Below are positions 1 through 64,000 of a stretch of DNA of 64,000 bases, in pieces. The notes under the pieces were generated by a model. It worked only from the letters and a program-made list of their open reading frames with translations. It did not search any database and was not told the origin of the DNA. This DNA comes from Candidatus Woesearchaeota archaeon. GTDB lineage: Archaea > Nanobdellota > Nanobdellia > Woesearchaeales > UBA10216. Positions within the stretch are counted from its first letter, which is position 1, and each line of letters starts with the position of its first letter. The stretch covers positions 483,005 to 547,004 of the forward strand of contig JACPTG010000001.1 of assembly GCA_016192905.1 (NCBI GenBank). Direction: 5' to 3'. The translations under genes were made by a program, and so were the position numbers.

Positions 1-65
1 GCATAGATGAGGAGATTATCAAGTATGTCGTCTCCAAATTCAAGGAGTTTTTGGCCAAGCAGTAA
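1..65 (+). CDS. 3' end of an unidentified gene (partial)
   Basis: Only the last 20 codons and a TAA stop (63-65) are in the window. The tail ends in KEFLAKQ and is rich in Lys and Glu, consistent with a C-terminal helix. Its function cannot be told from this fragment. It is co-oriented with the flippase gene that follows, but a separate TATA box lies between them, so the two need not share a transcript. Confidence 0.5.
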   Translation, partial: IDEEIIKYVVSKFKEFLAKQ

Positions 66-137
66 AATGCAAGCAGTTGATGGTCAGTTGTTTGTGGTTA
101 CTGGCTTAGGGAATGACCACCGAACCAAAAACGCAAA

Positions 138-149
138 ACTATAATAAAG
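138..149 (+). promoter_or_regulatory. TATA box of the flippase gene
   Basis: The AT-rich box ACTATAATAAAG sits about 25-30 nt before the ATG at 172. This spacing fits an archaeal promoter that makes a leaderless or nearly leaderless transcript. Confidence 0.5.
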
Positions 150-171
150 ACAGCCGGCGGAACACGCCATT

Positions 172-1605
172 ATGACAGCTGATAAAGTGGCGAGGAATGC
201 TACAATACTCCTCGCGGCCGATATTGTAAGCAAGCTCATATCATTCTTCCTCGTTGTCGCCATCGCAAGGTACCTTGGCGAGGCAGGCCTGGGGAAGTAC
301 TCATTCGTATTTGCACTTGCAGGCGTGGCGGCCATATTCGCAGACCTTGGCCTGACCACCTACATTACAAGGGAGATATCCCGGAACAGGGAAAAGGCAA
401 GGCAGTACATCGGCAACATGCTGGGGATAAAGCTGATTCTTGCGCTTGCCACAATCGCCATACCCATAATAGCAGTCGGGCAGGTGGAAAAATCACAGGA
501 AGTGATATTTGCGGCGTACATTGTTGCGGCCGCAACAGGGCTGCTCAACCTCAGCACAGTATTCGCAACGCTGTTCATGGCCTATGAGAAGCTGGAATAC
601 TATGCCATCGCAAACCTGCTGGAAAGGATAATAACAGCAGGCATTGGAATGTTCCTGCTCTACAAAGGATACGGTCTGACAGGACTGGTCACCGCATACC
701 TCATATCATACGCCGCAGTCCTGGCAATTGCATGGATGCTGGCATACAGGAAAACGTGCAGCTTCACAATAAGCTTTGACCTCGCATTCTGGAAGGAATG
801 CCTAAAAAACTCAATGCCCTTCTGGTTCACCACTGTATTCATAACCATATACTTCAGGATAGACACTGTGCTGCTTCAGATGCTGACAAACTATGAGGCA
901 GTTGGAATCTACAACGCAGCGTACCGCGCCCTGGACGCCCTTTACTTCATACCAAGCGCTGTAATAACAGCAGTCTTTCCTGCAATGAGCAGACTGCATG
1001 CCACAGACAAACCACTCCTAAGAACCCTGTTCAGACGGGCATTCTACTACCTGCTCATCCTTGCAATACCAATAGCGGTCGGAGTAATGCTGCTTTCAGA
1101 CAGGCTGATGCCCCTCATATACGGAAGCGGATTCCAGGGCTCTGCACAGGCACTACAAGTACTCATATGGGCGGAAGCGATAATATTCATAAGCTCGCTA
1201 ACAGGCTACCTTCTCAACGCCGTGAACAGGCAACTGGTGTTTACCTTCACAACAGCCGCGGCTGCTGTGCTCAAAATAGGCCTAAACCTAATCCTAATAC
1301 CCAGATTGAGCTACATGGGCGCAGCCCTTTCAACCGTGATAACAGAACTGGCAGTGCTGGCCGTATTATATTACTGGGCGGTCAAGGAGGGATATTCAGC
1401 GGATGCTGTGAAATCAGTCCTAAAGCCAATCCTGGCCGCGGCGGCAATGGCGGCTGTTGTGACAATATTCAGCTGGTTGCACATACTAATACTAGTTCCC
1501 CTGGCGGCCGGGGCCTACTTTGCAACACTTTTCATCCTGAAAGGAATTGGAAAGGAAGAAATCAAGCTGCTTCTATCGCTAAAGGTCCAGGCATTCAGGA
1601 AATAG
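172..1605 (+). CDS. Polysaccharide/oligosaccharide flippase (Wzx/MATE-like)
   Basis: This 477-residue, very hydrophobic protein has about 12-14 predicted membrane segments and fits the RfbX/Wzx flippase family (COG2244), which moves lipid-linked glycans across the membrane. The N-terminus (residues 1-40) has the usual pattern of a short charged stretch, a first helix with the Lys-Leu-Ile-Ser-Phe motif, then Ala-Arg-Tyr-Leu-Gly. The length is normal for the family. It is followed by a convergent GT-C-like gene and lies in a glycan synthesis island, which supports export of surface polysaccharide. The family assignment is firm. The substrate is unknown. Confidence 0.88.
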   Translation: MTADKVARNATILLAADIVSKLISFFLVVAIARYLGEAGLGKYSFVFALAGVAAIFADLGLTTYITREISRNREKARQYIGNMLGIKLILALATIAIPIIAVGQVEKSQEVIFAAYIVAAATGLLNLSTVFATLFMAYEKLEYYAIANLLERIITAGIGMFLLYKGYGLTGLVTAYLISYAAVLAIAWMLAYRKTCSFTISFDLAFWKECLKNSMPFWFTTVFITIYFRIDTVLLQMLTNYEAVGIYNAAYRALDALYFIPSAVITAVFPAMSRLHATDKPLLRTLFRRAFYYLLILAIPIAVGVMLLSDRLMPLIYGSGFQGSAQALQVLIWAEAIIFISSLTGYLLNAVNRQLVFTFTTAAAAVLKIGLNLILIPRLSYMGAALSTVITELAVLAVLYYWAVKEGYSADAVKSVLKPILAAAAMAAVVTIFSWLHILILVPLAAGAYFATLFILKGIGKEEIKLLLSLKVQAFRK

Positions 1606-3426
1606 CTACCTCACCTTAAATACTGTAACCGCACCATCCATGTGCACTGCAACAGGAATGAAAAAAGTGGAATTCACCAGCTCAACGTCCCTCAGCAGGA
1701 CAGACTCATTCTTAATCAACCCTCCAGGCACATCAGCAGGCTGCCACGCGTTCATCAGCAGATATTCGTAACCGTTTTCCTTCATAAAAGACCTGACTTC
1801 AGCCGGGGATGCATGCAGAAGCCCCTTCTTGAACTCCACAACCTCAGGGCACCAGGCACAGCTAAACTTATCCATGCCTATAATGAATGAATCGTCAATG
1901 TTGCTAATCACCCTGGTGTTTGCAGGAAGCTGCTGAAGCGCCATGTAGCCAGGAAGCTCCTTCTGATGGTCCAGGGCCGTATACCAGCCAGGAGCCAGGT
2001 TGATGCCGAGCTTGAACAGCCCTGAAGTGTAAAAAACGCCGAAAGCAAGAAGCAAAATGAAAACCAGCCTTACGGGCCCAAAAGCCCTGAGCGGAGAAGA
2101 CAAAAAAAAGGCGCCCTCAGCAGCCAGGATAGCAACAGGAATTGCCAGGAGCAGCCAGAACCTGAAAGGGTTAAGGCCGAAAGGCAGATTGAACGTGACT
2201 GAATTGGTGCCTATGAATGTGAAGCCGAACCACAGCAAAACAACAGCAAGCCACGGCTTTTCACCCCTCAAAAGCTTCCTGTAGTTAAGGAAAACCGCAG
2301 CCAGGCCAGCGACAAGCAGTATTGAAACCACAAGGCCAAAACCCGGCGGAACGTTAATCAGCGTCTGACTCGGAAAGAGGTAATCCGCAAGCGAATACGC
2401 CCTTGACGCAGAGCCGCCCTCAGGGCTGAATGCAGAGCCATGCTTGCCAATGCCCATCGCATATGCCAGCATTTCCTGAGCGTTGGAAGCCCACCATGCC
2501 AAGGAAATCAAAACACCTCCCAAGCCTGCGGCAACCTCCCACCTCGGCAGGGAGCGGGCAGACCACGCCCTCACAGCAATGAAAGCGAGAACCATAACCG
2601 CCAGCTTCAACGGCTGGTCAGGCTGCACAAGAAGAATCGCGGCCACACCCAAGGCAGCAGGAATTGACCAAAGCTTATCATCCTTAATCCTCCAGAAAGC
2701 ATACATTGCAGGGAAAAAAAGCGCAATAACAAGAGTATGCGCCCAGATGAAATGAGTGAAATAGGAAGGAATCATAGCCAGGGCAAAAGCCGCAAATGCA
2801 GCCTTGGAAGGGCCCACAAAATTCTTCGCCATGAAGAAAAACCATAACAAGCCCAGGCTGATAATCAAAGCGTTGAAAAACTTCAGGATGAACCGGACTG
2901 AACTGTCAACCTGAAGAAGCACACCCATCAGGATATCATACCCAGGCGGATAAGGGTCCATATATGAGAAATTATATCCGGCAGTGTCAAAGGCCTTTTT
3001 CTCAATTGAAACGTACTTAGCGCCAACTGAATGCCCCCAAGGGTCCTCGTCCTCAAGGTAAGGATAGCGGAACGAGCCAGCGGCGTACATGAACATTGCA
3101 AAAAAGAAAACAGCCAAAGCCACCAGAAGGGCAATGCCGCCTGTTTTCATTGATTTTGGCAGCGAAATTACCTCCTGCTTTTTAAGAAAATCATAAGCAG
3201 CGAAAGCAGCGGCGGGCAAAACAGACGCTGCCAGGAAAATCCTCCAGTCAAGAGGAACCTGCAAAGCGTTAAGCAGGATTGCCAGCACAATGAATGCTGA
3301 AAGGCCGAACCCAAGGCGCATAAACTGCCTTTCAAAGAAGTCCTCAGAGTTCTTGACAAAGCGGGTCAATGAATAACCCAAGCCAAAGGCAATGGCGAAA
3401 AACAAGGCAACCGAATAAACAGCCAT
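1606..3426 (-). CDS. Multi-membrane-span GT-C-like glycosyltransferase
   Basis: This is a protein of about 606 residues with roughly 12 membrane segments, followed by a soluble C-terminal part of about 120 residues. Near residue 130, after the first helices, an acidic EDEDPWGH motif lies in a predicted extracellular loop. The layout resembles GT-C enzymes such as STT3/AglB and PMT, which carry an acidic metal- or substrate-binding motif there. An ATG at 3426 was preferred to an upstream TTG at 3438, because a TATA-like box (3448-3457) is about 25 nt before the ATG. It probably transfers sugars from a lipid carrier outside the membrane. The WWDYG motif of true oligosaccharyltransferases is not visible, so AglB itself is unlikely. 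Confidence 0.6.
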   Translation of the reverse strand: MAVYSVALFFAIAFGLGYSLTRFVKNSEDFFERQFMRLGFGLSAFIVLAILLNALQVPLDWRIFLAASVLPAAAFAAYDFLKKQEVISLPKSMKTGGIALLVALAVFFFAMFMYAAGSFRYPYLEDEDPWGHSVGAKYVSIEKKAFDTAGYNFSYMDPYPPGYDILMGVLLQVDSSVRFILKFFNALIISLGLLWFFFMAKNFVGPSKAAFAAFALAMIPSYFTHFIWAHTLVIALFFPAMYAFWRIKDDKLWSIPAALGVAAILLVQPDQPLKLAVMVLAFIAVRAWSARSLPRWEVAAGLGGVLISLAWWASNAQEMLAYAMGIGKHGSAFSPEGGSASRAYSLADYLFPSQTLINVPPGFGLVVSILLVAGLAAVFLNYRKLLRGEKPWLAVVLLWFGFTFIGTNSVTFNLPFGLNPFRFWLLLAIPVAILAAEGAFFLSSPLRAFGPVRLVFILLLAFGVFYTSGLFKLGINLAPGWYTALDHQKELPGYMALQQLPANTRVISNIDDSFIIGMDKFSCAWCPEVVEFKKGLLHASPAEVRSFMKENGYEYLLMNAWQPADVPGGLIKNESVLLRDVELVNSTFFIPVAVHMDGAVTVFKVR

Positions 3427-3518
3427 ACACCCGGACAACCGGCTGAATTTATAAATTGTTTCTAACTTATAAAGCTAATTCCACAACCTATTTAAACGGC
3501 CTCAGGTTTTTAAGATAA

Positions 3519-4397
3519 ATGAAAGTTGTCGTGGCAATCCCGGCCTACAATGAAGAGCAGACAATTTCCACAGTCGTTGAAGAAATAAAAAAGGCACTGG
3601 GGAAGCGCAGCTTTGAAATCATAGTAATAGACGACGGCTCCACGGACAGGACAACCGAGGCCGCAGGAAAGGCAGGGGCTGTTGTTTACTCACACCCGGG
3701 CAACTACGGGCTGGCGGAAGCCTTCAAGACAGCAATGGCCAGGGCGCTGGAGCACAAGGCTGACGTGATTGTGCACACAGACGCAGACGGACAGTATGCG
3801 GCCGAAGACATACCCAAGCTGCTCCAAAAGCTAAGCGAAGGAAACGACCTTGTCCTCGGCTCAAGATTCTCAGGAAAGATACAGCACATGCCGCTGATAA
3901 ACAGGATAGGAAACAGGGCTTTTTCAGGCGTGATATCAGGCATAGCAAGGCAGAGGATAACAGACAGCCAGACAGGGCTCAGGGCATTCACAAGCAATGT
4001 TGCAAAGCTGCCCATAATATCAAACTACACCTACACGCAGGAGCAGATACTGAGGGCTGCAAGGGCCAAATACAGGATAGCTGAAGTGCCTGTAACCTTC
4101 AGGAAAAGGACGCACGGGAAAAGCAGGCTCCTCCGCAACCCATTCGACTACGCAATAAAGGCCTGGATAACCATATTCAAGATATACCGCGACTACGAGC
4201 CGCTGAAATTCTTTGGAGTGTTCGGAGGCATAATCCTCCTCATAGGACTCCTACTTGGATTCCTGGCCACATACTCGTTCATAACAACAGGCCTTGTGGG
4301 AGGAATACCAAGAGTCGTGCTCTCAGGAGTGTTCATAACCATGGGAATACAGATAATCCTGTTCGGATTTCTTGCTGACATGCTGAAGACAAAATGA
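3519..4397 (+). CDS. GT2 family glycosyltransferase, dolichol-phosphate mannosyltransferase-like
   Basis: The 292-residue protein begins with the GT2 signature VVAIPAYNEEQTIS and continues with IDDGSTDRT (about residues 38-46) and HTDADGQY (about 84-91), the DXD-type metal/nucleotide-sugar site. Two membrane segments follow at the C-terminus (about 235-290). This matches DPM1/GtrB-type enzymes that load a sugar onto a polyprenyl phosphate. The stop overlaps the start of the next gene by 4 nt (ATGA), so the two are probably translated together. The acceptor and sugar cannot be told. Confidence 0.88.
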   Translation: MKVVVAIPAYNEEQTISTVVEEIKKALGKRSFEIIVIDDGSTDRTTEAAGKAGAVVYSHPGNYGLAEAFKTAMARALEHKADVIVHTDADGQYAAEDIPKLLQKLSEGNDLVLGSRFSGKIQHMPLINRIGNRAFSGVISGIARQRITDSQTGLRAFTSNVAKLPIISNYTYTQEQILRAARAKYRIAEVPVTFRKRTHGKSRLLRNPFDYAIKAWITIFKIYRDYEPLKFFGVFGGIILLIGLLLGFLATYSFITTGLVGGIPRVVLSGVFITMGIQIILFGFLADMLKTK

Positions 4398-5293
4398 GAC
4401 TGCTGGACTTGCTGAAGTACGGGCTGAGCGCAGCAGCCCTGGCAATGCTGCTGTACCTTGTCGGGCCTGACAAGATAATTGCAACAGCAGCAGCCATGAA
4501 TCCCCTGCTGCTGCCAGCAATAATACTCCTGTTCGCAGCAGGCCTTGCAATGGGAGCATACAACCTGAAAATACTTACCGACGCGCTTGGGGTAAAAATA
4601 ACATACAGGCAGATGACCGAGTACTACCTTAAAAGCTGGGCATTCGGGCTCATAATCCCAGGCAAGATAGGCGAATTCTCCTTTGTATACCTGGCAAGAA
4701 AGCACATGACAACAGGGCAGGCAATGGCTGTTTCCGTACTGGACAAGATGATAACAGTGATAACCCTTCTTGCGCTTTCCTACATAGGCTTCTTCATATT
4801 CCTGCCGCCCGAGCAGGCAATAAGGCTAACGCTAATAACCGCAGTTGCAGCCGCGGCAGGCTCTGCATTCCTGCTTACCCATGCAGGCCGAGGCCTGATA
4901 AAGAAGCTCCTTGGAAAATACCAGAACAAATTTGAAGGGTTCTCAAACGCGCTTAATCACCTTGTTTTCAGGCAGAGAACCGCGGCTGCATTAAACCTCG
5001 GCATAACCCTCCTCAAATGGCAGCTCACAGCAATAGTGACATACATCGCCTTCCTCTCCTTCGGCCAGCAAATCAATCCGCTGATAATCCTCACTATCTC
5101 AGCCACAGCCATGCTGCTCTCACTAATACCAATCACAATGTCAGGGCTTGGAGTAAAGGAAGCTGCCTCAGTTTACCTATACGGCCTTGCAGGAGTGGCA
5201 GCGCCGGTAACCCTCTCTGTCCAGATAGTGCTGCTGATTATCAACTATCTTGGAGCTGCGCTGGTGTTTCTGCTTTCAAGGAGAAGCAAATAG
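4394..5293 (+). CDS. Flippase-like integral membrane protein (LPG synthase TM-type family)
   Basis: This 299-residue protein has about eight membrane helices and fits the UPF0104 / lysylphosphatidylglycerol synthase TM-region family, whose members accompany glycosyltransferases and are often proposed to be lipid-linked sugar flippases. Motifs typical of the family are visible: a long LKSWAFGLIIPGKIGEF loop in the middle and SGLGVKEAASVYLY near the C-terminus. It overlaps the preceding GT2 gene by 4 nt, which suggests that the GT2 makes a polyprenyl-phosphate sugar and this protein works on it. That functional link is inference. Confidence 0.8.
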   Translation: MRLLDLLKYGLSAAALAMLLYLVGPDKIIATAAAMNPLLLPAIILLFAAGLAMGAYNLKILTDALGVKITYRQMTEYYLKSWAFGLIIPGKIGEFSFVYLARKHMTTGQAMAVSVLDKMITVITLLALSYIGFFIFLPPEQAIRLTLITAVAAAAGSAFLLTHAGRGLIKKLLGKYQNKFEGFSNALNHLVFRQRTAAALNLGITLLKWQLTAIVTYIAFLSFGQQINPLIILTISATAMLLSLIPITMSGLGVKEAASVYLYGLAGVAAPVTLSVQIVLLIINYLGAALVFLLSRRSK

Positions 5294-5298
5294 GCGAA

Positions 5299-6216
5299 TC
5301 AGGCATAAGAGGACTCCCTTGGCAGAGCAGCACGAATCCTGCCATAAAGATAGCCTGCCTTTGGATTGCCGCCCTCAGGATAAGGAAATCCTGGAACCTG
5401 AACTGAACCTTTGGCCATCCTGCTGGCGAGAAAAGTAAATGAACCTGTATCCGCAATGGCAGCCATCCTGGCAGCCTCGCCATAAAGCTTACAATAATGG
5501 ACAAACTCGCCCAGCAGCAACTGGCCGTTGCCAGCCATAAAGGAAACCTTCCTGAGCACCTCTTCAAACAATGCATCCTTCTCCTCAGATGAGACGTACC
5601 TGGCTGAACATTCGTCCTCAAACCAGGACATCGCCAGACTTTCAGGAGGCACAGGCTCACCTGATGCCACGCTAAAAGCAAGCCTGTAGTCAGGCCAGAC
5701 GGGCCTGGCCTCCGAAGGCCAACTCTGGCCTAACAACACGCCTTCAACAGCTGTGAGCAGCCCTGAAGGGGCTGGAAGGCTCGAAAAAAGATTGTAAACA
5801 TATGCCTCGGCAAATTCTGTTCCGCCCAAATACCTTCCGAACCGGGAGCCGACACGCATAAACGCATTATATGCGCCAATCCGCGAAGAATCCACAAGTG
5901 TTGAAAGACTGACAGCATGAAACCTCAAATCGCGAGACCTAAGCCCTATTTCATCCATGAAAAGCCCGGAAGGGCCATCTGGAAATCCATAAGCCAACAC
6001 TGCCGCGCCATCAGCAGAAGCGGGCTGTCCTGCAACGCCAACAGAGCCATTATGGAACAGCCTTTGAACAATGCCCCCAAGATCAATCATCAGCAGCCGA
6101 GGCAACAGGGGAGTTTTAAAAAGATTGTGCAACCACCGGGGGTAAACACAGTCGCTTAAGAAAAGCTTAGCGTATGCTGTATTCAACCGGAAGCATTCTC
6201 GGCAAATCCAAAACAC
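5299..6216 (-). CDS. Hypothetical protein, paired with the gene upstream
   Basis: I do not recognise this family. The ORF can encode 305 residues from a GTG at 6216, but that start overlaps the upstream gene by 50 nt, whereas overlaps elsewhere here are about 4 nt. An ATG at 6093 (264 residues, starting MIDLGGIVQ) is a real alternative. The protein is soluble, has no signal peptide or membrane segment, and has many Gly, Ala and aromatic residues, as in RVGSRFGRYLGG and FPYPEGGNPKAGY. It is co-oriented with the next unknown gene and with the carbamoyltransferase cluster, so it may act in the same glycan pathway. That is context only. Confidence 0.6.
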   Translation of the reverse strand: MFWICRECFRLNTAYAKLFLSDCVYPRWLHNLFKTPLLPRLLMIDLGGIVQRLFHNGSVGVAGQPASADGAAVLAYGFPDGPSGLFMDEIGLRSRDLRFHAVSLSTLVDSSRIGAYNAFMRVGSRFGRYLGGTEFAEAYVYNLFSSLPAPSGLLTAVEGVLLGQSWPSEARPVWPDYRLAFSVASGEPVPPESLAMSWFEDECSARYVSSEEKDALFEEVLRKVSFMAGNGQLLLGEFVHYCKLYGEAARMAAIADTGSFTFLASRMAKGSVQVPGFPYPEGGNPKAGYLYGRIRAALPRESSYA

Positions 6217-7036
6217 GCTGTGTAAGAGCAGCCGCAGAAAGTTCCCTCGCCTCCTCAGGGCTTAAACACTCTGGGAAAGAAAAGCCTACCTTGCCAAGCT
6301 GCGAGGCCATTTCAACATAAGCCCTGCCGTTATGCAGGCGCCCATCATATTTAAAGTCATGCAGGCTAAAAGGCAGAGGCTGATGAGACTCGCCGATTTT
6401 GAAAGAGCGTTGGCGAAAATTTAGATGCCCGCCACCACGAGCAAAAAGCGTGGGCGCCCACATGGGAGCAGGGACAAAAAAATCGGCAACATATGCCCCA
6501 TTCCTCTGCAACAGATAATAAAATGTTCCGAACATATCGGCTACGTCCGTGACAAAAGAAAGGTTAAAAAAATCATGGAAATCTGGCTTTAAATCCAGAT
6601 CCCTTCGCTGGCCTGCAGTAATTCCAAAACAGTCAACATCTGCCCAAGCCGGGTCGACCATGTGGGACCTGGGAAAAATCTCGCCATTTAATGAGAATGG
6701 ACTGAAATTGTAGTTCCAAACAAGCCCGTCCAGCCCTAAAACAGATGCATTCAAATCCCGTCTCAGCACTTGCCCTGAAAAAATATTTCTATTTTCGTAC
6801 CTGGAAGTGGCCCCAATAACACGGCCGTCAATTAAATATGCGGTTGTCAAGAAAGAGACTGTCTCGTCATCGCCGTACCCAAATTCTGTATCAGCTTTTT
6901 CAGTTATTGCGGCGCTTACTTCCGACAATCCACGCTTCCCAGAAACCTTAATCTCCCAACCCCTATGATGGTTTTTCCTGATGTAATCCAGCAGTCCAAA
7001 ATCCGGCTGCCTTAAAACAGGCAAATTCAGATCCAT
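6167..7036 (-). CDS. Hypothetical protein in glycan island
   Basis: This 289-residue soluble protein shows no family signature that I recognise. It is rich in aromatic residues and Asp, with a run of Phe/Asp/His around residues 150-170 (FHDFFNLSFVTDVADMFGTFYYL) and a MWAPTLFARGGGH stretch at about 199-212. It lies between the intein-bearing carbamoyltransferase and another unknown gene on the same strand. The ATG at 7036 is preceded by AT-rich sequence that could hold a promoter. The pair may form a two-gene unit; nothing in the sequence allows a function to be assigned. Confidence 0.65.
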   Translation of the reverse strand: MDLNLPVLRQPDFGLLDYIRKNHHRGWEIKVSGKRGLSEVSAAITEKADTEFGYGDDETVSFLTTAYLIDGRVIGATSRYENRNIFSGQVLRRDLNASVLGLDGLVWNYNFSPFSLNGEIFPRSHMVDPAWADVDCFGITAGQRRDLDLKPDFHDFFNLSFVTDVADMFGTFYYLLQRNGAYVADFFVPAPMWAPTLFARGGGHLNFRQRSFKIGESHQPLPFSLHDFKYDGRLHNGRAYVEMASQLGKVGFSFPECLSPEEARELSAAALTQRVLDLPRMLPVEYSIR

Positions 7037-7091
7037 AGAATCACTAATGAGTAGTTATTTAAAAGCCTTTCGACATTGTTATGCTGCCTGA

Positions 7092-9758
7092 CTACTCCAC
7101 AATATAATCCCCAATTGCCAAGACGTCAATATTGCCCTGCTTAAAGGAGTCAATGGCGTCCTTGGGGGTGCAGACAATCGGCTGCTCATGCTCGTTGAAT
7201 GAAGTGTTGACAAAAATCGGAAGGCCTGTGAGCTCCCTGTAAATTTTCAGGAGCTTGTAATAGCTGGGGTTCTGCTCCTTTGTAACTGTCTGCGGGCGGG
7301 CGGTGTTGTCAATATGCGTTATGGCTGCGGCATTCTCCGCGCAGGTCTTCGTGCAGTCAAAAGTAATGGTCATGAACTTTGCCGCATATTCTCCAACTGC
7401 AAAGTTGTTGAAGTATTCCTCAGCATGCTCACGCATCATTGAAGGAGCGAAAGGCATGAACTCTGTATTCCCGCAAAACACGCTTTTGCCGTTTCTCCTA
7501 ACATATAAAAGCCTGTTTGGCACAGACACGCAGTAAACTTTTCCCTTATAATTGACTTTTCGGATTTGGCTTGCCCTTACTGTCGCGACAGGACTCATTC
7601 CAATCCTTACCATGTAGAGATCCCGATGCCTTGGATTGCCGCTTCGTTTCTGCTTGGATATGTAGGCGCTAAAACCGAGCTTCAGCGCCAGTTCCTGCAC
7701 ATTGTCAGCCAAAAGCGGGCTGGTTGTTGCATACCTGAAGCCGCTCCCCCTTATATTCCCGTCCCCCTTCATTAATGCGTCAAAAAGCACTGAAAGCTGA
7801 TCCTTTGGAAGGTTCAGCAGTTCCCGGGGAATATATTTCTCCCTCGCCTTCCCATAGCCTTTTACAGCATCATAAAGCTCCTTGCTATTTACAGTAAACT
7901 CAACTCCGGAATAGAAAAAATTGTAGGGCATTAGCTCGATACAATGCTTTATATCCATAAAGGGGTCGGATTTCCTGGCCTGAGCAACAGAAACCCTGTA
8001 ATGGCCGCGCCGGTCATAGTAAAAGGTTCCCTCTGAAAGGTAATAACCCAGAAACTCCAGCCATAACTCCATGCTGACCTTCTTCCCACCTATTCTATAG
8101 TATGATTTTCTTCTACCTCCCCAGTCGACACCTCCTTTTTTTTGATAATGATATGTTTTAATTTTTGCAGCCTCCTCAATTTTTGCAAATTCAAATCTTT
8201 CAGAATGCTTCCTCTTAATCCACATATTGTGGCCGGCTGTTACCAACAAGTCAATTCTATTGTTCTTTATTGAGTAAAGCTCCTCGTCCACTTCATATGA
8301 AACATAATCCAATATTTTTTGGTATTCGAGCATATTGTTCCTAGGGTTAAGAGTGGCGACAATCTCCTCCTTACCTAATGCTGATATGTTCTTCCAGCCT
8401 TTGCTTGTAAGAACCTCGGTTTGGTCATCATAACATCTCCTGAGCTTCTTATTCAGCCAATCATTTATTGAGCGGTCGGTGGGGTCTGCCAGAATTGACC
8501 TGTTGCCCAAAGCCCGCGGGCCGTACTCCATCCTGCCGTTAAACCTGCCCACAACCTTCTTTTCCTTCACAAGCTCTGCAACTTCTGCCTCAATGTCCTT
8601 TGAATAATTGTATTTCATCCTGCTCTTAGCCAACGCAGCCTCAATCTGCTCATCAGAATATTCCGGGCCCAGATAGACATTGTCATGGAACACCGGCCTG
8701 GGCTTCTGGCCTTTGTCCAGGAGAAGGTCGGCCCATAATGCATAGGCTGCGCCAACACCCTGGCCGCCATCACCCATATGCGGGTGGATGAAAATCCTCT
8801 TAACGCCCTTTATCCTTGAAATCTCCTGGTTGACCCTTACATTCGCGAAAAGGCCGCCTGCCAGGGCAATGTTCGACCGCGGATATTTTTTCAGGGCATT
8901 TGAAACCAGCTGCACAGCAACCTGCTCACTCCTCCTCTGAAGGCCGGCGGCAATGTCCTCCCTACGCTTATGCCACATAATTCTGTGCAGCTTCTGGACA
9001 GCCTTAAAACCCCAAGGAGGCAGCATATTCACCTTATACCGCAGGCCATCAACCGACACAACCTTCTCAAAAATGCCCAATGTCTTTTCCGCCTTGCCAT
9101 GCGCAGCCAGGCCTGTAAGCTTGCCCTCATCCTTGTTAGGCGTGAAGCCAAGGTTGTAGGTGACGTAGCCGTAAATGGATGCGGGAGAATGGAAGAATGG
9201 CGTGGAGGAGACCCTCTGCATCATGTTATTGCTGTCAATGACGCTTATTGAAGCGCATAACCCGTCACCAGCTCCATCGGTGGTAACTATCAAAGTGTCC
9301 TGGTCAAAAGGAGAAGTGTAGAATGCAGAAGCGGCGTGGCCTACGTGATGCTCAACGAAATGCACCTGTGCCTGAAGGCCAAATTCCCTCAAAGCAGCCT
9401 CAATGCTGCCGCGCTGCCTGAACAAGGAGTAAAAAGACCTGTAAGCAGAAGCAAACCAATTGGTACCGAAGATAAACGGCGCATAGGCCATGTAACTCAT
9501 CATCCGCCGCCTGAAATTGTACTCATGGTACTGGCGGCCAATGCCAGAGCCAGGAGTCACATTTGAAACTGCAACGTAATCAATGTCTGCTGGCCTTAAG
9601 CTGGAAATCCTGAGAACTTCCCTGATTGAAAGAACAGGAAAACCCCAGAAAAGCTTGACCCTGTTAAGGCGCTCCTCATTAACAGCCGCGATTATCCTCC
9701 CATCCTCAACAATGGCAGCTCCTGCGTCATGACTGTGATTGATGCCAAGAATCCTCAT
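7092..9758 (-). CDS. NodU/CmcH-family O-carbamoyltransferase with in-frame intein
   Basis: The reading frame encodes 888 residues. Residues 1-441 and 765-888 together make a 565-residue carbamoyltransferase (COG2192) of normal family length. Visible motifs include GINHSHDAGAA at the N-terminus, HHVGHAASAF (about 137-146), TTDGAGDG (159-166), MEYGPRALGNRSILADP (410-426) and TEFMPFAPS after the intein. Family members carbamoylate hydroxyls of sugars or antibiotics from carbamoyl phosphate. The intein (442-764) interrupts the conserved segment between LNKKLRR and TEFMPFAPS, so splicing is needed for activity. The gene end overlaps the start of the GT4 gene by 4 nt (9755-9758), pointing to one operon. 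A role in decorating a surface glycan is inferred from context. Confidence 0.93.
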   Translation of the reverse strand: MRILGINHSHDAGAAIVEDGRIIAAVNEERLNRVKLFWGFPVLSIREVLRISSLRPADIDYVAVSNVTPGSGIGRQYHEYNFRRRMMSYMAYAPFIFGTNWFASAYRSFYSLFRQRGSIEAALREFGLQAQVHFVEHHVGHAASAFYTSPFDQDTLIVTTDGAGDGLCASISVIDSNNMMQRVSSTPFFHSPASIYGYVTYNLGFTPNKDEGKLTGLAAHGKAEKTLGIFEKVVSVDGLRYKVNMLPPWGFKAVQKLHRIMWHKRREDIAAGLQRRSEQVAVQLVSNALKKYPRSNIALAGGLFANVRVNQEISRIKGVKRIFIHPHMGDGGQGVGAAYALWADLLLDKGQKPRPVFHDNVYLGPEYSDEQIEAALAKSRMKYNYSKDIEAEVAELVKEKKVVGRFNGRMEYGPRALGNRSILADPTDRSINDWLNKKLRRCYDDQTEVLTSKGWKNISALGKEEIVATLNPRNNMLEYQKILDYVSYEVDEELYSIKNNRIDLLVTAGHNMWIKRKHSERFEFAKIEEAAKIKTYHYQKKGGVDWGGRRKSYYRIGGKKVSMELWLEFLGYYLSEGTFYYDRRGHYRVSVAQARKSDPFMDIKHCIELMPYNFFYSGVEFTVNSKELYDAVKGYGKAREKYIPRELLNLPKDQLSVLFDALMKGDGNIRGSGFRYATTSPLLADNVQELALKLGFSAYISKQKRSGNPRHRDLYMVRIGMSPVATVRASQIRKVNYKGKVYCVSVPNRLLYVRRNGKSVFCGNTEFMPFAPSMMREHAEEYFNNFAVGEYAAKFMTITFDCTKTCAENAAAITHIDNTARPQTVTKEQNPSYYKLLKIYRELTGLPIFVNTSFNEHEQPIVCTPKDAIDSFKQGNIDVLAIGDYIVE
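7467..8435 (-). mobile_element. Intein with LAGLIDADG homing endonuclease in the carbamoyltransferase
   Basis: The inserted 323 residues (442-764 of the host protein) start with Cys442, in a block A context (CYDDQTEVLTSKGW). Block B has the TxxH pattern at Thr507/His510. Two LAGLIDADG-like motifs lie at LGYYLSEGTF (about 570-579) and LFDALMKGDGNI (about 658-669). The C-terminus has block F (VYCVSVPNRLLYV, about 741-753) and ends in FCGN with terminal Asn764, followed by Thr765 as the +1 nucleophile. The penultimate residue is Gly, not the usual His. Joining the flanks gives KLRR-TEFMPF, as in intein-free family members. The DNA is AT-richer than its flanks, which fits later acquisition. Confidence 0.93.
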
Positions 9759-10951
9759 TTTTTCATGCCCTGCCCGAAAATTCTTATGTACTCTGCAGCT
9801 ATCTTGCCCCAGGAAAAGCGCTCCTGCACCAGCTTAAAAGCGTTTTCACCCATGGACTTCCTGAGCCTTGCATCCTTCAGCAGCCTGATAATGCCCCTGG
9901 CAAGGTCTTCAGGGTCCTTCTCATTCACCAGCAGGCCAACATCCTTTGAAATCACGTCAGGAATCCCGCCTGTGCCTGTGCCAATAACAGGAATGCCGCA
10001 AGCCATAGCCTCAGCATAAACCACGCCCTGGCCCTCCCTGTCCCCATGCCTGTCAACAATTGAAGGCAACACAAAAATGTCAGCGGCGCAGTAATATTCT
10101 GGAAGCTCTGCATTGGGAATCTCACCAAGGAAATTCACCGAAATGCCAAGCCTATCCGCCTGCAACTTAAGGCTTTTTTCCATAGGCCCGCCGCCAACCA
10201 TCACCAGCCTGGCATTTGGAATTTGCTTTGCCACTTTTTGGAATGCCGAGACAAGATAATCAGGGCCCTTCCTCTCAACAAGCCTGCCAACAAACAAAAC
10301 CAAAAGCTCGCCTTTTTTGCAGAGCCTTTTCCTAATGTCACCTGAACCTGCAACCCCTGGCCTGAACTTTGAAGTATCAACACCAAGAGGAATGGGAATG
10401 CGAACCATATCAAGGCCTGCGTCCCGCATCATATTCACATAGTAATTGGTAACTGTAAAGCTGCCCGCAGACCTGCCAACTATCCACCTAAGCAGCCACA
10501 TAAGCCTGAATTTCCTTGCCATGGAAAACTCGCCGCCATAAAAATTCACGAAGTAAGGAATTCCAGTAAATTTTGCCGCCAGGCCCTGAGGAAAACCCCA
10601 ATGCGCATGCACAACATCAGGCCTAAACACTTTTGAAACTTTCCTGGCCAGGGCAATTTCTGAAAGGATGAAAAAAGGCATCTGGAAAGCCGCAAAAAGG
10701 CTGTTGTGAATGTTAGTTGGAATGCCAGGGCCGTAAGAAAGCCTCTGCATTGAAGCCGGAAGGAAATACCTAAACCTGAAAATCCTTACGCCATCAATAA
10801 CTTCCTCCCCCCTGGCGCCCTTGTCATGCGGCGCAACAGCCCAAACCTCATGGCCAAGCCCTACCAAAGCCTTTGCAAACAGGAAAACAAAAGGAGGCTG
10901 AGGGTCATTCTCAAAGCGGGGGAACTTTGAGGTTATGATAAGAATCTTCAT
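9755..10951 (-). CDS. GT4 family glycosyltransferase
   Basis: The 398-residue protein has a two-Rossmann (GT-B) layout. The N-terminal domain starts MKILIITSKFP and contains the VVHAHWGFPQGL region. The C-terminal domain carries LVLFVGRLVERKGPDYL (about residues 213-229) and the nucleotide-sugar-binding E-x7-E motif in EGQGVVYAEAMACGIPVIG. This is characteristic of retaining GT4 glycosyltransferases. It is the first gene of the pair with the carbamoyltransferase. An AT-rich TATA-like stretch lies near 10975-10985, about 25-30 nt before the start. Confidence 0.9.
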   Translation of the reverse strand: MKILIITSKFPRFENDPQPPFVFLFAKALVGLGHEVWAVAPHDKGARGEEVIDGVRIFRFRYFLPASMQRLSYGPGIPTNIHNSLFAAFQMPFFILSEIALARKVSKVFRPDVVHAHWGFPQGLAAKFTGIPYFVNFYGGEFSMARKFRLMWLLRWIVGRSAGSFTVTNYYVNMMRDAGLDMVRIPIPLGVDTSKFRPGVAGSGDIRKRLCKKGELLVLFVGRLVERKGPDYLVSAFQKVAKQIPNARLVMVGGGPMEKSLKLQADRLGISVNFLGEIPNAELPEYYCAADIFVLPSIVDRHGDREGQGVVYAEAMACGIPVIGTGTGGIPDVISKDVGLLVNEKDPEDLARGIIRLLKDARLRKSMGENAFKLVQERFSWGKIAAEYIRIFGQGMKK

Positions 10952-11097
10952 GAAGGCGGAGAACCCTGAACAATATTTAAATCTACCTCAAGAAAATTAA
11001 GACTGTTCATGGGCTCAGCACGCATAACATTGGATATGGCTATGAAGAAATTGCCATCCAGCCGGAATTCGTTTAAACCTGAGTATCAGTGGAATAC

Positions 11098-12063
11098 TCA
11101 GGCAACCTCAACCTTCTGGCCAAAATTCAGCATTGACTCCTGCGCAGCCTCAAGGACCCTGGTGATTTTCAAAGCCTCCCGGCCGTCATTGACTGGCTGC
11201 TTTCCTTCTGATACGCATTCAAGGAAATGGGCGAGCTGGGCATCAAGCGGCTTTACAGAACCCACATCAATCGGCTGAAAACCCGAGCCTTCACGGCTTA
11301 GATACCTCAGCCTGTCCTTATCAGCATAATCATCAAAAGCAGCGAACATCCTCTCAGCAACAACAACCACATCACGCCTCTTGAAAGGATAAAGCCAACT
11401 TCCAGTGCCTGACGCGAAGATGCCCTCAGGGAACATCAAGTCAAGCGTCACAATATCCTCAATGCCCTGTTTCAGATAGGATGCGCCATTCGCGCTGAGC
11501 CACAAAGGATAGTCGCCAACAATGCCTGAGAGAATGGAAATGTCGTGAGGCAAAATATCCCAGAGAACGCTCATATCAGACCTGACAGGACCATTGCTGA
11601 ACCCGAAAGAGCGCAGGAACAGCAGCCGGCCAAAAACACCTGCCTTAATGTCATCCCTGATTCGCCGGATGCCTGGGTTAAACCTGTGGATGTCGCTAAC
11701 CATCAAGATACGGCCTGAGCTCCCGGCAGTCCTGACAAGGTCCTCAACCTCATGCGAGGTGAAGCCAGCAGGCTTTTCAACAACAACGTGCTTCCCAGCC
11801 TCCAGGGCAGCCTTGGCAATCTGGTAATGTGTACTGCCATGGGTTACAATCGCAACCGCATCCAAAGCAGGGTCTGAAAGAACTTTTTTGTAGTCGGTTG
11901 TAGTCGCGGGATTCACCTTAAGATTCACCTGCGAGAGCGAGTTCGCTATAGTTGCCTCTGTTGACGAGCAGACCATCCTTACATCAGCGCCAAGCGCAGC
12001 GAATGTGCGGAGATAATTAGTGCCCCACCTGCCAAGGCCGATAACGCCAACCGAAACTGCCAT
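11098..12063 (-). CDS. Gfo/Idh/MocA family NAD(P)-dependent oxidoreductase
   Basis: The protein is 321 residues from the ATG at 12063. An in-frame ATG 21 nt upstream exists but would add a non-conserved leader. The Rossmann motif GVIGLGRWG is at the N-terminus, and the family's EKPAG lysine motif follows at about residues 92-96. The C-terminal domain contains DILPHDISIL, with the family's conserved His. Members oxidise or reduce sugars or sugar nucleotides, often making 3-keto intermediates for amino or acetamido sugars. Its place between glycosyltransferase and methyltransferase genes fits nucleotide-sugar modification. The substrate is unknown. Confidence 0.87.
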   Translation of the reverse strand: MAVSVGVIGLGRWGTNYLRTFAALGADVRMVCSSTEATIANSLSQVNLKVNPATTTDYKKVLSDPALDAVAIVTHGSTHYQIAKAALEAGKHVVVEKPAGFTSHEVEDLVRTAGSSGRILMVSDIHRFNPGIRRIRDDIKAGVFGRLLFLRSFGFSNGPVRSDMSVLWDILPHDISILSGIVGDYPLWLSANGASYLKQGIEDIVTLDLMFPEGIFASGTGSWLYPFKRRDVVVVAERMFAAFDDYADKDRLRYLSREGSGFQPIDVGSVKPLDAQLAHFLECVSEGKQPVNDGREALKITRVLEAAQESMLNFGQKVEVA

Positions 12064-12127
12064 CTGGAGCCAGGATGAATGCATTGTATAAAAAGGTTAA
12101 TGACCAGACAAAAAAACAATTGCGCAC

Positions 12128-12141
12128 AATATTTATAAAAG
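12128..12141 (+). promoter_or_regulatory. TATA box of the methyltransferase-epimerase operon
   Basis: AATATTTATAAAAG lies about 22-34 nt before the ATG at 12163, the spacing of a leaderless archaeal promoter. Confidence 0.6.
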
Positions 12142-12162
12142 CCGCCCAAAGCACCTGCCAGC

Positions 12163-13752
12163 ATGAACTGCCGCATATGCGGAAATTCTGAACTGAAGAA
12201 AATACTGTCGCTTGGAAGCAGCCCCCTCGCCAACAACCTCTCCAAGAAAGAAGAGGCTGGAAGGGAGGAAAAGTATCCGCTTGAACTGCTTTTCTGCGGC
12301 AAATGCAAGCTTGTCCAACTGGGCCATATTATGGAGCCTGACGTACTGTTCAGGAACTACCTTTATGTCACATCCACAACCAAGACCTTCCAGCAGCATT
12401 TCACGCAGATGGCAGAGGATGTCTGCAAGAGGTACGGACTTGGAAAGGGAAGCCTGGCGGTTGACATAGGAAGCAATGATGGATTACTGCTGAAAGGGTT
12501 TGCCAAAATAGGGCTCTCCGTGACAGGGGTTGAGCCTGCTGTAAACCTGGCAAAGCTTGCCAACGAAAGCGGAGTTGAAACAATAAACGACTACTTCAAC
12601 CAGAGAGCGGTGAATGAAATCCTCCGGACAAAGGGGAAAGCTGCCGTAATAACCGCAACGAATGTTTTTGCTCATGTGAACGACATCAAAACACTGACAC
12701 AAGACGTGAAAACCCTGATGAAAGACGACGGCACATTCATAATAGAAGCGCCATACCTCCCTGACATGCTTGAAAAAATGACCTTTGACGCAATATACCA
12801 TGAGCACCTCTCATACTTTTCCCTCATGCCGCTTGATACATTCTTCAGCTCAATGGGCATGAAGATAACAGACGTGCAGCACGTTGACTCGCACGGAGGC
12901 TCACTCAGGGTTTTCGTGCAGAAGCAAGGCAGGCAGGAAGACTCTGTGAGCCGCATGCTTGAAGGCGAAAAGGCAAAAGGAATTGACAGCGAGGACACCT
13001 ACAGGCAATTCGCAGAAAAGGCTTATGCTAACAGGGAAAAGCTTGTGCAACTGGTGAAATCACTAAGGGAACAGGGCTGCAAGGTGGCAGGCTATGGGGC
13101 GCCGGCAAAGGCAACAACCCTGCTGAACTTCTGCGGGCTTGGAAAGGAGGAAATAGAATACGTTGTAGACGACAACCCGATGAAAGTCGGCTTATACATA
13201 CCCGGAACAGGGATACCCATTGTAAAGTCTGAAAGGCTTGAAACTGAAAAGCCTGACTACCTGATAATCCTGGCCTGGAACTTTGCCAATGAGATAATAG
13301 GCAAGACAGGGCATCTGGCAGAAAAAGGAGTGAGGCTTATAATACCAGTCCCCACGCCAAGAATCGCGCTGGGCGGAAACGAGAAAATAACCATGATAAA
13401 GCCTGCCTTTGCCGACGCCAGAGGAGAGATAACCAATGTGATTGAACAGCCAGTATCACACATCGCAGTAATAAAATCCGCAAAGGGCAGCATAAGGGGA
13501 AACCACTACCATCCTGAACAGGAGCAGTATGTTTACCTAATAACAGGCAGCTACGAAAGCATATCAAAGGAGATGAAGACAGGCAGGGTGGAGAAGGTGA
13601 ATGTCGAGGCAGGAGACCTTGTGCACACGCCGCCCATGATAGCACATGCAATGAAATTCCTTGAGGACTCCATAATGCTGAACATAACGACAGGGAACAG
13701 GGACGCCAATAAGTTTGGCGAGCACACAAAAAAATATCAGGTGACCTTATGA
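12163..13752 (+). CDS. SAM-dependent sugar C-methyltransferase fused to a cupin domain
   Basis: The 529-residue protein has three parts. The N-terminal zinc-binding region (about residues 1-60) has two CxxC pairs (CRICGN and CGKC). The Rossmann methyltransferase core has the SAM loop VDIGSNDG (about 103-110), and a C-terminal C-methyltransferase region has GYGAPAKATTLLNF (about 307-320). This architecture belongs to the NDP-hexose C-methyltransferase family. From about residue 415 an extra cupin domain follows, with NHYHPEQEQYVYL as its metal or substrate motif, as in WxcM/FdtA-type sugar isomerases and epimerases. The fusion could therefore methylate and isomerise the same keto sugar. It overlaps the next gene by 4 nt. 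Confidence 0.87.
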   Translation: MNCRICGNSELKKILSLGSSPLANNLSKKEEAGREEKYPLELLFCGKCKLVQLGHIMEPDVLFRNYLYVTSTTKTFQQHFTQMAEDVCKRYGLGKGSLAVDIGSNDGLLLKGFAKIGLSVTGVEPAVNLAKLANESGVETINDYFNQRAVNEILRTKGKAAVITATNVFAHVNDIKTLTQDVKTLMKDDGTFIIEAPYLPDMLEKMTFDAIYHEHLSYFSLMPLDTFFSSMGMKITDVQHVDSHGGSLRVFVQKQGRQEDSVSRMLEGEKAKGIDSEDTYRQFAEKAYANREKLVQLVKSLREQGCKVAGYGAPAKATTLLNFCGLGKEEIEYVVDDNPMKVGLYIPGTGIPIVKSERLETEKPDYLIILAWNFANEIIGKTGHLAEKGVRLIIPVPTPRIALGGNEKITMIKPAFADARGEITNVIEQPVSHIAVIKSAKGSIRGNHYHPEQEQYVYLITGSYESISKEMKTGRVEKVNVEAGDLVHTPPMIAHAMKFLEDSIMLNITTGNRDANKFGEHTKKYQVTL

Positions 13753-14804
13753 GCCGGATAGAACAGGAGGACCTGCACGCGATATGCAGCGACATCAAAG
13801 AGCTGGCGCAAAGGCTGGCAGGAAGCACGCTCCTCATAACAGGGGGGGCGGGATTCCTCGGGAATTACTTCATCGGAACAATAGACCACCTCAACAAAAA
13901 CTTCCTTGACAGGCCGTGCAGGATAATATCAGTTGACAACTTCATAACCGGAGTAAAGTACAGGCTGCAGGAAGGGCCGAACTTCAGGACCATCAAGCAC
14001 GATGTCCGGGAGCCGTTCAAGGTTGAGGAGCCTGTAGATTACCTGATACACGCGGCAGGCATAGCATCGCCGAAATTCTACAGGCAATACAAGCTCGAAA
14101 CAATAGACGTTGCAACAACAGGAACAAGAAACATGCTCGAGCTTGCAAGGCAGAAAAAAGTGAAGAGCTTCCTGTACTTCAGCTCAAGCGAGGTGTACGG
14201 AGACCCTGACCCTGCATTCGTGCCAACACCCGAAACATACCACGGCAACGTATCGCCAATAGGGCCAAGGTCAAACTACGACGAGTCAAAAAGGCTTGGG
14301 GAAACCCTGTGCATGGCATACTATGAAGTCTACGGAGTGCCTGTAAAGATGGTAAGGCCATTCAACGTATACGGGCCGGGAATGAGGCTGGACGACTACC
14401 GCGTAATACCAAACTTCACCGCAAGCCTCTTCGCAGGCAAGCCTATTCCGGTCTACGGGCAAGGACACCACACACGCACATTCTGCTACATAAGCGACGC
14501 CATAACCGGCTTCATGAGGGCGCTGCTCTCAGACAAAAGCGGAGAAGTGTTCAACATAGGGAACGACGACCGCGAAGTAACCATGCTGACGCTGGCAAGG
14601 ACAATGGCAGAGATATACAACCCTACCGCTGAAATACACAACATAGAAGGGCTTAACGACGCCTACTCAAGGGCAGACCCCCACAGAAGATGCCCTGACC
14701 TGACAAAGACAAAGACAAACCTGGGCTACAATCCAAAGGTAGAACTCAGGGACGGGCTAAAGAGATTCATAGACTGGGCTGAGGAGAGTTATAAGAAGGA
14801 GTAA
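13749..14804 (+). CDS. NAD-dependent sugar-nucleotide epimerase/dehydratase (extended SDR)
   Basis: The 351-residue protein has the NAD-binding glycine motif GGAGFLG (about residues 33-39), an SSSEVYGDP segment, and the catalytic Tyr-x3-Lys in NYDESKRLGE. The motif GQGHHTRTFCYISDAITGF near residue 240 is typical of UDP-glucuronate decarboxylase-like enzymes. The N-terminal 30 residues before the glycine motif form an additional helical extension. The ATGA overlap with the methyltransferase-cupin gene ties it to the same sugar pathway. Decarboxylase, epimerase and dehydratase cannot be separated on sequence alone. Confidence 0.85.
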   Translation: MSRIEQEDLHAICSDIKELAQRLAGSTLLITGGAGFLGNYFIGTIDHLNKNFLDRPCRIISVDNFITGVKYRLQEGPNFRTIKHDVREPFKVEEPVDYLIHAAGIASPKFYRQYKLETIDVATTGTRNMLELARQKKVKSFLYFSSSEVYGDPDPAFVPTPETYHGNVSPIGPRSNYDESKRLGETLCMAYYEVYGVPVKMVRPFNVYGPGMRLDDYRVIPNFTASLFAGKPIPVYGQGHHTRTFCYISDAITGFMRALLSDKSGEVFNIGNDDREVTMLTLARTMAEIYNPTAEIHNIEGLNDAYSRADPHRRCPDLTKTKTNLGYNPKVELRDGLKRFIDWAEESYKKE

Positions 14805-14810
14805 AAACCA

Positions 14811-14816
14811 TTTTTT
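14811..14816 (+). terminator. Oligo-T terminator after the epimerase gene
   Basis: A run of six T follows the stop codon by about 6 nt, fitting U-rich archaeal termination without a strong hairpin. Convergent genes meet here. Confidence 0.45.
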
Positions 14817-14837
14817 CATTTTAGCAGCAGGCTGTGG

Positions 14838-15191
14838 CTAATCCCTGTACAAAATTTTCCCATCAGCAACCTCAAATGACCTTAATGCCAGCCTGCCCTG
14901 CCCATCACGCTCAAGCAGGAAGCGCTCCAGACCGCCAGTCTCAGGATTTTTGAAAGAAAGTACAGACTCATAAAACCCGTCGCCATTCACGTCGTCATTG
15001 TAAATAGAGGGGTTGGCACTTGCTGAGAATCCAAAAGATCCCGAGAACAACACAGCGGAAGGCGACAAATTATTGCTTATGCGCCAATAGGCGCTTGAAA
15101 CCTCATAAACGATATAGCCCGCTCCGCCAAGCACCATGGATAAAATTGCCCCAGGTGTGATATAGGACACCAGTATCTTTCCTAAGTCCAT
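14838..15191 (-). CDS. Small membrane-anchored protein with DxNxDG motif, paralogue 1
   Basis: The 117-residue protein starts at the ATG at 15191, with a TATA-like TTTAAAT about 20-25 nt upstream. One hydrophobic segment lies in the first 40 residues. The C-terminal part has DDVNGDGFYESVLSF, a calcium-loop-like Asp/Asn pattern, then ERFLLERDGQGRL and a final KILYRD. The next gene upstream on the same strand has the same C-terminal pattern, so the two are tandem paralogues. Calcium binding and a cell-surface location are inference. No named family is recognised. Confidence 0.7.
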   Translation of the reverse strand: MDLGKILVSYITPGAILSMVLGGAGYIVYEVSSAYWRISNNLSPSAVLFSGSFGFSASANPSIYNDDVNGDGFYESVLSFKNPETGGLERFLLERDGQGRLALRSFEVADGKILYRD

Positions 15192-15269
15192 AAATTCAAT
15201 TACGGCTGCGGGTTTAAATAATTTCCGTGGCTGCAATGATAATTCCGCCTGCGAACACCTGCATCCTGC

Positions 15270-15617
15270 CTAGTCCCGGTAAGTTATCCTGCCTTCCTTC
15301 ACATCAAAAGGCCTTGCGCGAAGAACACCCGCCTCTCTCTCAACCAGCAGCAGTTCAAGCCTGCCGTCTTTTTTATTCCTCATCTCCACCACAGATTCAA
15401 AAATACCGTCGCGGTTCACATCATCGTGGTATATCGTTAACCTGTAATTACCCGGAGGAAGCGCGTTTGGCGCAAGATTCTCCATAATGACGGTCTGCTG
15501 AGCCGCAGCGCTATTAACAGAAGCGGCATATTGAGAGACTAAAGCTCCAGCTGAGCTAATAATGGCTCCAATTACCAAGGTTCCCGTAAGATTAGCAACA
15601 ACGGATGGCCTGTGCAT
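15270..15617 (-). CDS. Small membrane-anchored protein with DxNxDG motif, paralogue 2
   Basis: The 115-residue protein has a hydrophobic N-terminal segment (about residues 10-32), then a Gln/Ala-rich stretch. Its C-terminal module shares with the downstream neighbour the pattern DDVNRDGIFESVVEMRN, LELLLVER, and a final GRITYRD. A TATA-like box (TTTTTATAG on the minus strand) is about 27 nt before the ATG, suggesting its own leaderless promoter. The repeated calcium-loop-like motif recalls dockerin or EF-hand loops, but one copy alone is not diagnostic. Function unknown. Confidence 0.7.
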   Translation of the reverse strand: MHRPSVVANLTGTLVIGAIISSAGALVSQYAASVNSAAAQQTVIMENLAPNALPPGNYRLTIYHDDVNRDGIFESVVEMRNKKDGRLELLLVEREAGVLRARPFDVKEGRITYRD

Positions 15618-15699
15618 AAAAGATAATGGCGTGCAGGACTATAAAAATATTCCGCCTATCCGCTACCCAAGCCCCTGCATGCTGAGCAAAACAAAGTCG

Positions 15700-17241
15700 C
15701 TACCGCTTCCCATCCCTCTCCTCCCTGACCAAAGTGGAGGCCCGGTAAAGCGAGTCAAAAGTCCCTGCATCAGTCCAGTGGCCCTTCAGGATGCTGTAAG
15801 CAAGGGTTCCCCTCTTAATATACTGGTTGTTGACATCGGTAATCTCATACTCGCCCCTGGCAGAAGGCTTAAGGCCGCGGATGATGTCAAAGACATTCGG
15901 AGAGTACATGTAAATGCCCGTAACAGCCAGGTTGCTCTTCGGCTTCGCCGGCTTCTCCTCAATGCCAATAATCCTCTTAGACTGGAGCTCTGCAACCCCA
16001 AAGCGATAGGCGTCATCCACCTCCTTAAGGAGAATTCGGGCCTCCTCAGAGCCGTTCTTGAAGGCCTCAAGCTCAGCGCCAATCCTGTCGGTGAAGATGT
16101 TATCGCCAAGAATCACCACAAACTTGTCCCTAGCCACGAAATCTTCACATAACGACAGGGCCTGCGCAATGCCACCCGCGCCGTCCTGAACCTTATAGGT
16201 TATATCCACTCCAAAGTCCTTCCCAGAGCCAAGCAGCTTCATGAAGTCGCCGGCGCACTCATGCCCTGTAACAATCATGATTTTCCTGATGCCTGAATCA
16301 ACAAGCGAGAAAAGCGGATAGAAAATCATCGGCTTGTCATGGACAGGAAGAAGGTGCTTGTTCGTCACCTTTGTAATAGGGCTAAGGCGGGAGCCAGTTC
16401 CGCCAGCAAGAATCACGCCCTTCACATTAACCAAGCCCATGTAATCCTTCAGAGCCTCCTGCCACGGCCTCAAAGGCTCAAGCTTTGTGTTTATGAGGAT
16501 TGAAAACTTGGGCCTCGGAGCAGGCCTGTTAAGCTGGCTGCTTGTAATCGGGTTAATTGGCGTCTTCAGCCCGGCAAGCCGCACAATCTCCCTTGCAAAC
16601 TCAAACCAGCTGCATGAGCCTGAATTTGTTACGTGATAAACGCCGTAGTCGTAGCCCTGTATGATATCCCGAATCTTCAAGGCCACGTCCATGCTGTAGC
16701 TTGGGCAGCCAACCTGGTCATCAACCACCGCAAGGCTGTCACGCTCCCTTGCCAGTCGGAGAATCGTGTCAACAAAATTTTTCCCATGCCTGCCAAACAG
16801 CCATGAAGTCCTTACAATGAAATACTTGTCAAGGTGCTCCTTCACCAGAGCCTCGGCCCTGGCCTTTGCCCGGCCATGCTCATTAAGGGGGTTTGGAGGG
16901 TCAAACTCAGTGTAGCCCCTCTGCTGGCCGTCAAAAACATAGTCAGTGCTTACGTGCAACAGCGCGGCGCTGGAAAGCCTGCAGGCCTCTGCTATGTATC
17001 CGACAGACTCAGCATTCACCAACATGTTCAGTTCCTTATTTGACTCGGCGCCGTCAACGTCCGTGTAAGCCGCGGCATTGATAACCACATCAGGCTTCAG
17101 GCTGCCAATCCTGCTGATGACCTCGGGCTTTTTTGTTATATCCAGCTCCTTCCTCGACCACGCAGTAAGACTCTCATTGGCAAAAACCCTCTGCAAGTCC
17201 TTCCCGAGCAGGCCATTTGCGCCCAGCAACAGAATCCTCAT
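15700..17241 (-). CDS. RmlD-RmlA fusion: dTDP-4-dehydrorhamnose reductase domain plus sugar-1-phosphate nucleotidyltransferase domain
   Basis: The 513-residue frame joins two enzymes of the dTDP-rhamnose pathway. Residues 1-268 form an RmlD-like SDR domain, with GANGLLGKDL at 7-16, the VSTDYVFDG motif at 97-105 and VDDQVGCPSY at 173-182. Residues 269-513 form an RmlA-type glucose-1-phosphate thymidylyltransferase, with LAGGTGSRLSPIT at 278-290, HDKPMIFYPL and LGDNIF. The SDR catalytic Tyr expected at position 122 is His (NEHGRAK), while Lys126 is kept, so the reductase domain may be altered. An ATG at codon 269 could also start a separate RmlA. It overlaps rmlB by 4 nt. Confidence 0.88.
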   Translation of the reverse strand: MRILLLGANGLLGKDLQRVFANESLTAWSRKELDITKKPEVISRIGSLKPDVVINAAAYTDVDGAESNKELNMLVNAESVGYIAEACRLSSAALLHVSTDYVFDGQQRGYTEFDPPNPLNEHGRAKARAEALVKEHLDKYFIVRTSWLFGRHGKNFVDTILRLARERDSLAVVDDQVGCPSYSMDVALKIRDIIQGYDYGVYHVTNSGSCSWFEFAREIVRLAGLKTPINPITSSQLNRPAPRPKFSILINTKLEPLRPWQEALKDYMGLVNVKGVILAGGTGSRLSPITKVTNKHLLPVHDKPMIFYPLFSLVDSGIRKIMIVTGHECAGDFMKLLGSGKDFGVDITYKVQDGAGGIAQALSLCEDFVARDKFVVILGDNIFTDRIGAELEAFKNGSEEARILLKEVDDAYRFGVAELQSKRIIGIEEKPAKPKSNLAVTGIYMYSPNVFDIIRGLKPSARGEYEITDVNNQYIKRGTLAYSILKGHWTDAGTFDSLYRASTLVREERDGKR

Positions 17242-18263
17242 GCCGCATCACCCAGCCCATGCCTCTCATGATAATGCCTTTTATAATACTCCAGAAACTC
17301 GCCGCTCTTCAGCCTCTGCCACCAGCCAGCATTCCCCCGATACCAGCCGATTGTCTCTGACAAGGCCTTCCCGAACTCATACTCAGGATGCCAGCCAAGC
17401 TGCCTTATCTTGGCAGCCTCCACAGAATACCGCTTGTCATGCCCTGGCCTGTCCTTCACAAACTTAATCAATGAACTGGGCTTGTGAAGCCCGGCCAGAA
17501 TCATCTCTGTAATCTGAAGGTTTGTAAGCTCATTGCCAGCGCCTATGTTATAAACCTCCCCTGACTTGCCCCTGTCAATCACAGCGAGAATTGCCCGGCA
17601 GTTGTCAATCACATAAAGCCAGTCCCTCACCTGCTGGCCATCGCCGTACACAGGAAGCGGCTTATTCTCCATGGCATTCGTAATGAAAAGCGGGATGAGC
17701 TTCTCAGGATGCTGAAACGGGCCGAAGTTGTTGCTGCTGCGCGTAACAAGGACAGGAAGCCCATACGTTGTAAAGTAACTTTTCGCCAGCAGTTCCGCAG
17801 CTGCCTTGCTGGACGAATAAGGGCTGGAAGGGGAAAGCATGGAATTCTCAAAAAAAGAGCCCTCGGAAATGCTGCCATACACCTCATCAGTGCTAATCTG
17901 AACAAACCCGCAGTCATATTTTCTGGCTGTCTCCAAAAGAGTATATGCGCCAAAGACATCAGTTCTTATGAAACTTCCAGGCTCATTGATAGAGCGGTCA
18001 ACATGGCTCTCGGCAGCGAAGTTTATTATCAGGTCAGCGCCATCGGCGGCAGCCTCAACCACCTCGCGGTCGCAGATGTCACCCTTCACAAAAGTATAGC
18101 GCCTGTCACCCTCAACATCCCTCAAATTTTCAATGTTGCCCGCATAAGTGAGCTTGTCCAGGTTGACAATCTCAGAGTCCTTCCTTTCCCTGAGAAGCAG
18201 CCTGATGAAATTGCTGCCAATAAAGCCAGCGCCGCCAGTAACAAGAAATTTCACCTCAGCCAC
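17238..18263 (-). CDS. rmlB: dTDP-glucose 4,6-dehydratase
   Basis: The protein is 341 residues from a GTG at 18263. A longer frame exists, but conserved sequence starts with [15 protein letters not shown], and the GTG overlaps the rmlC stop by a few bases, as in other operon joints here. Diagnostic motifs are the NAD glycine motif, STDEVYGS, the Tyr-x3-Lys in SPYSSSKAAAE, and RSSNNFGPFQHPEKLIP. The enzyme converts dTDP-glucose to dTDP-4-keto-6-deoxyglucose, the second step of rhamnose synthesis. A second GTG nine bases on is an alternative start. Confidence 0.93.
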   Translation of the reverse strand: MAEVKFLVTGGAGFIGSNFIRLLLRERKDSEIVNLDKLTYAGNIENLRDVEGDRRYTFVKGDICDREVVEAAADGADLIINFAAESHVDRSINEPGSFIRTDVFGAYTLLETARKYDCGFVQISTDEVYGSISEGSFFENSMLSPSSPYSSSKAAAELLAKSYFTTYGLPVLVTRSSNNFGPFQHPEKLIPLFITNAMENKPLPVYGDGQQVRDWLYVIDNCRAILAVIDRGKSGEVYNIGAGNELTNLQITEMILAGLHKPSSLIKFVKDRPGHDKRYSVEAAKIRQLGWHPEYEFGKALSETIGWYRGNAGWWQRLKSGEFLEYYKRHYHERHGLGDAA

Positions 18264-18720
18264 CCTTCCCTGCCTTCCACCTAAAGGGGATGTCCGGACT
18301 GTCAAAAGGCTTCCTGAACTCATCAGGCTGAGCCCTGTTATAGGGATGAGTTGGAATGTTTATCACGATGCAAGGCTCATCTTCCGCACACTCAAACCCA
18401 TGGTAAACGCCCTCAGGAATCCTGACAAGCAAAGGATTTTCAGGGCCAAGAATGAACTCCTGGACTTTCCCAAAAGTTGAGGAACCCTTCCTGCCGTCAT
18501 AGAGGCCAAGCCTAAGCCTCCCCTGGATGCACGCCATATTATCAACCTGAACCTTATGCAAGTGCCACGCCTTAGCAAAGCCTGGATTGCAGGTCGTCAT
18601 GTAAACCTGGCCAAACCTGTAAAACAGGGCGTCATCAGAACGCAACAGCTCCATAAGCACGCCCCTCTCATCAGCATGACTGACCAGCTGCTTCACCTGA
18701 ACCCCCACTATCACGCACAA
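18256..18720 (-). CDS. rmlC: dTDP-4-dehydrorhamnose 3,5-epimerase-like cupin
   Basis: The frame encodes 154 residues from a TTG at 18720; nearby GTG codons (18714, 18708, 18696) are alternatives. Family signs are HADERGVLMELLRSDD near the N-terminus, AWHLHKVQVDNMACIQGRLRLGLYDGR in the middle (His of the active site), and IPEGVYHGFECAEDEPCIVINIPTHPYN. It is the first gene of the rmlC-rmlB-rmlDA operon and is divergent from the RHH-nucleotidyltransferase gene, with 60 bp between them carrying a TATA box and palindromes. Confidence 0.87.
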   Translation of the reverse strand: MCVIVGVQVKQLVSHADERGVLMELLRSDDALFYRFGQVYMTTCNPGFAKAWHLHKVQVDNMACIQGRLRLGLYDGRKGSSTFGKVQEFILGPENPLLVRIPEGVYHGFECAEDEPCIVINIPTHPYNRAQPDEFRKPFDSPDIPFRWKAGKGG

Positions 18721-18734
18721 AGCGGGACCGAAAC

Positions 18735-18748
18735 AAATATAAATACTT
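18735..18748. promoter_or_regulatory. Shared TATA region of the divergent rml / RHH-nucleotidyltransferase promoters
   Basis: An AT-rich AAATATAAATAC block lies 15-28 nt upstream of rmlC on the minus strand and 33-46 nt upstream of the ATG at 18781 on the plus strand, so it can serve one or both promoters. Confidence 0.5.
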
Positions 18749-18753
18749 TGTTG

Positions 18754-18780
18754 TTACTTAAGTAATACTCTCGTATTACT
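18754..18780. promoter_or_regulatory. Palindromic operator abutting the RHH-nucleotidyltransferase start codon
   Basis: Two overlapping inverted repeats are visible. TTACTTAAGTAA (18754-18765) is a perfect 12-bp palindrome. AGTAATAC at 18761-18768 pairs with GTATTACT at 18773-18780 across a 4-nt spacer. The second ends exactly at the base before the ATG. Multiple AGTAA half-sites suit a ribbon-helix-helix protein, the fold encoded by the adjoining gene, so autorepression and control of rmlC are likely (inference). Confidence 0.7.
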
Positions 18781-19605
18781 ATGAAGACGCGGATATCAGT
18801 GTCTATTGACAGGGAAGTCCTCTCCAGGCTGGACAGGGAAGTTGACAACGTAAAGGTATTCTCAAGGTCTGAGGCAATAGAGAAAATAATAGAAGCCCAC
18901 GTGTCTGAAAAGAAGAAGTGCATAATACTCGCAGGAGGCCCGCCTGAAAAGCTTTACATAAAGGAGCTTGGCTGCTACAGGCCCCTGGTGAAAGTGAAGG
19001 GGCACACGCTGATAGAGGACATAATCAGAAAGGCAAGGAAGGCAAACTACAGCGAAATACTGATAATAGGCTCCAAGGAATTGCTGTCCGCCATATACAG
19101 CGCCATCGGCGACGGCAAGGCAGTGGACGTAACAATTGAATACCTTGAAGAAAAAGAGCCGCTCGGCTCAGGCAAGACGCTGGCCATGGCAAGGCAGCAA
19201 ATAAAAAACACCTTCCTTTTCATGCCATGCGACCACTACTTTGAGATAAACCTTGAAGAGGTCGAGGCATACCACAAGAAGAACAGGCAGACAGCAACAC
19301 TGGTCGTTTACTCAGGCACAGAGCAGGAATGGAACCAAAGCTCAATAGTCAGCCTTGAAGGGAACATCGTGACCAAATACATTGAAAAGCCGAAGAAAGC
19401 TGAAACGCACCTCACCGCGCTGATGATAGGCTTCGCCGAGCCGGAAATATTCAGCCACATACCTGCAGGAAGGATAAACTGGAGCCTCCAAGAAAACATA
19501 TTCGCAGAGCTGGCAAAGCAAAGAAAGCTTGTAGGATACCTGTACTCTGGCAAGTGGAAGAACGTGCACTCCAAAAAAGACGCCGAAGAGCTAAGCAGCC
19601 AATAG
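18781..19605 (+). CDS. RHH DNA-binding domain fused to degenerate sugar-phosphate nucleotidyltransferase domain (paralogue 1)
   Basis: The 274-residue protein has a MetJ/Arc-type ribbon-helix-helix domain at residues 1-45: a beta strand (RISVSID), a helix, then FSRSEAIEKIIEAHV. Residues 46-274 resemble a sugar-1-phosphate nucleotidyltransferase, with LAGG at 50-53, FMPCDHYFEINL in place of the usual GD motif, and an IEKPKK segment. The Gly-x-Gly-Thr-Arg loop after LAGG is lost (PPEKLY), so catalysis is doubtful and ligand sensing more likely. It is divergent from the rml operon with palindromes abutting its start. The best reading is a sugar-nucleotide-responsive regulator. A paralogue sits at 27206. 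Confidence 0.83.
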   Translation: MKTRISVSIDREVLSRLDREVDNVKVFSRSEAIEKIIEAHVSEKKKCIILAGGPPEKLYIKELGCYRPLVKVKGHTLIEDIIRKARKANYSEILIIGSKELLSAIYSAIGDGKAVDVTIEYLEEKEPLGSGKTLAMARQQIKNTFLFMPCDHYFEINLEEVEAYHKKNRQTATLVVYSGTEQEWNQSSIVSLEGNIVTKYIEKPKKAETHLTALMIGFAEPEIFSHIPAGRINWSLQENIFAELAKQRKLVGYLYSGKWKNVHSKKDAEELSSQ

Positions 19606-19697
19606 GCGACAGGATGCGCATGCTACCTTCGCAGCAGCCAAGCCTGATTTCCCTGCCAATGGGACAAGAACTATTTTTAAGTAGCAGGAGCAGCGAA

Positions 19698-21610
<1,913 letters not shown>

Positions 21611-23053
21611 TCAGTTGCCAACTGTCCTGGACAAGGTAGGGGGAATCCTTACGTTCATGGAATAGACTCTCCTTCCATCCTGGATACCCCTCCTGACCTC
21701 CATGACCCTGTCAAAGGCCTCCTGCTGGTCCAGGAAAAATGAAACCTCAAAATCAGAATGTGCGCTTAAAGCGGCAACGTTCATGGCATCATAGAAGGCC
21801 TCAGCGGCCGTATAAGTGCCCAAATAGCCCGCCAACTCTTCCACATCAAGTCTTGTGCCATCCGGATCTGCCCCATTAAAAACCAAAAGGTTCCTGAACG
21901 CTGAACGTGCACGAACAATGTTAACTGCAAAATCCCTTGATGCCTGCCCAGACCTCACATCCTTGTAAGTAAGCGCTGTGCTATCCAAAAAAATCCCGTT
22001 TCTAACGTCCTCCGAGTACAAAACGGCGTTCCTCAGAACTGAAATAAACACCCTATAATCGCGGTAGTACAAATCAGGCCTTGCAATGAGAACACTGCGC
22101 TGCGCCCCATCCATCGGCTCCCCCCTGAAAAAGACGCTATGAAGAGGCATGGAAACCGCCTGCAATGCATCGCCTGCCGCCCGAGCCGCTTCCACATAAG
22201 GCAGGCCATCCTTCCTAAAAGCTTCCAGCAATACGCCCTCAAGCTCAGCCTTCCTTTCAGGAGCATAATAAAAGATGCTCCTCACAGCCTCAGATGATAC
22301 CTTCGGATGATGCTCCAGCAAATCATCCAGAAACCGCTGCTTCATGGAATTGTCGGCTGTTCCTTTTGCAATCAAAAATGCAAATGCCCAGTCCTGCTGC
22401 TGAACAGCATATGAATATGTACTGAGGTAACCCGGAACAGGGGCCTGCACTGAGCCTCCTCCAACCCAACCAGATGCCGAGGTGGACAGGGCGGGCTTTG
22501 CCGGCGAGCCTGACAAGGCAGACAAAGCTGCCACGCCCGCAAGAACGCTAATGGCAGCTACGATAATGGCTCCTGCACCAAAATGCCGATGGAAAAAGGT
22601 GGGATTGCCAACCCTGGCTGGCACAGCCCTCCTCTTCGGAGTTATCCTTTCAGCAGCTCCCAAGCCGCCGGATGCCACAGCCTTATCAGAGGGCTTATAC
22701 GAAGGTGAAATGGCCAAGGGCGCATTGCTTTGGCCAACGGACTGAAAGTGCGCTGGCGCTCCTGAGCCCTGCAGCTCAAGCGAAGCAACGTGATCAACCA
22801 GGCAAGCCAAGTATCTCCTGTCCAACCGCAGCTGCTCCCACTTCGGCCCGAGCTGTTCAAGCTTGCCCTTAAGATTCCTGATCCGGGCAGGAGTAAAATC
22901 GCCTCCCCTGGCCAGGTTTTCCACCAGGTCAACAAGAACTTCGCCTTCACGGGTAAGCCTGGGATTTACGCGTATAGGCATACCCGGGTCTGCCAGGTAA
23001 TTTGAAAGATGCCGAACTGCCTCAGCAGGATGTAACTCAAAAACATTGCCCAT
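21611..23053 (-). CDS. Single-pass membrane protein of unknown function
   Basis: This 480-residue protein has a cytoplasmic-looking N-terminal region (1-170) that begins MGNVFELHPAEAVRHL and holds a helical section with basic residues. One membrane segment is at about 173-195 (GAIIVAAISVLAGVAALSAL), followed by a long outer domain of about 280 residues with aromatic and Asp/Arg content. No recognised motif was found. It lies between the gmd and EamA genes with its own upstream AT-rich region. It could be a surface or glycan-related protein judging only by position. Confidence 0.65.
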   Translation of the reverse strand: MGNVFELHPAEAVRHLSNYLADPGMPIRVNPRLTREGEVLVDLVENLARGGDFTPARIRNLKGKLEQLGPKWEQLRLDRRYLACLVDHVASLELQGSGAPAHFQSVGQSNAPLAISPSYKPSDKAVASGGLGAAERITPKRRAVPARVGNPTFFHRHFGAGAIIVAAISVLAGVAALSALSGSPAKPALSTSASGWVGGGSVQAPVPGYLSTYSYAVQQQDWAFAFLIAKGTADNSMKQRFLDDLLEHHPKVSSEAVRSIFYYAPERKAELEGVLLEAFRKDGLPYVEAARAAGDALQAVSMPLHSVFFRGEPMDGAQRSVLIARPDLYYRDYRVFISVLRNAVLYSEDVRNGIFLDSTALTYKDVRSGQASRDFAVNIVRARSAFRNLLVFNGADPDGTRLDVEELAGYLGTYTAAEAFYDAMNVAALSAHSDFEVSFFLDQQEAFDRVMEVRRGIQDGRRVYSMNVRIPPTLSRTVGN

Positions 23054-23148
23054 AGAAAAAGGGAACCCTTAGGCAAATAAAAAGCTTTTTCCCAGGCACT
23101 TTCGGGGCAGGGCAAGGTTTATAACCATGGCCCTGGCTTTTGGAAAAA

Positions 23149-24015
23149 ATGGAAACATGGTTCATCCTGGCGCTGGCGGCAATGATTGGATACGGGGTGC
23201 AGCACTTCCTGTTCAAGGTGGCTGCTGAGAACGGGTACAATAGCATAAGGGTAAACACAGTATTCATGCTGACTGTGGCGGCAATATCTGGAATAGTCTA
23301 CCTTTTATCCGATGCAGGCGTGTCCGGGCCCTACTTCCTGCTGTTTGTGCTGGCCAATGCAATCACATACCTCCTCGCGAACATATGCAAGATAGAAAGC
23401 TACAGGTTCAGCCCTGCGACAGTGGCAGCGCCAATATCAAAGATGTATGTTGCGCTGACGCCGCTGCTCGCATACTTCATATTCAGAGAGAGGATAACCA
23501 TAACCCAGCTAATCGGGCTTACACTCGCCACATTCGCAGTGGTAACCCTCACTCATGCGCATCGGCATGAAACAAAGAAATTCAGGGGCATAGGTCTGGG
23601 GCTTGTTTTTGCCGCAGCCGCAGCCGCCTCAACCAGCTTCAACAACCTGATAGGAAAATCAGCCGCAGCATCAGGAGACATCATGAGCTTCATATTCTTC
23701 TCATACCTGGCCAGCTTTGCACTCGCGCTTGGATTGCAGAAACTCGTAAACAGGGAGGAAAGGCCGATAAGGGAGCTGGCCAGAAACCCGGGCGCCATAA
23801 GACTAGGAATCATAATTGGAATAGTGAACTTCATATCCTACTATCTCCTGCTGACAGCCCTTACACAAGGCAAGGCAATGGTGATATTCCCGCTCATTGG
23901 AATCGGAATAGCCGTGACCCTCGGCCTCGCAATATGGATTTACGGCGAAAAGCTGAACAGGGAGAAGGCAATAGGAATAGGCTCATGCATAGCTGCGGCA
24001 GTCCTCCTAGCATAA
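23149..24015 (+). CDS. EamA/DMT-type multi-helix transporter
   Basis: The protein has 288 residues from the ATG at 23149 (a TTG three codons earlier is possible). It has about ten short hydrophobic helices in two repeats of five, as in the drug/metabolite transporter superfamily. The segment VAAPISKMYVALTPLLAYFIFRERIT, followed by QLIGLTLATFAVVTLTH, is the typical end of the first EamA repeat, and IWIYGEKLNREKAIGIGSCIAAAVLLA ends the second. A TATA-like GGTTTATAACC lies about 25-30 nt upstream. The substrate is unknown; a metabolite or sugar-related one fits its surroundings. Confidence 0.8.
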   Translation: METWFILALAAMIGYGVQHFLFKVAAENGYNSIRVNTVFMLTVAAISGIVYLLSDAGVSGPYFLLFVLANAITYLLANICKIESYRFSPATVAAPISKMYVALTPLLAYFIFRERITITQLIGLTLATFAVVTLTHAHRHETKKFRGIGLGLVFAAAAAASTSFNNLIGKSAAASGDIMSFIFFSYLASFALALGLQKLVNREERPIRELARNPGAIRLGIIIGIVNFISYYLLLTALTQGKAMVIFPLIGIGIAVTLGLAIWIYGEKLNREKAIGIGSCIAAAVLLA

Positions 24016-24181
24016 GTTCACCTTAATTCCGGGTGCACGTGGCATTAAAAAATAGTGGTGTCGCTTCCGGCCCTGTATTTATTTGAGCAGCTAATTGGCA
24101 GATTGCTCGGAATGGGCCGCACTCCGACAAAAAAAAAGGCAATGCCCAGAAGAAACAAAAGCAAACGGTCAATGTAAACGC

Positions 24182-24192
24182 AAAAAAAAAAA
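24182..24192 (-). terminator. Oligo-U terminator of the ugd operon
   Basis: Eleven consecutive A on the plus strand (U on the minus transcript) lie directly after the stop codon of the epimerase gene at 24193, a clear archaeal oligo-U terminator. Confidence 0.6.
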
Positions 24193-25131
24193 TCACTGCC
24201 TTTGCTGCTGGAACCAGCCTATTGTCATCCTCAGGCCGTCCTCAAGACTGACCCTCGGGCTCCAGCCCAGAAGCTGCCTTGCCCGCGTTATGTCAGGCCG
24301 CCTGGTCCTGGGGTCATCCGGGGGAAGGTCCTTGAAGACTATCCTGCTCCTGCTCCCGGTCATCTCAATGATAAGCCTTGCGAACTCAAGAATTGAATGC
24401 TCGTCAGGGTTGCCAAGGTTTACAGGCTCATTAATCCTGGAAAGCATAAGCCTGACTATGCCATCCACTAAGTCGGAAATATAGCAGAAGCTCCTCGTAT
24501 GGCTGCCGTCACCATAAACAGTCAAAGGCTCACTGGCCAGGGCCTGGCCTATGAAGTTTGGAACAGCGCGGCCGTCACTAAGACGCATATGAGGGCCAAA
24601 GGTGTTGAAAATCCTCGCAATCTTGGTATCAATCCCATGGGTGCGATGATAAGCCATGGTAATTGCCTCAGCAAACCTCTTGGCCTCGTCATAAACGCCC
24701 CTGGGGCCAACCGGATTGACGTTCCCCCAGTAAGACTCATGCTGCGGGTGAACAAGGGGATCGCCGTAAACCTCGCTTGTTGAGGCGAGCAGGAAAACGG
24801 CGTCGTTCTTCTTCGCCAGGCCCAGAGCATTATGAGTGCCCATCGCCCCAACCTTCAAAGTTGGAATCGGATAACGCATGTAGTCAACAGGGCTGGCAGG
24901 GCTGGCAAAATGCAGGACAAAGTCAACCTTATCCCTGTAATCAATCCTTTGGACGACGTTGTGATTTACAAACTCAAAATTGGAATTGCCTGCAAACTCA
25001 CTGATATTCGAAAGAGAGCCTGTTATGAGATTATCAACGCACACCACCCTAAAGCCGCGGCCCAGAAGCGCAGCGCAGAGATGCCTGCCGATAAAACCCG
25101 CGCCGCCAGTAATCACTACAGTCTGCGCCAA
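24193..25131 (-). CDS. UDP-glucuronate decarboxylase-like SDR
   Basis: The 312-residue protein has [21 protein letters not shown], the Tyr-x3-Lys in [11 protein letters not shown] and the [19 protein letters not shown] motif, followed by [14 protein letters not shown]. Together these are the pattern of UDP-glucuronate decarboxylase (UXS), which makes UDP-xylose. It is the third gene in the operon after UDP-glucose dehydrogenase, whose product UDP-glucuronate is the UXS substrate, and it overlaps the nucleotidyltransferase gene by 16 nt. This context makes the decarboxylase function more likely than a simple epimerase. Confidence 0.85.
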
Positions 25132-25856
25132 TGCTCCTCAGCCTCCCTGAGCTGGTCATGGCTCCCGATGTCAAACCACCTCTCTGAAAAGACAAAGCCG
25201 TAAACACTCTTCCTTGAGGAAAGCCATCTTATGAAGTCGCCAAGATTGTCGGGCTTCCTGTTCTCGCGGATGCACTTCTCAAGCTCTGCCAAGTCCTCCC
25301 TTGTGAAAAAATAGCACGCAGTACTCGCCAGCGAACTTTTCGGCCTGGCGGGCTTCTCCTCAAAACCAACAATCCTGAATTCGCTGTCAACCGACGCAAC
25401 ACCATACCTGCCAGAGGCTTTAGATGGATCCTTCAAGTCATGCAACGCCACCACAGAAGCGGCCCTGGACCTGAAAAACCTGAAAAGGTCAACAAGGCTG
25501 AAATCAAAAAGATTGTCCCCTGCAATAACGAGCACGTCATCATTGACATTAGCCGACTTGACCGCAAAATCTATGTCGCCTATCGCGCCCAGCCGGTCAT
25601 CATTGGAGCTTGAGCCATCATTGAGCACAACCAGGGGAATTGGCGAAGTGTAGCCCGCAACCCAATCAAGAAAATTCTTATAGTATTTTTCATTGGTTAC
25701 CAGAACAATCTCCTCAACGCGGGGCAACTCGGAAATCCTAAGCAAAATATGCTCAATAAGAGGCTTCCCTGCGACAGGTATCAGCGGCTTCGGGGTTGAC
25801 TCGGTTATCGGATGCAGGCGGGTGCCATAGCCGGCAGCAAGAACAATCGCCTTCAT
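25116..25856 (-). CDS. Sugar-1-phosphate nucleotidyltransferase
   Basis: This 246-residue enzyme has the intact signature [20 protein letters not shown], with the catalytic Arg and Lys, [11 protein letters not shown] (metal-binding Asp) and [14 protein letters not shown]. It belongs to the glucose-1-phosphate uridylyl/thymidylyl transferase group. It sits between ugd and the UXS-like gene with short overlaps, so it probably supplies UDP-glucose to Ugd (inference). Unlike the two RHH-fused relatives in this window, its catalytic loop is complete. Confidence 0.9.
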
Positions 25857-27151
25857 CTTCCAATGCCCACATAACCAAAGCCGTGGGCCCTCATCTCATC
25901 AGGCTCATAAATGTTCCGCGCGTCAACGATGCTTGGAGAATTCATAAGCGACTTCAACCGGACCCGGTCAAGCTCCCTAAACTCATCCCACTCAGTAACC
26001 ACAACGATGCAATCCGCGGCCTTCGCAGCCTCATAAGGGTTTGAGGCGTACTCAACATTCTTCAGCAGCTTCCTGGCATTATTCATGGCAACCGGGTCAA
26101 AAACCGCGACTTGAACGCCATGCCTCTGCAGCTCGCTGATAATGACAATTGACGGCGCATCGCGCATATCATCAGTCTTCGGCTTGAACGAAAGCCCCCA
26201 GACAGCAACCTTTTTCCCTTTTGGATCACCGAGAACGCCAAGGACTTTTCTCGCCACATAAGCCTTCTGCAACTCATTCATCCTGTCCACTCCATCAAGA
26301 ATTCCTGCAGGGAGGCTCCTGGACTTCAGCATATGAACCAGCGCCTTTACGTCCTTAGGGAAACAGCTGCCACCATAGCCGGCACCTGCCTGCAGAAAGC
26401 GGGGCCCAATCCTGCTGTCCAGGCCAATGCCCTTTGCAACGACCTTAACATCCGCGCCCACAGCCTCGCAAAGCCTTGAAACCTCATTCATAAATGAAAT
26501 CCTTGTGGCCAGCATGGCATTGCTCACATACTTGACAAGCTCAGCAGTGTTTATGTCGGTAACCATTATCGGCCTGCCAGTCCTCTCGATAGGCTTGTAA
26601 ATGTCTATCATAATCTTCTTCGCAGCCTCACTCTCAGCACCTATAATGACGCGGTCAGGCAGCATAAAGTCGTGGACTGCCTCGCCCTCCCTCAAAAATT
26701 CGGGGTTGGAGACAACGTCAAAAGCCAGCTTTGACCTCTGGCTTGCTGCAATAGCCTCCCTGATTTTGGATGATGAGCCAACAGGAACAGTGCTCTTCAC
26801 AACCACAACCTTATAGCTATCCATGGCAGCTCCGATTTCCCGGGCCGCAGCAAGCACATAAGACATGTCGCCCGAGCCATCAGCGGCAGAAGGCGTGTTG
26901 ACAGCAATGAAAATAATGTCAGAATCATGAACAGCCCGCTTCACGTCCACTGTAAACCTGAGGCGGCCCTCGCGCGAATTAAGCTCAACAAGGTCCCTCA
27001 GGCCAGGCTCATAGAAAGGCAAGATGCCCTGATTAAGCTTTTCAATCCTCTCCCTGTCAATATCCATGCAGGTTACCTCATTCCCAAGGTTAGCCAGGCA
27101 GGCACCTGTGACAAGACCCACGTAACCGCAGCCTATGACTGAAATCCTCAT
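25853..27151 (-). CDS. ugd: UDP-glucose 6-dehydrogenase (UDP-glucose/GDP-mannose dehydrogenase family)
   Basis: The 432-residue protein has the NAD-binding motif IGCGYVGLVTGACLA, the substrate segment SNPEFLREGEAVHDF, the central GAGYGGSCFPKDVKAL with catalytic Cys, and a C-terminal domain with WGLSFKPKTDDMRDAPS. The length is normal. It oxidises UDP-glucose to UDP-glucuronate with two NAD molecules. It is the first gene of the three-gene operon and is divergent from the second RHH-nucleotidyltransferase gene, 54 bp away. Confidence 0.94.
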   Translation of the reverse strand: MRISVIGCGYVGLVTGACLANLGNEVTCMDIDRERIEKLNQGILPFYEPGLRDLVELNSREGRLRFTVDVKRAVHDSDIIFIAVNTPSAADGSGDMSYVLAAAREIGAAMDSYKVVVVKSTVPVGSSSKIREAIAASQRSKLAFDVVSNPEFLREGEAVHDFMLPDRVIIGAESEAAKKIMIDIYKPIERTGRPIMVTDINTAELVKYVSNAMLATRISFMNEVSRLCEAVGADVKVVAKGIGLDSRIGPRFLQAGAGYGGSCFPKDVKALVHMLKSRSLPAGILDGVDRMNELQKAYVARKVLGVLGDPKGKKVAVWGLSFKPKTDDMRDAPSIVIISELQRHGVQVAVFDPVAMNNARKLLKNVEYASNPYEAAKAADCIVVVTEWDEFRELDRVRLKSLMNSPSIVDARNIYEPDEMRAHGFGYVGIGR

Positions 27152-27183
27152 GAGGCCGGGATGCCCGAAAGGTATAAATATCT

Positions 27184-27207
27184 TACCTTTATCCTACCTT
27201 ATAGGAT
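27184..27207. promoter_or_regulatory. Operator-like repeats overlapping the second RHH-nucleotidyltransferase start codon
   Basis: TACCTT occurs at 27184-27189 and again at 27195-27200 (11-bp period). The inverted repeat ATCCTA (27191-27196) / TAGGAT (27202-27207) runs into the ATG at 27206. A TATA-like GGTATAAATA lies just upstream. The arrangement parallels the palindrome at 18761-18780 in front of the paralogue, and suggests autoregulation plus control of the divergent ugd operon. Confidence 0.6.
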
Positions 27208-28006
27208 GAAACAGAAGATAAGCATAACAATAGATGAAAAAATACTAAAGGACATAGACAGCCTCATAGACAACCTGCTCATAAGAAACAGGAGCCAGGC
27301 AATAGAATACCTTGTGAAAAGCTCGCTGGGCGGCCACAGGACAGCGGTAATACTGGCAGGAGGGGATGAAAGGGAACTGGAACTGGCTCCCGGAGCATAC
27401 AGCCCCACGGCAAACATGGGAAAGGCGACCGTGGCAGAAAAGGCTGTGGCCAAGCTAAGGGAAAACGGCTTCAAGGAAATACACTACATAGCCAGGCACA
27501 AGATACTAACCCAGGCATTTAACATACTAAAGGACGGAAGCGGCCACGGAGTAAAAATGCATTACATAGAGGAGAAAAGCTCCAGCGGGACAGCCTCAAC
27601 ACTCAGACTGGTCAAGGGCAAGCTGCGGACAGGCTTCCTGGTGGTCTACGGAGACATACTTTTTGACAAGGTCAACATTGAAGAGCTCTGGAGCCAGCAC
27701 GCCAGAAGCAACTCAATAGCCACAATAATGCTCACCACCTCTGCAAAGCCGGAGGAAAAGGGAACTGTGAAAATGGAGGGCAACAAGGTTCTTGAATTCG
27801 TACAGAAACCAAAAAAATCAGACATACACCTCGTATTCTCGCCCATAATCGCCGCATCTGAAGAGCTGCTGGACCATCAGGGAGCCAGCCTTGAGTACGA
27901 CGTATTCCCAAAACTGGCCTCAAAAGGGCTCCTCCAAGGACACGTAAGCTCAGAGAAGGAAATACACCTGCACAGCATTGAGGACCTAAACAGGATTAAA
28001 AAGTGA
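27206..28006 (+). CDS. RHH DNA-binding domain fused to degenerate sugar-phosphate nucleotidyltransferase domain (paralogue 2)
   Basis: The protein is 266 residues from the ATG at 27206; an upstream in-frame ATG would add 15 non-conserved residues. Residues 1-43 form a ribbon-helix-helix domain with strand KISITID and helix NRSQAIEYLVKSS. The nucleotidyltransferase-like domain begins with LAGG at exactly the same residue numbers (50-53) as paralogue 1, so the two share one ancestral fusion. The catalytic loop is again degenerate (DERELEL), but VVYGDILFDKV and VQKPKKSDIH remain. It is divergent from the ugd operon. A regulator that senses an NDP-sugar is the best reading. Its stop codon overlaps the end of the convergent 5S rRNA. 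Confidence 0.83.
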   Translation: MKQKISITIDEKILKDIDSLIDNLLIRNRSQAIEYLVKSSLGGHRTAVILAGGDERELELAPGAYSPTANMGKATVAEKAVAKLRENGFKEIHYIARHKILTQAFNILKDGSGHGVKMHYIEEKSSSGTASTLRLVKGKLRTGFLVVYGDILFDKVNIEELWSQHARSNSIATIMLTTSAKPEEKGTVKMEGNKVLEFVQKPKKSDIHLVFSPIIAASEELLDHQGASLEYDVFPKLASKGLLQGHVSSEKEIHLHSIEDLNRIKK

Positions 28007-28123
28007 TGAACAGCGAACCTGGGTTCCCGCATGAAAATGCAGTACTGCCTGGAACGTGCGCCCGCTTGACTGCTGAGTTCGGAAAGGGATCAGGTATTTC
28101 CGGGCGGCCATGGCCGTTCATCA
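28004..28123 (-). rRNA. rrf: 5S ribosomal RNA
   Basis: The 120-nt minus-strand sequence starts TGATGAACGGC and ends GTTCATCA, giving a perfect 8-bp terminal helix I. Inside are CCGAACTCAGCAGTCAAGC (loop B/helix III) and GGCAGTACTGC (helix V), hallmarks of 5S rRNA. It is not next to 16S or 23S genes here, so it is an orphan copy with its own promoter. The last three bases overlap the stop codon of the convergent gene, and a run of five U follows within one base. Confidence 0.93.
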
Positions 28124-28142
28124 GTTGACGGGAGGAAGGCCT

Positions 28143-28154
28143 GGCTTATAAAGT
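28143..28154 (-). promoter_or_regulatory. TATA box of the 5S rRNA gene
   Basis: CTTTATAAGCC on the minus strand is centred about 25 nt before the 5S 5' end at 28123, the canonical archaeal distance. Confidence 0.65.
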
Positions 28155-28182
28155 TAGCGGAAAGGTGTAATGAAAGGATGCC

Positions 28183-28926
28183 TTACATAAAATTACAGAG
28201 GCGGTCAACACCCAGCCGCACCCCTGCCTCAACCAGCGTGGAGCGCACCATAACCCTCTGGTAGCCAGATAGAATTGGCCTGCCACAATACCTTTCCTCC
28301 TGATAACTCGAAAAAGGGCCCCGCAACTCATTCGGGTATAACTTGTCTGCGTCAAGCCGGACAAGCGGCCTGTTGTGGTACTGCTGGAGCAGGCAGGCCA
28401 CCATGCTGTCCAAAGGCCGCCTGCTTCGCCCAACCGTATTTTTCATGTCATAGCTGATAGCCATTTCAAGCGCAGCGATGATGCCTGAAGTGTCAATAGC
28501 TGAAGATGCGACCAGCAAAGTATTATCCGGAATCTGCAAAAAATCAGAGTGGCAGGCTGAGACTATTACAACCTTCCTGCCAGAAATCCCGCCAACATAG
28601 TGGAAAAAAACGTCCTTATCCAGCCTGACTCCTGATGGAAGCACAAAATAATCCGGCATGCCATGGCCAAAGTAATAAACAACACTCGTATCCCCTACAC
28701 CAGCCCTTGACCCAAGCGCGTCCAGCGAATCCAGAATCTTATCTGCGCAGACCTGGCCGTCAAAAAGAAAACTGCACTCTGAAGGCCTCAAAACCATAAG
28801 CCTGCGGGAAAACGCCTTGCAAAAAGAAGAGCCCTGGATATGCCCATGCCCCCCGAAGGCAAAAACCCTGGTCGCGTTATTCCCAAGCTGCCTGACCCGG
28901 CCACCGGTAAGCTCCTCAAGCGACAT
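28183..28926 (-). CDS. Caspase-like (clan CD) cysteine peptidase-fold protein
   Basis: The 247-residue protein has the catalytic pair pattern of clan CD peptidases. A strand ends in VVYYFGHG, giving His88, and after about 35 residues a second strand KVVIVSACHSDF gives Cys125. This is the His-Gly ... Ala-Cys-His-Ser arrangement of caspase-like, metacaspase and C13 proteins. A following NTLLVASSAID stretch fits the next core strand. It has no signal peptide or membrane segment and no obvious partner domain. It stands alone between the 5S rRNA and a conserved archaeal gene. Whether it is a processing protease or a death effector cannot be told. Confidence 0.65.
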   Translation of the reverse strand: MSLEELTGGRVRQLGNNATRVFAFGGHGHIQGSSFCKAFSRRLMVLRPSECSFLFDGQVCADKILDSLDALGSRAGVGDTSVVYYFGHGMPDYFVLPSGVRLDKDVFFHYVGGISGRKVVIVSACHSDFLQIPDNTLLVASSAIDTSGIIAALEMAISYDMKNTVGRSRRPLDSMVACLLQQYHNRPLVRLDADKLYPNELRGPFSSYQEERYCGRPILSGYQRVMVRSTLVEAGVRLGVDRLCNFM

Positions 28927-29115
28927 ATCGCATCATGAGTTATTCCCCCTAAGCGGGACAAACTGTCCCCTCCACAAATCAGACTCCCGCACAGAGGCAA
29001 TAAGCCGCCCATTACTCCAGTTTACAGACCCTGACCCCACAACTGGGGGAAACTGGAGCAATATAAAAATTTTGAGCCACAACGCTAAAATACAAGCACG
29101 CCCAGCCAAAAGCCC

Positions 29116-29625
29116 ATGTTCATCCGCACCAAGAAAATATACGGCCAAGACTACGCCTACCTGGTAAAGAACACCTGGACAGGAGGCGGGGCAAGGCAGA
29201 AAGTCGCAAAATACCTCGGCAAGGTGCACAGGCCTGAAAAAGTCAGGAACAGGACATTCCAAGAACACATAAGCGGGCAGGGCCCTGAGGACTACTTCAA
29301 CAGCAGGGAATTCAAGGAGATATTAAACGAGCTAATCAAGCTGGAGCTTCACAACCACGGGCTGGATGACCAGTACTATGTCGTGGGAAGCGAATTCAAA
29401 ACCCTGTCTGGAAAAGACATTGTAGTTGCAATGAACACCGGACACTTATGCACTGATACGGTCAAAGTGCTGCATGACTACAAGACAGAAAACGATGACG
29501 GGTTTATGCTTGCCAGCCTTATCACTGCAGCAGGGCTTAATGTTGAGCAGGAAATATTCGTGCTGCTCTTTGAAAAGGCGAAGGCTGAAAGCGCACAGCA
29601 GCCCAAAGGGGAGTTTTATTATTAG
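29116..29625 (+). CDS. Conserved archaeal-type hypothetical protein with IS1634-like N-terminal motif
   Basis: The 169-residue soluble protein starts MFIRTKKIYGQDYAYLVKN and then GGGARQKVAKYLGKVHR. This beta-rich opening resembles the N-terminus of IS1634-type transposases, but the DDE catalytic part is absent and the rest is a different helical domain (about 60-160). It may be a domesticated or independent small domain. A TATA-like AATATAAAAATT lies about 50-60 nt upstream. No function can be assigned. Confidence 0.65.
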   Translation: MFIRTKKIYGQDYAYLVKNTWTGGGARQKVAKYLGKVHRPEKVRNRTFQEHISGQGPEDYFNSREFKEILNELIKLELHNHGLDDQYYVVGSEFKTLSGKDIVVAMNTGHLCTDTVKVLHDYKTENDDGFMLASLITAAGLNVEQEIFVLLFEKAKAESAQQPKGEFYY

Positions 29626-30356
29626 CCTGAAGCATCAAATTCCAACAGATTGTTCCGCAGGGATAAATCCACAATGCTGCTCTTTCCCACATCCAGCAGA
29701 ACATTCCTTGCTATTGAATCAATTAAATCCGGCCGTGAAAGCAGCTTCTCAACTGCCTTTTTTTTAAGCTGCGTTGCCGCTATTTTCCGGCGGCCATACT
29801 GCAATAGTGAGTAAAAATCGCAGGCGTCCTTGTTTTCCTTGTCGGCCTTGTCCCTTTCAAACAGGCATATGGCCTTCAATTCCATCAAAGTATCCATATC
29901 TGCAAGCGGGTAACCATTAACGTTTTTTACGGACACACTCTTTAAGGGGTCCAAATCGTTCCAGCTATGTATTGCTGTGGTTGGCTTATTCGAAAACAAG
30001 TCCAAAAAGACCCTAATCAAATTGTACGGGGGCTCCTTCCTGGACTCAATTATGGAAATGAACTTCCTCTTTTCCCTATGGTAAATTTTTTCGTACCTGA
30101 AGGGCAGGCCATTTTTTTCAAAGCCCAGCCCGAAAATCACCTTTGCAAAGCCCTTCTCGCTGAGAGGATCGAAAAAGAGGTCTATATCCCTTGAGGCAAT
30201 GTAATCCTTACCGAAGGCCTGCCTGTATGCTTCATTTACATAAAAAAAGGCCGCCCATCCGCCAATAATGCAAAAGTTTACCCTTTCCTTCCTGCATGCC
30301 TGACAGATTAAATTGAGTTCGTTAAGTGAAATGTCAGTTTCGGCTGGGTCATACAT
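29622..30356 (-). CDS. AbiEii/MNT-type nucleotidyltransferase, probable toxin
   Basis: This 244-residue protein shows the nucleotidyltransferase motif CIIGGWAAFFY followed by ASRDIDLFFD (Ser-x-Asp-x-Asp metal site), then a helical C-terminal part. This pattern is shared by AbiEii-type toxins and MNT antitoxins. The gene overlaps by 8 nt the upstream gene for an AbiEi-like HTH protein, which is the order of type IV toxin-antitoxin operons (antitoxin first). On that basis it is the toxin. The domain is clear, the toxicity is inference. Confidence 0.75.
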   Translation of the reverse strand: MYDPAETDISLNELNLICQACRKERVNFCIIGGWAAFFYVNEAYRQAFGKDYIASRDIDLFFDPLSEKGFAKVIFGLGFEKNGLPFRYEKIYHREKRKFISIIESRKEPPYNLIRVFLDLFSNKPTTAIHSWNDLDPLKSVSVKNVNGYPLADMDTLMELKAICLFERDKADKENKDACDFYSLLQYGRRKIAATQLKKKAVEKLLSRPDLIDSIARNVLLDVGKSSIVDLSLRNNLLEFDASG

Positions 30357-31008
30357 TTTTCAATTTTTCCCCAATCAGCTTCAGTATTTCCATTCCTGCC
30401 TCCTCCCCGCGGCCGCCATATGACCGCAAGTCTGCACATAACTGCGGCAGGGACACAACGGCCGCCCCCCTGGAATCCCAAACACCTTCAAAGTAACTTT
30501 CATCAACCAAAAAGCACACAATATTTCCATTCCCCTCCGCTGATTGAATGTTCTGGGAGTTAAACACCCTTTGCCACTTCATTAAATCTGTTTTAAGAAT
30601 GTACATATGCGTGTCTGCCGGGGCAACATACGGGTGCATTTGTTCAGTGGCTGAGAAGAGCGTAAAGGCGTATTTTAAACCGTTAGCCCTCGCTGCATTG
30701 GCTATTTTCAGCATTACATACTGAGGCCTTTCAGCGGCAATAAATTCAGCTTTTTCAAGCTCCCTAATTGAGAAAAGGTAGCCCCATGCGCCAGCAAGCC
30801 TTTCAGGCCTGACCATCCTGATTCCCCGAATACCCCTGCCAGCCGCTGCATACTCGCTTCTGATTAACTTCAGGGCCAGTCTCTTGGCCAGGGATGGGGT
30901 TGTATGGCACTTTTTAGCCAATTCTGAGAAAGTCAGGTTTGGCCTGCCTTCCACTGAATTGACAAGCAACACCCTGATTGCCGAGTTAAGCTTTTCCGAG
31001 ATTAACAT
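30349..31008 (-). CDS. AbiEi-like winged-helix antitoxin/regulator
   Basis: The 219-residue protein has an N-terminal winged helix-turn-helix (about residues 8-60: LTFSELAKKCHTTPSLAKRLALKLI) and a C-terminal region containing AAVVSLPQLCADLRSYGGRGEEAGMEIL, seen in AbiEi-type antitoxins and related DNA-binding proteins. It is directly upstream of, and overlaps, the nucleotidyltransferase gene. The promoter region carries a 20-bp direct repeat that could be its operator. It probably represses the operon and counteracts the toxin. Confidence 0.7.
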   Translation of the reverse strand: MLISEKLNSAIRVLLVNSVEGRPNLTFSELAKKCHTTPSLAKRLALKLIRSEYAAAGRGIRGIRMVRPERLAGAWGYLFSIRELEKAEFIAAERPQYVMLKIANAARANGLKYAFTLFSATEQMHPYVAPADTHMYILKTDLMKWQRVFNSQNIQSAEGNGNIVCFLVDESYFEGVWDSRGAAVVSLPQLCADLRSYGGRGEEAGMEILKLIGEKLKNV

Positions 31009-31010
31009 TT

Positions 31011-31046
31011 CACTTTAGTTTATATATTTACACTTTACTATATTTA
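31011..31046. promoter_or_regulatory. Direct-repeat operator upstream of the AbiE-like operon
   Basis: CACTTTA occurs at 31011-31017 and 31031-31037, each followed by TATATTTA-type sequence, giving a 20-bp period immediately before the start codon at 31008. Two full helical turns suit a dimeric HTH regulator such as the AbiEi-like protein. The repeats also contain the AT-rich promoter. Confidence 0.55.
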
Positions 31047-31157
31047 AACTTATGCATACCGACCTGATTAGTGCTATATATATGTTCCAGCGGCTATTTT
31101 ACAGTGGTTAATGCGTTGACTGGGTTATGTCTGCGCTGGTCCGGCTAAATACTGAGC

Positions 31158-31556
31158 TTACCCTGGCTCCAAAAGGCCGCCATATTTGGCCCAGAAAAGG
31201 AGCCCCACCGAAAGCACAAAGAAGGAAAAATAAGCAGAAGTAAAAATCAAGCCGCCTCCGAAGCGATAACCTACTAAAGCCAGCAAAAACGACTCAACCA
31301 ATGCATAAAGGAAACATCCAACGGCAAAAAATGCCGAATAATTGCCCAGCCTATCTTTCCTGTCATGCGCCAGCCGGATGATAGCTATAGACAGCATCAG
31401 AAAAATATAGTAACCCAACAGTGCTGGGATCAACAGCATAGTTGAATATGCGCGAAAAAACCAGCCTGATGAATCCGACCATACAACCCACATCGAAAAA
31501 AGTAGAGGAAGCCCAACAAGCAGGAAAAGGAGCACACGAACTGGCTTGGACACCAT
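31158..31556 (-). CDS. Small four-helix membrane protein
   Basis: The protein is 132 residues from the ATG at 31556; a longer frame would overlap the upstream gene. Four hydrophobic segments are visible (about 6-28, 36-60, 72-92, 98-122). The cytoplasmic loop has RLAHDRKDRLG. No family is recognised. It lies 7 nt downstream of a single-pass membrane protein gene on the same strand, so they are probably cotranscribed. Confidence 0.6.
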   Translation of the reverse strand: MVSKPVRVLLFLLVGLPLLFSMWVVWSDSSGWFFRAYSTMLLIPALLGYYIFLMLSIAIIRLAHDRKDRLGNYSAFFAVGCFLYALVESFLLALVGYRFGGGLIFTSAYFSFFVLSVGLLFWAKYGGLLEPG

Positions 31557-31563
31557 TGTGAAA

Positions 31564-32094
31564 TCAGCCCCCTTCCTCTTCACATGCAGGAAGACTGGAA
31601 GCATTCAATTCCATCACACTTTCACGATTTGAACATACAACCGGCTGGCCCTGAAGGTTGACTATTGGCATAACCCTTATAACCTCAACTCTGCCCACGT
31701 ATTTGGCAAAGAGGTATGACAATCTGGCCCTGCCGTTTACCGGGATTTTTACTGCGATATCCCCATCGTTAATGCCCTCAGTGCCAATTGCCCGCACCTT
31801 GAGCCCTTCAATCTGCTTTAAGCCATCGTTAACAACAGTGATGTTCAGCAAATACTGCTCATCATATTCTGACAGGCACGCCTGAATCCGGCCTGCAAGC
31901 ATTAGAGGCTTCACCCCGGCCTCATGTTTGCATGCATTGCCGGCCTGGCTGGCTGGCGAGACATCCTGGCGGGTTTCCTCAACATAAGTCCGGCTCCAGT
32001 CCGCAACAGAAAAGATGAAGGCTGCCAAGGCTGCTGAAATAATGAGCATAACTGCCACCACGATAAGAATAATCTTCCCTGCCTGGGTAGCCAT
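31564..32094 (-). CDS. Single-pass membrane protein with extracellular domain
   Basis: The 176-residue protein starts MATQAGKIILIVVAVMLIISAALAAFIF, an N-terminal membrane anchor without a clear cleavage site. The remaining 145 residues form a beta-rich domain (LLNITVVNDGLKQIEGLKVRAIG) with four Cys that could pair. The layout resembles archaeal pilin-like or secreted accessory proteins, but a class III signal peptide motif is not obvious. Function unknown. Confidence 0.6.
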   Translation of the reverse strand: MATQAGKIILIVVAVMLIISAALAAFIFSVADWSRTYVEETRQDVSPASQAGNACKHEAGVKPLMLAGRIQACLSEYDEQYLLNITVVNDGLKQIEGLKVRAIGTEGINDGDIAVKIPVNGRARLSYLFAKYVGRVEVIRVMPIVNLQGQPVVCSNRESVMELNASSLPACEEEGG

Positions 32095-32103
32095 CCGAAA
32101 GTT

Positions 32104-33222
32104 TTATGGCCGAAGATATATAAATTTTACCTCAACAACAACCCTTCTGCTCTGCTCATCAATCTCCCGTATTACCTTATGCCCCTCCAGACGGGACTTA
32201 ATCTCTGCCCAGGAATGCTTTTCCCTCGCCTTTGCGAGCTCCTCAAGGATTTTAATGACAACAGAATAGTTGTTGTAAATAGCCTCTGCCTTGGCGGTGT
32301 TCTCAGCCGCAGACGCCTCTGTCTCAGCAATCATCTTTTCCTGCTCGGCAATTATCCGCTGAATATCGGCCACCCTGCGGTCGTGGGCTGTCGGAGGGCG
32401 GAACTCATGAGAATAGTAATAATCAATAGCCTCGCTGAAAGAGCCGAAGTTCCGGGGCTGCAACGACGAGTATATCTGAAGCGGAAAAGGAACGGCAGTA
32501 ACAGCGGCTGGGCCGTCGTACAGAATGCATGGCGCCTTTTTCCTGCCGAGCAAATCCCTGAGGGCAGCAACTATCCTGGCCTGGTCCTCCAATCCGACTG
32601 ACGAAGGCGCGGCAGACTTATCAACTGAAGCAGCCAAGCATAACTCCTCAGCATAGACTCCTCCCAAGCCAAGGTCCATTGCCAACGCCTTCACAACAGA
32701 ATCCTTGTTTGTAACCGAAAACAGGGTGGCAAGATGCTTCGCGTCGAGGCTGTAGAAGTTAATTTCCTTTTCAGGGTATGAGTATTTGTTACCAGGCGAC
32801 ACATTCCTAGTGCTCCAAACCTGCCTTTCAGCCACTGCAATGATGGCCTCATTTTCGCAGAGGACAATGTTCCCCTTGCTGAACAGTTCCACCACAAGGG
32901 AGCATTGCCTGCTGAAAGAGAGTTCAAGAATCCTCTCGCTTCCGAACTGCCTTACCCCAGAAAGGCGGGCATTATCCAAATACTTCCTTAACTGCTGGCA
33001 GAAACCAGGCGGGCTTTCAGGGAAGTCAAGACTGGCTGAAGTTATATAGGCAGCCCTCGGGGCCTGAAGCCTCACTTTTACCTTGCCCACAGAGGCAAGA
33101 TGTAGCTGCAGTACGATGTCTTTGGCATCCAACTGGTAAATCTTGTCAATTCTGGCTCCTAGAAGGCCCTGCAGCTCATCTGCCAAGACACCCACTTCCA
33201 GGCTGGAAAGCTCTGTTTTCAT
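32104..33222 (-). CDS. Short NFACT (Rqc2/RqcH-type) protein lacking the C-terminal NFACT-R domain
   Basis: The 372-residue protein starts with the NFACT-N domain signature (SSLEVGVLADELQGLLGARIDKIYQ; PPGFCQQLRKYLDNARLSGVRQ) and ends with a helical coiled-coil region (about 280-345) and a short basic tail REIDEQSRRVVVEVKFIYLRP. Family members recognise stalled 60S/50S subunits with peptidyl-tRNA and normally have about 550-680 residues. The downstream NFACT-R (DUF814) domain is missing, and no such gene follows. Either the protein is naturally short, or the other part is encoded elsewhere. The N-terminal assignment is firm. Confidence 0.82.
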   Translation of the reverse strand: MKTELSSLEVGVLADELQGLLGARIDKIYQLDAKDIVLQLHLASVGKVKVRLQAPRAAYITSASLDFPESPPGFCQQLRKYLDNARLSGVRQFGSERILELSFSRQCSLVVELFSKGNIVLCENEAIIAVAERQVWSTRNVSPGNKYSYPEKEINFYSLDAKHLATLFSVTNKDSVVKALAMDLGLGGVYAEELCLAASVDKSAAPSSVGLEDQARIVAALRDLLGRKKAPCILYDGPAAVTAVPFPLQIYSSLQPRNFGSFSEAIDYYYSHEFRPPTAHDRRVADIQRIIAEQEKMIAETEASAAENTAKAEAIYNNYSVVIKILEELAKAREKHSWAEIKSRLEGHKVIREIDEQSRRVVVEVKFIYLRP

Positions 33223-33389
33223 ACGCCGCTTCCAGCAGTTCGCCTATATAAGGCTTTTCAGGGAGGCTCACTATTATGGTCATGGTGCCTAAAAGAAGGC
33301 TCACTTTTCACTCTTGAGACTTCTTTACAGCTCATCTGGCAGGCTTTGGACTAGCCCTGATTCAGAGGCTTTATGGCCATTAAAACCGG

Positions 33390-33500
33390 GCACTTAAAAC
33401 TAAAAAGTAGCAGGCTGTTCCTACCTTTGTTTGGCAGCCCCTTTCGGGGGACTCGAGGCGTGTACTGTCTTACTTCGTGCACTACAGGCAAAGAAATCAG
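33390..33500 (+). repeat. Structured repeat element, copy 1
   Basis: This intergenic stretch shares a near-identical 5' block (CTAAAAAGTAGCAGGCTGT) and a conserved layout (TTTGG, a CCCC-TTTC-GGGG hairpin, CTTCGTG(C/T)ACT near the end) with 44748-44856. An AT-rich TTAAAACT lies before it, so it may be transcribed as an RNA or 5' leader. It ends 66 bp before the gene at 33567. The rest of 33223-33389 holds nothing I can identify. Confidence 0.6.
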
Positions 33501-33527
33501 GCTTGCAACGGGCATGCCTAAGAAAAC

Positions 33528-33536
33528 TATTTATAT
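33528..33536 (+). promoter_or_regulatory. TATA box upstream of the gene at 33567
   Basis: ACTATTTATATCG lies 30-40 nt before the ATG at 33567, close to the expected position for a short-leader transcript. Confidence 0.45.
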
Positions 33537-33566
33537 CGGCTTTCCGGAAAGATTCCGGTTGGGATT

Positions 33567-34136
33567 ATGAGAAAGATTTTGGAGCTGTTCAGGCAGGATG
33601 AGCGCTGGCATGAGCTGGACAAGGCGCTGACTGGCGCCTTTGAGCGGATAAAGGGGGATGCCAGGAACCTTTACTCCTGGATAAAGTACTTCAGGCAGAA
33701 GGAGCTCCAGAATGATGCCAGGCATGAAAGCGCAAGCCGGGAGCTTGCAGAGCACTCTGCTGTGATAAAAGGCCTCCAGATGGAGCTGGCGATGGTAAAG
33801 GAAGAACTCAGGAACATCCACAGGATGAGCCAAACAAGTACGTTTCCGAACCAAATACGGACCAAGTACGGACTAGAAGGCGAACCTGAGCAGAAAGACA
33901 GGTTTGCTAGGAAGATAATTGCCATAAGCAGGCCTGTCAAGAAGGATTACATCATGCAGCAGATAGAGCAACTGATTGCCAAAAAAACCTACACCACGAA
34001 GCAGATTGAGGCAATAATAACGACGGAAAAAATGCTCTGCGGAAGGACTGCGTTCTACGATTACCTGAGGGAGATTCGAATCAGGAATGGCCAGGCGAGT
34101 GGAAGGGCGGGAGAAATTACAGAGTACGAAGATTGA
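33567..34136 (+). CDS. Coiled-coil protein with C-terminal HTH-like region
   Basis: The 189-residue protein is highly charged. The first 95 residues form helices and a coiled coil (KGLQMELAMVKEELRNIH). A Gln/Arg/Lys-rich linker (QIRTKYGLEGEPEQK) follows, then a helical C-terminal region (MQQIEQLIAKKTYTTKQIEAIITTEKMLCGRTAFYDYLREI) that looks like a DNA-binding helix-turn-helix. The linker is encoded by an 11-bp-period DNA repeat that also occurs downstream. No named family is recognised; regulation of DNA is a guess from the HTH-like pattern. Confidence 0.6.
   Translation: MRKILELFRQDERWHELDKALTGAFERIKGDARNLYSWIKYFRQKELQNDARHESASRELAEHSAVIKGLQMELAMVKEELRNIHRMSQTSTFPNQIRTKYGLEGEPEQKDRFARKIIAISRPVKKDYIMQQIEQLIAKKTYTTKQIEAIITTEKMLCGRTAFYDYLREIRIRNGQASGRAGEITEYED
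33842..33880 (+). repeat. 11-bp repeat block inside the coiled-coil gene
   Basis: Three consecutive 11-mers start at 33848, 33859 and 33870. The best preserved is GGACCAAGTAC, and the block is preceded by TTTCCG. It encodes the NQIRTKYGLEG linker. The same arrangement recurs at 34175-34210. Confidence 0.55.
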
Positions 34137-34139
34137 CGA

Positions 34140-34291
34140 TTTTCTGGATAAAATTTTAACTAAAAATCGGTCCGTTTCCGGACTAAGTACGGACTAAGTA
34201 CGGACCAGAAAGCGGACTTGTTTACCGTCGGTGAATACAGGTCCGGACCTGGTACGGAGCGGTCCGAATCCGGACTTGGCGGACTTACGCG
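34140..34291 (+). repeat. Duplicated, decayed copy of the RTKYG-encoding repeat
   Basis: TTTCCG is followed by GGACTAAGTAC at 34180-34190 and 34191-34201 and then GGACCAG. Read in the frame corresponding to the gene upstream, it gives PFPD-stop-VRTKYGPESG, matching the linker PFPNQIRTKYGLEG with one codon turned into TAA. Further TCCGGAC and GGACTT repeats follow up to about 34290. This looks like a remnant of a paralogous gene end. Confidence 0.55.
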
Positions 34292-34801
34292 CTATTTGAG
34301 AAGTTTTGCGGCGTGCCTGGCCAGGGTGCGGGGGGAAGCGCGGGTGGTGTCGAGCTGCAAAATCCTGTGGCCTGCCTGCTGCGACTCAATGACGCATGTG
34401 TCAAAAATCTCTGCGTCAAGGTTTTCGCGAACCTTGGCGGCCCTGTAGCTCCTGGACTCCAAACGCCTTTTCAAAACCCTAAGGCTGCAGGAAGTTACAA
34501 GGCACAAATCAACCCATTTTGAAGGCAAAAAGTGAGACATGTGGGAATCAATAACGACACCCTCAGGAGGCGGTTCGGCCTGCGAAAACCGGAAAAGCAT
34601 GGCCTTGACAGCCTTCCGGAAAACCCAAGGAGAAACTACATAAGTTCGCCTAACATAGTCATACTCTTTGCTGACTTTACGAACCAAACGAGTGGGGCTG
34701 AAATACTTCCAGCGAAGCAAAATTGAGAGTTCCCTGGCAATGGCTGTCTTTCCTGTCCCAGGAGTGCCTGTAACTATGCAAACCCGGATGCCTTTGAACA
34801 T
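34292..34801 (-). CDS. AK6/Fap7-type adenylate kinase
   Basis: The protein is 169 residues from the ATG at 34801; a longer frame adds 15 residues that lack conservation. The P-loop GTPGTGKT is at residues 12-19. Family-specific features are IDSHMSHFLP, the Arg-rich segment VLKRRLESRSY, and VRENLDAEIFDTC near the C-terminus. The eukaryotic homologue acts in 18S rRNA maturation as well as nucleotide phosphate transfer, and archaeal members are of the same size. The gene is convergent with the repeat-rich region. Confidence 0.87.
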   Translation of the reverse strand: MFKGIRVCIVTGTPGTGKTAIARELSILLRWKYFSPTRLVRKVSKEYDYVRRTYVVSPWVFRKAVKAMLFRFSQAEPPPEGVVIDSHMSHFLPSKWVDLCLVTSCSLRVLKRRLESRSYRAAKVRENLDAEIFDTCVIESQQAGHRILQLDTTRASPRTLARHAAKLLK

Positions 34802-34970
34802 GTTGGGCAAAGCTGAAGGACAAAGTATAATAAGGCTTCTGTGCAATTCACCTGCATTTTCTAAGCTATTTTAGGCACCATTTAAGAAAAGTGAGGCACA
34901 TGAACTAAAGAGTTCGCCAAAGCAGGGGTTGGGGAATATTCTTATAGTACATCCCTTATACCCCCAGTGC

Positions 34971-35546
34971 ATGGCCAAGAAGGAAAGCACATTTCTGCTG
35001 GTATCGCTGGAAGAGGAAAAGGCGAAAAAGCTTGCCAATGTCATAAGCAACCAAGCGTGCAGAAAGATACTGGACTACCTGTCAGGCAGGGACGCCACAG
35101 AGACAGAGATAGCCAATAGCCTTGACATCCCAATCTCAACCGTGCACTACAATATAAAGCTGCTCAGCGAGGCAGGGCTTGTAAGGAGCTCTGAATTCCA
35201 TTATTCCCCGAAAGGGAAGGAAGTCAACCACTACTCGCTCGCCAACAAGTACATCATAATAGCGCCAAAAGGCACTGAAGACCTGCCCAGCAAGCTGAAG
35301 AAAATATTGCCTGCATTCGCCATAGCAGCTGGAGTCGGGCTGGCCATTCAGCTGCTCAACAGGCCAATGGAAACTGCACAAAAACAAGCTCTCAGGGAGG
35401 CGGCCACTGCTGCGGGAGAGCAGGCAGCCTATTCTGCATCGCAGCCAGCAGCAGGCCAGCAAATCGCCTTCTGGATAATTGCAGGCGCAGCGCTGGCATT
35501 GCTCGTATACATCGCCATAGAATTCTTTAGGGAAAGGTTTAAATAA
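34971..35546 (+). CDS. Membrane-anchored ArsR-type HTH regulator
   Basis: The protein is 191 residues from the ATG at 34971 (an upstream GTG would add 14 residues). Residues 20-80 form a winged HTH (ACRKILDYLSGRDATETEIANSLDIPISTVHYNIKLLSEAGLV). Two hydrophobic segments follow: about 107-125 (ILPAFAIAAGVGLAIQLL) and about 164-186 near the C-terminus. A DNA-binding domain tethered to the membrane suggests surface or membrane sensing. TATA-like TTATAG and TTATAC sequences lie within 35 nt upstream. The target genes are unknown; the downstream lipoprotein genes are candidates. Confidence 0.75.
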   Translation: MAKKESTFLLVSLEEEKAKKLANVISNQACRKILDYLSGRDATETEIANSLDIPISTVHYNIKLLSEAGLVRSSEFHYSPKGKEVNHYSLANKYIIIAPKGTEDLPSKLKKILPAFAIAAGVGLAIQLLNRPMETAQKQALREAATAAGEQAAYSASQPAAGQQIAFWIIAGAALALLVYIAIEFFRERFK

Positions 35547-35547
35547 A
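35535..35547 (+). promoter_or_regulatory. TATA box of the eight-cysteine lipoprotein gene
   Basis: GGTTTAAATAAAG overlaps the end of the HTH gene and lies 22-34 nt before the ATG at 35569, as expected for leaderless transcription. Confidence 0.55.
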
Positions 35548-35568
35548 GTCAGGCAAAAAAGAGGCCAT

Positions 35569-35940
35569 ATGAGGATTGCAGCGGCTGCGTTAATTCTGGC
35601 AATAGCTTTGGTTGCCGCAGGGTGCGCCCAGCAGCAGACTGAAACAAGCCCTGACGTTGCAACAGCTCCTGAACAGAGCCCTCCTGAAAAAGCAGCTCCA
35701 GGAACGCTTAAGGCGTACTACGACTCAATAGACTACTCCTGCTCCAGCAGCCAGGACTGTGAAGTCAAGAACATAGGGAACTGCTGCGGAGAAGACCCGC
35801 GATGCGTCAACAGGAATTCAAGGGCTGACCCGCAGCAGGTTATAGAGTTGTGCGCAAAGGAAGAAGCCTCAAGCATCTGCGGCTTTCAGGCCATAGAGGC
35901 CTGCGAGTGCAAAAGCAGGAAGTGCCAAGCTGTGCAATAG
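35569..35940 (+). CDS. Small Cys-rich lipoprotein (eight-cysteine-cluster type)
   Basis: The 123-residue protein has a lipoprotein signal peptide ending in LVAAGC (Cys19 would carry the lipid). A Gln/Thr/Pro-rich linker is followed by a compact domain with CSSSQDC, NCCGEDPRC, LCAKEEASSICG and ACECKSRKC. The number and spacing of Cys match the archaeal eight-cysteine-cluster domain. It is probably a disulfide-stabilised surface protein. It lies 61 nt before another lipoprotein gene with an almost identical signal peptide core. Confidence 0.75.
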   Translation: MRIAAAALILAIALVAAGCAQQQTETSPDVATAPEQSPPEKAAPGTLKAYYDSIDYSCSSSQDCEVKNIGNCCGEDPRCVNRNSRADPQQVIELCAKEEASSICGFQAIEACECKSRKCQAVQ

Positions 35941-35967
35941 CTTCAAACCGGATTGAAGGCTTCTGCC

Positions 35968-35978
35968 GGGTATATAAA
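35968..35978 (+). promoter_or_regulatory. TATA box of the beta-propeller lipoprotein gene
   Basis: GGGTATATAAAC lies about 25-33 nt before the ATG at 36002. Confidence 0.6.
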
Positions 35979-36001
35979 CAAGCTGCTCCTACCATCCCAA
36001 A

Positions 36002-38167
36002 ATGATGAAGCAATACATTGGATTAATGCTGCTGGCCATTGCCTTAGTTGCAGCAGGATGCATACAGCAGCCAGGAGGAGGCATCCCGGATGATAAGGAG
36101 TCTACCGGGGTAAAGACATTCTCGTCATACGCTGAGCTGAGCGAATTCCTGGCGACGAATGCGCAATCCGATTACGGCAGGTATGGCATTGGGGTAATGG
36201 CTGATTTCGGCCTTGCTAAATCCACAGCAGCTGAAACCGAGACTACTACACCCTCAGCAGACTACTCAAAAACGAACATACAGGTTGAGGGCGTTGATGA
36301 GGCAGACGTAGTCAAGTCTGACGGGAAATACATCTATACAATAACAGGCAACCAGCTGGTCATAGTGGAAGCCTACCCTGCTGAATCTGCAAAACTCGCA
36401 TACAAAACAGAGCTTAAAGGAACCCCCAGCGAGCTATTTGTAAAAGACGACAGGCTGGTTGTATTCGGCAGCGCGTATGAGCCAAGGCCGGTTGAAGGCA
36501 CGGAAATACTCAGCCAGCTGCCATCGCCCTATTATGCGTCCTATTACTCATACATTCAGGTGTATGACGTATCCTCAAGAGAAAAGCCTAGACTTATTGA
36601 TGAAGTGAAGCTGACAGGCAACTACTTCAGCTCAAGAATGATAGGAGACAAGGTATATGCGGTTGTTAACATGCCCACGTACCACTACTACGGCGAGGCT
36701 GTTCCGCTCCCGGCCATAAGGCAGGATGGGAAAGAAAGGCTGATACAGCCAACCGAAATCCAGTACTTCCCATACCCTGACGTAAGCTATTCATACGTAA
36801 CTATCGTTGCCCTGGATATCAAAGATCCAAAGGCCCTTACCAGCAAAACATACCTGGCAGGAGACACTCAGACTATGTACGTATCACAGGACAACATCTA
36901 CCTGGCCTTCACAAGGTACAAAGACTACTTCAGGCCCCTCAATGTTATTGAGAACGCAATAATGCCTGTGCTTCCCCCAGAAGTGAGTTCGGAAGCCAAG
37001 GACACCACAGGGAGCGAGGATGAAAAGCAGCAGAAAATGGCTGAAGTAATAAACCGCTACCTTGACAAGCTGACCCCTGAGCAGATAAAAGAGCTTGACC
37101 GCAAGGCCAAGGAAAAGATGATAGAATACGAGAAGGAAATCGCGCGGGAAAGAGAGAAGACCATAATCCACAAGATATCAATAAAAGACGGCAGAATAGA
37201 ATATGAGGGAGAAGGAAGCGTGCCAGGAACAGTGCTGAACCAGTTCTCAATGGACGAACACAACAGAAAGCTGCGGATAGCAACCACAACAGGCAGGCAG
37301 TTCAGGTTCAGAGGTGAGGACGACATAAAGGAAAGGAACAACGTCTACGTGCTGGATGAAGACCTTGAGATTGTTGGAAGGCTTGAGAACCTGGCCCCTG
37401 GAGAAAAGATATACTCGGCGAGGTTCATGGGCGAAAGGGCATACCTGGTAACGTTCAAGAAGACCGACCCCCTCTTCGTAATAGACCTAAAAGAGCCTGA
37501 AAATCCAAAGGTGCTTGGCCAGCTAAAGATACCAGGCTACTCAGACTACCTGCACCCGTACGACGAAAACCACATAATAGGGATTGGAAAAGAAGCAGCC
37601 GAGGCAGAGAATGGAGACTTTGCATGGTACCAGGGCGTGAAGATAGCCCTGTTTGACGTAAGCGACCCTGCAAACCCAAAGGAGATAAGCAAGTTCAACA
37701 TAGGCGACAGGGGAACTGACAGCTATGCGCTGCAGGACCACCACGCATTCCTCTTCAGCAGGGAAAAAGGGATACTTGTAATGCCAATAAGCCTCGCTGA
37801 AATAGACTCTGCGAAGTATGAGGGCGGGAAAGTGCCTCCTTACGCCTATGGCGAGCAGAAATGGCAGGGCGCATATGTAATGAAGGTGACGCTGCAGGAC
37901 GGAATACAGCTAAGGGGAAGGATAAGCCACCTTGATGAGCTATATGACGGCAACGATTACTATTACTCCTGGCCGTACTATTACTCCTTGCTGTACTCAA
38001 TCAAAAGAAGCCTGTACATAGGGGATACGCTTTACACTGTATCTGACCGGATGGTGAAGGCAAACAATCTTGAGGATTTGAAGGAAGTCAAGGCTGTTGA
38101 AATTTCCCACCGTGATCCAGATGACTGGGACTGGATGCCGATTGATCCCATAAAAATAATGAAGTAG
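36002..38167 (+). CDS. Secreted beta-propeller domain lipoprotein
   Basis: The 721-residue protein has a lipobox signal (LVAAGC, Cys20). The mature part opens with TNIQVEGVDEADVVKSDGKYIYTI, the hallmark of the archaeal/bacterial Beta_propel family (PF09826), followed by repeated blade-like segments such as VYDVSSREKPRLIDEV, IVALDIKDPKAL, FDVSDPANPKEISKF. A charged helical insert rich in Lys and Glu interrupts the propeller at about 330-400. It is an outer-surface protein of unknown role, possibly binding or protease-related. Length is normal. Confidence 0.85.
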   Translation: MMKQYIGLMLLAIALVAAGCIQQPGGGIPDDKESTGVKTFSSYAELSEFLATNAQSDYGRYGIGVMADFGLAKSTAAETETTTPSADYSKTNIQVEGVDEADVVKSDGKYIYTITGNQLVIVEAYPAESAKLAYKTELKGTPSELFVKDDRLVVFGSAYEPRPVEGTEILSQLPSPYYASYYSYIQVYDVSSREKPRLIDEVKLTGNYFSSRMIGDKVYAVVNMPTYHYYGEAVPLPAIRQDGKERLIQPTEIQYFPYPDVSYSYVTIVALDIKDPKALTSKTYLAGDTQTMYVSQDNIYLAFTRYKDYFRPLNVIENAIMPVLPPEVSSEAKDTTGSEDEKQQKMAEVINRYLDKLTPEQIKELDRKAKEKMIEYEKEIAREREKTIIHKISIKDGRIEYEGEGSVPGTVLNQFSMDEHNRKLRIATTTGRQFRFRGEDDIKERNNVYVLDEDLEIVGRLENLAPGEKIYSARFMGERAYLVTFKKTDPLFVIDLKEPENPKVLGQLKIPGYSDYLHPYDENHIIGIGKEAAEAENGDFAWYQGVKIALFDVSDPANPKEISKFNIGDRGTDSYALQDHHAFLFSREKGILVMPISLAEIDSAKYEGGKVPPYAYGEQKWQGAYVMKVTLQDGIQLRGRISHLDELYDGNDYYYSWPYYYSLLYSIKRSLYIGDTLYTVSDRMVKANNLEDLKEVKAVEISHRDPDDWDWMPIDPIKIMK

Positions 38168-38171
38168 TCCA

Positions 38172-38478
38172 ATGGCGAAGAAACTCCTTTGAGGAAAAAG
38201 AAGAAGAGTCCTGATTATATGGGCAGCAGTAGCATTGATGTGGGTGGCTTTTAACCTGTTTTTTCCAGCTTGCCCCACTGAAGGCGGTAAGTGTATTGTT
38301 ATGAGTCCCCCTTCTTGCTTTGGCAGGATTTACAGCGGCATTTGTGCTGTACGTTCTTTACGATTACGGTCTGGACATTCAGTACGACTACTTTTGGGCA
38401 GGAATATATGCCGCAGGCCTATACTGCGGGTCAAAGCGGGACATAAGCCACGCAGTTTACCATAACAGCACTAAGTGA
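38172..38478 (+). pseudogene. Broken small membrane protein gene (stop plus frameshift)
   Basis: Two frames together encode one coherent protein. The first holds KRRRVLIIWAAVALMWVAFNLFFPACP and the second LALAGFTAAFVLYVLYDYG followed by YFWAGIYAAGLYCG, giving three membrane helices and a stop at 38476. The switch lies at the C5 run 38307-38311; removing one C joins the frames. In addition, the only upstream ATG (38172) is followed by an in-frame TGA at 38190, so either the true start is internal or a second lesion exists. A sequencing error in the C-run is possible. Confidence 0.6.
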
Positions 38479-38486
38479 AAATAAGA

Positions 38487-39260
38487 CTAATTGACCCTAA
38501 CCCTCGGCATTGTGTAAATATTCGGAGCTGAATGCAGCCTGCCAGGAATGGTTGTAACAGCAGCCTTGTAAACCATCGCGACATCTGCAACAAGAGCCTG
38601 ATTAAACACCCCGTTAGGGTAGGCGAATGTATTAACAGGAGCCTGAATCAAATCCTCCAATTGCAGCTTTGCACCAAAGACCTCCTGCAAATAAGCTCCG
38701 AAGTTAACCTGCCGCAGCGCAATAAGGTTAGGAGGGTGATTTGCGGTATGGCAGCCAATCTCATGGCCTTCTTCGCTTAGGAAGACCTTGAAGTCATTGG
38801 AAAAATAAGAATTAACGCCATCACCCTGCCAGGAGGGAGCCATAATGTAAAAGGTTCCCTTAACTCCATGCCTGTCCAGTACTGGAACTGCCTGCTTCTG
38901 AACCAGATAGCCATCATCAAATGTGATTGCAGCATACCTGCCGCTTGTGAGTTCCTCACCCAGAACCAAGTCAGCAAGCTGATTTACGGTGACAAACTGC
39001 CGTCCTGCCGCCAAAGCCTGCCGGATAACCCAGTCCAATGCTGAGCCAGCCTCATGGTGGAACATGTAGATTTCGGCGTCTATTGAATGGGCGACCAGAA
39101 GCTTCCCATCAGGCAGGTACAGGCTCCTGACGCCTAAATCTTGAGGCGACTTTTCAAACTGAGGTACAACGCCTTGCTGATAGGCGGCTGCTGTGCCTGG
39201 AAGGAATGAAGCCACAAGGAAAGCCGCACCTCCTGCCACAACCTGCCTGCGAGTTATCAC
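38487..39260 (-). CDS. Polysaccharide deacetylase-like secreted protein
   Basis: The protein has 257 residues from a GTG at 39260. The open frame extends far upstream, but that part is antisense to another gene. The N-terminus TRRQVVAGGAAFLVASFLPGTAAA is a twin-arginine-style signal peptide. The NodB-type domain carries ITFDDGYLVQ (metal-binding Asp pair) and GCHTANHP (His pair), then FAYPNGVF. These enzymes remove acetyl groups from surface sugars, or de-N-acetylate glycans. A TATA-like box at 39283-39293 (minus strand) is about 25 nt upstream of the start and overlaps the divergent promoter. Confidence 0.82.
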   Translation of the reverse strand: MITRRQVVAGGAAFLVASFLPGTAAAYQQGVVPQFEKSPQDLGVRSLYLPDGKLLVAHSIDAEIYMFHHEAGSALDWVIRQALAAGRQFVTVNQLADLVLGEELTSGRYAAITFDDGYLVQKQAVPVLDRHGVKGTFYIMAPSWQGDGVNSYFSNDFKVFLSEEGHEIGCHTANHPPNLIALRQVNFGAYLQEVFGAKLQLEDLIQAPVNTFAYPNGVFNQALVADVAMVYKAAVTTIPGRLHSAPNIYTMPRVRVN

Positions 39261-39290
39261 GAAACCAAGGGAAAAACCGGGGCGATAAAA

Positions 39291-39303
39291 AGATTTATAT
39301 ACC
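39291..39303 (+). promoter_or_regulatory. TATA box of the pilin-like/T2SSF gene cluster
   Basis: AGATTTATATACC is 22-34 nt before the ATG at 39325. It adjoins the minus-strand promoter of the deacetylase, so the two divergent genes share about 65 bp. Confidence 0.6.
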
Positions 39304-39324
39304 ACTAAGGCAGATTTCGCAGTA

Positions 39325-39855
39325 ATGCTTAAAGGAAAAAGGGGTGAAAAGGAGATACAGATAGTTTTCGGGCTCCTTGTGCTCCTGATAATAACTGTGG
39401 TCGTGCTGGGCCTTTTCTTCAAGACCATCCAGCAGTCGCAGGAGCCCATAAAAGGCCAGCTTTCTGATGCGAAGAAGAAGCAGGTATGGGAATCTGCCAT
39501 GCTGGGCTGCAAGCAGAAGTGCCTTGACAGCTCCAACAGGGATGCGGCAATAGAATTCTGCAAGTCCAGCGAAGCCATAGACATAAACGGAAACTCGATA
39601 ACCAATGAGCTGGGCCAGTACGGCAAATGGGACTTCTGTGAGGACACAGTCCCATGCTTTGTCCTGCTGGACTCTGACCCTGAATGCAGCTACAAAGGCG
39701 CGGCCTGCAGAGAGCTTCTTGTCAAGTACAGGCCAGAGGTCTACACCTCAAAGTTCTACAGCGCTGACGGAAAGGGAAGCTGCAGGCTTCTCGATGCCTC
39801 CAAGACAACAAGCAACTGGATAGTGGCGTTTGGATTCAACAGGCCTGCCTCCTAA
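39325..39855 (+). CDS. Pilin-like single-pass secreted protein
   Basis: The 176-residue protein starts with a short basic head (MLKGKRGEKEIQ), a strongly hydrophobic helix (IVFGLLVLLIITVVVLGLFF), and a soluble domain with eight Cys, including CKQKC, CEDTVPC and CSYKGAAC. This is the layout of archaeal type IV pilin-like proteins, although the processing motif is only roughly matched. It precedes a TadC/FlaJ-like gene, supporting a role in a surface filament or secretion system. Confidence in the pilin role is moderate. Confidence 0.6.
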   Translation: MLKGKRGEKEIQIVFGLLVLLIITVVVLGLFFKTIQQSQEPIKGQLSDAKKKQVWESAMLGCKQKCLDSSNRDAAIEFCKSSEAIDINGNSITNELGQYGKWDFCEDTVPCFVLLDSDPECSYKGAACRELLVKYRPEVYTSKFYSADGKGSCRLLDASKTTSNWIVAFGFNRPAS

Positions 39856-39865
39856 AGGTGCCATA

Positions 39866-41989
39866 ATGGCACAGGATGACATTTTCCGCGACCTGGAAAA
39901 AAGGTATGGGAAGCGGATAAACGAACTTCTTGGCGAAAAGCAACTCCAGACAGAGGACTTCAGGCAATTTGTGGCTGAAGAACGCTCCTTCTTCCAGGTA
40001 AAGACCTGGTACGAGGCAGCCTGCAGGCTCTCAGGCAAAGTGCTCCCTTTTCTAAAGCCTGGCGCAAAGCTTGACGAAAGGATGAACGAGGACATAATTG
40101 TAGCCGGGGTAAACTGCACACCACCAGGCGTACTTGCACTCGCCCTCCTCTTTTTTGCCGTTACATCAGCCCTCAGCATATTTCTCTGGACCGCTGGCAT
40201 AAAGGACCTTGCATTTTTTGCCATCACCTCAGGATTCATCATATCCCTGCTGCTCGCCAGATACCCCAACTTCCTGGCACAGATTGCCAAAATAAGGAGC
40301 CACCAGGAATCAATCCTGGCTGTCCTATACATGACCATCTACCTTAAGAGCAGCCCTGTACTTGAAAGCGCAGTCAGGTTCACCGCAGTACACCTAAACG
40401 GCCCGCTCGGCAGGGACATGAAGCAGATAATCTGGCTGATTGAAAGCCACAAATACGCGAGAATTGAAGACGCGGTCAGCTATTTCATACCCCTGTGGAG
40501 CAAGCGAAACCCTGACTTCCTGAAGGCCATGGTCACCCTCTACCAGATAACCGAACAGGCGGATGAGGCAGGCATGGACAAAGTCCTCAACAAGGCCCTG
40601 GACACCATATTACAGGACACATATGAAAAAATGCAGCACTACTCCTACGACCTGAAGCTGCCCCTGGTCATGCTTGAGACCTTCGGGCTCATGCTGCCAC
40701 TGCTGGGGCTCGTCGCCTTTCCCCTGATAAGCGTGTTCCTTTCAGAGGAAGTAAACATGAGCTACGTATTCTTCGGATACGTCGTAATACTGCCTGCAAT
40801 CATCTTTGTCCTGTCCCAACGAATACTCGCCAAAAGGCCCGGGGCATTCTCAGCGCCGGACATCGAGCAGGCCGAGGGCCTTCCAAAGAAGGGAAACGCC
40901 GTGCTGTTTGGGAGGGAACTCCCTGTACTGCCAATTGCCCTCTGCATAGGCCTTTTCATAATGATTCCCGGGCTGCTGCACCTTTTTACAATAACACTGC
41001 CTGCATATGACTACGCCAAAAGCTCAGGGGCAACCATATCAAACCTGCCTGAGGCAGTTGAAAGGGAGTATGGCATACTCGCGCTCCTGACAGTTGCCAC
41101 CATACCCCTTGGCCTGGCCCTTGGCCTCATCGTATATTTTTACCTGACATCAAAGGACCGCCTGCGCCTAAGGGATGAGGTGCAGGAGATTGAAGAGGAC
41201 AGCGATGAGACCATCTTCGCAATGACCAGCCAGTTCACAGAAAACATCCCCATCGAAGTGGCCATCAACAAGATAATAGCCGAATATGAAGTCCTGAGGA
41301 TACAGCGCAGGAAATCCTACGATTTTTATTCAGCAATAAGGGAGAGGATGCAGCTCTACGGCAGGAGCTTTGAGCAGGCACTATTCGAAAGGCCAGGAGG
41401 CGTCCTGTCAAGGTATCCCTCAATCCTTATGCGCGAGATATTCTGGGTATTAAGCGAAACCTCAAAGAAGGGCTCGGCCGTGCTTTACAATGTAGGCGGC
41501 AAGATTTCAGTTTACCTTTCAAATGTCAAAAGGATAAAAGAGCTAATATACGTCCTGCTGAATGAAACCGTATCGTCAATAAACCTCCAGGCCAGATTCC
41601 TGGCGCCATTCATCGCAGGCATAGTCAGCTCGATTACAATAATAATTATACGCGCACTCGCGAGCATGGGAAAGGCCTTCTCTGAAATCATGAGCGCCTT
41701 CTCATTTTCAGGCTCATCAGGGCCGAACGTCTTTGACCAGATATTTGACTTCTCAAACATAATTCCCCCCACGCTGTTTGCAGTGCTGATTGGGATATAT
41801 GTTGTTGAAACAACTGTCCTGCTTTCCATAATGTCCAGCGGGGTTGAATACGGCTTTGACAACGTCAAGACAAGGCACACAATCGGGAAGAACCTCTTAT
41901 TTTCAATCGCCATCTACCTCACAGTCACCCTGATAGGGGTCTTTGTGCTCAACATTTTCCTTGTGAGAGGGAGCCAGCTGGGCGCGTAA
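39866..41989 (+). CDS. Archaeal TadC/FlaJ-type membrane protein with two T2SSF domains
   Basis: The 707-residue protein (ATG at 39866; an upstream start overlaps the pilin gene) has a soluble N-terminal part (about 1-85) and then two membrane modules of the type II secretion F family, with helix groups at about 88-145 and 265-315, and again at about 360-440 and 570-700. The loop with DEVQEIEEDSDETIFAMTSQFTENIPIEVAINKI is a typical cytoplasmic T2SSF segment. It would form the inner-membrane platform of an archaeal pilus or secretion machine. No partner ATPase gene is in this window, so it may be encoded elsewhere. Confidence 0.83.
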   Translation: MAQDDIFRDLEKRYGKRINELLGEKQLQTEDFRQFVAEERSFFQVKTWYEAACRLSGKVLPFLKPGAKLDERMNEDIIVAGVNCTPPGVLALALLFFAVTSALSIFLWTAGIKDLAFFAITSGFIISLLLARYPNFLAQIAKIRSHQESILAVLYMTIYLKSSPVLESAVRFTAVHLNGPLGRDMKQIIWLIESHKYARIEDAVSYFIPLWSKRNPDFLKAMVTLYQITEQADEAGMDKVLNKALDTILQDTYEKMQHYSYDLKLPLVMLETFGLMLPLLGLVAFPLISVFLSEEVNMSYVFFGYVVILPAIIFVLSQRILAKRPGAFSAPDIEQAEGLPKKGNAVLFGRELPVLPIALCIGLFIMIPGLLHLFTITLPAYDYAKSSGATISNLPEAVEREYGILALLTVATIPLGLALGLIVYFYLTSKDRLRLRDEVQEIEEDSDETIFAMTSQFTENIPIEVAINKIIAEYEVLRIQRRKSYDFYSAIRERMQLYGRSFEQALFERPGGVLSRYPSILMREIFWVLSETSKKGSAVLYNVGGKISVYLSNVKRIKELIYVLLNETVSSINLQARFLAPFIAGIVSSITIIIIRALASMGKAFSEIMSAFSFSGSSGPNVFDQIFDFSNIIPPTLFAVLIGIYVVETTVLLSIMSSGVEYGFDNVKTRHTIGKNLLFSIAIYLTVTLIGVFVLNIFLVRGSQLGA

Positions 41990-41990
41990 G

Positions 41991-42696
41991 ATGAAGAAAG
42001 GAGCGGCCTTCCAAGTGCTGTTTTTCGTAGCCCTTACAATGGCGATTTTCCTTATGATAAGCAGCCAGAGGGGCAACCTTTTCCAGGCCTCTCAAGGTAA
42101 CCTTCAATTACGGGCCATACGATGTCCATCCCAGCCAAGCCAGCCACCTAAAAGTCGCATATTATGATTCCAGCAACGACCTCTGGATAAGCCAGCCAAG
42201 CAGCGTGGACGCCTCAGCCAGGAAAGTAACCGCTGAAATCCCGCATTTCTCACTCCTGGCCCTAATCCTCTCATGCGAACCTGATTCCAACGAAGAGCAA
42301 ATTGCCCAGCCATGCAACGACAGGATATGCGACCTTGACAAGGGCTGCCCTGAGAAACGCGCATTATACGGAAACAACCTCTTCAGCATCGCATACAAAG
42401 ACAGGCGAATGCGCCAGTGCTGCCCAATGACTGCCTTTGACACAGAGCCTGACAACTACCCTCGGATATATGACGACCTATTCTACGATTCCAGGCTTGC
42501 TGCGTACTGCGAAGTCATAGCATGCTCAAACAACGCCGACAACCCGCAGTACATCTGGGTATTCACAGGAAGGGAAAAGCGGGAGGAGGCTTACCTTGAC
42601 GGGGAATCAAGCCTATGCTGGGCCAAAAAGGGGCAGCCGGGAAACATAAGATTCAGAAACGTCTTCCTGGAAACAGGGTGTGGGCTCAATGTATAG
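41991..42696 (+). pseudogene. Pilus-cluster membrane-anchored protein with one-base frameshift
   Basis: The ATG at 41991 begins MKKGAAFQVLFFVALTMAIFLMISSQR, a pilin-like anchor. The frame then stops at a TGA near 42166. Shifting by one base at the G4 run 42070-42073 continues as TFSRPLKVTFNYGPYDVHP and onward to a stop at 42696, giving a soluble Cys-rich domain (CEPDSNEEQIAQPCNDRICDLDKGC). The order matches the pilin-like gene upstream. It follows the T2SSF gene by 1 nt. The shift is either a recent lesion or a homopolymer base-calling error. Confidence 0.6.
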
Positions 42697-42731
42697 AGTT
42701 AACAATCGTAAGTTTTATATATTTGAACATA

Positions 42732-42750
42732 TTACACATATTTACACATA
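42732..42750. promoter_or_regulatory. Direct repeat in the antitoxin promoter
   Basis: TTACACATA occurs at 42732-42740 and again at 42742-42750 (10-bp period), just upstream of a strong ribosome-binding site GGAGG. It is a plausible autoregulatory site for the antitoxin encoded next. Confidence 0.4.
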
Positions 42751-42766
42751 ATTGGAGGCTGAAAAC

Positions 42767-42991
42767 ATGACTACGATGACTTTGGCAATACCGTCAGAAC
42801 TAAAGGATAAGATGGAAAATTTTCCTGAAATGAACTGGTCTGAAGTAGCCCGGCAAGCATTTATGCAGAGAATAAAAGATTTGGAATTTTTAAGAAAATT
42901 CAAGTCTGACAGCACTCTAACTGAGGAAGACGCATTGAGATTAGGAAGAGACCTAAACAGAAATCTGGCCAAAAGATACAAAAAGGCTTAA
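42767..42991 (+). CDS. VapB-like antitoxin
   Basis: The protein is 74 residues from the ATG at 42767, which follows GGAGGCTGAAAAC, a good ribosome-binding site. The N-terminal strand/helix pattern TMTLAIPSELKDKMENF is typical of short archaeal antitoxins with a DNA-binding strand, and the C-terminal half (LEFLRKFKSDSTLTEEDALRLGRDLNRNLAKRY) is the toxin-binding helix. The downstream vapC is broken, so this is an orphan antitoxin. Confidence 0.65.
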   Translation: MTTMTLAIPSELKDKMENFPEMNWSEVARQAFMQRIKDLEFLRKFKSDSTLTEEDALRLGRDLNRNLAKRYKKA

Positions 42992-42993
42992 TC

Positions 42994-43163
42994 ATTGATT
43001 TAGTCATAGATTCAAATGTTCTTTTTGCAGCCTTGCTGAAAGAAAGCAGAACAGTCTACAGCTGAAGTATTGCGTTTTTCCTTTTAAGTCGGATAAGATT
43101 TTTGAAGAAAAACTCCAGGGCATAATTAACTTTATAAACCTGCCAGTTTTCTATCCCTTTTTT
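42994..43163 (+). pseudogene. Degraded vapC (PIN) toxin remnant
   Basis: Just after vapB, one frame reads LVIDSNVLFAALLKESRT, the first strand and catalytic Asp of a PIN domain, and stops at 43063-43065. A second frame from 43095 reads KIFEEKLQGIINFINLPVFYPFF, resembling a later PIN helix. The middle of the domain, with the other acidic residues, is missing. The toxin is inactive, and its tail runs into the carA start. Confidence 0.6.
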
Positions 43164-43164
43164 G

Positions 43165-44226
43165 ATGGACGCTTATATAGAGCTGGAAGACAGCACTAAA
43201 TTCTACGGCAAATCATTCGGGTCGGAAGAGGCGGCGGCAGGAGAAGTTGTCTTTAATACCGGAATGGTCGGGTATCCTGAAAGCCTCACCGACGCCAGCT
43301 ACAAGGGCCAGATACTGGTACTTACATATCCCCTTATAGGAAACTACGGCGTGCCAGGAGATGAAAAGGATGAACTCGGCCTCCTGGCCAATTTTGAATC
43401 CCCAAGAATACAGGTAAGGGGCCTGGTCGTTGCAGACTACTCAGCAAAATACAGCCACTGGAAAGCTGTAAGAAGCCTTGGAGACTGGCTGAAGGAGCAG
43501 CGAATCCCTGCCATAACAGGAGTTGACACCAGGGCGCTGACGAAAAAGCTGCGGGAGAAGGGAGTGATGCTCGGCGGAATTTCGGCAGACGGCAGCAGTC
43601 CTGAGCTAAAGGACCCGAACCTTGGAAATCTTGTCGCTGATGTTGCCGAGCCTGGAAGGATTATCTACAATGGCAGCGGCAGGAAGAAAATACTGCTGGT
43701 TGACTGCGGGGTAAAGAACAACATAATAAGATGCCTGGCTGCAAGAGGGCTGCAAGTGATTAGAGTGCCGTGGGACTATGATTTCCTAAAGGAAGATTTT
43801 GACGGGCTGGTGATAAGCAACGGGCCAGGAGACCCAAAGATGTGCAAAGCCACGATAAGAAATGTGGCGGCAGCCATGGGCAAGGAAGTGCCAACATTCG
43901 GAATATGCCTGGGGAACCAGATAATGGCGCTTGCAGCAGGAGGGGACACATACAAGCTGAAGTACGGGCACAGAAGCCAGAACCAGCCCTGCATAAACCG
44001 AAAAACAGGAAGGTGCTGCATAACCACGCAGAACCACGGGTATGCGGTTGACTTTAAATCAATGCCCTCTGGATGGGAAGAGCTGTTTGTGAATGCAAAC
44101 GATGGCACAAATGAAGGATTGAGGCACAGAAGCAAGCCTTTCATTTCCTGCCAATTCCACCCTGAGGCAACGCCTGGCCCCGTAGACACCCAATATTTGT
44201 TTGACGAGTTCCTGAGGATGCTGTAA
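43165..44226 (+). CDS. carA: Carbamoyl-phosphate synthase small subunit
   Basis: The protein is 353 residues from the ATG at 43165 (a TTG precedes). The N-terminal domain begins DAYIELEDSTKFYGKSFG and has TGMVGYPESLTDASYKGQ. The C-terminal glutamine amidotransferase domain has SNGPGDP, FGICLGNQ with the nucleophile Cys, and SCQFHPEATPGP with the His/Glu of the triad. It hydrolyses glutamine and passes ammonia to CarB. It is the first gene of a pyrimidine-directed cluster. Between carA and carB lie two Nudix genes, a GDPD gene and a homing endonuclease gene, an unusual separation. Confidence 0.95.
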   Translation: MDAYIELEDSTKFYGKSFGSEEAAAGEVVFNTGMVGYPESLTDASYKGQILVLTYPLIGNYGVPGDEKDELGLLANFESPRIQVRGLVVADYSAKYSHWKAVRSLGDWLKEQRIPAITGVDTRALTKKLREKGVMLGGISADGSSPELKDPNLGNLVADVAEPGRIIYNGSGRKKILLVDCGVKNNIIRCLAARGLQVIRVPWDYDFLKEDFDGLVISNGPGDPKMCKATIRNVAAAMGKEVPTFGICLGNQIMALAAGGDTYKLKYGHRSQNQPCINRKTGRCCITTQNHGYAVDFKSMPSGWEELFVNANDGTNEGLRHRSKPFISCQFHPEATPGPVDTQYLFDEFLRML

Positions 44227-44228
44227 AA

Positions 44229-44741
44229 ATGGAAGAGATCGTAGACATAGTTGATGAGAACGACAGGTTTGTACGGAAGGCGACAAGGGATGAGATGATG
44301 GAGAAAGGCCTCCTCCACAGGGCTGCCAGGGTGATAGTCGTGAATGGCAAGGGAGAATATCTCGTGCATAAAAGGGCTGCTGCCAAAAAAATATACCCTG
44401 GAAGGTGGGACATAGGTATTGCAGAAACGCTTGTTTCAGGAGAAGGATACGAAGCAGCAGCAATAAGAGGCCTTGCAGAAGAGCTCGGAATACACGGAGT
44501 GTCAAACATGGAACTCAAGAGTTCGCTGCTGTTCAAGCTCAGGTATGCCTCAGAAATCAACAATGCATGGCTTAAGGTCTATGAGATAACCTATGACGGC
44601 GCCATAACTCCGCAGGCTGATGAAATAGAAGCTGTACAGTTTCTCCCTCTTAATGGTGTGATTGAGCTTTCCAAAGGCGATAATTTTTCGCCATCAGGAA
44701 AATTTGTGCTGGACAATTACCTGGAGGTGGGGCCTTATTGA
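44229..44741 (+). CDS. Nudix hydrolase 1 (IDI/MutT-like)
   Basis: The 170-residue protein begins EEIVDIVDENDRFVRKATRDEM and has the Nudix segment SGEGYEAAAIRGLAEELGI. The canonical RExxEE is RGxxEE here, so one catalytic Glu is replaced by Gly. The opening D-E-x-D and H-R-A-A features resemble the isopentenyl-diphosphate isomerase branch of Nudix proteins. It starts 2 nt after carA. A paralogue with an intact box lies at 45557. The substrate is unknown; nucleotide housekeeping or isoprenoid functions are both possible. Confidence 0.8.
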   Translation: MEEIVDIVDENDRFVRKATRDEMMEKGLLHRAARVIVVNGKGEYLVHKRAAAKKIYPGRWDIGIAETLVSGEGYEAAAIRGLAEELGIHGVSNMELKSSLLFKLRYASEINNAWLKVYEITYDGAITPQADEIEAVQFLPLNGVIELSKGDNFSPSGKFVLDNYLEVGPY

Positions 44742-44747
44742 AAGTCC

Positions 44748-44856
44748 GGCATTTAAACTAAAAAGTAGCAGGCTGTGGCTACCCCTATTTGGAAACTCCC
44801 TTCGGGAAACCGGAGGATTCAACGCAACAGCTTCGTGTACTGTAGCCAAAACAAGA
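44748..44856 (+). repeat. Structured repeat element, copy 2
   Basis: It shares the TTTAAACTAAAAAGTAGCAG opening, the TTTGG-to-TTCG hairpin region and the CTTCGTGTACTGTAG end with 33390-33500. GGCTAC (44777-44782) pairs with GTAGCC (44842-44847). GGCTG (44771-44775) can also pair with CAGCC (44869-44873), right beside the ribosome-binding site GGAGG (44874-44878) of the GDPD gene, which would make it a leader affecting translation. This is structural inference. Confidence 0.6.
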
Positions 44857-44885
44857 AAATTTTCAATGCAGCCGGAGGTGAAGAA

Positions 44886-45560
44886 ATGACATTATCCATA
44901 AGCCACAGGGGAGCTGGCTACCTTGAGCCTGAAAACACCCTGCGGGGCATACGAAAGGCAATAGAGCTTAAGGCTGACTATGCTGAAGTTGACGTCAGGC
45001 TGACAAAGGACCGGAAGCTTGCGGTGATACACGACGAGACAGTGGAGCGCACAACAAACGGCAGAGGGCTGGTGAGGGAAATGACTTTAAAACAGCTGCA
45101 AAAGCTGGATGCAGGCAAAGGCGATAGAATACCTGCGCTTGAGGAAGTCCTTGCCGAAGCGAAAGGCAGGATAAAACTGCTTGTTGAACTTAAGGAGGAA
45201 GGGCTGGAGCAGCAGGCGGTTGATGCGATTGAGAAAAGCGGATTTAAAGACGCGGCTATAATCTCCTCCCTAGCCCAACTGCTAAGGAGAGTGAGGCAGA
45301 TAAGCAAGCTGAAAACAGGGCTGATTTTTCTGGGGGCGGACTGGAACGTAGAGCTTGCCGCAAAGCTCGGGGCATCATTAGCATTGCCAAACTTCCACTA
45401 TACTGAGCGCGGGCTGATTGTAAAAGCCCACAACGCTGGGCTGGAAGTTTTCACCGGGAACTGCGACAGCGAATATGACGTACGAATCATGAAGGCAATA
45501 GGCGCTGATGCGATATCGAGCAACAGGCCGGACATGCTCGTGAGGATGCTTTCAAAATGA
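44886..45560 (+). CDS. Glycerophosphodiester phosphodiesterase
   Basis: The protein has 224 residues from the ATG at 44886; the ORF reads through from upstream, but GGAGG 7 nt before this ATG decides the start. The GDPD barrel motifs are HRGAGYLEPENT, EVDVRLTKDRKLAVIHDETVERTTNG and the late EVFTGNCDSEYDVRIMKAIGADAISSN. The enzyme cuts glycerophosphodiesters into glycerol-3-phosphate (or -1-phosphate) and an alcohol. It overlaps the second Nudix gene by 4 nt. A GDPD gene inside a car operon is unusual. Confidence 0.88.
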   Translation: MTLSISHRGAGYLEPENTLRGIRKAIELKADYAEVDVRLTKDRKLAVIHDETVERTTNGRGLVREMTLKQLQKLDAGKGDRIPALEEVLAEAKGRIKLLVELKEEGLEQQAVDAIEKSGFKDAAIISSLAQLLRRVRQISKLKTGLIFLGADWNVELAAKLGASLALPNFHYTERGLIVKAHNAGLEVFTGNCDSEYDVRIMKAIGADAISSNRPDMLVRMLSK

Positions 45561-46087
45561 AAGAGGAATACCTTGACATTGTGGACGAGGAGGATAATGT
45601 AGTAAGGCAGGCCACCTGGAAGGAGATGATGGACCGCAAGCTGCTACACAGGACGGCTAACGTATTTGTGCTCAATTCAAAAGGCGAGCTGTTCGTCCAC
45701 AGAAGGGCAGAGCACCTCAGGCTTTACCCAGGCCTGTGGGATGTTAAAGTAGGGGGTTCTGTAAGGGCCGGGGAAAGCTATGAAGATGCAGGAAAAAGGG
45801 AGGTCATGGAGGAAACCGGAGCAACAAATGTCAAACTGACAGAAATTTTCAGGATAAAGTACAGGAAACCAGAGCACAATGTCAACAGGTGCGTGTTCAA
45901 GTGCGTTTACGACGGAAAGATAAAAATTGACGAGACGGAAGTTGCTGAGGGGAAGTTCACAAGCATTGATGATGCAAAAAAGATGATGGCTGACGGGAAA
46001 CTTTCACCTTCGGCAACTGATGTATTTATGCGATTTTTGAGGCAAAACAAAAATGACCAAAATCCGGAAAATTTACGGAAAAATTAG
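45557..46087 (+). CDS. Nudix hydrolase 2 (IDI/MutT-like)
   Basis: The 176-residue protein is a paralogue of the Nudix protein at 44229 (shared MxxxxLxxIVDExD opening and HRTAN...VHRRAE...YPGLWDVKVGGSV block). Here the Nudix box is complete: AGESYEDAGKREVMEETGAT. It overlaps the GDPD gene by 4 nt. The C-terminal tail (residues about 165-176) is basic and Asn-rich and may be extra. The substrate is unknown. Confidence 0.85.
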   Translation: MKEEYLDIVDEEDNVVRQATWKEMMDRKLLHRTANVFVLNSKGELFVHRRAEHLRLYPGLWDVKVGGSVRAGESYEDAGKREVMEETGATNVKLTEIFRIKYRKPEHNVNRCVFKCVYDGKIKIDETEVAEGKFTSIDDAKKMMADGKLSPSATDVFMRFLRQNKNDQNPENLRKN

Positions 46088-46149
46088 CACTGGACACTGG
46101 ACAAGTGCCCCCCTAAGCTTTATTAAGGGCTGTTTTTCAAGCTGTGTTG

Positions 46150-46292
46150 CGCTTCGGGCGCACGCAGAGCTGCTAAATTATGATTTTCCCCCCTTTGCGG
46201 GTCGGCCTGACAACCTAAAATCAATTATGCAGCTCTGCTTAACGCGCCCTTCGCTTCAGAACCAGAGTTCCTTCAGAGTGGAAGGAACTCTT
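46150..46292 (+). repeat. Two strong hairpins upstream of the homing endonuclease gene
   Basis: GCAGAGCTGC (46164-46173) pairs exactly with GCAGCTCTGC (46229-46238), and the arms extend inward through ATGATTTT/AAAATCA and outward through GGGCGC, giving a long imperfect stem. A second hairpin, GAGTTCCTTC (46265-46274) with GAAGGAACTC (46281-46290), has a perfect 10-bp stem and a 6-nt loop. They precede the GGAGG of the endonuclease gene and may be part of the mobile unit or control its expression. The remaining bases of 46088-46322 show no gene. Confidence 0.6.
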
Positions 46293-46322
46293 ACAAAAGC
46301 TAATAGTTCTGGAGGCAATAAA

Positions 46323-47342
46323 ATGAAAAACGATTTTGAAATACATTTTTGGGAACTATCAGAAAGAGTAAGATTGCACATTAATGATGAATACTTAAAA
46401 AATCTTTTTGACAAAGCATCGGATGGAGGTTTGTATAAACTTGCTAAAACCCTTAATATTTCCTATCCGTTTATTATCGCTTTAAGACGAGGCGTTTATA
46501 GTATTCCAAGTAAGATTTTGGTTCAACTTGCTATAGAAGCTAATGAAGACCTTTATTCAATTGAGGACCAAATCAAAGAAATAGGAACACGAGCTGGAAC
46601 TAAATGCAAAATCAAATTCCCTATTAAGACAACTTCTCAAATGGCCTCCCTAGTTGGCCATGTTTTTGGCGATGGATATATTGGAAACAAAAAGCGGCAA
46701 TTTGAATATTGTAATGACAATATTAATCTTCTTAATGAAGTTAGGGAAAATGTTAAAATAATTTTTGGATTAGATCCAATGACCGAAAGAATAAATAGAA
46801 TAGGCTATCCCACAATAGTTGGAGAAGTGCTTGTAAAATTCGGGGCACATTTTTCGCCTAAAATAAGATCTGAAAAGCTTGTTCCAGAATGGGTAAAGTT
46901 TGGCTCAATAGAATATAAGAGAGCATTTATTAGGTCTCTTTTCAATGACGACGGATCCGTTCTTTTTTCAGAAAATTACAAAGCGAAAGGCGTAAATTAT
47001 TATCAAATTCGCCATAAAGATTTAACTGAAACTTCACAACAGTTGCTTCAGGAAATAAAGGAAATGCTTGAAGATTTTGATGTTTTTTCAGGAAAACCTC
47101 ACACAAGAAACACTTATGTTAGCCACGGCGAAGAACATACCATCAGTTATATAAATATAACAAATACTGCCAGCATTATTAATTTTCATAACCGAATAGG
47201 ATTAGCAGAAGGGAATAAGTTCAACAGACTTAAAAAAATAATTAAAAGAGATGGAGGAATAGTGCTAAAAGATAAACCAAAAAAGGTTTTAGTGCTTGGA
47301 AGTGGCGCATTGAAGATTGGAGAGGCCGGCGAGAGTGCCTGA
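46323..47342 (+). CDS. LAGLIDADG homing endonuclease, reading in frame into carB
   Basis: The ATG at 46323 follows CTGGAGGCAATAAA (strong ribosome-binding site) and opens a 339-codon frame. Residues about 37-62 look like a helix-turn-helix (LAKTLNISYPFIIALRRG). Two LAGLIDADG-type motifs are at 109-121 (SLVGHVFGDGYIG) and 200-213 (RAFIRSLFNDDGSV). The gene is much AT-richer than its neighbours, a sign of transfer. Its frame runs without a stop into the carB 5' exon, and the TGA inside the carB intron ends it. Before splicing the protein would carry the first CarB residues at its end; after splicing an endonuclease-CarB fusion is theoretically possible. The upstream 90 codons are not conserved and overlap the Nudix gene. 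Confidence 0.85.
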   Translation: MKNDFEIHFWELSERVRLHINDEYLKNLFDKASDGGLYKLAKTLNISYPFIIALRRGVYSIPSKILVQLAIEANEDLYSIEDQIKEIGTRAGTKCKIKFPIKTTSQMASLVGHVFGDGYIGNKKRQFEYCNDNINLLNEVRENVKIIFGLDPMTERINRIGYPTIVGEVLVKFGAHFSPKIRSEKLVPEWVKFGSIEYKRAFIRSLFNDDGSVLFSENYKAKGVNYYQIRHKDLTETSQQLLQEIKEMLEDFDVFSGKPHTRNTYVSHGEEHTISYINITNTASIINFHNRIGLAEGNKFNRLKKIIKRDGGIVLKDKPKKVLVLGSGALKIGEAGESA

Positions 47343-50300
47343 AAGCACCGCCATTTCGACTACTCCGGTTCACAGTGCATAAAAGCACTTAAAGAAGAAG
47401 GCATAAATGTAATTTTGGTAAATGGCAATATAGCAACAAGGCAAACTGACCCTGGAATGGCGGACAGGATTTATTTCTTACCCATTACTCTTTTTTTTGT
47501 CGAAAAAATCATCGAAAAAGAAAGGCCTGATGGAATCCTGCTGAGTTTCGGCGGGCAAACCGCTTTGAACTGCGGCGTTGAGCTTTATGACAATGGGGTT
47601 TTTGAAAAATACGGGGTCAAGGTTTTAGGCACCCCGGTTGAAGCGATAAAGGCAACTGAAGACCGCGAGCTGTTTTCCATGAAACTTGCCGAAATAAATC
47701 TTAAGAGCCCAAAAAGCTTTGCTGTAAGGAAAGTCGAAGATGCTGTCAAGGCAGGCGACAAGATAGGATTTCCAGTCATAATCAGGGCCGCATATGCCCT
47801 TGGAGGGCTGGGAAGCGCCATATGCAGGAATGAAGAGGGACTGGCTGACGCGGCGGGAAAAGCATTTGCCCACTCCAAACAAATACTGGTAGAGGAATAC
47901 CTTGAGCACTGGAAAGAAATCGAGTATGAGGTTGTCCGGGACTCAATGGACAACTGCATAACCGTATGCAACATGGAAAACCTTGACCCAATGGGAATCC
48001 ACACAGGAGAAAGCATTGTGGTAGCGCCATCACAGACATTAACAAATTCCGAATACCACAAGCTAAGGGAAATATCAATAAGGCTGGTAAGGCACATTGG
48101 AATAGTCGGGGAATGCAATGTGCAATTTGCCCTCGACCCCAAGTCAGAGGACTACAGGATAATCGAGGTCAATGCAAGGCTTTCAAGAAGCTCGGCGCTC
48201 GCCTCAAAAGCAACGGGATACCCGCTGGCATTCGTGGCTGCAAAGCTCGCGCTAGGATACGGCCTGACAGAAATACAGAATTCCATAACAAAATCCACCA
48301 CCGCCTGCTTTGAGCCAGCACTTGATTACATAGTCGTGAAGATGCCAAGATGGGACATGAAGAAATTCCGCCAGGTGTCCAGGAACATCGGAAGCTCAAT
48401 GAAATCGGTCGGGGAGGTGATGGCTATAGGCAGAAAATTCGAGGAAGCCCTCCAGAAGGCAATAAGGATGCTGGACATTGGCGCGCAGGGACTGGTCTGC
48501 AACAGGGACAACTACAAGAGCCTTGACGTTGAAAAAGAGCTGGCAAATCCCACAGACGAGAGGATATTTGCAATTGCGGAAGCCCTGAATAAAGGATATC
48601 CTGTGGAAAAAATTTCTGAATTAACAGGGATTGACAAGTGGTTCCTTGGAAAAATGGAAAACGTAACAGAAATGGAAAAGCAGCTTTCAACCGCCGGAAA
48701 ACTTGAAAACCTCCGCAATGGCGACATTCTGAAGGCAAAGCAGCTTGGCTTTTCAGACAAGCAGATTTCAATCCTTCTGCAATGCTCCCATGCGGATGTC
48801 AGGAAATACAGGGATAAACTGGGAATCAGGCCGTTTGTAAAGCAAATAGACACACTTGCCGCAGAATACCCTGCAAAAACCAACTACCTCTACCTTACAT
48901 ACAACAGCATCGAAGACGACATAAAATCTGGAGCTGAGAGGAAAGTGATAGTGCTGGGCTCGGGCGTGTACAGGATAGGCAGCTCCGTGGAATTTGACTG
49001 GTGCTGCGTAAACTCAGCCCTTACACTCAGGGAGCTGGGATACGGCACAATAATGATAAACTACAACCCGGAAACAGTGAGCACTGACTACGACATGTGC
49101 GACAAGCTTTACTTTGACGAAATATCATTCGAGACAATCGCTGAGATATACGAAAAGGAAAAACCTGAAGGCGTCATTATCTCAATGGGCGGGCAAATAC
49201 CAAACAACATGGCAATGAAACTCAGTGAGGCAGGGATAAAAATACTTGGAACCAAGGCACGCAGCATTGACGCAGCAGAGGACAGGCACAAGTTCTCAAA
49301 ACTCCTGGATGAACTGGGAATACCACAGCCAAAATGGAGGGAGCTGACAAACTTTGAGGAAGCCAAGAAATTTGCAGCCAATGCGGGGTATCCTGTGCTT
49401 GTAAGGCCCTCCTATGTGCTCAGCGGAGCCGCGATGAGCGTCGCCTTCAACGACGAAGACCTTGAAACGTACCTTACCAGGGCATCAAAAGTAAACAGGG
49501 AACATCCAGTGGTAATAAGCAAATTCATGGTAAACTCAAAGGAAATTGAAATTGACGCCGTCGCATATGAAGGCAACCTGATTGCAGAAGCCATAACAGA
49601 GCACGTTGAAAACGCAGGAGTCCATTCCGGAGATGCCACAATGATTTACCCGGCAGCCGGGCTGTACCCTGAAACTGTTGAAAAGGTGAGGACAATCGCA
49701 GCATTGATAGCTGAGAAGCTGAAAATAACCGGGCCCTTCAACATACAATTCCTGGCCAAGGACAATGAGGTAATGGTAATAGAATGCAACCTGAGGGCGA
49801 GCAGAAGCTTCCCCTTTGTCTCAAAGGTAAAAAAGAGCAACATGATAGCAATAGCAACAAATGCGATAATGGGAAGGAAAATCCAGGAGGAAGCAAAGAG
49901 CATGGAGTATTTCGGCGTAAAATCGCCGCAGTTCTCCTTTTCAAGGCTGAAAGGGGCTGACCCGGTCCTAAGCGTTGAGATGGCGTCAACAGGCGAAGTT
50001 GCCTGCCTTGGGAGAAACGCGCATGACGCCTTCCTTAAGGCAACGATAGCCGCGGGCCTTAAAATGCAGCTGCTGCAAAACGGCGAAGAAAACCAAGGCC
50101 CGAAAAATGTGCTCTTAAGCATCGGCGGCAGCGAGAACAAGGAGAGATTCCTGGAACACTCAAGAAAGCTTGCTGACCTGGGGTTCAATGTTTATGCAAC
50201 CGACAATACCTCACAGTTCCTGGCAGAAAATGGGGTCAAAAACTTGATGCTGCACAAGGTCAGAGAGCAGAAATCGCCAAACATAATGGAGTACCTTAAC

Positions 50301-50510
50301 AACCACAAGCTAAACCTGATAATCAATGTTTCAAAGCCAGGCTCAGGCAACGGGAAGGAAAAGATAAGGGACGGATATGTGATAAGGAGAAGCGCGGCTG
50401 ATTACGGGATTCCACTTGTGACCAACCTGCAGCTGGCCAAAATGCTGGTGGATTCAATTGCAGAAGTAAAGCTGGAATCACTGGAAATCAAAGCATGGGA
50501 TGAATACTGA
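47262..50510 (+). CDS. carB: Carbamoyl-phosphate synthase large subunit, interrupted by a 21-nt intron
   Basis: Exon 1 is 47262-47333 (24 codons) and exon 2 is 47355-50510; joined, they encode 1075 residues, the normal length. The GTG at 47262 follows GGAGG by 4 nt and gives LKDKPKKVLVLGSGALKIGEAGE. Exon 2 continues FDYSGSQCIKALKEEGINVILVN, exactly the conserved CarB N-terminal motif once the insert is removed. Two ATP-grasp halves (about 1-400 and 550-940, split by an oligomerisation region), and a C-terminal MGS-like allosteric domain with KVREQ and KPGSGNGKEKIRDGYVIRR follow. It makes carbamoyl phosphate from ammonia, bicarbonate and two ATP. It overlaps a small ORF at its end. Confidence 0.93.
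47334..47354 (+). other. Putative bulge-helix-bulge type mini-intron in carB
   Basis: The 21-nt insert lies between GGC GAG and TTC GAC and contains an in-frame TGA. GGCG (47328-47331) pairs with CGCC (47349-47352) as a 4-bp central helix. AGA is a three-base bulge on the 5' strand, GTGC pairs with GCAC inside, and the loop is CTGAAA. ATT is the 3-base bulge on the other side. Cutting between the second and third base of each bulge (AG|A and AT|T) removes exactly 21 nt and gives GAG-TTC, restoring Glu-Phe of GEAGEFDYSG. The outer helix is weak, so this is a relaxed HBh' form. Confidence 0.82.
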
Positions 50511-50728
50511 TGAAACACACCTCCAGGCCAACAGCTGCTGAAAAAAGAAAATACGTCCTTCGGACAGCAGAAGACAGGGAAATACTCGCCAAATGCAAGG
50601 CGCTTGAGGCATTAAGGCTCTCCAGAAGCGATAAGCTTACTGTAAAGTTGATAAAGTCGCAGCTAATCAGGGAATGGAGAAATCCTCTAATCAAGAAACT
50701 TAACCAAATCGCAAGGAAGTACAAATGA
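50510..50728 (+). CDS. Small basic hypothetical protein in the pyr cluster
   Basis: The 72-residue protein is rich in Lys, Arg and Leu, with predicted helices (DREILAKCKALEALRLSRSDKLTVKLIKSQLI) and no recognised family. Its start overlaps the carB stop (TGATG) and its stop overlaps pyrD by 4 nt, so it is almost certainly translated in this operon. A role in carbamoyl phosphate or pyrimidine metabolism is only suggested by position. Confidence 0.65.
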   Translation: MKHTSRPTAAEKRKYVLRTAEDREILAKCKALEALRLSRSDKLTVKLIKSQLIREWRNPLIKKLNQIARKYK

Positions 50729-51642
50729 AACCTGACCTAAGAGCCAAGATACTAGGGGTGGAACTAGGGAACCCCACTATACTGGCATCAGGAATAATGG
50801 GCGTATCCGGGGCTGCATGCTGCTATGCGGCAAAGAACGGGGCAGGGGCTGTGATACCCAAGTCAATCGGGCCGAAGGAAAGGGAAGGCCACGCAAACCC
50901 TGTGCTTGTGGAATTTGACAAGGGATTCCTGAATGCAGTCGGCCTGCCGAATTCAGGAGTGGACAACAGCCTTGGCGAGATAGAGTTTGCAATGAAGAAT
51001 TCCGGAGTTCCTGTCATTCCGAGCCTGTTTGGCGGGACCAAGGAGGAGTTCGGCATGGTCGCAGAGAAACTGGACACCCTAAGGCCACAGCTAATTGAGG
51101 TCAACCTTTCCTGCCCAAACACGCAAGATGATTTCGGGCTGGCCTTTGCGCTCTCGGAAAAGGACGCTGGCGAAGTAATAAAGCTGGTCAAAAGCAAGGT
51201 CAGGGCAAAGGTGATAGCAAAGCTTGCGCCCAATGTTCCGGACATAAAGACAATAGCCAGGGCTGTTGAAAAAGCCGGGGCAGATGCAATCACCGCAGTA
51301 AACACCATGCCGGGAATGGCAATCGACGCAAAAACCGGAAACCCCTTACTTCACAACAAGCAAGGAGGAATAAGCGGCCCTGCACTCAGGCCGATAGCGG
51401 TAAACTGCATTTATGAAATATACAAGGCAGTCAACATCCCGATTATTGGGGCAGGAGGTGTAACACATGGGGAAGACGCTGCCGAGATGATAATGGCAGG
51501 GGCTGCGGCTGTTGAGATAGGCACAGGCATATACTACAGGGGGATAGACGTATTCAGGAAAGTCAGCGGAGAGCTGGAGCAGCTTATGGCTGAGAATGGA
51601 TACGCCACAATAAAGGAAATGACTGGAGTTTCGCACAGATGA
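50725..51642 (+). CDS. pyrD: Dihydroorotate dehydrogenase, catalytic subunit (class 1B type)
   Basis: The 305-residue flavoprotein has NPTILASGIMG near the N-terminus, the VEVNLSCPNTQDD motif with the active-site Cys region, the AKLAPNVPDI segment and GAGGVTHGEDAAEMIMAGAAAVEIGTG. The catalytic base Cys of class 1 enzymes is compatible with this sequence. It oxidises dihydroorotate to orotate. The next gene, with 4-nt overlap, is the electron-transfer partner PyrK, so the NAD-dependent 1B class is expected. Confidence 0.94.
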   Translation: MKPDLRAKILGVELGNPTILASGIMGVSGAACCYAAKNGAGAVIPKSIGPKEREGHANPVLVEFDKGFLNAVGLPNSGVDNSLGEIEFAMKNSGVPVIPSLFGGTKEEFGMVAEKLDTLRPQLIEVNLSCPNTQDDFGLAFALSEKDAGEVIKLVKSKVRAKVIAKLAPNVPDIKTIARAVEKAGADAITAVNTMPGMAIDAKTGNPLLHNKQGGISGPALRPIAVNCIYEIYKAVNIPIIGAGGVTHGEDAAEMIMAGAAAVEIGTGIYYRGIDVFRKVSGELEQLMAENGYATIKEMTGVSHR

Positions 51643-52439
51643 AAATGGAAAGGCCGCAGATAGCCGCGATAAAAAGGGTTGAAGAAGAGGCTGACGGGAT
51701 AAAGACAATATTCCTCAACAGCAGCATGAAAGCCAGGCACGGGCAGTTCATAATGCTCTGGCTTCCAAGAATAGACGAGAAGCCATTTGCAGTAAGCTAC
51801 GCATCAAAGGGGGAAATAGGGATAACTGTCGCCGCGGTGGGCCCATTCTCTGAAAAACTGAGCCTGATGAGAGCTGGTGAAAAAATAGGGGTAAGAGGGC
51901 CATACGGAAGGCCATACACGCTTGCCAAGGGAAATCTTGTTATGATAGGAGGGGGCTATGGCTCTGCAAGCCTTGCGATGCTGGCAGAAGAAGCCGCCAG
52001 GAAGATGACAAGGGTCAAGTTTATCCTGGGAGCAAGGAGCAAAAGCAGGCTGGTCTATGTTGAGAGGATTAAGCGGCTAATAGGGGAAGAAAACCTGACA
52101 ATAACCACAGACGACGGCAGCGCAGGAAGGAAAGGGCTTGTGACAGACGCGCTCAAGGAGATGATTGCCCGCGAGAAAATAGACAAGATTTATGCCTGCG
52201 GGCCGGATAAGATGCTAAAGGCAGTGGCCAGCATCGGACATGAAGCAGGGATACCAGGCGAGATAAGCATGGAGCGCTACATGAAATGCGGATTCGGGCT
52301 CTGCGGCCACTGCTGCGTGGACCCCATCGGAATAAGATTATGCGTTGAAGGGCCTGTAATTGACTTCGGGACTGCCATGCAGGTCAAGGAGCTGGGACTT
52401 TACCATAGATTGAAGAGCAGCAGGAAGGAAGCGATATAA
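51639..52439 (+). CDS. pyrK: Dihydroorotate dehydrogenase electron transfer subunit
   Basis: The 266-residue protein has an N-terminal FAD-binding barrel, an NAD-binding central region (IGGGYGSASLAMLAEEA), and a 2Fe-2S cluster site with Cys217, Cys222, Cys225 and Cys235 (CGFGLCGHCC and LCVEGPV). This is the PyrK/ferredoxin reductase layout. It accepts electrons from PyrD and passes them to NAD. It overlaps pyrD by 4 nt and the next gene's GTG follows its stop directly. Confidence 0.94.
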   Translation: MKMERPQIAAIKRVEEEADGIKTIFLNSSMKARHGQFIMLWLPRIDEKPFAVSYASKGEIGITVAAVGPFSEKLSLMRAGEKIGVRGPYGRPYTLAKGNLVMIGGGYGSASLAMLAEEAARKMTRVKFILGARSKSRLVYVERIKRLIGEENLTITTDDGSAGRKGLVTDALKEMIAREKIDKIYACGPDKMLKAVASIGHEAGIPGEISMERYMKCGFGLCGHCCVDPIGIRLCVEGPVIDFGTAMQVKELGLYHRLKSSRKEAI

Positions 52440-53669
52440 GTGATTCTTCCGATAATAATACTCGCCGGAGTGCTGCTGCTCACTGCAGTGAGGCAGGTGG
52501 GCAGGATAAAGCTGGAAATCTGGCAGATAATGCTCCTTGGAGCTGCAGCAGTGCTGATAACAGGCCAGATAAGCCCTGAAAGAGCCCTCCAGTCAATCAA
52601 CATCGATGTAATGATTTTCCTCCTCTGCATGTTCATAGTCGGGCAGGCCATGGAGGAAAGCGGGCTGCTGGAAAACATCGCATACAAAATGTTCAGGAAG
52701 GCGGAATCAACTGACGGCCTGCTGCTAATCATACTCTTTGCATTCGGGGCTGCATCAGCATTTTTTATGAATGATACCCTTGCAATAATAGGGACTCCTG
52801 TAATGCTGGGACTGGCAAGAAAAAATGCGCTGCCATCCAAGCTACTGCTGCTCACACTGGCATTCGCCATAACCATAGGAGGCGTGATGAGCCCAATTGG
52901 AAACCCCCAAAACTTCCTAATAGCGGTGAACGCCAACATCCCAGAGCCGTTTGTGACCTTCCTTGCCAGATTATTCATACCCACTATGATAAACCTGCTG
53001 CTGGCATACGTGCTCCTAAAAGCCTTTTACGGAGGCAGCTTCAGGAAACTTGGCCCTGCCCAGCCAGAGCCGCTAAGAGACCTGCAACTGGCACGCATCT
53101 CAATGGCCGCTGTGGCAATAATGCTTGTGCTGGTAGCCGCCAAGGTGGCATTAACAATAGCCAAGCCTGAAGCAGACTTCAAGCTGACTTACATTGCGCT
53201 GGCTGCGGCACTGCCCATACTGGTTTTCAGCAGCAGAAGGCTACAGCTTGCCAAGAAGGTTGACTGGCGCACAATGGCGTTCTTCGCGGCGATGTTCATA
53301 CTAACCAGCAGTGCATGGGAGTCAGGGTTTTTCCAGTCGGCCATTAGAAGGATAGACATACCCGTAACATCCACCATGTCCATCCTTACAATAAGCGTCC
53401 TATTAAGCCAGCTCATCTCAAACGTGCCACTGGCTGCCCTCTACCTTCCGGTGCTCATGCATGCAGGAGCCCAGACAAGCCAGCTGATAGCCCTTGCTGC
53501 CGGAAGCACAATAGCAGGAAACCTCTTTATCCTTGGAGCGGCGAGCAACATCATAATAATCCAGACTGCTGAACGCAAAAATGAGACCCTTACCTTCACC
53601 GACTTCGCACGGGTAGGCATCCCCCTCACAATAGCCAATGTGCTGGTTTACTGGATTTTCCTGCGGTAA
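52440..53669 (+). CDS. ArsB/NhaD-type anion permease
   Basis: The 409-residue protein has about 11 hydrophobic helices. A repeated loop pattern is visible in NDTLAIIGTPVMLGLA and SPIGNPQNFLIAVN in the first half, and LISNVPLAALYLPVL and GAASNIIIIQTAERK in the second. This double NxPxT-like layout belongs to the ion-transporter superfamily that includes ArsB, NhaD and CitT. The GTG start lies directly after pyrK, so it belongs to the pyr cluster. Its cargo, for example a carboxylate such as orotate, is inference. Confidence 0.8.
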   Translation: MILPIIILAGVLLLTAVRQVGRIKLEIWQIMLLGAAAVLITGQISPERALQSINIDVMIFLLCMFIVGQAMEESGLLENIAYKMFRKAESTDGLLLIILFAFGAASAFFMNDTLAIIGTPVMLGLARKNALPSKLLLLTLAFAITIGGVMSPIGNPQNFLIAVNANIPEPFVTFLARLFIPTMINLLLAYVLLKAFYGGSFRKLGPAQPEPLRDLQLARISMAAVAIMLVLVAAKVALTIAKPEADFKLTYIALAAALPILVFSSRRLQLAKKVDWRTMAFFAAMFILTSSAWESGFFQSAIRRIDIPVTSTMSILTISVLLSQLISNVPLAALYLPVLMHAGAQTSQLIALAAGSTIAGNLFILGAASNIIIIQTAERKNETLTFTDFARVGIPLTIANVLVYWIFLR

Positions 53670-53725
53670 ACTCCGCTGAAAAGAGACTCACAACAATTAA
53701 ATAAGACTAAAAACCCCTTACAACC

Positions 53726-55024
53726 ATGCTGCTAATAAAGAACTGCAAAGTCCTGGAAAACGGCAAAGCCGTGGAAAGGAACATCATTGCAGAAGGCGGC
53801 ATAATACAGAAGATAACAGCCCCCTCAGCAGCCAAAAGTGCTGACGAGATTATAGATGCCAAAGGAAAGCTGGCCATTCCAGGACTGATAGACGCGCACG
53901 TCCACTGCCGGGAGCCGGGAATGACGCAGAAGGAAGACTTCAGGACAGCAGGATACGCGGCGGCGGCAGGGGGAGTGACAACAATCCTTGACATGCCAAA
54001 CAACAGGCCAGCCACCACAACAGCCTGGCTTCTTGAGGAAAAGAGGAAGCTGGCCGCGGAAAAATGCATTGCAAACTACGGATTCCACTTCGGAGCCACA
54101 GAAGGCAACCTTGCAGAAATACGAAACGCAAAGAACATCGCATCGGTAAAGGTGTTTATGGGCTCAAGCACAGGCGACCTGTTGATAAGCAATGAAGGCA
54201 CCCTTGACTCAATAATGGGCACTGGAAAAAGAATAGCGGTGCATGCAGAAGACGAGGCCATGCTGAAGGCAAATGAAAAATCCCAGGGAGCAGGGACATG
54301 GACTGCCGAAAGGCACCTTGAAGCAAGGAACAAAATGGTGGCTGCATCAGCCGCCAGCCTGGCGATTACTGCCGCAAAAAGAAAAAATGCGCGGATGCAC
54401 CTATGCCACATAAGCACAGCTGAAGAGACCGAGCTAATGGCCAAGTTCAGGCGAAACATGAACCTGAGCTGTGAAGTGACGCCACATCACCTATTCCTGC
54501 CTGTTGAAGACGCCGCCAAACTGGGGACAATGGCAAAGGTCAACCCGCCGCTAAGGAGGAAAGAGGACGTGGCAGCCCTCTGGAATGCGCTAAACTCAGG
54601 CACCATAGACATGGTTGCGACAGACCACGCGCCACACCTCCTGGAAGAAAAGTCAAGCGACGAGCCGCCCTCAGGCATGCCAGGGCTCGAGACCATGCTG
54701 CCCCTCCTGCTTGATGCCATGAATAGGGGAAGGCTTTCCATGCAGCAGGTGATAAGCCTGACATCCGCCAACCCTGCCAGGGTATTTGGAATACAATCCA
54801 GAGGACACATAGCCGAGGGATACTTTGCAGACATAACACTAATAGACCTGAAAAAAGAGAAAACTGTAAGGAACGACGAACTCCAGACAAAGTGCAAATG
54901 GAGCGCCTTTGAAGGGTGGAAACTGAAAGGAACAGTGGCCTCAACCATCATAAACGGAAGGCTTGCGTACGACGGCAGCCAGGTTATAGATGAGCACAAG
55001 GGAAATGAGGCGATGTTTGGATGA
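53726..55024 (+). CDS. pyrC: Dihydroorotase
   Basis: This 432-residue amidohydrolase has IPGLIDAHVHCREPG (metal His pair), DMPNNRPATT, an HAEDEAML segment, HLCHISTAEE and a late VATDHAPHLLEEK with the metal Asp. The class I dihydroorotase pattern is clear. It cyclises carbamoyl aspartate to dihydroorotate. A TATA-like ATTAAATAAG lies about 25-35 nt before the ATG, so it may also be transcribed alone. It overlaps pyrE by 4 nt. Confidence 0.93.
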   Translation: MLLIKNCKVLENGKAVERNIIAEGGIIQKITAPSAAKSADEIIDAKGKLAIPGLIDAHVHCREPGMTQKEDFRTAGYAAAAGGVTTILDMPNNRPATTTAWLLEEKRKLAAEKCIANYGFHFGATEGNLAEIRNAKNIASVKVFMGSSTGDLLISNEGTLDSIMGTGKRIAVHAEDEAMLKANEKSQGAGTWTAERHLEARNKMVAASAASLAITAAKRKNARMHLCHISTAEETELMAKFRRNMNLSCEVTPHHLFLPVEDAAKLGTMAKVNPPLRRKEDVAALWNALNSGTIDMVATDHAPHLLEEKSSDEPPSGMPGLETMLPLLLDAMNRGRLSMQQVISLTSANPARVFGIQSRGHIAEGYFADITLIDLKKEKTVRNDELQTKCKWSAFEGWKLKGTVASTIINGRLAYDGSQVIDEHKGNEAMFG

Positions 55025-55656
55025 ATCCAGAAGAAAAAGTCGCTGAACTGCTTCTCCTTTCAGGAGCTGTGACGCTGAGGCCCACTGAGCCATTCAAATT
55101 CACATCAGGAATACTAAGCCCAATCTACTGCGACAACAGGATACTGCTATCCAAGCCCGACGCAAGGGACGCAATGATTGCCTTTTACCTGGAAAAAATG
55201 CAAGAGAGCGAGTTTGACGTGATTGCAGGAATAGCAACAGCCAGCATACCATGGGCAAGCATCCTCGCAGACAGGCTGAGAAAGCCCACCATCTACATAC
55301 GAAAAGAGCCAAAAGGCCACGGAATGCACAACCTGATAGAAGGAGCGCTGGAAAAAGGCCAACGGGCAGTGATTGTAGAGGACCTCATAAGCACAGGAGG
55401 AACCTCGCTGAAAGCTGTAAACGCAGCCAGGGAGGCAGGGGCAATAGCTGATGAATGCATCGCCATATTCACATACGAGATGGAAGAGGCCCACAAGGGC
55501 TTTTATGATGCCATGTGCAAGCTAACAACACTCAGCAACTTCACAACGCTCGTAAGAGTGGCGGCTGAAAAGGGCTACATCAAAGAGAAGGAAAGGGAGT
55601 TAATAACCAAGTGGAGCCAGAATCCTGCCGGGTGGAAGGGACTCAATCTCGCTTAG
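55021..55656 (+). CDS. pyrE: Orotate phosphoribosyltransferase
   Basis: The 211-residue protein has FKFTSGILSPIYCDNR, IYIRKEPKGHGMHN, and the PRPP-binding motif VIVEDLISTGGTSLKA. It adds ribose phosphate to orotate, giving OMP. Its last bases overlap a convergent PIN pseudogene. Together with pyrC and pyrF (57573) it gives most of the pathway; pyrB and pyrI are not in this window. Confidence 0.94.
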   Translation: MNPEEKVAELLLLSGAVTLRPTEPFKFTSGILSPIYCDNRILLSKPDARDAMIAFYLEKMQESEFDVIAGIATASIPWASILADRLRKPTIYIRKEPKGHGMHNLIEGALEKGQRAVIVEDLISTGGTSLKAVNAAREAGAIADECIAIFTYEMEEAHKGFYDAMCKLTTLSNFTTLVRVAAEKGYIKEKERELITKWSQNPAGWKGLNLA

Positions 55657-55762
55657 AATAATCATCATCTCCACTTACAAGATAACCCGCTTTCGCACTT
55701 TCCGCGCATTCAAGGAATTTATTATCTTTTGTGTTTGTATCAAGAACCAGTTTAAGCGGCAT
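55643..55762 (-). pseudogene. PIN-domain toxin with large internal deletion
   Basis: From the ATG at 55762 the minus strand reads MPLKLVLDTN, the first PIN strand with catalytic Asp, then continues as DNKFLECAESAKAGYLVSGDDD and a stop at 55643. The two are the beginning and end of a PIN domain, so about 80 residues are missing. It follows the AbrB-type antitoxin and overlaps pyrE. Confidence 0.65.
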
Positions 55763-56015
55763 TTCTTATATCATTTATGGCTTTTTTTACGTCAGCTTTT
55801 GTCAATCCTGCCTGTTTTGCCGCTTCCCGCAATGGCTTTGCCATTTCGTCAAACGTTTTTTTAATTGCCGGAGTTTCTATTTTCCTCAATATAACTGTTC
55901 CAGCTTCACCAAATACCATAAACTGATCCGACTTTTTTATACCCATCTCCTTCCTCAACGAAGAGGGAATAACAACCTGTCCTTTTTCAGATATTCTGGT
56001 TAGTTCAACCTGCAT
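55752..56015 (-). CDS. AbrB/SpoVT-type antitoxin
   Basis: The 87-residue protein begins MQVELTRISEKGQVVIPSSLRKEMGIKKSDQF, the swapped-hairpin AbrB DNA-binding pattern, followed by a helical tail (AIKKTFDEMAKPLREAAKQAGLTKADVKKAINDIRNAA). It precedes a deleted PIN toxin, so it is an orphan antitoxin. It would normally repress its own promoter. Confidence 0.78.
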   Translation of the reverse strand: MQVELTRISEKGQVVIPSSLRKEMGIKKSDQFMVFGEAGTVILRKIETPAIKKTFDEMAKPLREAAKQAGLTKADVKKAINDIRNAA

Positions 56016-56102
56016 ATTGCATCACTTGTAGGATACGTAAAGGCTATCTTACTTATATTCTTTTCGGTTTTAGGCCGTAATACAGCCCTTCAACGAAAGA
56101 TG

Positions 56103-56140
56103 TTTATACACTAATGCCACTTAGTGTGATTAGTGGTAAA
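56103..56140. promoter_or_regulatory. Repeat operator of the intact vapBC pair
   Basis: CACTAA (56109-56114) and TTAGTG (56121-56126) are inverted repeats, and TTAGTG recurs at 56130-56135. The TATA-like TTTATACA overlaps the first arm, and the ATG at 56141 follows closely. VapB binding here would block the promoter. Confidence 0.5.
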
Positions 56141-56377
56141 ATGTCGGTATCTATAAAGATAAGCCGGGAAAACTATGAGAGATTGTCCTCACTTTCAGGC
56201 AGGCTGAGGTCTGAACTTAACAGGCCAGTCTCAATTAATGAGGCAATAAGCTTTCTATACAGGAAAGGGAAGCTGAGCGATGTTGCAGGGACATGGAAAA
56301 TGACTGACAGGGAAGCTGAAGGGTTTATGGCTGACCTCCAAAGGGGCTGGGAGAGATGGAAGCCAAAATCTGCATAG
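56141..56377 (+). CDS. vapB: VapB-type antitoxin
   Basis: The protein is 78 residues from the ATG at 56141; an earlier in-frame ATG adds nine unconserved residues. The N-terminus MSVSIKISRENYERLSSL is a ribbon-helix-helix-like strand and helix, and the C-terminal acidic/basic tail would wrap the toxin. It overlaps the PIN toxin gene by 22 nt, the usual vapBC arrangement. Confidence 0.75.
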   Translation: MSVSIKISRENYERLSSLSGRLRSELNRPVSINEAISFLYRKGKLSDVAGTWKMTDREAEGFMADLQRGWERWKPKSA

Positions 56378-56745
56378 ATACCGATTTCCTGGCAAACCTC
56401 CTTAGGGGAAGAAAAGACGAAATTGACTTTATTAAAAGCCAAGAAACAAAGGCAGAACTTTCAACCACATACGTGAACCTGTTTGAGCTTTACTATTGGG
56501 CTTTCAAATCAATGGAAAGGGAAAACAACCTTGCTGCAATTTCCGCACTTTTGCCTAAGCTCAACCTTCTTAACTTTTCAGACGAAGCAGCCAAAAAGGC
56601 AGGTGAAGTGCTGGCAAAACTGGAGAGGGAAGGAAAGCCCATTGACTTCAGGGACCTTTTTATAGGAGCAATAGCCCTCACAAGCGGATATTCAATAAAA
56701 ACCAAGAACCTGAAGCATTTCAACAGGATTGAAGGCAATTTCTGA
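56356..56745 (+). CDS. vapC: VapC-type PIN domain toxin
   Basis: The 129-residue protein has a complete PIN domain. Catalytic acidic residues are visible in CIDTDFLANLL, VNLFELYYW, PIDFRDLFIGAIAL and TKNLKHFNRI. The family's members are endoribonucleases that cut tRNA or rRNA. This is the only intact toxin of the three PIN loci in the window, so it may be functional. Confidence 0.82.
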   Translation: MEAKICIDTDFLANLLRGRKDEIDFIKSQETKAELSTTYVNLFELYYWAFKSMERENNLAAISALLPKLNLLNFSDEAAKKAGEVLAKLEREGKPIDFRDLFIGAIALTSGYSIKTKNLKHFNRIEGNF

Positions 56746-56833
56746 TTAGCGGGTTGCATTCGCCTATTCGGCTTCTGCAAGGAACATCAACCCACAGTTA
56801 ACTTTATAAAAAACAGAACCGGAGTCCTCGCTG

Positions 56834-57406
56834 ATGAAGCCAAAAATAGGCGTGATGGGCTCGGCGAATGAGAAGGGGAATGCGGGGAGGATACCTGCAA
56901 AATCCCTCAAGCTGGCATATGACCTCGGGCAGGAGATAGCCAGGCACAACTGCATACTCGTGAACGGGGCCTGCAACGGGATACCCAATGCTGCAGCAAG
57001 GGGTGCGATGAACAATGACGGGTTTGTAATAGGAATAAGCCCTGCAAAGAACCTTGAAGAGCACGCAAAGAGGTACAGGTTCCCCACAAAATACTACTCT
57101 GTAATAATTTACACAGGCTTCGGATTCAAGGGCAGGAATGTGGTGAATGTCAGCAACTGCGACGCGGTAATCATAGTCGGCGGAAGGGTGGGCACGCTGA
57201 ACGAGTTCACAATAGCATACGACGAAGGCCAGGTAATAGGGATAATGGAAGGCTCAGGAGGGGTGGCAGACAACCTCAAGAAGATAATAAAGATTGTTGA
57301 CAAGAATACAGGAGCAATGGTAATATTCGACAAGGAACCGCACACTCTGGTGAAAAGGGTACTGCGGGAGATAGAGAAGAGGGCCAAAAGCAGTAAGATT
57401 GAATAA
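56834..57406 (+). CDS. LOG-like Rossmann-fold nucleotide-binding protein
   Basis: The 190-residue protein begins KIGVMGSANEKG, has ILVNGACNGIPNAAARGA (the GGxxGxM-like loop varied), and IVGGRVGTLNEFTIAYDEGQVIG, which corresponds to the PGGxGTxxE motif of LOG/YgdR-type proteins. These include cytokinin-activating phosphoribohydrolases acting on nucleoside monophosphates. Its place among pyrimidine and purine genes fits a nucleotide salvage role. A TATA-like CTTTATAAAAA lies about 25-30 nt upstream. Confidence 0.78.
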   Translation: MKPKIGVMGSANEKGNAGRIPAKSLKLAYDLGQEIARHNCILVNGACNGIPNAAARGAMNNDGFVIGISPAKNLEEHAKRYRFPTKYYSVIIYTGFGFKGRNVVNVSNCDAVIIVGGRVGTLNEFTIAYDEGQVIGIMEGSGGVADNLKKIIKIVDKNTGAMVIFDKEPHTLVKRVLREIEKRAKSSKIE

Positions 57407-57439
57407 TGCGGGCGGGAATAAGCCACTAATAAGTCAAAT

Positions 57440-57495
57440 AGCAGGCTGTGGCCACCTCAGGTGAACTGTTTCAATTGCACAGCCTGCGGCTTTTT
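57440..57495 (+). terminator. Hairpin terminator with repeat-element motif (copy 3, partial)
   Basis: GCAGGCTGTG (57441-57450) pairs perfectly with CACAGCCTGC (57478-57487), with a smaller CACC/GGTG hairpin inside (57453-57463), followed by TTTTT at 57491-57495. The 5' arm repeats the TAGCAGGCTGTGGC motif of the structured element copies at 33390 and 44748. It would end transcripts from the LOG-like gene. Confidence 0.6.
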
Positions 57496-57572
57496 GTTAT
57501 AATGAAAAACAAGCCTTTGGATACGACCATAAGGCAGCAAAAATTATAAACAGCAGCGGCAGCCACACCACA

Positions 57573-58397
57573 GTGAACAGCTATACTGAAGTTCTAAGGC
57601 AGAAAGCGGCAGAGACAGGCAGCATAATATGCCTCGGCATGGACCCTGTAATTGAAAAGATACCAATAAAGGAGCAAAGCCCTGAGAAAAGGATTGTGAA
57701 ATTCTATTCTGACATCCTGGCTGCGACAAACAGCCTTATAGGGGCTGCCAAGCCAAACTACGCGTTCTATGCCCAGTACGGCTTCCCAGGGCTCAGGGCG
57801 CTGAAGAAGGTAATTACAGCCTGCAAAGGGTACAAAATACCGGTGATTCTGGACGCCAAGAGGGCTGACATCGGGAAAACAAGCGAAGCATACGCAAAGG
57901 AGGCATTTGAATTCTGGAAAGCAGACGCATTAACCGTCCAGCCATACATGGGAATGGACAGCGTGCAGCCCTTCATAGAATACTGCAAAAAAGGCAAAGG
58001 AGTCTACCTTCTGGTCAGGACTTCAAACAAAGGCGCTGCTGATTTCCAGGAAAAAGGAATGGACGGCAAGCCATTCTACATGAGACTGGCTGAAAAAACA
58101 GTTGAATGGCACCAGCCTGGGACAGGGGGGGTTGTTGGGGCGACAAATATTGAAGAGCTAAGGGAAATAGCGGGCTACTTTAACGACAGCGGCAAAGAGA
58201 TACCCCTGCTAATACCAGGAGTCGGCAGCCAAGGAGGAAATGCAGCTGACACTGCCAAGGCGCTAGCAAACCACAAAATACACAGGATAAACAGCAGCAG
58301 CGGGATAAACTACGCCTACGAAAAATACGGGACTGAAAACTATGCTGAGGCAGCTGTCAAGGCGGTCAGGGAACTAAACTCAGAAATCAGCTTTTAA
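57573..58397 (+). CDS. pyrF: Orotidine 5'-phosphate decarboxylase
   Basis: The protein has 274 residues from a GTG start, with TATA-like AAATTATAAAC about 25-30 nt upstream. Motifs include CLGMDPVIEKIP, VILDAKRADIGKTSEAYAKEAF (catalytic Lys and Asp), VNPYMG-type VQPYMGMDSV, and LIPGVGSQGGNAAD. The length and pattern are those of the larger, PyrF type 2 family. It decarboxylates OMP to UMP. Confidence 0.94.
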   Translation: MNSYTEVLRQKAAETGSIICLGMDPVIEKIPIKEQSPEKRIVKFYSDILAATNSLIGAAKPNYAFYAQYGFPGLRALKKVITACKGYKIPVILDAKRADIGKTSEAYAKEAFEFWKADALTVQPYMGMDSVQPFIEYCKKGKGVYLLVRTSNKGAADFQEKGMDGKPFYMRLAEKTVEWHQPGTGGVVGATNIEELREIAGYFNDSGKEIPLLIPGVGSQGGNAADTAKALANHKIHRINSSSGINYAYEKYGTENYAEAAVKAVRELNSEISF

Positions 58398-58403
58398 CAA
58401 GCA

Positions 58404-59693
58404 ATGGCTGAAAACACTATAATTATCGGCGCGTATTGGGGCGATGAGGGAAAGGGCAAGATAGTAGACCTGCTTGCCGCAGACGCTGACTGGGTGGCGC
58501 GATTCAACGGAGGCGACAATGCAGGCCACACGATCGTGGCTGAAGGGAAGAAGACAATACTCCACATCCTGCCCTCAGGCGCGGTGCAGGGCAAAAACGT
58601 TGCAATCGGGCCAGACGTGTTCGTAAACCCTGAAGCCCTCCTGAAAGACCTGCAGTCAGTAAAGGATTACAAAGGCAGAATTGTCGTAGATGAAAGGGCG
58701 CACGTGATAATGCCCTACCACCTCACGCTTGACGACGGCGGAAAATTAGGCACAACAAAAAGGGGCATAGGGCCTGCGGCAGAGGACCGGGCATCAAGGA
58801 CAAGGGACATTACATTCTCAGACCTTATTTCTGAAAAATTCAAAGAAAAGCTGCATGGAGTGCTGAAAGAGAAGGAGCTCATGCTGAGAAATACCGGACT
58901 CAACAGCATGGCTGACTACGAGAACGAAATATACAGGACAAGCAATGAGTATGCCTCCAGAGTGAGGCAACTGACCGGCAACGCAGGGCTTGAACTCCAC
59001 AACGCAATTCAAAGAGGGGAAAAAGTCATCCTGGAAGGGGCACAGGGAGCGTTGCTTGACATAGTGCACGGGACAAGGCCCTACGTGACGAGCAGCAACA
59101 CCACCGCAGGAGGGGCATTCGCAAACCTCGGCCTCAACCCAAGGCATTTCAAAGTTGTGGGGATTGCAAAGGCATACCCGACAAGGGTGGGCGAAGGGCC
59201 ATTCCCGACCGAACTCAAAAATGAGCTGGGAAGGAGGATACAGGAAGACGGGCATGAATTCGGGGCAACAACAGGCAGGCCAAGAAAAGCAGGCATGCCA
59301 GACTTTGTAGCCCTGAGATATTCAGCCAGGATAAATTCCTTTGACGAGATTGCAGTAACCAAGCTGGACGTGCTGGCTGGAAAGGAGTTTACAGCAGCCG
59401 TGAAGTATGAGAAAGGGGGCGAAACGACAGAAAACTTCCCATTCAGGCTTGAAGGATGGCAGCCGGTTTATGGGAAAACATATTACTTTGAAAGCTTTAC
59501 CGAGGCAGAGGCTGAGAGAATGTGCAAGGAAGGATACACAAGCCTGCCTGAAGGAATGAGGGAATACCTTGAAGACGTGGCTGCTGCCATCAAAACGCCA
59601 ATCAGCATGGTAAGCCTGAGCCCTAAAAGGGAGATAACAGTGGTAAAGGATGCGCTGGAAGAGACACGAAAATGCCTCACCTGGTTAATGTGA
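58404..59693 (+). CDS. purA: Adenylosuccinate synthetase
   Basis: The 429-residue enzyme has the GDEGKGKIVD P-loop, FNGGDNAGHTI, GTTKRGIGPAAEDRASR, and the late TTGRPRKAGMPD motif. It makes adenylosuccinate from IMP and aspartate with GTP. It follows pyrF by 6 nt and overlaps the next gene, so pyr and pur genes run together here. Confidence 0.95.
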   Translation: MAENTIIIGAYWGDEGKGKIVDLLAADADWVARFNGGDNAGHTIVAEGKKTILHILPSGAVQGKNVAIGPDVFVNPEALLKDLQSVKDYKGRIVVDERAHVIMPYHLTLDDGGKLGTTKRGIGPAAEDRASRTRDITFSDLISEKFKEKLHGVLKEKELMLRNTGLNSMADYENEIYRTSNEYASRVRQLTGNAGLELHNAIQRGEKVILEGAQGALLDIVHGTRPYVTSSNTTAGGAFANLGLNPRHFKVVGIAKAYPTRVGEGPFPTELKNELGRRIQEDGHEFGATTGRPRKAGMPDFVALRYSARINSFDEIAVTKLDVLAGKEFTAAVKYEKGGETTENFPFRLEGWQPVYGKTYYFESFTEAEAERMCKEGYTSLPEGMREYLEDVAAAIKTPISMVSLSPKREITVVKDALEETRKCLTWLM

Positions 59694-60268
59694 ACACAGC
59701 CCTAATCAGCGTGCACGACAAGACAGGAGTAAAATACCTGTATTCCGAGCTGCTCAAAGTGAACCCCGACATCAGGGTAATTTCAAGCGGCGGAACCTAT
59801 GCAGAGCTGGCAAATGTGAACGGCAAAAACCTTGTCCAGGTCTCTGATTACACCGGCTTCCCTGAAATGCCATCAGGGCTGGTCAAAACGCTTCATCCTA
59901 AAGTCCACGGAGGCATACTGGGGAATGAGGGCGAGGCGGAGTTCATGCGGCAGCATGGAATCGAGAAAATAGACCTTGTTGTGGTGAACCTTTACCCGTT
60001 CAAAGGCGAAGGCAAGTTTCATGAGGCAAGAAAAAACATTGACATTGGAGGAGTAAGCCTGATTGAAGCAGGCTGCAAGAACTTTACAAGGGTGGCTGTG
60101 CTGACAGACCCCTCAGAGTACGAACGGTTTGTTTCCCTGCTGACTGAAAACAAAGGAACAGACCTGAAGACAAGACTAAACCTTGCCCAAAGGGCTGCAG
60201 GCAGGCTAAGCAGATATCTCAAGGCCATCTCAGAATATTTTGAAGGGCTACGGGAAGGGGACATATGA
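59672..60268 (+). CDS. IMP cyclohydrolase (MGS-like domain; separate purH N-terminal part)
   Basis: The 198-residue protein has LISVHDKTGVKYLY, ISSGGTY, GFPEMPSGLVKTLHPKVHGGIL and VVVNLYPF, all features of the IMP cyclohydrolase domain of PurH. In most organisms this domain is fused to the AICAR transformylase; here it is a separate gene followed by it with 4-nt overlap. A GTG at about 59690, near the purA stop, is an alternative start. It closes the last ring step to IMP. Confidence 0.9.
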   Translation: MPHLVNVNTALISVHDKTGVKYLYSELLKVNPDIRVISSGGTYAELANVNGKNLVQVSDYTGFPEMPSGLVKTLHPKVHGGILGNEGEAEFMRQHGIEKIDLVVVNLYPFKGEGKFHEARKNIDIGGVSLIEAGCKNFTRVAVLTDPSEYERFVSLLTENKGTDLKTRLNLAQRAAGRLSRYLKAISEYFEGLREGDI

Positions 60269-61503
60269 AAAAAGACCTGAAAAAGGACTATTCAACGGTT
60301 ACTGAAGACCACTTCCCGGAAAAAATCGAGCTTAAAATTGGCGAGCAAAAGCTGGAGTACCTGAAAAGAAGATGGTCAGAAGGTGACTGGACCCGAATTG
60401 GCCTGAGGTACGGCGAGAATCCAGGGCAGGAGGCCGCGATGTATGAGCTTGTATCAGGAAGCCCTGGAGAAGGCTATGCAAAGGCAGGAATGCCGCTTGT
60501 CAGCGGAATACAGGATGCTGACATAATACAGGCCGGAAAGAGGCCGAGCATGAACAACCTTACAGATGTGGACAGCGCGCTCAACATCCTAAGGCATTTT
60601 GAAGAGCCAACTGCAATAATAATCAAGCACAACAACCCAAGCGGGGTGGCGTCAAGGGCGACAGTCAGGGAGGCGTATACTGAGGCAAACCTTTCCGACA
60701 GCATAGCAGCATTCGGAGGAGTTGCAGTATTCAACAGGAAAATAGACCACGCCACGGCTGAGGAAATCAGCAGAAACTACCTGGAGGTTGTCTGCGCCCC
60801 GGACTACGATTCGGACGCTGCCGAACTGCTGAAAAGGAAAAAAAACCTCAGGATAATCAGGATGGAAAGGATAAACCGCCTGAAAGACTTCTCCTTAACA
60901 AGGCATCTTGACATAAAGCCGCTAATAGACGGAGGACTGATGCTTCAGCAGTCAGCAAGGATGAGCATAAGCAAAGCCGAGGACTTTTTGGCGGCGAAGG
61001 CTGAACACGCCGGCAGGCTGCATGAAGTGCAGAGAAAGCCAACTCAGGCAGAATATGAAGACCTGCTGTTTGCATGGAAAGTCCAGCAGGGCGTGACAAG
61101 CAACTCGGTCATATTCGTAAAGAACAAGGCCACTGTCGCCATTGGAACAGGAGAGCAGGACAGGGTAGGGGTTGCGAAGATAGCAGCATTCAAGGCATAT
61201 GAAAAGTATGCCGCGCGGCTATCGCTTGAGAAACACAAAATGCCCTACTGGCTGCTTAACGATGAGGGAAAGAAAAAGCAAATAGACCTTGAAGTCGAGC
61301 AGCAGAAAGGAAACCTGATAAACTCTGTAATGGCGTCAGACGGCTTCTTCCCCTTCCCAGACACGGTTGAAGTTGCGGCGAAGTACGGAGTAACAGCAAT
61401 AGTCCAGCCAGGCGGCTCAATAAGAGATTACGAAAGCATAGAAGCCTGCAACAGGCACGGCATGGCAATGGTCTTCACAGGGCAGAGGGCATTCAGGCAC
61501 TGA
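60265..61503 (+). CDS. AICAR formyltransferase (separate purH C-terminal part)
   Basis: The 412-residue protein has GLRYGENPGQEAA, IIIKHNNPSGVA with the active-site Lys-His, SDSIAAFGGVAVF and a late FPFPDTVEVAAKYGVTAIVQPGGSIRD. This is the AICAR formyltransferase domain of PurH, without the cyclohydrolase part. The catalytic Asn-Asn and His are kept. It follows the cyclohydrolase gene with ATGA overlap. Confidence 0.92.
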   Translation: MKKDLKKDYSTVTEDHFPEKIELKIGEQKLEYLKRRWSEGDWTRIGLRYGENPGQEAAMYELVSGSPGEGYAKAGMPLVSGIQDADIIQAGKRPSMNNLTDVDSALNILRHFEEPTAIIIKHNNPSGVASRATVREAYTEANLSDSIAAFGGVAVFNRKIDHATAEEISRNYLEVVCAPDYDSDAAELLKRKKNLRIIRMERINRLKDFSLTRHLDIKPLIDGGLMLQQSARMSISKAEDFLAAKAEHAGRLHEVQRKPTQAEYEDLLFAWKVQQGVTSNSVIFVKNKATVAIGTGEQDRVGVAKIAAFKAYEKYAARLSLEKHKMPYWLLNDEGKKKQIDLEVEQQKGNLINSVMASDGFFPFPDTVEVAAKYGVTAIVQPGGSIRDYESIEACNRHGMAMVFTGQRAFRH

Positions 61504-61579
61504 CGTATCCAAATATCAATATTGAAAACACTGACTTCAAAAATGACGGCGGGGTTCTCAACGGCGCCAACCGTGAAAA

Positions 61580-61590
61580 GCTTTATTAAT
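61580..61590 (+). promoter_or_regulatory. TATA box of a small ORF
   Basis: GCTTTATTAAT is about 22-32 nt before the ATG at 61612, supporting that ORF as a real leaderless gene. Confidence 0.5.
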
Positions 61591-61611
61591 GCTGCCTGAT
61601 TACCCAAGCCC

Positions 61612-61851
61612 ATGACGGGGAACGATCGGGAGCAAATTTTTGCATCGTCAGTTGGAAACATGGCTGGCGATCGGCAAAGAGACCCTTATCACCTGGCAGG
61701 CCTAATAGCAGCTGGCTATGCTTCGTCAGGAACTTACATGTCCGCAGTATACGAAAGAATGAGAGGTGGTAATAGCCCCGCGATAAATCCAAATTACCTA
61801 TCACCGGAGTCGTTTATAACTCCCCACAATACTATCCCAGGCAGACAATAA
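61612..61851 (+). CDS. Small hypothetical protein
   Basis: The 79-residue ORF has a TATA box at the right distance and no larger gene on either strand. It is hydrophilic with Gly, Ser and Asn, without membrane segments. Its motif YHLAGLIAAGYASSGTYMSAVYERM suggests a short helical core. No family is recognised. Confidence 0.5.
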   Translation: MTGNDREQIFASSVGNMAGDRQRDPYHLAGLIAAGYASSGTYMSAVYERMRGGNSPAINPNYLSPESFITPHNTIPGRQ

Positions 61852-61978
61852 TGCATCAATTAATGATACGAACCATTCTTGAGGGGGTTTTCCTTGCTGT
61901 CAGCAACCGCCATAGATTGGTTACTGTTGAGTAGAGAAAAATAGAAAGGCTTATTAAGTACTGCCGCATACCATGTGC

Positions 61979-62263
61979 ATGGATGAACAGCAGTGCGTAG
62001 AACAGATTCAGGCCTGCCTTAACGGCCCTTACGACAGGAAAAGGTACGAAGACCTGATAAGTATTATAGCAGAACACCCGGATTTCACAAGAGTTGGCGG
62101 AATAGCTGGCATGGTTTATGGGGCGATAGTGGATGGCGAACTCGAGCTGGCCAAGTTGCACATTAAAGAAGGCAACAATGGCCTGGCACAGGAAGCGCTA
62201 ACCAACGCACAGAATTACTACGCCCTCGTCAGATATGAGCAGGGAGAATTAGGATTCAGATGA
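61979..62263 (+). CDS. Small hypothetical protein
   Basis: The 94-residue protein (ATG at 61979; another ATG two codons earlier) is mostly helical with charged residues: DRKRYEDLISIIAEHPDFTRVGG, then ELELAKLHIKEGNNGLAQEALTNAQNYYALV. The last part resembles a TPR-like helix pair. A TATA-like GGCTTATTAAG lies about 20-30 nt upstream. It lies between the purH and purF genes, but its function is unknown. Confidence 0.55.
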   Translation: MDEQQCVEQIQACLNGPYDRKRYEDLISIIAEHPDFTRVGGIAGMVYGAIVDGELELAKLHIKEGNNGLAQEALTNAQNYYALVRYEQGELGFR

Positions 62264-62337
62264 TTTTCTAAAGGCTAACGGGCCTGCTGTATATATTGTT
62301 TGCGGCCAGAAGGCAGATGCAAGGGGCCAGGGCAAAT

Positions 62338-62351
62338 AAACTATATATATG
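62338..62351 (+). promoter_or_regulatory. TATA box of purF
   Basis: AAACTATATATATG lies about 30-40 nt before the purF start codons. Confidence 0.55.
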
Positions 62352-62379
62352 AGCCGCATTCCAGCCCTTTCAGAATGGG

Positions 62380-63792
62380 GTGGCGCAGTTGTGCGGAGTG
62401 TTTGGGGTAATCGGAAGCAGCCAAGCTGCGGCTGAACTATACATAGCGCTAACCCACCAGCAGCACCGCGGGCAGGACGCGGCAGGAATAGCAACTTCTG
62501 ACAGCCAAGGAAAGCTTAACGTCCTGAAAAGCAGGGGGCTTGCCATTGAAATATTCAGCGAGGAAAACATAGCCAATCTTGACGGAGGGATGGGGATATG
62601 CCACAACCGCTACCCGACAGCAGGATACGGCGACGTCAAGGAATGCCAGCCATTCTTCCTTGACAAGGAAGGCATAGGAATAGCGTTCAACGGGAACATA
62701 ATCAACTACCCCTACATGAAGAAGCAGCTTGAGGCAGCAGGCAGGGAATTTGAGTCAAGCTCAGACGGGGAGCTGCTCCTCTACATCTTCCAGGAAGGGT
62801 ATGCCAACGGAGGCTTTTTTGAAGCGGTCAGAAACGTGCATGAGAAACTCATCGGAGGCTATTCAGTGGTTGGCATAATAGCAGGAGAAGGCATATTCGC
62901 CTTCAAAGACCCCAACGGGATAAGACCGCTCCTGATGGGAAAAAGGGGAACTGCATACGCGTTTGCATCAGAAAGCATAGCGCTCTCCATAGAAGGCTAC
63001 AATGATATCCAAGACCTGAAGCCAGGCGAGGCCGCATTCATCCGAAAGGACATGGAAGCTGAAAGGCGGGTCGTAACAGCAGGGGAACCAAGGCCATGCG
63101 CATTTGAATTCGTATACTTTTCAACAGTGGAATCAAAACTTGAGGGAATCCCAGTATACCAGGCGAGAAGCAGGCTCGGCCAGGCACTCGCAAGAAAAGC
63201 CAGGGAAAAATGGCCAGAGCTTGAGATAGACGTAGTAATACCAGTGCCTGACACAAGCAGGCCAGCTGCAAACGCCCTCGCAAAGGAGCTGGGAAAGCCA
63301 TACGAGGAAGGGCTTGTCAAGAACAGGTACATCGGAAGGACATTCATAATGCCCACTCAGCGAATTAGGGAGAACGCGCTCAAGCTGAAACTCAAGCCAA
63401 TCGAATCAGTAATCAAAGGCAAAAAGGTAATGGTGGTTGACGACTCCATAGTAAGAGGGACAACATCAAAAAGAATAATCAGGCTTATAAGGGACTTCGG
63501 GGCTGAAAAGGTATACCTCCTCAGCACATTCCCGCCAATAAGAAACCCCTGCCTCTACGGAATAGACTTCACAAGCGAAAAAGAGCTCATAGCCCACGGC
63601 AAGACGATAAAGGAAGTTGAGCAGCATGTCGGGGCAGACAGGCTAATCTACATGAGCCCTGAAGACCTCAAGGAATGCATCGGGCTGAAAAGCCTCTGCA
63701 TGGCCTGCATAACAGGCGAGTACCCGACACCAACCGGGCACGCAAAGGAAATGCAGACGCAAAGGCAGGAGGACTACGCAAAGATAAAATGA
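62380..63792 (+). CDS. purF: Amidophosphoribosyltransferase
   Basis: The frame encodes 470 residues from a GTG at 62380, giving MAQLCGVFG. A TTG at 62389 directly before the Cys codon would give Met-Cys, the usual Ntn-hydrolase start; otherwise a four-residue propeptide must be removed. Motifs include CGVFGVIG, QHRGQDAAGIA, GICHNRYPTAG, the PRPP loop VMVVDDSIVRGTTSKRII, and Cys-rich CIGLKSLCMACITGEYP at the end, fitting a 4Fe-4S type enzyme. It commits PRPP to purine synthesis. It overlaps purD by 4 nt. Confidence 0.94.
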   Translation: MAQLCGVFGVIGSSQAAAELYIALTHQQHRGQDAAGIATSDSQGKLNVLKSRGLAIEIFSEENIANLDGGMGICHNRYPTAGYGDVKECQPFFLDKEGIGIAFNGNIINYPYMKKQLEAAGREFESSSDGELLLYIFQEGYANGGFFEAVRNVHEKLIGGYSVVGIIAGEGIFAFKDPNGIRPLLMGKRGTAYAFASESIALSIEGYNDIQDLKPGEAAFIRKDMEAERRVVTAGEPRPCAFEFVYFSTVESKLEGIPVYQARSRLGQALARKAREKWPELEIDVVIPVPDTSRPAANALAKELGKPYEEGLVKNRYIGRTFIMPTQRIRENALKLKLKPIESVIKGKKVMVVDDSIVRGTTSKRIIRLIRDFGAEKVYLLSTFPPIRNPCLYGIDFTSEKELIAHGKTIKEVEQHVGADRLIYMSPEDLKECIGLKSLCMACITGEYPTPTGHAKEMQTQRQEDYAKIK

Positions 63793-64000
63793 GAGTCCTT
63801 GTAATAGGCTCAGGAGCAAGGGAGAACGCGATAGCTGACGCGCTGCTGCACGGCGGAACAGAACTTTACGCCTACATGAGCACAAAAAACCCGGGGATAT
63901 ACAAATACTGCAGGGGATACACAACCGGGAATTTAGAAGATGCCAAGGGAATAGGCGACTTTGCCACAGCAAACAAAGTGGAGCTTGCCGTTGTCGGGCC
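63789..64000 (+). CDS. purD: Phosphoribosylamine-glycine ligase (5' part, cut by the window end)
   Basis: The ATG at 63789 overlaps the purF stop (ATGA). The visible residues begin MRVLVIGSGARENAIADALL and continue to KVELAVVGP, the N-terminal ATP-grasp GARS pattern (GSGGREHA-like; the Gly-Gly-Arg-Glu-His is GARENA here). It adds glycine to phosphoribosylamine. The remainder of the gene lies beyond the window. Confidence 0.9.
   Translation, partial: MRVLVIGSGARENAIADALLHGGTELYAYMSTKNPGIYKYCRGYTTGNLEDAKGIGDFATANKVELAVVG

Follow-up and report, generated by a model that had tools for sequence, protein, structure and literature searches.

A ribbon-helix-helix–nucleotidyltransferase fusion divergent from the rml genes of a woesearchaeal genome: a putative autoregulated sensor of sugar nucleotides

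The rml locus and its divergent fusion gene

The analyzed DNA (the window) is a stretch of 64,000 nucleotides from a Candidatus Woesearchaeota archaeon. It contains a plus-strand gene coding for a protein in which a ribbon-helix-helix (RHH) domain is joined to a degenerate sugar nucleotidyltransferase (NTase) domain. The gene belongs to class C, one of three classes (A, B, and C) into which these RHH-NTases fall. As had been predicted from the sequence, it is divergent from genes for the synthesis of an NDP-sugar, which were identified as rmlC, rmlB, and an rmlD-rmlA fusion, all on the minus strand. The features of this locus are:

15700-17241, minus strand: rmlD-rmlA fusion (TIGR01214 over cut-off at residues 2-268; RmlA models at residues 274-507)
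17238-18323, minus strand: rmlB, dTDP-glucose 4,6-dehydratase (TIGR01181, 454 bits, over cut-off)
18256-18720, minus strand: rmlC-like gene, dTDP-4-dehydrorhamnose 3,5-epimerase/sugar cupin (PF00908, 49.8 bits)
18738-18745: TATA-like element TATAAATA, between the divergent starts of rmlC and the regulator gene
18754-18765: overlapping palindrome TTACTTAAGTAA, which contributes one more half-site (three in all), displaced upstream by about one helical turn
18761-18780: proposed operator, the perfect palindrome AGTAATAC-TCTC-GTATTACT, abutting the regulator ATG
18781-19605, plus strand: class C RHH-NTase (RHH domain, residues 1-44; degenerate sugar nucleotidyltransferase, residues 46-274; from Pfam, PDB profile search, AlphaFold2, and Foldseek)

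Comparison of orthologues favors the GTG at 18714, which is therefore the more likely start of rmlC. RmlD and RmlA form one protein of 513 amino acids; they are also fused in genomes G007 and G003, and separate at the more distant loci L133, L134, and L138. On the other side of the regulator gene and convergent to it, positions 19698-21568 contain a GDP-mannose 4,6-dehydratase gene and an SDR reductase gene, which are kept beside the regulator in G007 and G003 and perhaps represent a GDP-deoxysugar pathway adjoining the dTDP one.

The ORF at 18781-19605 is complete, starts with ATG, and codes for a single protein of 274 amino acids. Residues 46-260 matched PF00483 (NTP_transferase) with 62 bits, above the curated Pfam cut-off of 21.2, and structural comparison with Foldseek (E 1e-18) likewise placed this part of the protein in the sugar nucleotidyltransferase superfamily, the nearest solved structure being RmlA of B. 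anthracis (3hl3; TMq 0.75, E 1.9e-18). Taken alone, the protein scored 14.3 bits against PF01402 (RHH_1) over residues 4-41, under the Pfam cut-off of 20.5, and NikR models gave weak matches over residues 3-45. The RHH assignment was secured by a profile built from the N-terminal regions of 19 family members, which retrieved the NikR proteins of E. coli (1q5v, E 8e-7) and P. horikoshii (2bj1, E 2e-6) from the PDB sequences. The AlphaFold2 model (mean pLDDT 92.9) contains helices at residues 11-20 and 29-41, followed by the NTase fold; the best Foldseek alignments extended over about 235-245 columns, as expected with the RHH part outside them. The profile, the Pfam match, and the model thus bear out the two-domain architecture of the original prediction. 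The N-terminal region is a beta-alpha-alpha domain of the CopG/NikR type, homologous to known RHH proteins, and the protein falls outside the NikR family, since residues 46-274 adopt a nucleotidyltransferase fold and there is no C-terminal nickel-binding regulatory domain.

Mis-joining of a neighboring ORF to the RHH domain in relatives, which the original prediction had named as a possible flaw, was ruled out: the fusion is in a single frame in class C orthologues of 38-74% identity, and recurs in classes A and B, so it is neither a chance event nor a mis-joining. One class C orthologue, L142, is broken by a shift of frame within its NTase domain. Between close class C orthologues, dN/dS was about 0.08-0.13 (dN 0.18-0.21; dS 1.3-2.5, a rough figure since dS exceeds 1), which shows purifying selection on the class C RHH-NTase. 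These values, together with invariant clade-specific residues, ruled out a neutrally decaying pseudogene. A phage or virus origin was also rejected, no relative being found among 2.9 million viral contigs.

Catalytic residues, clades, and gene neighborhoods

The catalytic positions were scored against the RmlA encoded in the same genome, the catalytic Arg, the catalytic Lys, and the Mg-binding Asp residues being given the roles that they have in RmlA. The loop reads GGPPEKLYIKELGCYRPL in the 18781-19605 protein and GGTGSRLSPITKVTNKHLL in the genome's own RmlA. In class C, the loop Gly and the catalytic Arg were absent from 12/12 proteins, the catalytic Lys was replaced by Arg in 11/12, and the second, C-terminal Mg-binding Asp by Asn in 12/12; the first Mg-binding Asp was retained in 12/12, and the E-K-P motif was largely retained. 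Class C therefore keeps only the first Asp of the features that mark an active RmlA-type enzyme (G-x-G-T/S-R loop, Lys, two Asp). The loss of the catalytic loop noted in the original prediction thus extends to the catalytic Arg, the Lys, and the second Mg ligand, and these replacements support a class C NTase domain devoid of catalysis. All 15 class B proteins scored carried His at the second Mg-binding Asp, and some had also lost the first (His in 4/15), while class A had mostly kept the Arg (15/17), the Lys (16/17), the first Asp (17/17), and the second Asp (13/17). The class C pocket has a clade-specific CDHYFE motif, and N-x-H replaces D-x-G. Its base-specificity residues match neither RmlA nor any single known type, so the ligand is not readable from them. 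A pocket altered in this way and still under selection is what a sensor would be expected to look like.

The genome codes for three RHH-NTases, one of each class. The two in the window (class C and a class B paralogue at 27206-28006) do not have an intact loop; the class A copy, located on another contig with its start at G000:C6:145475 (L003:1501-2337), does (GGRGVRLAPITHELPKPL). Neither the paralogue, nor the intact copy, nor the operator formed part of the original prediction. The class A gene lies directly 5' of a phosphomannomutase-like gene and is preceded by TCATAC-type sites; it is a candidate for a self-regulating (trigger) enzyme.

A tree of 64 members resolved class A (33 rows, support 97), class B (24 rows, 98), and class C (5 rows, 99), with B and C joined (94). 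When ordinary NTases were included as outgroup, the RHH-NTases grouped together (95), and B and C formed one clade (99). Since B and C are one clade, they probably share a single loss of catalysis, and separate further losses probably took place within class A, for example in L066 and L069.

The 18781-19605 protein had a match in 43 genomes (59 relatives searched), and a B+C profile at E 1e-15 matched 212 of 371 genomes in a phylum-wide sample, a count that possibly includes some plain NTases. Scanned for class C alone, 84,980 named species genomes yielded 12 loci from Woesearchaeota, Parvarchaeota, Micrarchaeota, Burarchaeum, Aenigmatarchaeota, and an uncultured archaeon, nearly all adjoined by sugar-nucleotide genes. 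The search for the architecture and its neighbors suggested with the original prediction thus showed that it recurs in many DPANN genomes, often beside sugar-nucleotide genes. The original prediction knew of no characterized regulator of this kind, and our searches of open-licence papers, including those on Woesearchaeota, DPANN, and sugar-nucleotide sensing, likewise found no account of an RHH domain combined with a nucleotidyltransferase.

The neighborhoods differ among the classes. Flanking sequence sufficed for 15 class C genes: 10 of them are divergent from rmlA, rmlB, or rmlC, and two more face an SDR gene; the exceptions include L135, which faces a dehydrogenase gene, L139, which faces an SDR gene, and L140 and L141, where an RmlA-like gene and a dehydrogenase gene have the same orientation as the class C gene. 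Class B genes are divergent from a nucleotide-sugar dehydrogenase gene in 40 of 52 cases. In class A, a phosphomannomutase gene is next downstream on the same strand in 20/35, and a divergent neighbor of the B or C kind was found in 0/35.

Proposed operators and their match to the RHH strand

The class C palindrome AGTAATAC-TCTC-GTATTACT has one exact match in the genome, at this locus. The next best match has two mismatches, and the 3 kb around it are without a recognizable sugar gene. A 7-mer GTATTAC or GTAATAC was present between -75 and +12 of the start at all 13 class C loci compared (from Woesearchaeota, Parvarchaeota, Micrarchaeota/Burarchaeum, and Aenigmatarchaeota), versus 5 of 2010 AT-rich control windows from the same loci; the half-sites are mostly spaced by 10-11 bp. 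The TATA-like element is centered 27.5 nt away from the GTG favored for rmlC and 39.5 nt away from the ATG of the regulator gene, and at L138 and L142 such an element lies about 27 nt from both starts. The element at 18738-18745 would probably serve both directions, and the rmlC and regulator transcripts may be leaderless.

A comparable arrangement was found at the class B locus of the window:

24193-25131: epimerase, after the dehydrogenase and the NTase
25116-25856: NTase, after the dehydrogenase
25853-27151, minus strand: dehydrogenase for nucleotide sugars (UDP-glucose type), in divergent orientation to the class B gene
27179-27202: putative class B operator TATCTTACCTTTATCCTACCTTAT; most class B genes have it conserved in their upstream region
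27206-28006, plus strand: degenerate class B paralogue of the RHH-NTase

An ORF call beginning at 27161 overextends the class B gene: the initial 15 codons of this call represent the class B operator and the TATA box translated in frame, which places the true start of the protein at 27206. The sequence TATCTTACCTTTATCCTACCTTAT is the only site in the genome with up to three mismatches, and a motif TATAAATATCTTACCnTTATCCTACTTTATsCGATA was present in most class B upstream regions, including those from other orders. With a single exact class C operator and a single class B operator in the genome, a regulon of many targets is unsupported. Further along the window, two adjoining minus-strand genes (29622-31008), one with a nucleotidyltransferase-like GGWAAFF motif and the other winged-helix-looking, resemble by eye an AbiE-type toxin-antitoxin pair; neither had a Pfam match at E 0.01.

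Over 103 RHH-NTases, relatives included, the half-site varied with the three residues of the RHH strand that face the DNA (R4, S6, and S8 in the 18781-19605 protein). An RSS or RST strand occurred with GTATTAC in 16 of 17 proteins versus 4 of 86 others (Fisher p 4e-14), KST with TCCTAC in 46/54 versus 2/49 (p 3e-18), and RTT with TCATAC in 24/30 versus 12/73 (p 2e-9). In four proteins whose strand is atypical of the NTase clade to which they belong, the operator agrees with the strand: L143 (B-type NTase, RTT, TCATAC), L149 and L150:3968 (A-type NTase, RST, GTATTAC), and L150:5702 (best match to class C, KST, TCCTAC). One RST protein, L065, had no site. Part of the association is due to shared descent; the independent pairs on supported branches number 2-4 and are almost all concordant, too few for significance. 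The E. coli NikR strand is RVTITL, and NikR binds GTATGA-N16-TCATAC (PMC7055735), so that the half-site of RTT-type proteins equals the known NikR half-site. Since NikR is not among the 103 proteins counted, it provides an outside check on the rule.

The conserved operator, and the matching changes in strand and operator, support the role of DNA-binding regulator assigned in the original prediction; DNA binding by the RHH domain is, by inference from sequence, well supported. RHH proteins of the CopG/NikR type read palindromic or tandem operators with alternating residues of the strand, and the comparative match of strand triplet and half-site agrees with this. A wider reading takes all of these genes as one regulator family of several DPANN phyla, in which class A proteins would be active, RHH-bearing trigger enzymes that control their own production, classes B and C dedicated pseudo-enzyme sensors for the dehydrogenase and dTDP-rhamnose operons, respectively, with one operator apiece in this genome, and the paralogues would be kept apart by a three-residue strand-operator code (RTT-TCATAC, KST-TCYTAC, RSS/RST-GTATTAC). 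We regard the chances of this joint reading as evenly balanced.

Proposed regulation of the rml genes and alternative explanations

In the reading that we favor, and consider likely, the class C gene would code for an autoregulated one-component transcription factor with a single target, in which a pseudo-enzyme NTase domain acts as the sensor of a sugar nucleotide. Very probably, this protein switches the adjoining sugar genes in response to what they produce or to a precursor of it. The NikR-like RHH domain would bind GTATTAC/GTAATAC half-sites, separated by about one turn of the helix, in the bidirectional promoter that the regulator and rml share, the non-catalytic pocket would probably bind a compound of the dTDP-rhamnose pathway (an NDP-sugar, a sugar phosphate, or a nucleotide), and binding of this ligand would change the geometry of the dimer or oligomer and hence the affinity for DNA. 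Autorepression is the natural reading for the regulator, because the operator covers its likely transcription start and its start codon. End-product control is proposed for rml, because the operator is situated upstream of the TATA-like element used for rml; judged from this position, abundance of the product would more likely repress than activate rml. The ligand may most naturally be sought in the dTDP-sugar pathway. The role of the NTase domain as ligand sensor, the simplest idea in the original prediction, is well motivated, since its pocket is conserved but catalytically altered, the gene is linked to NDP-sugar genes, and there is a precedent in GMPPA, a non-catalytic sensor of GDP-mannose that regulates GMPPB (PMC11228364).

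Other explanations share parts of this evidence. The RHH domain could repress its own gene and rml with the NTase domain serving as a ligand-free scaffold for dimerization or tetramerization, which would agree with the missing catalytic residues, with the loss of even the first Mg-binding Asp in some class B proteins, and with the ability of RHH repressors to act free of an effector. We consider this unlikely, however, given the strong purifying selection on the NTase domain, the preservation of clade-specific pocket residues (CDHYFE, and N-x-H for D-x-G), and the linkage to sugar-nucleotide genes in classes A, B, and C, which suggests a metabolic signal. The binding of GDP-mannose by non-catalytic GMPPA and its regulation of GMPPB (PMC11228364) could also point to an allosteric partner of RmlA in a GMPPA/GMPPB-like hetero-oligomer, the RHH domain reporting RmlA occupancy or being secondary. 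The GMPPA/GMPPB complex was among the Foldseek matches and rmlA adjoins the gene, but the NTase domain clusters with other RHH-NTases and not with the neighboring RmlA, and the operator and the strand matching put DNA binding at the center, which makes such a partnership improbable. That the protein is a working enzyme with unusual catalytic residues and a moonlighting RHH domain, that is, a trigger enzyme, is scarcely credible: class C deviates at the loop Gly and Arg, at the catalytic Lys, and at the second Mg-binding Asp, and the rml operon itself includes a canonical RmlA, even though the RHH-bearing sister clade A mostly retains the catalytic residues and class C itself has largely kept the first Mg-binding Asp and the E-K-P motif.

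The favored reading, a sugar-nucleotide-sensing transcription factor, resembles several known systems in part. With RmlA and PF00483 proteins the NTase domain shares the fold (residues 46-274, TMq 0.72-0.75), and it differs in lacking the catalytic loop, the Arg, the Lys, and one Mg ligand, in the added RHH domain, and in forming a separate clade. The N-terminal domain is homologous to that of NikR (E 8e-7), and in class A the strand R-x-T-x-T and the half-site TCATAC match the NikR strand and its GTATGA-N16-TCATAC operator; the effector domain, in contrast, has a sugar nucleotidyltransferase fold instead of a nickel-binding one, the targets are sugar-nucleotide genes, and the class C strand and operator are unlike those of NikR. 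In PutA, an RHH domain is fused to a proline-catabolic enzyme that autoregulates a divergent promoter and remains active. PutA thus shares the joining of an RHH domain to a metabolic enzyme and autoregulation of a divergent promoter, but it is an active enzyme of unrelated fold and pathway, to which class A would be the closer functional parallel. GMPPA is likewise a dead sugar NTase retained as NDP-sugar sensor, as class C would be, but it acts on an active paralogue by protein-protein allostery, whereas the output of class C would be transcription.

To our knowledge, there has been almost no study of how DPANN archaea regulate their genes, and few of their regulators have an assigned target and binding site. 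Here the domain structure, target operon, operator, and specificity code could all be read from the DNA. If correct, the proposed regulation would provide a new effector domain for one-component RHH regulators and would clearly exemplify the conversion of an enzyme to a transcriptional sensor, its intact RHH-bearing sister being still present in the same genomes. It would also offer a natural series on the avoidance of cross-talk among RHH paralogues within one cell, and a candidate control point for the building blocks of surface glycans in small archaea. The annotation of an RHH-NTase gene as a sugar nucleotidyltransferase calls for caution, since the encoded enzyme can be dead. In four members of the class A group (L066:6494, L068:6848, L059:6571, and L069:6274), the catalytic loop is partly lost or altered, and these proteins are possible further conversions from enzyme to sensor.
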